A DNA stretch of 24,964 nt from positions 1 through 24,964 of the IMG/VR virus record IMGVR_UViG_3300047440_000060, one strand, 5' to 3'. Origin of the DNA: a virus. Of the stretch, positions 1-24,964 are shown one piece after another. Under the pieces are notes generated by a model that worked only from the letters and a program-made list of their open reading frames with translations, did no database searches and had not been told where the DNA came from. Both the position numbers and the translations under genes were made by a program. Each line of letters opens with the position of its first letter. Positions within the stretch are counted from its first letter, which is position 1.

Positions 1-839
1 TGAATATTCCACTCACCCTCACAATATCCAGTCCCAGGTGTGTCATCCAGGAAATCGTAAGCGTTGACGACTACGTTGTGGAAGAACCTCCACTTGCAGC
101 CACCCGATCCCGCTTGGATGTTAAACAGCGGCGGATAAACCACCGATCCCGTGGTTTGGTTCGGCCAGAAGAAGTTGGTTCCCGACCATGCCCAGTTAGA
201 CCCAGCAATGAATGGTTTGACCGTGGTGCTGGTCAGCAATAGCATGGTTCCCTGGGTAGCCACGGCCGTTTCACCCGCGACAACCCCAGTACCTTCAACA
301 TGACAGTTCTGAAGAGTAATCGGTCCCGCCGCACCCGTCATCAGAATACGGCCCCGCGGCAACAACAACTGATACCCACCAGCGGCACACGCGGCGAAAG
401 CGTTCTTCATCGCCACATCGTCCGAGGTCACACCATCCGCCACCACGCCGAACGAGGTCGCGGCCAGCCACGGCACGTTGATCGGCGCGGCGGGAAACGG
501 AAACGTATAGCGTACGCCGTTGATGTCGAATTGTAGCGGTAGGCCAGGACCGCTCAGATTTTCCAGGGACAGAATCCCCGCGTCCGGTGTGACGCCAAGA
601 CACATCTGCGACACCGCGCCGCTGGTGCGGTTCTGGGTGCAGATGGAGCGCATGTTCGTGCTGACCGCGCCAATGCCGCCTGTCACCTTGGGATCATCTG
701 GCGTGCCACCATCCTGAATGACGCCCGTGGTTGTCCATGTCGAAACATGGCCCGGCGTGACGGTCTTGGATTGCTGCACGGGTTGGCCCCATGCGGCGCC
801 GGACAGCAGCAACAGCGCGATCAGCAGACGGATCATCAT
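1..839 (-). CDS. Tail spike, pectate-lyase-like beta-helix, 3' truncated
   Basis: The frame is open from an ATG at 839 to the left edge, giving 279 codons of a longer gene. Residues 1-18 form a Sec-type signal peptide (MMIRLLIALLLLSGAAWG) followed by QPVQQSKTVTPGHVSTW. Residues about 129-185 read like the start of a right-handed beta-helix of the pectate-lyase-3 type: FGVVADGVTSDDVAMKNAF, then LLLPRGRILM, then NCHVEGTG. In phages this fold usually forms trimeric tail spikes that bind or cleave host surface polysaccharide; that role is inferred here. The start was chosen because it overlaps the preceding stop as ATGA. Being last in the virion module fits a host-recognition protein. The catalytic and C-terminal parts are outside the window, so substrate and enzymatic activity cannot be judged. 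The signal peptide is odd for a cytoplasmically assembled virion protein. Confidence 0.8.
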   Translation of the reverse strand, partial: MMIRLLIALLLLSGAAWGQPVQQSKTVTPGHVSTWTTTGVIQDGGTPDDPKVTGGIGAVSTNMRSICTQNRTSGAVSQMCLGVTPDAGILSLENLSGPGLPLQFDINGVRYTFPFPAAPINVPWLAATSFGVVADGVTSDDVAMKNAFAACAAGGYQLLLPRGRILMTGAAGPITLQNCHVEGTGVVAGETAVATQGTMLLLTSTTVKPFIAGSNWAWSGTNFFWPNQTTGSVVYPPLFNIQAGSGGCKWRFFHNVVVNAYDFLDDTPGTGYCEGEWNI

Positions 840-967
840 TTGCCCTTGTGCTTCAGCGGCGGCTTGCGGGTGTGCTGTTCCTCGACCTTGGCGTTGCGTG
901 GCAGGGACGGCGAGGCGGCGGCGTAGCGCGTGCCTGACTTCGGGGGCGGCGGCATGGGCTTCTTCAT
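836..967 (-). CDS. Small Pro/Lys-rich protein, unknown function
   Basis: This is a 43-aa frame beginning MKKPMPPPPKSGTRY and ending PPLKHKGK. It is rich in proline and lysine, has no hydrophobic stretch and is probably disordered. Its ATG overlaps the stop of the upstream 78-aa gene as ATGA, and its own stop overlaps the spike ATG in the same way. This double coupling is the main reason to accept such a short gene. It could be a small virion component or merely a coupling relay between its neighbours. I do not recognise a family. Confidence 0.6.
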   Translation of the reverse strand: MKKPMPPPPKSGTRYAAASPSLPRNAKVEEQHTRKPPLKHKGK

Positions 968-1200
968 TGCAGTTCTTCCTTGTTGGCGGGTTTCTGCGTG
1001 AGCGCGGAGCGGATGGCGGCGAACGAGCCGGATGGGTCAGGTGCATCCTTCCCGGCGGCCTTCTTCATCGCGAGTTGCCAGGTGCTGACCGCCTTGAACA
1101 CGTCCACCGCGTCCACGCTTTCCTGGCCGGTGATCGCGTCGTCCAGCAGTTGTTCGGCGAGGCGGGTCAACTTGGTCTCGATGGCGGGGGGCTGGCTCAT
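964..1200 (-). CDS. Small helical protein, unknown function
   Basis: This 78-aa product (MSQPPAIETKLTRLAEQLLD...) looks mostly alpha-helical, with no signal peptide, membrane segment or recognisable motif. It starts 11 bases after the stop of the 586-aa ejection-protein candidate; an ATG at 1205 runs into a stop after two codons, so 1200 is the usable start. It ends in an ATGA overlap with the Pro/Lys-rich gene. Its position between internal virion proteins and the spike suggests a minor virion or assembly role. It does not look like a holin, because it has no transmembrane helix. Confidence 0.7.
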   Translation of the reverse strand: MSQPPAIETKLTRLAEQLLDDAITGQESVDAVDVFKAVSTWQLAMKKAAGKDAPDPSGSFAAIRSALTQKPANKEELQ

Positions 1201-1211
1201 GGCATGATCCG

Positions 1212-2972
1212 TTACTGCAAACCCATGGAAGACAGCAAAGATCGCGCGGTCTCACTCAGGCTTTGCTCGTCATTTTGCCCCACGCCGAGTTCAGCCAATG
1301 TTCCGGCGGCGACAGGCGGCGCGGCATAGGCCGCATTGCGGTTGATCGCCGCCTTGGCGGTATCACGCCAGGGCGAGCGATTCCTTACGGCCCAGTTCAG
1401 CGCGCGTTGCGCCGGCTCGCTGTAAATGGTGGAACCGACACCCATCGCGCCGAGAACCGGAAGCCCGGCGCCCGCGACATGCGCACCGCCGCCAACAAGA
1501 GCGCCCTTGCCGACATCCCATAACAACCGCTCCGGAGAGCCGCTGTCCGGTAGCTTATTGCCAATCACGTCGTTGCCGGTTTCCGCCCAGTTCTGAAGTA
1601 GCGCGTCACCACGCGCGAAGCCGCGTTTCCGAACGGTCCGGTCCTGCGCTTTGATGGCGCCCAGCAAATCACCTGGGGTAAAAACGCCCGTGGAACTCGC
1701 TCGCCGCGCCGCCGCGCCCTCAATCCGCGCGAACATGGCATAGGCCGTGTTGATGTCCTGCAACCGTTGCGCCTCGTTCGGATGCTGGCGCGCGAGTGAA
1801 TCCCGAACGATGGCCTGCAACTCCGATACCGCCTCCCCCAACTGACGTTGCGCCGCGTCAGACGAATGGCGGTAATTTGAAGCAAAGTTCCCGAGTTCGC
1901 TTTCCACGCCCTTCAGTGTATCACCGCTCATTGTCCCGGTCGGACTCAATCGACCCGCCAGGCGCTGCCTGAGAATGAAATCGAACTGCCCGCGTTGCGC
2001 TTCTGGCAACCCACGAGTCAGATTGAACAGACTCTGAACATCGGGACCGAACTGCGGATCGCGGTTCATGTCGAAGTGTATTCTTTGCAACACGGCATCG
2101 TAAGCGTCGCTCAAAGCCAGTTGCCCATCGCCGATGATCATATGCCCCGTGGAGGTCTCGGGCACCCTCACACCAATGGGAGCGAGGGCCTGATTGGCGG
2201 TGGCGCGATTGAAGGTGTCCAGCGTACGGCGTTCCGAGGCGCGGATGAACGATCCGACAATGGGGATGCTTTTCGCCGCTTCCTCAGCCCGCTTGACGAT
2301 GTTCCCCATCATATTGTCGCGCATGTTCCCGCCGGCCATCTGACCGGGCGTGAGTTGCACGCCTTCGTCCATCAAGGCGCGAACGCCAGGACGCACTTCC
2401 GGCCGGATGGCACCGCCCAACACTCGTCCCGCGCCTTGTGTCGCCGCGCCTGTCACGGCACCACCAACGACCTGTTTGGTCTTGCCCGAGGCGAAATCCT
2501 CATCCGTGGTCGGTGACAACACTCCCTGCCTGACACCCAGTTCCACCGCCGTCCGCAATCCAGGTCGCAACCAACTCCCGGCCCAGGTCAACGGATTCGC
2601 CATTTCTCCCAGGCCACGCACCGGATCGGGCGAACTATCTCCCGGCGGCTCTTCTCGCGTATGCGAAGCACGCCCCAAATCATCCAGCACGGTCTTGCTT
2701 TGCGCGATGTTCGGCGTCGAGGCCGCGATCCGCTTCTCACGGTCGCGCACGTATTCGTCGGCTTCCTTGCCCTTGCCCCGGATATGCTCGGCGATCTGCT
2801 CGACGCCCGTGATCGGATCGCGGAAGCCCGTGGCGAACCGGCCCAAGGTAGACATGGGTTTGGCGGGCGGTGTCTCCGCTGAGCCACCTTTCACCGCGTC
2901 CTCATAGGACACTTCGCCTTGTTGTGGCCCGCGAGCGACGGCATCTTCGTAAGACAGTTCCTTCTCAGCCAT
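1212..2972 (-). CDS. Putative internal virion / DNA-ejection protein
   Basis: The 586-aa product starts with a short duplicated motif, LSYEDAVARG then VSYEDAVKGG. It continues with charged helical sequence, Gly/Ala-rich segments around residues 165-190 and a hydrophobic glycine-rich segment around 485-516 (ALVGGGAHVAGAGLPVLGAM). The central part (NTAYAMFARIEGAAARR, TPGDLLGAIKAQDRTVRKR, LPDSGSPERLL) resembles large internal or injection proteins of podoviruses as I remember them; I cannot name a Pfam family. It follows the 1337-aa transglycosylase-bearing protein with a 1-base overlap (TGATG), so the two are probably made together. The inferred role is a core protein ejected into the cell envelope with the genome. 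The glycine-rich amphipathic segments would fit membrane insertion. Confidence 0.6.
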   Translation of the reverse strand: MAEKELSYEDAVARGPQQGEVSYEDAVKGGSAETPPAKPMSTLGRFATGFRDPITGVEQIAEHIRGKGKEADEYVRDREKRIAASTPNIAQSKTVLDDLGRASHTREEPPGDSSPDPVRGLGEMANPLTWAGSWLRPGLRTAVELGVRQGVLSPTTDEDFASGKTKQVVGGAVTGAATQGAGRVLGGAIRPEVRPGVRALMDEGVQLTPGQMAGGNMRDNMMGNIVKRAEEAAKSIPIVGSFIRASERRTLDTFNRATANQALAPIGVRVPETSTGHMIIGDGQLALSDAYDAVLQRIHFDMNRDPQFGPDVQSLFNLTRGLPEAQRGQFDFILRQRLAGRLSPTGTMSGDTLKGVESELGNFASNYRHSSDAAQRQLGEAVSELQAIVRDSLARQHPNEAQRLQDINTAYAMFARIEGAAARRASSTGVFTPGDLLGAIKAQDRTVRKRGFARGDALLQNWAETGNDVIGNKLPDSGSPERLLWDVGKGALVGGGAHVAGAGLPVLGAMGVGSTIYSEPAQRALNWAVRNRSPWRDTAKAAINRNAAYAAPPVAAGTLAELGVGQNDEQSLSETARSLLSSMGLQ

Positions 2973-5900
2973 CAGGGCGATGCCTCCGGGCGGAACCCGG
3001 TGCCGGTCCAGGTTCCGTAACCAGGATACAGTTTGTTTTTCACGAGGTCTTTTCGTTCTGGGAGCCCGCCGGTCTGTTGAGGTGCCGCGGTCGGTCCACC
3101 GGACTTATCCGCGTCCACCGGACTGAGCATGTGTTTCCGCAAGATCGACTCTTCCTCGCGCAGCGACGTAATCCGATTTTGCATGTCGCGCCGCGCCACG
3201 GCGAACTGGCCGCGAATGGCGGCGGGCGACTGCATCGCGTCCAACCATTTCTGCGCTTCCAACCGCGCGCCTTCCGGCGAAGCCGCGATGGAGGCGGAAC
3301 CGCCCGAGATGATCTTGGCATATTCGCCCTGGATGGCGCCCATCGCGGTGTCGAACTCCGCCACGTCCTTGTCGCCAATGCCATAGCGGCCCCGCTGCAA
3401 CCAACGGTTCACCACGGGACCGGCGGCGGTGCCGGCACCCTTGTTCATCAACGCCTCGGCCACGTCCATGTTCTTCAGCGCGGTCTTCTCAAACGCATCG
3501 ACGGCGGACGCGATCTTGGTGATCTGCGACAACGCCCCGGCGTCCGCCTTCAGCGTGGCCCGTCCAACGATGTAATCCTGGATCGTGTGGCCGGTTTCCA
3601 TGGCGATCTCAGCGGCGCGGTTGAGGATTTGCGTGCGAGCGCCGAGACCGCCGATGCCCATGGACGGCATCTGCCCGGTCATCAGGAACTGCTTCGCCTC
3701 CATATCGGCAGCAGCGTCGTTCAGGGTCGGCGGCGTCTGGCGGTGCGCGTCGGCCATGCGATGGATGGTCTCGATGTCCTGCGCGCCACGCGGCTGATTG
3801 GCGAACTTTGGATCGGCCTGCACGTCCTTTAGCACGTCCTCATAGACCTGTTTGTTCACGTTCGCCGATGTCGCCCGCTGGTGCGATTCCGTGATCTGCC
3901 GGTTGGCCTCGCGTACAATCTTTCCCGGTGTCCATGACGGATCACCCAGATGATCGTTCTTCACATCCTGAACCACGGCATCGAACTCTTCCAGCTTCAG
4001 CGCCTGGTTCCCGTGCCTGGATATTTCCTGCATGGCCGCGATGGCGATCTTGCCAGGAGTCCATTCAGGGTCTCCCTCATGAGCACGCGCGATATCAAGT
4101 TGGACTTTACGCGCGGTTTCCATGGCGAGTGTGGTGCGCTCGACCTTTTTGGCGTCCGCGACTTCGTGCATCGCCTGCATCCGTGCCTGCGATGGCGTCA
4201 TGGAGCCTTCCGGTGCCTCGGCGTAGATTTCCGTCGCTCGTTCCGCTACCGTAGCGTCCGAAAGCGAAATTTTTGGAGGGAAACGGCCTGATTCCGCGAG
4301 AACCCGTTTTGCTTCCACGCCGACCTCTTCCGGACTCGGGTCTTGCCCCTTGGACCGAAGCCGCTGTTCCGCGACGCCCTTGGCGTCCTCCCATTGCTCC
4401 TTTTCGATGGCGGCCTTGCTGGTGCCTTGCTTGTCAACGCGGAACGCTTCATCGACCTCCGCTTTGCGCTTGCGTTCGGCAAGGATCGCCGCGTCTTTCT
4501 GTTCTCTGCTCAGACGATTGTCCGCCTGAATAACGGCGACGCGAGCATCGTGCGCGGCACCGAACTCGCCATGCATTTGCGCGACCTGAACCGTGGTGGC
4601 GTTGCGCGCGGCACCAGAGCGATCACGTTGTTCGATACCGCCCCAGCCACGGGCGTTGGACAGGTCATGCCACCGCTTGCTCTCTTCCAGGACCAAAGAG
4701 TTCTTCTCGACATCGTTCAGCAGTTTGTCCTGCCTGATTTCTTCCTCTCTGAGATTGTGGCGCGCGGTTTCCTTCTGACGCTCGTCCGTCAGTTGCATCC
4801 CCTGAAGTTTCAGTTCCACCTGAGAAGCATGATATTTGTCGGCGGATTCAATCCGCTTGTCCGCGATCTCCTTAGTCGTAGCGGTCTTGTCGTTGCCGAG
4901 TTTGACCCAATCGGCTTCATGTTCACGTTTCAGATCGTTGCCTTCTTTGGCGATCTGCTCGCGTGATTTGATCACGCCCCAACCACGCGCATCCGACATA
5001 TCGTGCCAGCGAATATCCTCTTCCCGTTTCAGGCGGGCCTTTTCCGCGTCGTTCAGCACCTTGTCGTTGGATATGGCTTCAAGGAAGCGGTCGTGCTTCT
5101 CCTTTTCGTTCTCTTTCCGATCGAATTGCGAGGCATTTTGATCAAGTTTCTTGACCGCCAGTTCGACGTTCTGTTGATGAAACTCCTTGGCGGCGGCAAT
5201 GCGTGATTCCGCGAGCTGACGCGAATCTGTTCGCTTGTCCTGACCGAGCGCGGCCATCTTCTCCTTGTAATCCGCGTCGGCTTTGGCGCGATCTGCCCTG
5301 GTATCGGCTTCTTGTTGACGAATGCGGGTTCTTTCCCCAGGATCTTCCTTACCCATCACATTGTTGAAGAACGCCGATTTCTGCTCCGCCGTCGCGTCGG
5401 GGTTGTCCTTGACCCACTGTTCGTAAATTCTCAGTTTCGCGGCATCCATCACGCCGCCCGTGCCACGTGACCGTCCGCCCAGTTGCGCGGCCTTGCGCTT
5501 CTCGATGTCGGTCAGTTTCCGCTCGACATCGGCTTCCGCGTCGGTCAGGTGCTTTTGCGCCTCGGCGACCTTCACCAGATCGTTGGTCGCCTGTGCCGCG
5601 GTGAACTGCTCACGCGCCGCGTCTCGTTGACCATTCAGGCCGCGAAGCTGCACGTCGTCGTCAATGTCTTCCTGACGCTTCTGCATCTCCTGGCGGGCCT
5701 TCACCGCCGCGTCCTGCTTGATCTGGAAATCCAGCGGACGCTCACGCCATTCCTGAATATCCTTCTCGTATTGACCACCGATGGCCAACGTCGCCTTCAG
5801 CATGGCTTCACCAAGGTTCACGTCCTTGGTCATCATTTCCATGGCTTCGTTGATATCCTTGGAGTACTCTTCATGCGCCTTGTAAGCGTATTCCGAGTTG

Positions 5901-6985
5901 TCCTTCCACGCTTTGTAGTTCGCCGCGTACTTGGTCCAATCCTTCTCCCGCGCGCCGTCGATCACGCCGGCGAGGCCGTTCATCGCCGCCACGGCGGGTG
6001 TCCTGGACAGGCCGGCGGCGAGTGCCACGAAGATCGAGGCGATGCCGCCGAACGATTGCATCGGATCGACTTCAGGCGGCCTTGGGGCGGGCGTCGGCTC
6101 GAACGGCTTGTAGCGCGAGGCCAGATCGCGCACGCGATCACGATCCTTGCGATAGTCCTGGGTTATCTCCCGCATGGCCTCCTGGGCCTGCTGGAAGTTT
6201 TGCTGCATCCGTTGCCAGGAAGCGTTCTGCCCGGTTGGGTCGCCCCCACCGCCTCCACCCCCACCGGGGTAAGGTTTGGCGAGAAACTGCGCCGCCGTCA
6301 GGTCGTGGATGTCCATGTTGCCGCCCTGCGAGAAGGCGGCGGGCACGATGGCGCTCATGGGCGTGTTCGGATCGGCTTTCAGCACGGCGATGATGCCGCC
6401 CGCGCCCAGACGGTGCGCCCCGGCGAGCGTTTGCGGTGTGATCTGCACGCCAGCCTTTTGCATCTGGATCATGTTGTCGTGCGCGAGTTCGGCGGCCTCG
6501 CGGCTGTTGACCTTATCGATGTCCGCCATCGCCCAGATTTCCGCGTCGCTCTTGCCGCGGGTTTCCTCGGGATGGTTCTTTTTCATCAGCGGAACGAAAG
6601 TGTCGTGCATGAACTGAAACGTGCCGCGCGCCCCTGAGATCGGATTGCGGGCCGTTGGATCACCGCCCGCGCCCTCGCCAGGGATCAGAATGCCCTTCAG
6701 GCTCACCATTATGGGCGAGGACTGCCAGGGATCGTTCGGGTCCGCCGGAGCGGCGTCGGTGGTTCTTGGCGCCGCGGCGTTTGGTGTCGGCACCGCGATT
6801 CCATTGCGATCGGATCGCGGCCTGACCGGCGGAACCGGCGGCACATTCAGCGCGAGTGCCTGACGCGGTGCGTCAGCCAGCGCCTTCTTCCGCATTTCGT
6901 CGGGATCGTTGCCCGTATCCGCGCTGCCGACACCAAGATCGGCGGCGACCGCCTGCGCGTTGGGTCGTTCGAGTGTTTCGCTCAT
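2972..6985 (-). CDS. Giant internal virion protein with lytic transglycosylase-like domain (T7 gp16-like)
   Basis: 1337 aa. Residues 1-90 are Pro/Ala-rich. About 92-235 form an SLT/lysozyme-like domain: GILIPGEGAGGDPTARNP, then SGARGTFQFMHDTF, with Glu104 the likely catalytic acid, and LAGAHRLGAGG later. A Gly-8 linker follows (241-248), then a hydrophobic patch at 311-344 that could meet a membrane. From about 360 onward the protein is almost all charged helix and probable coiled coil, with two repeat families (near 588-788 and 881-1036). Length and an N-terminal transglycosylase match T7 gp16 (1318 aa), which is ejected and helps the DNA cross the cell wall; homology outside the SLT domain is not claimed. 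The start at 6985 overlaps the upstream stop as ATGA. It is flanked on both sides by other core-protein candidates. Confidence 0.8.
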   Translation of the reverse strand: MSETLERPNAQAVAADLGVGSADTGNDPDEMRKKALADAPRQALALNVPPVPPVRPRSDRNGIAVPTPNAAAPRTTDAAPADPNDPWQSSPIMVSLKGILIPGEGAGGDPTARNPISGARGTFQFMHDTFVPLMKKNHPEETRGKSDAEIWAMADIDKVNSREAAELAHDNMIQMQKAGVQITPQTLAGAHRLGAGGIIAVLKADPNTPMSAIVPAAFSQGGNMDIHDLTAAQFLAKPYPGGGGGGGGDPTGQNASWQRMQQNFQQAQEAMREITQDYRKDRDRVRDLASRYKPFEPTPAPRPPEVDPMQSFGGIASIFVALAAGLSRTPAVAAMNGLAGVIDGAREKDWTKYAANYKAWKDNSEYAYKAHEEYSKDINEAMEMMTKDVNLGEAMLKATLAIGGQYEKDIQEWRERPLDFQIKQDAAVKARQEMQKRQEDIDDDVQLRGLNGQRDAAREQFTAAQATNDLVKVAEAQKHLTDAEADVERKLTDIEKRKAAQLGGRSRGTGGVMDAAKLRIYEQWVKDNPDATAEQKSAFFNNVMGKEDPGERTRIRQQEADTRADRAKADADYKEKMAALGQDKRTDSRQLAESRIAAAKEFHQQNVELAVKKLDQNASQFDRKENEKEKHDRFLEAISNDKVLNDAEKARLKREEDIRWHDMSDARGWGVIKSREQIAKEGNDLKREHEADWVKLGNDKTATTKEIADKRIESADKYHASQVELKLQGMQLTDERQKETARHNLREEEIRQDKLLNDVEKNSLVLEESKRWHDLSNARGWGGIEQRDRSGAARNATTVQVAQMHGEFGAAHDARVAVIQADNRLSREQKDAAILAERKRKAEVDEAFRVDKQGTSKAAIEKEQWEDAKGVAEQRLRSKGQDPSPEEVGVEAKRVLAESGRFPPKISLSDATVAERATEIYAEAPEGSMTPSQARMQAMHEVADAKKVERTTLAMETARKVQLDIARAHEGDPEWTPGKIAIAAMQEISRHGNQALKLEEFDAVVQDVKNDHLGDPSWTPGKIVREANRQITESHQRATSANVNKQVYEDVLKDVQADPKFANQPRGAQDIETIHRMADAHRQTPPTLNDAAADMEAKQFLMTGQMPSMGIGGLGARTQILNRAAEIAMETGHTIQDYIVGRATLKADAGALSQITKIASAVDAFEKTALKNMDVAEALMNKGAGTAAGPVVNRWLQRGRYGIGDKDVAEFDTAMGAIQGEYAKIISGGSASIAASPEGARLEAQKWLDAMQSPAAIRGQFAVARRDMQNRITSLREEESILRKHMLSPVDADKSGGPTAAPQQTGGLPERKDLVKNKLYPGYGTWTGTGFRPEASP
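3878..4342 (-). repeat. Array of ~43-46-residue protein repeats
   Basis: It encodes residues about 882-1036 of the 1337-aa protein. Two close copies contain GDPEWTPGKIAIAAMQEI (971) and GDPSWTPGKIVREANRQI (1014), 43 residues apart. A weaker copy, GSMTPSQARMQAMHEV, lies about 46 residues earlier, and a fourth possible copy, DPSPEEVGVEAKRVL, begins near 882. The two clear copies are solid; the other two are suggestive. Confidence 0.6.
4622..4876 (-). repeat. Copy 2 of a degenerate ~85-90-residue protein repeat
   Basis: It encodes residues about 704-788 of the 1337-aa protein: RIESADKYHASQVEL, then KLLNDVEKNSLVLEE, then RWHDLSNARGWG. These line up in order with RIAAAKEFHQQNVEL, KVLNDAEKARLKREE and RWHDMSDARGWG of copy 1. 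It probably arose by internal duplication that lengthened a helical stalk. Confidence 0.65.
4955..5224 (-). repeat. Copy 1 of a degenerate ~85-90-residue protein repeat
   Basis: It encodes residues about 588-677 of the 1337-aa protein. It runs from RIAAAKEFHQQNVEL through KVLNDAEKARLKREE to RWHDMSDARGWG. The second copy lies about 112-116 residues downstream. Similarity is at protein level; the DNA has diverged. Confidence 0.65.
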
Positions 6986-8871
6986 GCGGCGACATTCGTG
7001 GTGTTATTGGTCACATTGCCACCCGCGAGCGCGCGACCGAGATTGCCGATGGCGGTGTTGACCTGGTTGCTCTGCGCGACGTTGGCGGCGATGAGGCCGT
7101 TGAGTTGGTTGCCGCTCTGGCCGGTTAGGCTAGCGCCGACCTGCAACAGATTGTTGGATTGCCCGATCAGTGAGTTGTAAAGATTCGCGCCAAGCTGCTC
7201 GAAGCCAAGACCCTGTTGTTGCAGTTGCAACGCGATCTGGGTGCCCTGCGTCACGGCGCGGGCCTTAACGGCATTGATGTCCTGCAATTCGCTGGACGAC
7301 CCCGACATGCCGCGCGAGGCATATTGACCCTTGATGGTCTGAATGGCGGCGTTGGACGCCTGATCGATCGCGCCCTGCACACCGGGCGGCAACGTGCCGT
7401 TTTCCAGGTGCGAGGCAAGTGACTGACCTTGTGACACGGCGGATGTGGCGAGATCGGTGGCACCCGCCCTTGGCGCCGATTGTTGCCCAAGACCCTGCCC
7501 AATCAGGCTCTGGCCTTGCGCGCCTGTCGTGTTGGAGAGGTTCGTCAGTTGCGGAATGCCGGGGATTTGCTGCGGTGCGGCGAGGTCTTTCAGCAATCCT
7601 CCGCCGGTAATCGCGAGGCCCGCCAATTTCAGCGGATCGCTGGCGGCATTCTCCAAAGATGTGCCGATCTTGCCTGGAATTGACGCTAACGATCCACCAA
7701 TCCGCTGCAACAATCCTGGCGGTCCGCCCTCTGGTGGAACCGGCGGCACGACATCGGTGGGCAATCCCGTATCGTTGCCGAACGTCGCGCCAAAATCACT
7801 CGCGATCTGTTGCGGATTGATTGGCGCGGTGCCACCAACGTCAACCAGGCCACCGCCTGTATCCGTCGCCCCCGGCGCGAGCGAGGTCGCCGTATCCGAT
7901 GCCCCCGAGAACAGGCTTCCAGGCGTGCCTTGCGTCGCGGCGGTGAAGTCCAGCGCGCCCGGCCCGCCACCACCCAAGGCCGCCGGCGGTGAAAAAGCCG
8001 CCGTACCGCCCGCCGTGCTACCAGGACCGGCGCCCCCGCCCAAACTGGCGAGTGTCGCCTGTGGCGCCCCGGCGCTGGTCGCGATGTCCCCGCCGCTACC
8101 ACCAAAGGTCGGAATACCTTGCGCGGCTTGCGTGAACGGCGTCACGGGCGGCGGCGCCGCTATGGGAGCCGTCGCGCCACCACCAAGATCGCTCAGCGTT
8201 CCACCGGCACTCGCGAGACCGCTCGCGACATCACCACCTACGGCACCGCCGATATCTCCGGCGATACTAAGATCGGCACCAGCCAGCGATCCCGGCGCGA
8301 GCGCGCCAAACGAAGACGCGGGATCAGCCAGTGCCGTGGCCTGCGCCGCTGTATCAGATGGAATAAAAGAAGCGGTTTCCCCACCACCTGAGAACGATCC
8401 GCCGCCAGCCACATTGCCAAATTGCGTTCCGGTTGGGTCAACCGCGCCAGCGAAATTCCCCGTCAACCCGGCGACATTGCCAAAGTTCGCGCCCACTGAA
8501 CCAGCCGAACCAGCGGCATCAAAAGCACCCGCGCCAAAGCCCCCCGTGAACAAATCAGCGCCAGACAGAGACCCCGCCGGCAACGCACCAAAACTGGACG
8601 CTGGATCAGCCAAGGCCGCCGCCTGGGAAGCCGTGTCACCGGCAACGCCACCCACACCACCAAGCAATTCCCCGGCGCCAGCCGTCAATGCTCCACCAAG
8701 GCCGCCAAACAAAGCACCTTGCGCGGGCTTGCCGCCCGTGATGGCACTTCCCGCGGCGCCCAGACCCGCGCCCTCAACACCCGCGACAATGATCGGCGCG
8801 GCGGCTTCAGCGAACGCACCACCGCCAAGAGCCAGCGCCAACGCCTCGCCAATTCCGAAATCAAGCGGCAT
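6982..8871 (-). CDS. Gly/Ala-rich putative internal virion protein
   Basis: I chose the ATG at 8871 (MPLDFGIGEALALA) over an upstream in-frame ATG at 8925 because it overlaps the previous stop by only 11 bases and starts directly in the conserved-looking sequence. The 629-aa product is low complexity (Gly, Ala, Ser) for its first two-thirds, with a 29-residue internal repeat at 79-107 and 173-201. The last third is helical and Gln-rich; it includes GQYASRGMSGSSSELQDINA, a pattern I associate with podoviral core proteins. It lies between the GNAT-like gene and the transglycosylase-bearing giant, the place of gp14/gp15 in T7. A core or ejection role is inferred from position and composition only. 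Confidence 0.6.
   Translation of the reverse strand: MPLDFGIGEALALALGGGAFAEAAAPIIVAGVEGAGLGAAGSAITGGKPAQGALFGGLGGALTAGAGELLGGVGGVAGDTASQAAALADPASSFGALPAGSLSGADLFTGGFGAGAFDAAGSAGSVGANFGNVAGLTGNFAGAVDPTGTQFGNVAGGGSFSGGGETASFIPSDTAAQATALADPASSFGALAPGSLAGADLSIAGDIGGAVGGDVASGLASAGGTLSDLGGGATAPIAAPPPVTPFTQAAQGIPTFGGSGGDIATSAGAPQATLASLGGGAGPGSTAGGTAAFSPPAALGGGGPGALDFTAATQGTPGSLFSGASDTATSLAPGATDTGGGLVDVGGTAPINPQQIASDFGATFGNDTGLPTDVVPPVPPEGGPPGLLQRIGGSLASIPGKIGTSLENAASDPLKLAGLAITGGGLLKDLAAPQQIPGIPQLTNLSNTTGAQGQSLIGQGLGQQSAPRAGATDLATSAVSQGQSLASHLENGTLPPGVQGAIDQASNAAIQTIKGQYASRGMSGSSSELQDINAVKARAVTQGTQIALQLQQQGLGFEQLGANLYNSLIGQSNNLLQVGASLTGQSGNQLNGLIAANVAQSNQVNTAIGNLGRALAGGNVTNNTTNVAA
8269..8355 (-). 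repeat. 29-residue repeat, copy 2
   Basis: It encodes residues 173-201 of the Gly/Ala-rich protein, containing ADPASSFGALAPGSLAGADL. It begins 94 residues after copy 1. Confidence 0.75.
8551..8637 (-). repeat. 29-residue repeat, copy 1
   Basis: It encodes residues 79-107 of the Gly/Ala-rich protein, containing ADPASSFGALPAGSLSGADL. It matches copy 2 at 24 of 29 residues by eye, while the DNA differs at many silent positions. Confidence 0.75.
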
Positions 8872-9343
8872 GATCGATGACCTTGGTGAAAGTGCGGGAA
8901 ACCGGCCTGTAGCCCATGTGTTCAAGCAATCGACCGAGACCAGGAAACCGCTCGTTGACCTGCATGTGAATGACCGTCACGCCCTCAGCCAGCAATGCCG
9001 CCTCGGCATGGCGCATCAGGCGCAGCGACACCATCGGGCGCCGAAACGCGGGCAGCACGTAGAGCGCGTCGGAAATCCCCGCCTTGGCGGCGGCGTGCAT
9101 CCCGGTGAACACGAACAGCGACACGTAACCCACCAGCACCCCGTGATGACGCACGGTGTAAATCCGCAGCGCGCCAACCCGCTCCATCGCGAGATAGCGA
9201 TCGTCGGCCAGCGCGAATTCGCCCGCCTCGGTCTGCCCCGCCTCGATCCATTGCGCCGCCAACATGGGCCGCGCCTCATCGATCACGGTGGCGAACGCCT
9301 CGCGCTGAAAGGAAAAGGCCGAAGCGGATGAGGCGTCGAACAT
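8861..9343 (-). CDS. GNAT-like acetyltransferase-fold protein
   Basis: The start at 9343 (MFDASSASAFSFQ) was chosen because it shares one base with the upstream stop (TAATG), giving 160 aa; an in-frame ATG 36 bases upstream would extend into the previous gene. The order of elements fits the GNAT fold: GVLVGYVSLFVF (strand 4), then ALYVLPAFRRPMVSLRLMRHAEAAL (strand 5 and the CoA-binding turn, here RRPMVS rather than the usual Q/RxxGxG/A), then VTVIHMQVNE and LLEHMGYRPVSRTFTKVI. In T7-like phages the first internal virion gene (gp13) has, as I recall, been placed in the acetyltransferase superfamily, and the position here is equivalent. It may therefore be structural rather than catalytic. The altered CoA loop leaves activity uncertain. 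Confidence 0.7.
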   Translation of the reverse strand: MFDASSASAFSFQREAFATVIDEARPMLAAQWIEAGQTEAGEFALADDRYLAMERVGALRIYTVRHHGVLVGYVSLFVFTGMHAAAKAGISDALYVLPAFRRPMVSLRLMRHAEAALLAEGVTVIHMQVNERFPGLGRLLEHMGYRPVSRTFTKVIDHAA

Positions 9344-9819
9344 TACCCCTCCTTCGCCGGCTGCTGGCCCAGATGCCACGCATGGACCTCATACTTCGTC
9401 AGCTTGCCGATGCGATGGCGGATGTAGGACCGGTCGCAGTCCATCAGATCGGACAAGATCATGGTTTCCATGCCGCAGCGCCGCATCCAGGTCAGCATGG
9501 CGCGGTGCAACTCGGCGATCTCGTCACCCTCCACGTCGCCCTCGCCTGACTTGCCAAGCGCGAACCATACCTTGGCGTAAGGCACGCCGGTCAGGTTCTC
9601 CGGCACGGAGCGGATGGCGGCGACCGCGTTCTGGGTCCGCACCACCTGTTCCTCGTTGCTGACGGTCATCAGCATCAGGCGCGAGCGCAGGCCGATATAA
9701 GTGCTGTCCGGATACAGCGTCATCAGGCGCGGGATCAGCCACCCCTCGACTTCCGCGATGTCCGGGGCGAACGCGCGCCATACCTTGATCGGTTCGACTT
9801 CCACGAAGGTCGCGCTCAT
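9343..9819 (-). CDS. Phage protein of unknown function in core-protein cluster
   Basis: The 158-aa product starts MSATFVEVEPIKVWRAF; its ATG overlaps the preceding stop as ATGA. It has a mixed alpha/beta look. The C-terminal part (MRRCGMETMILSDLMD, then DRSYIRHRIGKLTKYEVHAW) is reminiscent of the last strand-helix units of GNAT proteins. It could therefore be a second, degenerate member of that fold beside the clearer one downstream, but I see no CoA-binding loop. A role in the virion core or in connecting core to tail is inferred from position. The two downstream overlaps indicate coupled translation. Confidence 0.65.
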   Translation of the reverse strand: MSATFVEVEPIKVWRAFAPDIAEVEGWLIPRLMTLYPDSTYIGLRSRLMLMTVSNEEQVVRTQNAVAAIRSVPENLTGVPYAKVWFALGKSGEGDVEGDEIAELHRAMLTWMRRCGMETMILSDLMDCDRSYIRHRIGKLTKYEVHAWHLGQQPAKEG

Positions 9820-10157
9820 GCCCCGATCCCCAACTTGTTGCTCTCTTGCTGCGTCTGTTGCGCGTGTGCCTGGAACCAGCCGATGCGCTGCGTCTCGTCC
9901 TCCCAGTCCACGTTCGTCAGGTCTTGCGACGGCACCTGCAAGATGGCGTCGAGGTCGTTGTGCATGGTTTGATGGTTGGCGAGAAACACGTCGATCTCGT
10001 CAACCGAAATCGGATCGAGCAGGAACTCCGCGAGGATGATGGCGTGCTGACGCTGGATTTCCACGATGGCGGAACGGTGCCAGACCATGTGCATCCGCGA
10101 CCAGAACGCGAGTTGGTCGTCATTGCCGGGTAGATTGAAGATGTCCGCGATTCCCAT
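9816..10157 (-). CDS. Conserved-looking small phage protein
   Basis: 113 aa, with MGIADIFNLPGNDDQLAFWS at the start, HQTMHNDLDAIL in the middle and DLTNVDWEDETQRIGWFQ toward the end. I recall similar small proteins at this place in phages of alphaproteobacteria, with no assigned function. It is soluble and helical, without membrane segment or signal. Its start shares one base with the stop of the fibre-module gene (TGATG), and its end overlaps the next gene by four bases. It is probably a minor structural or assembly protein. Confidence 0.7.
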   Translation of the reverse strand: MGIADIFNLPGNDDQLAFWSRMHMVWHRSAIVEIQRQHAIILAEFLLDPISVDEIDVFLANHQTMHNDLDAILQVPSQDLTNVDWEDETQRIGWFQAHAQQTQQESNKLGIGA

Positions 10158-10543
10158 CAGTACACCGACACCAGTTGAAAGCCGCCCGAGCCGCCGGACA
10201 GCGCCGAATTGTAAACCAGGATGATGAAGTTCCCCACGAAGATGTTGCCCGCCGCGAGCGCCACCGGCCCCGCCGCCGATCCCTTGAACACCGACAACGT
10301 GCCAAGGCCCGCCACCGTGGCCGTGGTGGCGCCCGTGTTCGTCCCGCCCGCCACGCCGCCGAACATCATGTAATTGGCGTAGGCGGGCACCGCGGGCGCC
10401 GTGGCGAGCGGCGTGAACGTGATGGCGTTAGTGCCGGCCATCGTGCCGGGGATCACCGCGATCTGGCCGAGGGCGGCGAAATTGGCGTCGAGTTGCGCCC
10501 CGGTGGACAGCGTTTGTGCGGCGAAAAGGGTCGGTAGCGGCAT
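10157..10543 (-). CDS. Fibre-module virion protein
   Basis: The 128-aa product begins MPLPTLFAAQTLSTGAQLDA and then has GTNAITFTPLATAPAVPAY, GGTNTGATTATVAGLGTLSV and VALAAGNIFVGNFIILVY. This order closely follows a small beta module that I know from the C-terminal parts of many tail-fibre proteins (pattern NTGAVTLNVNGLG). Here it stands alone as a complete gene. Its ATG directly abuts the TAA of the nozzle-like gene with no gap. It may decorate the tail tip or be an adaptor for the spike. The fibre assignment is from remembered pattern only. Confidence 0.65.
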   Translation of the reverse strand: MPLPTLFAAQTLSTGAQLDANFAALGQIAVIPGTMAGTNAITFTPLATAPAVPAYANYMMFGGVAGGTNTGATTATVAGLGTLSVFKGSAAGPVALAAGNIFVGNFIILVYNSALSGGSGGFQLVSVY

Positions 10544-12148
10544 TTAATACCTCCCCTGCACGGGCACCGGCATGGTGGACAGCGACAACAGCCCCAGATC
10601 GGCGGCGCTGGTGGTCAACGTGAAGCCGAGCAGCACGCCATGCTGCCCGCACGCCTGCGGCGGGAACACCACGATGTCTTGTCCGGTCGATTGCCAGAAC
10701 ATTTGCACCGCCGCGTTGTTCTGCCAGGTCATTTGCAGACCCCCGTTGTTGATCCAGGCCATGAACGGATTGCGCGGAACGACCGTGACCGGCGCGGCGC
10801 CGAGTTCGCTGTCCAGGCTTATCGTCAGGGTCGCATCCCGCTCGGAATGGAACTGAACCACGCCCCAAAGCCGGTTCACCGCGTTCTCGATGGCGTCACC
10901 CTTGGGAATCGCCCAGAATTTCGACCGGATCACCTTCTGGAAGTCGGCCGATGGCGTCGTGAACAACTGCGCGATGGTGTGACCGTCAGTTCCCCACGCC
11001 GTCAGGACCGAATCGATCTCCTGGTGCTGCACGAAGGTCAGATTCAGGCTCTGTTGCGTCGAACACCAGCGTTTTTCGTCCCAGATGAACAATTTATTGA
11101 CCTGTTGGCCGGTAAATGCGTCAATCACGGGCAAAAGCAGCGCCCAAACCCGCTTACCGAAAATGATCGCCTTGGTCGCGGTCGGTGTTTGTCCGCCAAA
11201 GTTAGGCAGCGAATTGTAAATCCCGTCCAGGTCGCCGGAAATCTTCGCCGTCCGGCCTCCGTAAGACACATGGGCACCCCAGGCGTTGGCGAAAACGATG
11301 TTGGAGCCGATCACATCGACCGTGCCGGGCCATGGCGTGCCCACTTCCGGGTCGGCGTTCTGAATGGTGAACGTCGTCGTGCTTGGGCCTGCGCCCGTGG
11401 TCTGCACGTTGGCGATGTAGGTGATGGACGAGTCGCCAAAGAGATAGAGATAGCCGTTGGTGGCGACCAGTTGCGTCCAGTGTACACGCAACGTGGAATC
11501 GTTCGAAGTCAGGTTGCCGCCACCGTTGGCGGTGGAGAAGTCCACGATGCTGCCAGGCGCGGAAAACTCAAGGATATTCTGGTTCACGATCCAGACGTGG
11601 CCGGTATAGGTCTCGATGGCGGTGCCGTTGATCCCGGTCGGCATCAGGCCGCCTGGATCACCCGGAACGGTGTCGCCGGACTGATAGAACGTGGTGCCGT
11701 CCCATACGAAATAGCCATTCAACTGATTCGCCACGATCAGGATGTAGGTCGATCCCCATTGGCTCATGCCAATCTGGAAATTCACGATTGTCCCTGGCGG
11801 CGCGATACTCCTGGTAACGGTCGTCAGCGTGTTCTGAGCCAGGATTTGGCCGTTCGACAAGAAGATGATCATGTAAGGATCAGCGCCGATATTGCCAAAC
11901 TGGAAAGATTCGATGACGCTTGGGAAAGCGATGAACTGAAACGCCGGACCATGATCGAAGATGATGCGGGCGTTGTCGGTGCCTTGCGGAAAAAATCCAT
12001 CCATCCAGGCGGCTTGCGTGTCCTCGATCCCGATGCGACTGGCCTGGGTATTCAGACCACTGTAGCCCGAGAACACGATCAGGCCGCCGGACTGATCCTG
12101 CTGCGCTTGCTGTTGTTGCGCGCGGGGCGGGGGGCGGGCGCCGCTCAT
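10544..12148 (-). CDS. Tail nozzle / tail-hub protein, beta-propeller-like
   Basis: 534 aa. After a Gln-rich start comes GGLIVFSGYSGLNTQASRIG, then IEDTQAAWMDGFFPQGTDNA, the typical opening of a widespread podoviral tail protein in alphaproteobacterial phages as I recall it. The rest is nearly all short beta strands with repeated W/Y-containing blades (YFVWDGTTFYQSG, GHVWIVNQNILEFS, GYLYLFGDSSITYI, LFIWDEKRWCST), suggesting a propeller as in T7 gp12 or P22 gp10. Lying directly after two adaptor proteins supports a nozzle or hub role that closes the tail channel. The ATG at 12148 overlaps the adaptor stop as ATGA. The T7/P22 assignment is by fold and place, not sequence identity. Confidence 0.7.
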   Translation of the reverse strand: MSGARPPPRAQQQQAQQDQSGGLIVFSGYSGLNTQASRIGIEDTQAAWMDGFFPQGTDNARIIFDHGPAFQFIAFPSVIESFQFGNIGADPYMIIFLSNGQILAQNTLTTVTRSIAPPGTIVNFQIGMSQWGSTYILIVANQLNGYFVWDGTTFYQSGDTVPGDPGGLMPTGINGTAIETYTGHVWIVNQNILEFSAPGSIVDFSTANGGGNLTSNDSTLRVHWTQLVATNGYLYLFGDSSITYIANVQTTGAGPSTTTFTIQNADPEVGTPWPGTVDVIGSNIVFANAWGAHVSYGGRTAKISGDLDGIYNSLPNFGGQTPTATKAIIFGKRVWALLLPVIDAFTGQQVNKLFIWDEKRWCSTQQSLNLTFVQHQEIDSVLTAWGTDGHTIAQLFTTPSADFQKVIRSKFWAIPKGDAIENAVNRLWGVVQFHSERDATLTISLDSELGAAPVTVVPRNPFMAWINNGGLQMTWQNNAAVQMFWQSTGQDIVVFPPQACGQHGVLLGFTLTTSAADLGLLSLSTMPVPVQGRY

Positions 12149-13077
12149 AAGCGACCGTAACGATTGATCGCGCGGCCGGGGGCGGCGTAGGCGCCGAAGC
12201 GGGTCATGCGCTCATCGAATAATTGTTGCATAAGACGAGCGGAGTTGTGGTTTTGCCCCTCTAAATAAGCCATATACGCCATCCAGTAAGGCACGGCGTC
12301 GGTCCAGGGATCAGGGATCGCCTCGACGCTGAGGTTGGTCAACAAGTCTTGCGGCAGGCAGGAACAGTCGATCTCCATCTGATATGGTTGCGAAGGTAAC
12401 GGATATAGATACAGACTTCCGCCGGAGCCGCGCCCGAACTGCGTGCCGTAGGTCGGTATCCATTGGAACGATCCACTCGCGAAGCTACGGATTTTCGCCT
12501 GATACTCGCTGAACGAGTAGATGGCGACACTGTAACGCCATTGCGCGAACAGGATGGAGACCGAACGAATGGCATAGATGCTGGCAACGCCGGGAAACAC
12601 GGACAGGTCGAACTCAGAAAATTGATAAACCTCCCGCCCCGGCAATACCTGACTGATCGGCGACATATTTGGAATAGCAGTCGCGCCCGTGCCGGTCGGA
12701 TCATGAATAGTGATCTGTGGTTGCCAGTAGCCATCCCCGCCATAATCAATGAATACGCTATCAATGACACCGCCAGTTTGCGTGGCCGATCCCGTGGCTT
12801 GATTACCAGCGGGAAACGGCAACTCTCCGCTCGGACTATCAGGCGGTGTGATGGTCACGGTTGGGTTGGTGTAACCGGTGCCGCCATTGGTGATCGTGGC
12901 GGACATAATGGCTCCCCACATGCGGGGAACGTGACGGATCGACTGAGATCGCATGGCGACTTCGCGACGAGCCATGTTGCAGTATTCCCGCAAATCATCC
13001 GGGTTCCACATCTCCTGGCGCGTGTCGCGAAGCAGGCGCTGGGCTTGCTGCAAGTATGTATTGAGCGTCGCGGGCAT
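12145..13077 (-). CDS. Head-tail adaptor paralogue 2 with inserted beta module
   Basis: 310 aa. Its ends align with the upstream 244-aa protein: YLQQAQRLL at the start, then DDLREYCNMARREVA, and later QFGRGSGGSLYLYPLPSQPY, CLPQDLL, VEAIPDPWTDAVPYW. These mark it as a gp11/gp4-like connector that sits below the portal. Unlike its paralogue it carries about 80 extra residues (56-138) with two glycine-turn beta units, TITNGGTGYTNPTVTITPP and SVFIDYGGDGYWQPQITI. Such units also occur in the 382-aa head-surface candidate. The start at 13077 shares one base with the stop of the paralogue (TGATG). The adaptor call is inference from helical N-terminal sequence, place and duplication. Confidence 0.7.
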   Translation of the reverse strand: MPATLNTYLQQAQRLLRDTRQEMWNPDDLREYCNMARREVAMRSQSIRHVPRMWGAIMSATITNGGTGYTNPTVTITPPDSPSGELPFPAGNQATGSATQTGGVIDSVFIDYGGDGYWQPQITIHDPTGTGATAIPNMSPISQVLPGREVYQFSEFDLSVFPGVASIYAIRSVSILFAQWRYSVAIYSFSEYQAKIRSFASGSFQWIPTYGTQFGRGSGGSLYLYPLPSQPYQMEIDCSCLPQDLLTNLSVEAIPDPWTDAVPYWMAYMAYLEGQNHNSARLMQQLFDERMTRFGAYAAPGRAINRYGRL

Positions 13078-13811
13078 CAGGCCGCCGCCCCTTGCGGGCC
13101 TTGCTGCGGCGGACCGCCGATCTGATTGGCGCGGACAGGATTGGGCACCTGACTATATTGCGAGGACAGCACTTCCGGCGTGGCGAACTTACGCGCCCGC
13201 TGCACGAACAATTCATACCGTTCCAGCATCTTGTCTGCTTCTTGCATCCGCGCGCCGGTCTGGGCGCCGAGCAGCGCCGTGTACGTGGCGTAATACTGCA
13301 CGGCGGACTGCCACAACGGCGGGATCGCCTCGACCGTGGTATCGTCCGCGAGCGGAATCGGCAGGCACACGGTATCGAGATTCAGGCTGTAATCCTGATC
13401 CGGCACATTGAAATACAGCGTGCCGTTGGCACCCTGGCCGAACTGCGACCAGATGTTGGGAACCGCCTGGTCAGGAACCGGCGTGTTGAGGGTGTAGAGG
13501 GAGAACCACTCGAAAGGCCGCGGCGGCAGCATCACCTGTCCCGATCCCACGAGCACCCAGATAGTCCGGACAGCGATGACATCCAGGACGCCCACCGCAG
13601 AGGACGTGTTGATGGACGCGAACTGATAAGGTCCGGGGTTGGTCGCCGTGATCGCCAGCGTTCCCATCACCCGGATACACGCGGCTTCCGCAGCAAGTTG
13701 TACGCGCGCCTCGTTGATCGCCAACGTGAGATCGGTGTCGCTGTAGAGCGGCACCGGAGCGGCCGGGTTCTGAAGCAGTCTGCGGGTCTGGCTGAGGTAG
13801 GAAGCGAGCAT
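13077..13811 (-). CDS. Head-tail adaptor paralogue 1
   Basis: 244 aa, starting MLASYLSQTRRLLQN, then DTDLTLAINEARVQLAAEAA, YQFASI, and near the end QFGQGANGTLYFNVPDQDY, CLPIPLA, VEAIPPLWQSAVQYYATY. A helical start, central beta part and helical end match podoviral connector proteins (T7 gp11, P22 gp4) in plan. It is full-length homologous to the next gene except for that gene's insert. A GGGAGG ribosome-binding site lies about 8 bases upstream of the ATG at 13811. A 49-base gap separates it from the 382-aa gene, one of the few gaps in the module. The Pro/Gln/Gly tail (PPQQGPQG) is probably flexible. Confidence 0.72.
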   Translation of the reverse strand: MLASYLSQTRRLLQNPAAPVPLYSDTDLTLAINEARVQLAAEAACIRVMGTLAITATNPGPYQFASINTSSAVGVLDVIAVRTIWVLVGSGQVMLPPRPFEWFSLYTLNTPVPDQAVPNIWSQFGQGANGTLYFNVPDQDYSLNLDTVCLPIPLADDTTVEAIPPLWQSAVQYYATYTALLGAQTGARMQEADKMLERYELFVQRARKFATPEVLSSQYSQVPNPVRANQIGGPPQQGPQGAAA

Positions 13812-13860
13812 CTGGCATTCCCTCCCTCATCGGCGGTTGCCCTCTGGTCAGGGTTACGGG

Positions 13861-15009
13861 TTACAGCGGCTGGAAGATGATACTATCCACGCCCGCGCCG
13901 GTCGCGAACGTGATCGAGGCCAGCGTGGTCGGCAGCGTGCCGCCGGCGGTGATCACGGCGGTCGGATTGGAGAGGAACAGCCCCGGGTCGTTCAACGTGA
14001 CGCCAGTGATCGTGCCGCCCGCGTTGGTGGTGCCGACGCCGTAGGCGGGCCTGATCCGCAGCGTGGTCAGATCGGCGGTCGGTTCCAGCGATGCCGGTGT
14101 TGGCGTCGAGAACCCGCCCGTGGACGAGACACCGGCGAACGCGGTGGCGGTGCCAAAACCGACACCACCAGCGACAACGGATGTGCTGGTAATGGTCCGC
14201 AGCACCTGCGGCACGATGGATGAGCCGCTTCCCGCCCCGCCGGCCCCGGTCAGAGTGAGGGCGGACAAGGTGGCGAGGACATTGCCGTTGTTGGTGCAGA
14301 CCGCCGCGGTGATGGCGTCCGCGGTCGCCGCGACCTTGATCAGCGTGATGGTGGCCGGGGTGATGGCACCGATGTTTGGATCGGCGGGGTTCGGCACCAA
14401 AACGGCGGTCGGCGCGACCGTGTAGCCAGCGCCCAGTTCGGTCAGGCTGACCGTGGTAACGGAGGTTCCGGTCAGGATGGCATAGGCCCGAGCGGGAATG
14501 CCGCCGACGCCATTGGACGCGAAGGCGGGCGGGCCGGGGATCAGCACCAGCGGCGGCATCGTGTAACCGGCGCCGGCCGCGTTGATGGTGGAAACCGACA
14601 ACTGCCCGCCGACGATGGCCCGCCACGTGGAGCCGCCGACGTTCGCCGAGACCGTGGCGGTGGCCTGCGTGAAGCCGGAACCGCCGTTGACCACGACCGC
14701 GGCAATCGGGCATCCCGTCAGGTTCGCGATTCGCAGATCAACGCCGTTCGATGGGGTTTGAATATGCCCCTGCCGTTCGGTCGAGAACGCACGCCACGTG
14801 CCGATCACCGGATCGAAGTATTGCATGAACGAGTAGTTGCCCAGGTCGAACAGATAGGAGTTCGATCCGGCGGGCAGCGGAATGGTGGACGCGCCCGGAA
14901 ACGCGATGCGCCCGGTCGGCACGTCGATGGGGGCGCCGAAAATCTCGGAGGGGTAGAGGAAGGACGGGACCGAAAGCCCAACCCCCGGCGCCTGGATGAT
15001 GTTGGCCAT
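13861..15009 (-). CDS. Putative head decoration/surface protein with Gly-turn beta repeats
   Basis: 382 aa. The first 100 residues include FDLGNYSFMQYFDPVIGTWR, followed by tandem beta units around VVVNGGSGFTQATATV (105), TINAAGAGYTMPPLVLIP (141) and SLTELGAGYTVAPTAVLVP (188). More degenerate units run toward the end (VTLNDPGLFLSNPTAVI). The gene lies directly after the capsid gene, 12 bases away, with AAGGAA upstream of its ATG. Position and a repetitive beta composition suggest a capsid decoration or head-fibre protein. It could equally be a tail appendage; the N-terminal 100 residues would be the virion anchor. Codon bias is strongly GC-rich. Confidence 0.6.
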   Translation of the reverse strand: MANIIQAPGVGLSVPSFLYPSEIFGAPIDVPTGRIAFPGASTIPLPAGSNSYLFDLGNYSFMQYFDPVIGTWRAFSTERQGHIQTPSNGVDLRIANLTGCPIAAVVVNGGSGFTQATATVSANVGGSTWRAIVGGQLSVSTINAAGAGYTMPPLVLIPGPPAFASNGVGGIPARAYAILTGTSVTTVSLTELGAGYTVAPTAVLVPNPADPNIGAITPATITLIKVAATADAITAAVCTNNGNVLATLSALTLTGAGGAGSGSSIVPQVLRTITSTSVVAGGVGFGTATAFAGVSSTGGFSTPTPASLEPTADLTTLRIRPAYGVGTTNAGGTITGVTLNDPGLFLSNPTAVITAGGTLPTTLASITFATGAGVDSIIFQPL

Positions 15010-15021
15010 TTCAGTGTTCCT

Positions 15022-16080
15022 TCAGAACGATGCGCCGCCGAAACCAAAGACCCAGGCCCCACTTGAACTTTTCGCGCTCACAACCTGATAACCCAAAACG
15101 CAAACCCCCTGTTGTCCGATCTGTCCAAGCGGCACGAGACTATGGAACCCCGACCAATCCAACGCGGCGTCCTCGCTGATGTAGAACGTGGTGTATTTCA
15201 CGTTCAGCGCGAACATATTGCCGACCGGGCAGAAATGATCGCTGAACACCGGAACGCCGGCGATGTTGATGTTGGGGAAGGACGAGCGAACGTCGGTATC
15301 GAGGTTGTAGTTGCCGTTCGGCTGAATGCGGACCTGTTCGACGCCGATGATGTCGTTGTTCAGCGTGGCGTAGTCGGCGGGATTCATGATCATCGCGGTC
15401 GGTGCCTCGCCGCCCGCCGTGTCGGTGATCTTGGTCAGCAGGCTGGACATCGCCTTGCGGTTCCAACCCAGCGTCGCGGTGGTGAAATTGGTGTTCCACG
15501 AAGACGGGTTGCCGGCGTTGATGTACTGGCCCTTGAAGTTTGCGTTGCCCGCCGAGGTTCGGTTGATGCCGCCATAGACCGGCAGGTTGGTGCCGTCATC
15601 GAAGGCGTCGGCCAGGGAGTTCGGAAACTGCGGCGTGTTGCCGACCGAGGACTTGTAGAGCAGCGTGGCGATGTTCTGCCGCGTGGTGGCATACACATCG
15701 TTCATCCTCGCCTTGAGCAGCGAGATCACCGTGTCGGTCGATTGCAGGATGCTTTCACCGAACATCAGCGGCACCGGCACCACCCAGTAGGCGAGGTTCC
15801 ACTGGCCGTTCTGAATGGCCGGGATCACCACCGGAGCGTTGAAGCCGCCCGCGTAGTTGGTGAACTGCCCCTGGACCATGGACTGGCCCTGCATCGGGAT
15901 CGTGACCTGGTTGAGACCGCCCGCCGCGCGCTGCGCGTTGCCCCACAGGAAAAACAGGCCGGGCGAGGCGAAATACAACTGCACGAACAGCTTTCGCACG
16001 AAGGCGCGCTGCACGACCGATGAGAGTTCGTTGAACGCGGCGCCCGCCGGAGGGGCAACACCTAAACCCGCGAGTGCCAT
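15022..16080 (-). CDS. Major capsid protein
   Basis: 352 aa. An N-terminal arm (SSVVQRAFVRKLFVQLYFAS) is followed by an Ile/Val/Gln-rich beta stretch, long helices with Arg/Asn, and a conserved-looking late block (AMIMNPADYATLNND, NINIAGVPVFSDHFCPVGNM, YISEDAALDWSGF). That order, the length and the place right after a scaffold-like gene fit an HK97-fold podoviral capsid protein. AAGGAA lies about 7 bases before the ATG at 16080. No frameshift site or second capsid form is visible. The protein forms the icosahedral shell around the DNA. Identification rests on pattern and context; no search was run. Confidence 0.85.
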   Translation of the reverse strand: MALAGLGVAPPAGAAFNELSSVVQRAFVRKLFVQLYFASPGLFFLWGNAQRAAGGLNQVTIPMQGQSMVQGQFTNYAGGFNAPVVIPAIQNGQWNLAYWVVPVPLMFGESILQSTDTVISLLKARMNDVYATTRQNIATLLYKSSVGNTPQFPNSLADAFDDGTNLPVYGGINRTSAGNANFKGQYINAGNPSSWNTNFTTATLGWNRKAMSSLLTKITDTAGGEAPTAMIMNPADYATLNNDIIGVEQVRIQPNGNYNLDTDVRSSFPNINIAGVPVFSDHFCPVGNMFALNVKYTTFYISEDAALDWSGFHSLVPLGQIGQQGVCVLGYQVVSAKSSSGAWVFGFGGASF

Positions 16081-16097
16081 CTATTGGATTCCTTGTT

Positions 16098-16688
16098 TCA
16101 ACGGTTGGCCCGCGCGTCGGCGATGGCCGCGGCGATTTCCTTGTCCACCCGGCGCTCATCGACGTTGCCGCCGGGCGAGCCGGACTTCATCAGGTCCATG
16201 ACGTAGGTATCCTCGGCATCGTCGCGATTGCCGAACAGGCCGAAGTTACCGCCCGACGTGGATGGCGCGGGCGCCGGATTGCGGGTCTGCCAGGCGTCGG
16301 CGGCGATGGAGAGGTCGGCGATGCCGTTTTCCTCGGCGAATGTCTTCACCGCGTCGATGCCGGCCTGCCGCCACCCGGCGGCGCGAAGCTGCGACGCCTG
16401 GCCTTCCCATTTGGCGTTGAAGCGCGCGAGCGTGCGTTCTTCCTCGGCCACCCGGTCGCGTTCGGCCAGATCGGCGCGCAATTTGTTCAGTTCGCCGCGC
16501 ACATCGTCCACGGCGGCATTGACCGGCGCGGCGGCGTCGATTTCGGGGATCGAGACGGTCGGATCGACGGTCTTGCGGGCCTGAAGGATCAGCTTGCGGG
16601 CCGCCGGATTGGACATCATGCGCTGCACCACGGCGGTCACGCCGGCGGCGGCGTTGTAGTCGGCTTCCTCGACCTCGATCCGCGCCAT
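16098..16688 (-). CDS. Capsid scaffolding protein
   Basis: 196 aa. It has a charged helical middle (VDDVRGELNKLRADLAERDR, VAEEERTLARFNAKWEG) likely to be coiled coil, a flexible Pro/Ser/Gly section (PAPAPSTSGGNFG), and a short basic-acidic C-terminal helix (DERRVDKEIAAAIADARANR). Location 17 bases upstream of the capsid gene, modest size and coiled-coil content are the standard signs of a podoviral scaffold. It would template procapsid assembly through its C-terminal helix and then leave. No protease motif is seen. It starts 3 bases after the preceding TAA. Confidence 0.75.
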   Translation of the reverse strand: MARIEVEEADYNAAAGVTAVVQRMMSNPAARKLILQARKTVDPTVSIPEIDAAAPVNAAVDDVRGELNKLRADLAERDRVAEEERTLARFNAKWEGQASQLRAAGWRQAGIDAVKTFAEENGIADLSIAADAWQTRNPAPAPSTSGGNFGLFGNRDDAEDTYVMDLMKSGSPGGNVDERRVDKEIAAAIADARANR

Positions 16689-16691
16689 GGC

Positions 16692-16874
16692 TTACGCCCC
16701 GCGCCCGTTGCCGGAGACGTGCGTCACGTTCATGTCGGTCGCCTTGTTGGCGTTCGGGAGATGCGACTTGCGCCCGCCAATGTCCTGCTGCTCCATGTCC
16801 ACGCGGACGATCTGGCCGTCCGACTTGGGAACCTTGGCAGTCGGGTCCTGAAAGATACTACCGCTAACAGCCAT
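16692..16874 (-). CDS. Small virion-module protein, unknown function
   Basis: 60 aa, MAVSGSIFQDPTAKVPKSDG at the start and NVTHVSGNGRGA at the end; polar, without membrane segment or known motif. An AGGAG site sits 7 bases before the ATG at 16874 and partly overlaps the TAG of the upstream Gly/Pro-rich gene, so expression is probably linked. Small proteins between portal and scaffold are common in podoviruses; its own role is unknown. The good ribosome-binding site is the main support for it being a real gene. Confidence 0.7.
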   Translation of the reverse strand: MAVSGSIFQDPTAKVPKSDGQIVRVDMEQQDIGGRKSHLPNANKATDMNVTHVSGNGRGA

Positions 16875-16884
16875 GTTATTTCTC

Positions 16885-17343
16885 CTACGCCGCTGGGGGC
16901 GTCATGGGGGGTTTCGGCGCACCGCCCGGCGGCATTCCGCCTGGGGCACCGCCACCAGGAGCGGACGCCTGCAACGCGGCGGCGTGCGGCTGATTCTGTT
17001 GCTGCTTCATGGCGAGGTTCCGCAGCCCGTCACTGGGCGGGGCACCGGCCTGAGCGTGCTTGCCGAGTAGTTGCATGATCTTGACCAGATCCTGGCCGAA
17101 TGGCGTCGAGGCGCCGACTTTTGGTAAGATCATGGCGACGGTATCGACCATCGCCCCGGCCAGTTTCTGCGCCTGGGCCATGGAACCCAGGTTCTGGGTC
17201 GGGCCGGTCATCGGCGAGGAGCCGATCGGGGGCGCGCCACCGCCTGGCGGTCCTCCCGCTCCTGGCGGTCCACCAGGGGGGGCACCACCCGGCGGTGGAG
17301 GCATACCGCCCCCGGCGCCAGGCGGTGTCAGTGAAGCGGACAC
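16885..17343 (-). CDS. Gly/Pro-rich head-module protein
   Basis: 152 aa from a GTG start (MSASLTPPGAGGGMPPPPGG). Two low-complexity Gly/Pro arms flank a helical core at about 50-105 (LGSMAQAQKLAGAMVDTVAM, then FGQDLVKIMQLLGKHAQ). Similar proteins with Pro/Gly tails occur between portal and scaffold in some podoviruses, but I cannot name a family. The GTG lies 7 bases after the stop of a 13-aa micro-ORF and has only a weak AGGCG upstream, so its translation may depend on the micro-ORF. An internal ATG at residue 14 would be an alternative start inside low-complexity sequence. Confidence 0.65.
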   Translation of the reverse strand: MSASLTPPGAGGGMPPPPGGAPPGGPPGAGGPPGGGAPPIGSSPMTGPTQNLGSMAQAQKLAGAMVDTVAMILPKVGASTPFGQDLVKIMQLLGKHAQAGAPPSDGLRNLAMKQQQNQPHAAALQASAPGGGAPGGMPPGGAPKPPMTPPAA

Positions 17344-17349
17344 GAAGGC

Positions 17350-17391
17350 TTAGCGCCTGCCGTGCTTGCGCCGACGATAACGAATGTTCAT
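17350..17391 (-). CDS. Micro-ORF: 13-aa polybasic peptide
   Basis: It encodes MNIRYRRRKHGRR, nine of 13 residues Arg, Lys or His. A strong AGGAGA site lies 5-6 bases before the ATG at 17391, better than the sites of many larger genes here. Its stop is 7 bases before the GTG of the Gly/Pro-rich gene. It could be a real DNA- or RNA-binding micropeptide, or a leader whose translation couples to the next gene. It resembles the neighbouring 18-aa micro-ORF at its C-terminus (RRRK, GRR). Confidence 0.45.
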   Translation of the reverse strand: MNIRYRRRKHGRR

Positions 17392-17438
17392 GTCGATCTC
17401 CTGGGTGTGAGGGGGTTCATTGGAGGGAGCCGGCGGAA

Positions 17439-17495
17439 TTACTTCCGGCGGCCCTTACGGCGGCGCGCGCGAGCGGCCTTATCGGTGGGAATCAT
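17439..17495 (-). CDS. Micro-ORF: 18-aa polybasic peptide
   Basis: It encodes MIPTDKAARARRRKGRRK, ten of 18 residues Arg or Lys. A near-perfect AAGGAGA site sits 5 bases before the ATG at 17495. It is the first minus-strand frame after the gap holding the plus-strand HTH gene, so it would head the capsid transcript if a promoter lies in 17496-17624. Function is unknown: a protamine-like DNA-binding peptide is one option, a leader peptide another. Confidence 0.5.
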   Translation of the reverse strand: MIPTDKAARARRRKGRRK

Positions 17496-17624
17496 CGTTC
17501 TCTCCTTGCCCCCACGGAATGCGGGTGACGGAAGGACCGTGCGGATGTGGCGCGGAAATAAGCAACTGGTTGAAATCGCGCGTGAAAGCGTCTAACACCG
17601 CGTTACCGCGTGAAAGGGTGCCGC
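17496..17624. promoter_or_regulatory. Divergent intergenic region, candidate promoters
   Basis: This 129-base stretch separates the minus-strand micro-ORFs from the plus-strand HTH gene and is the longest stretch without a gene. On the plus strand TTGAAA (17570-17575) and TCTAAC (17591-17596) are 15 bases apart, a weak match to a sigma70-type promoter with short spacing. A promoter for the capsid genes on the minus strand would be expected here, but I see no convincing boxes. The only other clear element is a 10-bp direct repeat. Confidence 0.3.
17579..17616 (+). repeat. 10-bp direct repeat pair upstream of HTH gene
   Basis: CGCGTGAAAG occurs at 17579-17588 and again at 17607-17616, 28 bases apart, the second ending 8 bases before the HTH start codon. 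Two tandem identical sites before a DNA-binding gene are a common arrangement for autoregulatory operators. Both lie within or just after the candidate promoter, so binding there could block transcription. Confidence 0.5.
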
Positions 17625-17813
17625 ATGGAAGCGTCGATGTCCCGAAGACTTGGCTCCAAGGAGGTCTGCGATCGGTTGCAAAAGTCGTATGACTGGCTTC
17701 GCAAGACCCGCAAGGCGCCAGGATCGGGACCGCCCTGCTATCGCATAGGCGCCCGCTATCAGTATCCCGTCAATGAGTTCGAGGCGTGGCTGGAAAAGCA
17801 GAGAATTGACTGA
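17625..17813 (+). CDS. Small helix-turn-helix DNA-binding protein (excisionase/AlpA-like)
   Basis: This is the only plus-strand gene in the window. From ATG 17625, 7 bases after a GAAAGGG site, it gives 62 aa; a GTG at 17610 and an ATG at 17637 are alternative starts. The pattern LGSKEVCDRLQKSYDWLRKT, then CYRIGARYQYPVNEFEAWLE fits the winged-HTH family called HTH_17 (excisionase, AlpA and MerR-like N-terminal domains): the recognition helix, a wing with YRIG and a closing EFEAWL helix. It probably binds DNA as a regulator, perhaps of the neighbouring micro-ORFs and head genes or of itself. It converges with the methyltransferase, 6 bases apart, with no visible terminator. Placement against the operon direction suggests a separately acquired unit. 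Confidence 0.75.
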   Translation: MEASMSRRLGSKEVCDRLQKSYDWLRKTRKAPGSGPPCYRIGARYQYPVNEFEAWLEKQRID

Positions 17814-17819
17814 AACCGC

Positions 17820-18545
17820 CTACATCGTCTCCGCTTCGACCTTGATTCCCGACTCCACGAGCCGTTTTCTTGGCGCGCACAGCATATTTTGCTTATCGAA
17901 ACGAAAAAACGTGTAATCCAGGCCGTCGAAACACGATTTCAGCGCGTCAACGTCGGATAAATTGTATTCGCACCAGACCCATGGCCGAAATTCCACCAGA
18001 GAGCGCCGCGCGCCGGTCAAAACCTGGAATTCCATGCCCTCAACGTCGATTTTCAGGAGGTCGAGGCGGCGAAAACCAAAGTCATCCACTAATGATACCA
18101 TGACATCGGTGGATTTTGTGTCACTGGATTGCCTCAACGACACCAAACCAAAGTCCTGGGGTATTGAGTAGTCCATTATCGGCATTTGAACAAACCCGGC
18201 GACATTCGACAAGCCGGATGGATGCACGATAAGGTTCCCCAAATCATTCAATACCACCGTTCCGCACAACGCTTGCCAGAACGGTTCCTGAATTTCATAG
18301 GCGTGAACCACGCCGCCCTTCGCCTTTACCGTGTTCGCCAACGGCACGCTGATCAGACCGTGCGAGGCGCCCGCGTCCACGATGACGCACTTCTCAGGCA
18401 ACGTGTTGGCGATGCCCACGAGCGCCGCGATCTCGGCCTCGATGTGCGTGGCGCCGGTTTTGACGATCCACTCCGCCACATAGGCGCAATGCCGGTTGAC
18501 GATGAACTTACCGTGGATGGAATCGAGAACAATCCAGGGACTCAT
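17820..18545 (-). CDS. FkbM-family SAM-dependent methyltransferase
   Basis: 241 aa. SAM-binding motif I is VIVDAGASHG (54-63), with the acidic Glu84 after strand 2. The FkbM signature LLKIDVEGMEFQVLTGA (163-179) and the following RPWVWCEYN complete the Rossmann methyltransferase core. FkbM enzymes methylate hydroxyls on sugars or other small-molecule acceptors; the substrate here is unknown. The ATG overlaps the stop of the 70-aa gene as ATGA, so it is expressed with the portal genes. GC in a hand-counted 120-base sample at its 3' end is 49%, against 63% in a portal sample, a sign of recent transfer. It is not needed for virion assembly, so a glycan-modifying role on host or virion is the likely use. 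Confidence 0.85.
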   Translation of the reverse strand: MSPWIVLDSIHGKFIVNRHCAYVAEWIVKTGATHIEAEIAALVGIANTLPEKCVIVDAGASHGLISVPLANTVKAKGGVVHAYEIQEPFWQALCGTVVLNDLGNLIVHPSGLSNVAGFVQMPIMDYSIPQDFGLVSLRQSSDTKSTDVMVSLVDDFGFRRLDLLKIDVEGMEFQVLTGARRSLVEFRPWVWCEYNLSDVDALKSCFDGLDYTFFRFDKQNMLCAPRKRLVESGIKVEAETM

Positions 18546-18754
18546 ATCACATTACCCAGACTGTCCACCCAATCAGGCTTCCCCACTTCGTATCTGCCCG
18601 CTGAAAACTCGGTCAGACTGACATACCAGCACGTCGTTTCCAACGGCACGTTATTCAACGGATGAACACGGTTCGTTCTAAGCACCATGAAAACCAGATG
18701 GCGTGCGTTCAGGCCGCAGTACCATTTCCTGTTCCGGGTCAGATTGATCCTCAC
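18542..18754 (-). CDS. Small unknown protein next to methyltransferase
   Basis: 70 aa from a GTG start that overlaps the portal stop as GTGA: MRINLTRNRKWYCGLNARHL at the start, then ETTCWYVSLTEF and WVDSLGNVI. It has a compact alpha/beta composition with two cysteines, no signal and no membrane segment. Its stop overlaps the methyltransferase start by four bases, so the two were probably acquired or are at least expressed together. It is AT-richer than the portal gene. I do not recognise a family. Confidence 0.65.
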   Translation of the reverse strand: MRINLTRNRKWYCGLNARHLVFMVLRTNRVHPLNNVPLETTCWYVSLTEFSAGRYEVGKPDWVDSLGNVI

Positions 18755-20529
18755 TTCTTCTTCGCCCCTCCGGTGATCGCCTTTTCAGCGGCGTGCGCGT
18801 AACCCTCCGGGTCCAGTCGTTTCAGTTCCGCCATCTGAGCCGCTTGTGCCACAGCCGCTTCCTTCATCCGCGCGATCAGCGTCTCCTTGTTCTGGAACGG
18901 CAGCATCTCGATGGCCGATTGCTTGTCCACCAGGCCCATCTTCAAGCCGCCGACCAGCAAACTCTGGTGTTCATCGGCGAAGATCGGCGAGGTCGTGTGA
19001 CCGTCCACCACCACGCGCCGGTCGTCCGGAATATCGGTCAGCAGAAAACCGGTTTCCTCGATCTTCTCGGCGTCCAGCCAAAACTTGCGGCCGTCCTTCG
19101 CCTCCATCAGCGACAACCGCAGATCCGCCGCCTTGGCGCACTGCCGCTCGATCAACAGGCTATCGTCCTTCAACCGCGCGCTCGCCACCTTCATCAGTGG
19201 ATTGGCCTGCACGCCCGAGCGCACGCCCGATTCGCCCTTGCCCGAAAGCATGTTGTCGAAGCCCGCGATCAGGTCGATGATGCCGATCAACCGCTCGATC
19301 AGCGGCAGGGTCTCCGGCGGTATCTTCGGCGTCAGATCGTTGACCGCGCCGCCCGGCCCCAGGTTCATGTAGCCCGCCGTCTTCATCTGCCCGTATTGCT
19401 CGTCGGTCAGGCCGTCGCCGGTGATGGCGAGGATTTTATCCACCTGTAGCCCGAACAACTGCCGTAGGTCGGTCATGGTCTGGCTGAGGAAGTCCTGCGT
19501 GGACATGACATCGGCCAGTTCCGACCGGCCCCAGATATTGCCCGCCTGCTGGTTCGCCTGGATCAGCGTGTAGGGGTGCAGACCGCTGTCCTGGGCCTGG
19601 ATCAGCATGTTGCCCATCTTGGCCCATGGCGCGATCAGAATGTCCGGCTCGATCAACTGGATGGTGGAATAGTCCGCGCCGTGCCAGACCCAGATTTCGT
19701 GGAATACCACGGTCGGGGCGGCGGGATCGGGCCGTGCGCCATCGAAGGCGCCGGTCGAGGTCAACGCCACCACACCACCCGGCATCGGGCGCGTCGCGGA
19801 CTCGAACTGCAGCGGCGATGATGACAGCACCGGATGGTTCCAGGACTGCTCCATGTTGCCCTGATTGCCGGCGGCGTTGGACTTGATCCGCTCGAACAGC
19901 GCCCGCGCGTCGGGGCGTTGCCAGATGCGGCGCCAGACTTCCGGCAGGGTGATGGTCGAGGTTTCCACCATGGCTGGTTGTTCGTCCAGATCGTCCATGT
20001 CCGGGCGATACACGCCGAATTGCCACGGCATGATCAGTCCCGAGCGGTATTCCGGCAGGCGGTCGGAACCGGACACGACGGGCCATTGCTTGAGGATGGA
20101 TGCGCCGTATTTCAGGCTTTCGAACACGCCCTGGGCGAACTGCGTGTCGGTGTTGGTGCGTTCCCAGGACCGGCCCAGCAGGCGCGTCACCACGCGGCCC
20201 CGTTCCTTGGTGATCTTGTCGTAGTCGTTCTCGAAGTCGAGGCTGAACCGAATGTCGGTCGGCGAGTAGAGCATGGCCGCGCGCCGGTCCAGCAGCGCGA
20301 ACATCAGGTTGCACATGGACTTCGTGTTGTCGAAGCGGCCAGCCTCCACGAAGTCGTGATAGGCGCGATAGGTGGCCGACCGCTGGCCGACGTTGGAGCG
20401 GCAGATATCGATCAGTTCATGCGCGATGCGAATGATGCCCTGGTCATCATCGGGCAGGCCCCACAAGGCTTCGGGCGGCGAGTAGGCGCCGCGGGTTTTC
20501 AGGCGGACGACGTTGCCGGGGCGGGCCAT
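18751..20529 (-). CDS. Portal protein
   Basis: 592 aa from MARPGNVVRLKTRG, whose ATG shares one base with the upstream stop (TGATG); the reading frame is open further upstream but only as overlap. The protein has long helical segments, an IWGRSELADVMSTQDFL block typical of the portal crown-stem helix, and SGKGESGVRSGVQANPLMKV followed by long helices, as in podoviral portals. It ends with a Lys-rich tail (GGAKKK). It forms the dodecameric channel at one capsid vertex, docking the terminase during packaging. Location after terL and two to three small genes, and before scaffold and capsid, is the standard order. It is somewhat longer than T7 gp8 (536 aa). Confidence 0.85.
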   Translation of the reverse strand: MARPGNVVRLKTRGAYSPPEALWGLPDDDQGIIRIAHELIDICRSNVGQRSATYRAYHDFVEAGRFDNTKSMCNLMFALLDRRAAMLYSPTDIRFSLDFENDYDKITKERGRVVTRLLGRSWERTNTDTQFAQGVFESLKYGASILKQWPVVSGSDRLPEYRSGLIMPWQFGVYRPDMDDLDEQPAMVETSTITLPEVWRRIWQRPDARALFERIKSNAAGNQGNMEQSWNHPVLSSSPLQFESATRPMPGGVVALTSTGAFDGARPDPAAPTVVFHEIWVWHGADYSTIQLIEPDILIAPWAKMGNMLIQAQDSGLHPYTLIQANQQAGNIWGRSELADVMSTQDFLSQTMTDLRQLFGLQVDKILAITGDGLTDEQYGQMKTAGYMNLGPGGAVNDLTPKIPPETLPLIERLIGIIDLIAGFDNMLSGKGESGVRSGVQANPLMKVASARLKDDSLLIERQCAKAADLRLSLMEAKDGRKFWLDAEKIEETGFLLTDIPDDRRVVVDGHTTSPIFADEHQSLLVGGLKMGLVDKQSAIEMLPFQNKETLIARMKEAAVAQAAQMAELKRLDPEGYAHAAEKAITGGAKKK

Positions 20530-20771
20530 CAGGTTTTTGCTTTCGGTTCTTTGATCCACGCCGGCGCGAGCGCGTAGCCGCCGGTCGCCTCGTCGGGCAC
20601 CAGCACTTCGCGGCCCAGCAGCGAGAACAGCGTGGGCCAGGTGCAGATGGGCAGGTTGCCGAGCATGATCAGCGGCTCGTTCGACCGGTGCGGCTTGATC
20701 GTGGCGGCCTCCGCCGCGCGCAGCAGCGTCACCACGTAAGCCTGCTCGTCGCTCAACGGGGCGGTTGCCAT
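20529..20771 (-). CDS. Small protein upstream of portal, unknown function
   Basis: 80 aa, MATAPLSDEQAYVVTLLRAA at the start, then NEPLIMLGNLPICTWPTLFS and ATGGYALAPAWIKEP. It is soluble and mixed alpha/beta, without a recognised motif. Both ends share one base with neighbours (TGATG), so it sits in a coupled chain between the zinc-ribbon protein and the portal. It may assist packaging or portal assembly; that is a guess from place only. Confidence 0.7.
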   Translation of the reverse strand: MATAPLSDEQAYVVTLLRAAEAATIKPHRSNEPLIMLGNLPICTWPTLFSLLGREVLVPDEATGGYALAPAWIKEPKAKT

Positions 20772-21364
20772 CAGCGGCGTCTCCTGTAGCCCGGTGCCTG
20801 GGTCTCATTGGCGGGCAGTTCGGTGGTCATGGTGGTATTGGCGAAGACGCGGCTGTTGCCCGGCTCGGTGCCCGCGGCGACCCGCGAGGCCGCCGTGAGC
20901 GCGTGGCCCTGGCGCAGCTTCATCATGGCGTCCAGGCCCGCGTTGACGTGGTGGCCGGCGAAGACAGATTGCTGAAGGCCAGCCGCGATCGGCCCGCCGT
21001 CGATGAAGCCGAGGCCGCCCGGTGTGGCCGATACCGGCGGTGCCGCGATCTCGCCTTCCTTCAGGTTGTCCCGCATGTCGGTGATCTTGATCGCGGACGC
21101 TTCCTCGGTGGTCAGGCCGTGGGTCTCTTGCGCCATCTGTGCGCGGAACGCGGCGCCCGCCTCCATCTCGCGGTAATAAGCATCGGTGTTCCTGCCGATG
21201 GACTTAGCGATATGCGGCATTACCAAAGCGGGCGCCATGGAACCGGCGGCGGCGTCGCAACCGGTGTAAGGGCAAGCCGAGACCGGATCAGCCTCAACAC
21301 TCGGATGATGGTCATACTCGAACACCCTCTGACACGACGGGCAGCGATAGCGGCGGCGGATCAT
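20771..21364 (-). CDS. Zinc-ribbon phage protein between terminase and portal
   Basis: 197 aa. The N-terminus (MIRRRYRCPSCQRVFEYDHH) has Cys8 and Cys11, and ACPYTGC adds Cys31 and Cys36. These four would form a zinc ribbon like those of the FmdB/rubredoxin-like type. The remainder is helical and polar (YYREMEAGAAFRAQMAQET, then IKITDMRDNLKEGEI), ending in RRR. The ATG overlaps the upstream stop as ATGA. Its place between terL and portal suggests a packaging-related or DNA-contacting role, but no function is known to me. Confidence 0.7.
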   Translation of the reverse strand: MIRRRYRCPSCQRVFEYDHHPSVEADPVSACPYTGCDAAAGSMAPALVMPHIAKSIGRNTDAYYREMEAGAAFRAQMAQETHGLTTEEASAIKITDMRDNLKEGEIAAPPVSATPGGLGFIDGGPIAAGLQQSVFAGHHVNAGLDAMMKLRQGHALTAASRVAAGTEPGNSRVFANTTMTTELPANETQAPGYRRRR

Positions 21365-21621
21365 GTGACAATGCCCTCCACGCCACCATTCGCGAGCATC
21401 TTCAGTAGTTGATTATCCTGATACATCTGAACGAACAATTTCGGCACCAACGCCCGGTGCGTGATGCTGATCAACTCGTCGTTTCCGAATTGCCACATTG
21501 GTTGGTTCGCGGAAATCAGCGGTTCAATAATAAGGAACGGCCTCACCGGCATCAGCAAGCCGGGCGTACGAATGATCGCGGGCGCCGCGAGCAGGCCAAG
21601 CAGGAAGCCGCGGCGGATCAT
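21361..21621 (-). CDS. Small protein with twin-arginine-like signal peptide
   Basis: The start at 21621 (MIRRGFLLGLLAAPAIIRTP) was chosen because its ATG overlaps the terL stop as ATGA; an in-frame ATG four codons earlier also exists. The product has 86 aa. RRGFLLG followed by a hydrophobic run looks like a Tat or Sec signal peptide, so the mature part (about 60 aa) would be exported or membrane-anchored. The C-terminal half (HRALVPKLFVQMYQDNQLLK) resembles the arm of the capsid protein (RAFVRKLFVQLY) and the terL C-terminus. I recall similar RR-signal small proteins in phages of alphaproteobacteria, function unknown. The Tat reading needs caution: the motif is minimal. Confidence 0.65.
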   Translation of the reverse strand: MIRRGFLLGLLAAPAIIRTPGLLMPVRPFLIIEPLISANQPMWQFGNDELISITHRALVPKLFVQMYQDNQLLKMLANGGVEGIVT

Positions 21622-23504
21622 CTGCCACCCCACCGTCTCTGCCTGAGCGCCGCGCGCTGCTGTGCCAACCGTGCCGCCGACTTGCCGGCCAGGAAGGTCG
21701 ATAGCTGGTTGTCGTTATACAACTTGATCTGATCCACCATGCTCACCCTGCGCCGCGCGATGTCGGCCTCCCGCGTGCGCCTGATCTGCATCAGGTTGCG
21801 CCGCGCCCGTTCCTCCCAGCACCTGACGCCCATGGCGAGACTGACCACGCGGTCGTCCTTGCCGGAGCCTTCGGCGGCGATGCTATCACCCTCGCGGGCA
21901 ATCGCCCTCATCTCTTCCAGCGTCGCCATCGACCGAATGCGGAGAAGCCCGGAACTGGTCACGTCGCGCAGACGCTCCATGATCGCGACCTTCAACTGGC
22001 TTTGAGTCTTGAACTGCCACACATGCCCCGGATGCTGGCTGTCGGAACGTGTATAGAAATAGTTCTTCACGTTGGCCTGGATCGAGAGAAGCCCCCGGTC
22101 CGTCAGTTGATGCCCAAAGTAACCAGTAGCGATCTTCTGCTTGAGTTGTTGGAGTTCCCGCCATGTCGCCTCGCCTGGCCCGTTGATCTCCACGATGCGA
22201 TACACCGTGCTGGTCTGCCCCGCGTACCACCCCTCGATGGCGGCCACCACCCAGGCCAGTTGCTGCGTGTTGATCAGCGGCCAGGCGTATTCCGCCACCT
22301 GGTCCAGCCCATCGCTGAAACACCGCAGCACCTGAATGGCCGAGCGGTCGGATTTGTCCGAGTGCCCATAGGCCGGGTCGCAACTGACCACGTAAACCGA
22401 GTCCTCGACCGGCTCTTCCCATACCTTCAGTTGCCCGTGCCGCCAGTGCTTCGTCGCCACCACGGTCATGTCGGCGAAGTCGAACCCCGGCATGAATGAG
22501 TAGGCGGTGAACTTGTTGTTGGCGTTTTTGTTGGTCTGCTCGGTCAGGATTTCCGACTGGAAGAAGGTCGCACCGGTCTGCTGGAACGCCTCGGCCTCGG
22601 TCCATGGCTGGTTCTGGATGCGCGTCGGATCGTCGGACTTGTTCTCGTCATCGTCCGTGCCGCGCATTTCCTTTCTGATCCAGGCGAGTTGTTCCGCCGT
22701 GATCTCGTGGTTGTATTGCTCCTTGACCAGCCGGATCTTGTTCCGCTCGTCGTCAGTTAAAGGATCGGCGGTATAGGTCTTGAAGTCGGGGTGGTCGCGT
22801 TCGATCACCTGATTCTGGTGCGCCCACCAGCCGATGAACACGCACACGCAATCGGGGTCTTCCTTTCCCTCGTTCCAGATATCATGCCAGATGCCATAGC
22901 CGCGAGCGGTCGATTCATCGATGAACAGACGATTCGGATTGAGCCGCGAGAGCGTGTGGCGGAAGTTTTCCAGCGCCTCGGGATCGCCATAGCCGCACAG
23001 TTCCGACCGGTGGACCATGCTGATGCCGGAGCCTGACCCAAGGCCGCCGCTGGACTTGGTTTTGCCGACGCCGGCCGACATCAGGTTGATACGCGAGCCG
23101 CCGGCCAGGGTCAGAGAGTAGCGATTGTCGCGGACCTTGCGCGGGAACTCGTATTCGGGCGGAAACTTTTGCAGCATGTCGATCAGTTCGAGGCGCGCTT
23201 CGTCCAGATGCTGCGTCGTGTCGAACAGCAACGCCGAAGTCATCTCGAAAATGCCGTTCCAATACAAAGAAATAGCGCGGGTTATGGTAGAAATACCAAG
23301 TTGTCGTGATTTCAGGAACTTGAAATCGTGCTTGTCCTCGCCAAGTCCGGTGAAAACCGTATCTATCACCATCTTCTGAGAGTTCAAAAGGTTCTTACCA
23401 AGACTGATGTAGCCGTAGTCCTTACTTTTGCAGAACGTATAATCCAGATGCCGCAGGAAGGCTTCCTTGTGACGGTCGGCCAGTTCGGGCGTCCATCCCG
23501 CCAT
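21618..23504 (-). CDS. terL: Terminase large subunit
   Basis: 628 aa from the ATG at 23504, which shares a base with the upstream stop (TGATG); a longer frame upstream only overlaps the previous gene. ATPase part: Walker-A-like FLKSRQLGIST (63-73), a Walker-B-like MVHRSE ending in Glu168, and the coupling motif LFIDESTARGYG (193-204). Nuclease part: VVSCDPAYGHSDKSD (373-385) with Asp376, VEINGPGEATWREL, and the late DDRVVSLAM, giving the acidic cluster of an RNase H-like fold. It cuts and pumps DNA into the prohead through the portal. The last 45 residues (MVDQIKLYNDNQLSTFLAGK onward) are basic and extra-helical. No small subunit is identifiable beside it. Confidence 0.92.
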   Translation of the reverse strand: MAGWTPELADRHKEAFLRHLDYTFCKSKDYGYISLGKNLLNSQKMVIDTVFTGLGEDKHDFKFLKSRQLGISTITRAISLYWNGIFEMTSALLFDTTQHLDEARLELIDMLQKFPPEYEFPRKVRDNRYSLTLAGGSRINLMSAGVGKTKSSGGLGSGSGISMVHRSELCGYGDPEALENFRHTLSRLNPNRLFIDESTARGYGIWHDIWNEGKEDPDCVCVFIGWWAHQNQVIERDHPDFKTYTADPLTDDERNKIRLVKEQYNHEITAEQLAWIRKEMRGTDDDENKSDDPTRIQNQPWTEAEAFQQTGATFFQSEILTEQTNKNANNKFTAYSFMPGFDFADMTVVATKHWRHGQLKVWEEPVEDSVYVVSCDPAYGHSDKSDRSAIQVLRCFSDGLDQVAEYAWPLINTQQLAWVVAAIEGWYAGQTSTVYRIVEINGPGEATWRELQQLKQKIATGYFGHQLTDRGLLSIQANVKNYFYTRSDSQHPGHVWQFKTQSQLKVAIMERLRDVTSSGLLRIRSMATLEEMRAIAREGDSIAAEGSGKDDRVVSLAMGVRCWEERARRNLMQIRRTREADIARRRVSMVDQIKLYNDNQLSTFLAGKSAARLAQQRAALRQRRWGGR

Positions 23505-23773
23505 CAGCGCCGCCCGAACCCGCCCATGGACCCGCCCCGTTCGTCCTCGGCGATCTGATCCAGCGCGATCTTGGCCTTGGTCGAGACCAGTGACCAGAAC
23601 ACCGCCGGCGAGGCGGATGGATCGAGGATCAGCGTCGTCACCACGTCGCCTTCTCCCGGCGGCACCAGCGCGAAGCACCCCGCGAAGCCGTTCCCGGCGT
23701 TCAGCGTCACCTTGGCCGAGAGTTCGTCCAGCGCCGCGGCGGCCTGAAGAGCGCGGGGGTCGGGGTCACTCAT
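23504..23773 (-). CDS. Small protein upstream of terL, unknown function
   Basis: 89 aa from ATG 23773 (MSDPDPRALQAAAALDELSA), which overlaps the KTSC gene by 8 bases; a start 21 bases upstream is also in frame. It has beta-rich middle sequence (GFAGCFALVPP, VVTTLILDP) and a helical end (STKAKIALDQIAEDERGG). It lies where a terminase small subunit often is, but no helix-turn-helix or central oligomerisation helix pattern is seen, so I do not call it TerS. It is directly coupled to terL. Confidence 0.65.
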   Translation of the reverse strand: MSDPDPRALQAAAALDELSAKVTLNAGNGFAGCFALVPPGEGDVVTTLILDPSASPAVFWSLVSTKAKIALDQIAEDERGGSMGGFGRR

Positions 23774-23987
23774 CAGACACGTACCGATGCTCATACCGCC
23801 CGATCACCGATTCCCGCACGAACGTCCCGACACTCCACGAGTTCGCCGCGCGCTCGGCCACGTCGGCGGGAACGCCCGCGTAGGACGATAGCTTGCCGGA
23901 CTTCCAACGGATGAACAGCGTGCCGTTGTCGTAGCCCACGGCATCGACGTTGCTCGACGTGACCTCGCGCATGTCAGGAACGGGCAT
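23766..23987 (-). CDS. KTSC-domain protein
   Basis: 73 aa. The product is almost entirely one KTSC domain: SSNVDAVGYDNGTLFIRWKS, then YAGVPADVAERAANSWSVGT, then VIGRYEHRYV. The pattern VxSSNxxAxGYD...L.I.F..G..Y.Y..VP is typical of the family. KTSC domains occur alone or with other domains in phages and bacteria; they are small beta-rich units of unknown or binding function. AGAGGA lies 6 bases upstream of the ATG at 23987. It overlaps the previous gene by 14 bases and the next by 8. Its role in this phage is unknown. Confidence 0.85.
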   Translation of the reverse strand: MPVPDMREVTSSNVDAVGYDNGTLFIRWKSGKLSSYAGVPADVAERAANSWSVGTFVRESVIGRYEHRYVSDE

Positions 23988-24165
23988 GGCATATCCTCTT
24001 CACCCGGCGCTCATAAAAGGCGGGGCGGCGGTACCGAACCTTTCGCTTGTTCCAAAAGCAGAACTGGCGAAACATCCGGGGCCGGATGAGCATGAACCGG
24101 GGCGCCTCCCGGCTAGCCAATAAGGTCACGCTTTCCAGAAGCGAGTGCATCTCAGGAACGGACAC
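23974..24165 (-). CDS. Small basic protein, unknown function
   Basis: 63 aa from a GTG at 24165 with GGAGGAG 7 bases upstream, which favours it over an ATG at 24150 that lacks such a site. The C-terminal half is strongly basic and aromatic (RMFRQFCFWNKRKVRYRRPA); in all 16 of 63 residues are Arg or Lys. It might bind nucleic acid or a membrane surface. It overlaps the glycosyltransferase gene by 14 bases and the KTSC gene by 14 bases. I do not recognise a family. Confidence 0.6.
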   Translation of the reverse strand: MSVPEMHSLLESVTLLASREAPRFMLIRPRMFRQFCFWNKRKVRYRRPAFYERRVKRICHARS

Positions 24166-24964
24166 GCTTCAGCTCCTCCACCATGGCCGCGAACACGCCT
24201 GGCCACGCCAGATCGTCGCCTTGCCGCCAGATTCGCGTCTTGTCATACCACAAAGGCCGCTCGCCGCGTGTGCCGATCCGCCAATCCCGCCCACGCTTAC
24301 TCGCCGCCACCCAGCACGGCAGATCGAGCGCCCCCGAGAGGTGCCCAAGGAACGATTCGCAGGTCACGATCAGGTCCATGCACCGCAAGATGCCCGCCGT
24401 GTCGGCGGCGTCTCGGATCATCGGGCTTAAATCCTGGATCATTGCCGCGAGTCCTGAATTATGCAACTCCTGAACCCGGCTTCCGACCTGCACCGACCAT
24501 AATTTCACGTTCGGCACTTCAAGCAGACTTAAAAATTCCGTCACAGGAATACTACGGTGACGATCAATGTCATTCCCCGGCGCACCAGCCCATGAAATCG
24601 CGATGTTGAAGTCCCTGTCGTCCAGTTTCAACGTGTCCGAGACCGATCCATTCGGAAAGTAATCCGGTCTCAAACCCTCACAGTCACGGATTTCTTCATC
24701 ATTAAGTCCCAACGCGGTCGGAACTGAAAAGATCGGACACCACGCATCGGCGGGAGGCAGAATGGAGTCGTTCAACACGACCTCGACGTTCAGGAACCCC
24801 GCCATCGCGCCACGCAACAAGGTCAGAAGTTCCGGCTGCACCATGAAGATCAGCCGCCTGACCGGCATCGCCGCCATGGCAACGAACCGAGCGAACGATA
24901 ACGTGTCGCCCAAACCCATGTCTGGCATGATAACAAGAGTGTCAACGTAACTACCGTCCCATCG
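24152..24964 (-). CDS. Glycosyltransferase (heptosyltransferase/GT9-like), 5' truncated at window edge
   Basis: 270 codons are visible and the frame is still open at the right edge; residues before the first Met (WDGSYVDTLVI) already match the family, so the true start is probably outside. Key blocks by visible residue: MGLGDTLSFARF (15-27), ISWAGAPGND (123-132), the DRHRS repeat-rule segment, DLSPMIRDAADTAG (178-191), TCESFLGHLSGAL (201-213), and RPLWYDKTRIWRQ near the end. This order follows the C-terminal GT domain of TPR-glycosyltransferases common in Rhodospirillales and of ADP-heptose transferases. The family's usual DTxxAH becomes ESFLGH here. The likely substrate is a surface or protein-linked sugar, unproven. 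GC in a hand-counted 120-base sample is 50%, lower than in the packaging genes. Confidence 0.78.
   Translation of the reverse strand, partial: RWDGSYVDTLVIMPDMGLGDTLSFARFVAMAAMPVRRLIFMVQPELLTLLRGAMAGFLNVEVVLNDSILPPADAWCPIFSVPTALGLNDEEIRDCEGLRPDYFPNGSVSDTLKLDDRDFNIAISWAGAPGNDIDRHRSIPVTEFLSLLEVPNVKLWSVQVGSRVQELHNSGLAAMIQDLSPMIRDAADTAGILRCMDLIVTCESFLGHLSGALDLPCWVAASKRGRDWRIGTRGERPLWYDKTRIWRQGDDLAWPGVFAAMVEELKRVRS

Follow-up and report, generated by a model that had tools for sequence, protein, structure and literature searches.

Comparison with related phages shows that two adjacent polybasic micro-ORFs between the portal and head genes of a virus are genuine, conserved genes under amino-acid-level selection, and that structured RNA leaders, identified from covariation, precede micro-ORFs of the same family in several lineages.

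Two adjacent micro-ORFs precede the head genes

The window, by which we mean the whole stretch of DNA analysed, is a virus record of 24,964 bases in which both micro-ORFs lie on the minus strand between the portal gene and the head genes. Micro-ORF 1 (17439..17495, minus) encodes the 18-residue peptide MIPTDKAARARRRKGRRK, which is the same in three close relatives of the window (L002, L003 and L004), and its AGGAGA ribosome-binding site (17501..17506, minus; spacer 5 nt) is likewise kept in all three. Micro-ORF 2 (17350..17391, minus) encodes the 13-residue MNIRYRRRKHGRR behind a second AGGAGA site (17397..17402, minus; spacer 5 nt) that is kept in relatives, and the two are probably tandem relatives of one another. 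Arginine and lysine form fractions of 0.50 and 0.54 of the two peptides, with charges of +7.5 and +6.6 at pH 7, and by the criterion of high Arg/Lys content both resemble the DNA-condensing virion peptides adenovirus Mu and phiX174 J. The preliminary description of this DNA had reported tiny adjacent polybasic ORFs after strong AGGAGA sites, and these are present as claimed, on the minus strand and with both spacers at 5 nt. Shuffling the whole window under a second-order Markov model and counting on both strands gave a mean of 0.275 SD-preceded polybasic ORFs (R+K >= 40%, 8-25 aa), compared to the two adjacent ones observed plus one weak match within another gene at 17240.

The micro-ORFs occupy a conserved slot in a large phage group

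We fetched relatives from IMG/VR by similarity searches with the major capsid protein (15022..16080, minus; phrog_9953, E=6.9e-11) and obtained two clades: clade 1, to which the window belongs, with 58-100% capsid identity and largest contigs of ~62-68 kb, and clade 2, with ~34% capsid identity, which includes GenBank records MW202753 and MW202825 (34-36 kb). The group is large and mostly uncultured, with more than 590 capsid matches, and nearly all of the ~160 related viruses, from soil and freshwater, carry versions of the micro-ORFs. Only two matches were to cellular genomes, an Acetobacteraceae MAG from a bog (L263) and a Patescibacteria MAG (L264); these capsid relatives are weak host hints, and the contigs are possibly mis-binned phage DNA.

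The relatives share a slot between the portal and scaffold/capsid genes that holds SD-preceded polybasic ORFs of 9-19 codons. Among loci with enough upstream sequence, at least one such micro-ORF passed our cut-off in 96 of 98 clade-1 loci; the other two (L049/L247, one contig) encode MQTFELAKYRGAKRGRRK, slightly below the composition cut-off, making conservation effectively 98/98. A micro-ORF was present in 58 of 61 clade-2 loci, 51 of which have two copies, designated A and B. Tandem pairs are frequent both in clade 2 and within the subclade of the window, a single SD-bearing copy is found in most clade-1 phages, and L004, the nearest diverged relative of the window (89% capsid identity), has three micro-ORFs in tandem. 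Example peptides include MARKHRKGRK (10 aa) and MLTYNRRGRRGRRK, with MYKKMKRGRKTRR for A and MARKARKGRKARK for B. Across ~170 related loci the density of SD-preceded polybasic ORFs is 0.72/kb in the slot versus off-slot values of 0.008/kb for the same strand and 0.005/kb for the opposite one, an enrichment of ~100-fold. Nearly all relatives keep the reading frames, their SD sites, the location and the polybasic composition; a lack of conserved frames or ribosome sites, which would have counted against the initial proposal, was looked for and not found.

Apparent gaps in this distribution arise where a contig ends, where the SD site is weak or where a variant has 39% R+K, and no fusion of the peptide to portal or neighbouring proteins was found in seemingly negative loci. 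True loss is confined to L148, L150, L159 and L160, a clade-2 subgroup in which both micro-ORFs and the pseudoknot described below are gone and the head genes are retained; given this loss of both peptides, their function is not indispensable. Some other loci have A alone or B alone. The four loci of the subgroup are in effect natural knockouts with which other loci can be compared.

Ten phage records with distantly related capsids (L181-L190: Mx8, Mx9, BUCT555, ppBjS10J-1, Mwe-JY13, MW202803, MW202489, Brad, TM7 phage and MT835830) contained no SD-preceded polybasic micro-ORF upstream of the capsid gene. We rejected an origin of the micro-ORFs in these relatives, whose small genes after the portal are not polybasic. 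The early characterization of the pair as not a standard podoviral feature therefore holds with respect to these ten phages, but within its own lineage the feature is standard.

In the GenBank relatives MW202753 and MW202825 the micro-ORFs are unannotated, with opposite-strand ORFs or nothing in their place. MW202753 has two short reverse-strand CDS annotated across the micro-ORFs and RNA (L087:4740-5038); these are probably wrong annotations, because reading frames on the antisense strand are not preserved across the clade.

Selection acts on the encoded amino acids

Comparison of the window with L004 revealed two changes in micro-ORF 1, both synonymous. Micro-ORF 2 differs at five sense codons, of which four encode the same amino acid (CGT->AGA, CGC->CGT, GGC->GGA, AGG->CGG). 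The resulting L004 peptide, MNIRHRRRKHGRR, differs by one Tyr->His replacement, and the stop codon is swapped from TAA in the window to TGA. In clade 2, pS exceeds pN for both A (0.69 versus 0.25) and B (0.51 versus 0.15), giving pN/pS ratios of 0.30-0.36, figures that are descriptive since the sequence pairs are not independent. Third positions account for 54-55% of differences in the clade-2 micro-ORFs, compared to about 33% downstream. The overall ratio in clade 1 is 0.82, because the peptides shift register and align poorly. The synonymous-site bias that had been suggested as a check in related tiny frames was therefore found, as codon-level purifying selection in clade 2 and between the window and L004.

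Counting from the C-terminal end, A has K at -4 in 98/98, R at -5 in 97/98 and R at -1 in 98/98, and B has K at -1 in 58/58 and R at -2 in 55/58, with the final-residue counts for both partly fixed by the family regexes. What is kept is Arg/Lys identity plus a small residue at each third position, beyond charge alone, and the core is often R-K-G-R-K-x-R-R/K-like. From these patterns we infer that the micro-ORFs are translated. Their Arg codons are mainly CGC/CGT (with CGG also in clade 1), and AGA/AGG make up at most 3%, which led us to reject a rare-codon stall.

These results leave a vanishingly small probability that the micro-ORFs are chance ORFs or arose as a side effect of an antisense gene or an RNA element. 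Arg codons are common in GC-rich DNA, and opposite-strand ORFs are annotated at this place in clade-2 GenBank records, as such an origin might predict; however, slot enrichment and the shuffle expectation refute the chance reading, and conservation and third-position bias oppose it as well. An antisense gene as the cause of conservation was rejected, since no single reverse frame spans the region without a stop in more than 7 of 59 loci.

Composition also bears on whether the peptides could be directed at the host, as membrane-active or lysis-assisting cationic peptides or as inhibitors of a host nucleic-acid enzyme. Activities of this kind are common among small cationic peptides, and structural genes, among which the micro-ORFs sit, are usually expressed late. 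But hydrophobic residues are nearly absent, making membrane lysis unlikely, and the head-module location and tight R-K-x periodicity also argue against a host target; we consider this explanation very improbable.

Micro-ORF translation is probably coupled to the next head gene in clade 1

Directly downstream of micro-ORF 2 in the window, a 152-residue Pro/Gly-rich head-module protein (16885..17343, minus; gene order as in L087/L088) starts at a GTG codon 6 nt past the micro-ORF stop and without an SD of its own, and is probably translationally coupled to micro-ORF 2. It is followed by a conserved 60-residue head-module protein (16692..16874, minus) found in the same place in relatives, a 196-residue acidic protein of pI 4.8 (16098..16688, minus) whose position suggests a scaffold role, and the major capsid gene. 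On the other side lies the portal gene (18751..20808, minus; phrog_64, E=5.5e-5, with a weak SPP1_portal match), given here from its first possible start, the true start being probably further in, near 20676.

Across the control region from the micro-ORFs is a divergent gene for a small HTH protein (17610..17813, plus; phrog_66, E=2.6e-5; PF12728 HTH_17, E=1e-5, just under cut-off). Four copies of a 13-nt repeat (CGCGTGAAAGCGT-like; 17579..17634, plus) between this gene and the micro-ORF operon are a possible operator. An FkbM-type methyltransferase gene (17820-18545, minus; PF05050, E=3.7e-12) is inserted between the portal gene and the micro-ORFs, and L004 has an ORF of similar size at this site. 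Elsewhere in the window, a GNAT acetyltransferase-like gene (8861-9379, minus; PF00583) lies amid tail genes, in a place comparable to that of an annotated acyl-CoA N-acyltransferase in Mx8 and Mx9 and an acetyltransferase in other distant relatives, and a KTSC-domain protein (23766-23987, minus; PF13619, E=2.5e-11) is encoded immediately before the terminase region.

The arrangement downstream of micro-ORF 2 recurs throughout clade 1, where the distance from micro-ORF stop to next gene start has a median of 7 nt (<=15 nt in 69/85) and the next gene lacks an SD in 77/85, compared to 84/85 micro-ORFs that have one; the script's entry for the window used the spurious ORF at 17240, and the near-identical L002 and L003 give the correct case. 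Such spacing, together with the usual lack of an SD on the next gene, makes it likely that micro-ORF translation is coupled to that gene in clade 1. The micro-ORF could then be a purely cis-acting leader, loading ribosomes that pass to the next head gene by termination-reinitiation, with the peptide itself irrelevant. In clade 2, however, a median of ~105 nt lies between the second micro-ORF and the head operon (the next gene lies within 15 nt in 2/61), with a TTGACA promoter-like site in MW202753 and, on visual inspection, in many further loci. The individual residues of the peptides are nevertheless conserved, and an R/K-specific sequence would be unnecessary in a leader. We therefore find a peptide-independent leader unlikely. 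The idea that the micro-ORFs are leader peptides controlling the head operon gains support as a coupling role in clade 1, while the clade-2 gap and its promoter-like site weaken a pure leader role.

Structured RNA leaders precede micro-ORFs in several lineages

Between A and B, clade-2 phages have a predicted hairpin, whose loop is often of GNRA type, and after it an H-type pseudoknot (L104:3732-3818 and 54 other loci; alignment A3). The pseudoknot helices covary, with pairing in 93% of cells; two-sided changes number 72, compared to 22.9 +/- 3 after shuffling and no more than 10 in slid controls. A pattern search for the pseudoknot returned at least 120 IMG/VR stretches, and of the 78 loci examined, 75 are untruncated, in every one of which micro-ORF B follows the pseudoknot; A is absent or went undetected in 17 loci. 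Two of the loci (L283 and L332) represent a third lineage with the pseudoknot, and encode the B-like peptides MARRMRRHKRK and MARRGRRHKRK. The candidate 'MAAFPLK', which would have been a further micro-ORF between A and B, was rejected, as it lies inside the pseudoknot and its start codon is not conserved.

Rfam gave nothing above gathering score for the leaders in ten whole clade-2 loci or, at relaxed threshold, in window positions 16800-17800 and L104 3650-3900; the searches returned a tRNA elsewhere in L105 and otherwise sub-threshold chance matches. The clade-2 hairpin and pseudoknot are a candidate new RNA family.

Part of clade 1 has a different element upstream of the micro-ORF, the type I leader (L035:5630-5732, L074:5629-5731 and others; alignment A4), with a covarying P1 helix and the conserved motifs GGCGGYTG, GAGGA and CAAC. 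RNAalifold detected almost nothing in clade-1 leaders, and in its place we used an alignment-free permutation test, in which 0 of 2000 permutations reached the observed support for the type I helix. Ten other clade-1 loci have a type II leader, consisting of GGAACCAAACGAGGTTGTCC plus a GCAC..GTGC hairpin. In the window, which has just three close relatives, folding of 17386-17500 predicts a hairpin, CCGCCGGAA-GTAA-TTCCGCCGG (17430..17451, minus), with the micro-ORF 1 stop in its loop, and L004 keeps the inner stem; upstream hairpins are weak, and neither of the two stretches tested folds more stably than its shuffled counterparts (z-scores 0.77 and -0.45).

The constant placement of the pseudoknot ahead of B, the covariation of both it and the type I helix, and the sequence-specific R/K/G pattern of the peptides are all compatible with autoregulation, in which a stand-alone arginine-rich motif (ARM) would bind its own leader (putatively the pseudoknot and hairpin in clade 2, or the P1 helix element in clade 1) and control translation of itself or the head genes, or transcript elongation. 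However, leader types vary among lineages while the peptides remain similar, and the window has only weak hairpins, and we judge autoregulation improbable.

Discussion

The interpretation we favor, to which we give slightly less than an even chance, is that the micro-ORFs encode free-standing polybasic peptides that act in trans as nucleic-acid binders in head assembly or packaging, with expression tuned by the leader and, in clade 1, coupled to the next gene. Both micro-genes would yield their peptides while heads form, and the peptide would grip or neutralise packaged DNA, or RNA, in the manner of a protamine or an ARM; the RNA leader would set the amount of peptide made, and in the window's clade the near-abutting stop and start would couple the micro-ORF to the next head gene, adding a role in cis. 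We infer nucleic-acid binding and the trans role from two patterns. First, both clades retain the peptide in different positions with respect to the head operon: it abuts head genes in clade 1 and lies ahead of a separate promoter-like site in clade 2. Second, A and B can each be lost singly, as if redundant, while residue identity is kept. A cis role for the clade-1 micro-ORF is possible from its abutment to the next gene, and the missing SD of that gene points to such an additional role.

By analogy, the peptides would work most like small basic virion peptides or stand-alone ARM peptides, though we do not assign them to either class. J of phiX174 and other Microviridae is a small basic protein of about 38 aa that binds packaged DNA inside the capsid. 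It shares with the micro-ORF products the character of a small basic phage protein, but it is longer and belongs to an ssDNA T=1 phage, whereas the micro-ORFs encode 9-19 aa in dsDNA tailed phages. Mature adenovirus Mu (pX), of ~19 aa, is similarly tiny and very basic. Mu is DNA-associated in the virion, as the micro-ORF peptides may be, and it is cut by a protease from a precursor, whereas the micro-ORF peptides are encoded at full size and are too short for a homology test. Adenovirus Mu, VII and V bind virion DNA, and the 79-residue pre-mu may compact DNA (PMC4189039).

With ARMs (lambda/P22 N peptide-boxB, BIV Tat-TAR) the micro-ORF peptides share a short Arg/Lys/Gly-rich sequence, and covarying RNA adjoins the micro-ORF in clade 2 and part of clade 1, with weak hairpins in the window; however, ARMs are domains of larger proteins with known effectors, whereas these peptides stand alone and their binding is putative. 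The ARM peptides of N-boxB and BIV Tat-TAR fold on structured RNA. In phage N protein it is the N-terminal ARM that binds boxB (PMC11480772). Leader peptides and coupled upstream ORFs resemble the clade-1 arrangement, in which a tiny ORF with a strong SD lies just before a structural gene and is probably coupled to it, but differ in that the micro-ORF peptide sequence is conserved and is retained away from the next gene in clade 2.

We found no description of a 9-19 aa polybasic head-module gene family in the open-access papers searched. The phage small-gene catalogue of Fremin et al. 2022 reportedly covers ORFs below 50-100 codons. The GMSC catalogue includes products from 9 aa upward (PMC11364881), and the micro-ORF peptides may be listed, unrecognised, in catalogues such as this.

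More speculatively, RNA and peptide may form a previously undescribed two-part module of tailed phages, in which a covarying RNA, either the H-type pseudoknot or an alternative leader, would control the 9-19-residue polybasic peptide whose gene follows it and might itself be a target of that peptide; we regard this as doubtful but worth stating. If true, these would be among the shortest conserved phage genes known, and the peptide would be a stand-alone nucleic-acid-binding motif in head formation. At 9-19 codons the micro-ORFs are short enough for gene finders to miss, yet they are near-universal in an abundant phage group. If the products are virion peptides, tailed dsDNA phages would possess protamine-like packaging aids, which would bear on how these phages handle DNA charge and pressure, and if they bind the RNA leaders, they would form a minimal natural peptide-RNA regulatory pair. 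Either way, the micro-ORFs provide a clean, testable case of function in ultra-short genes.
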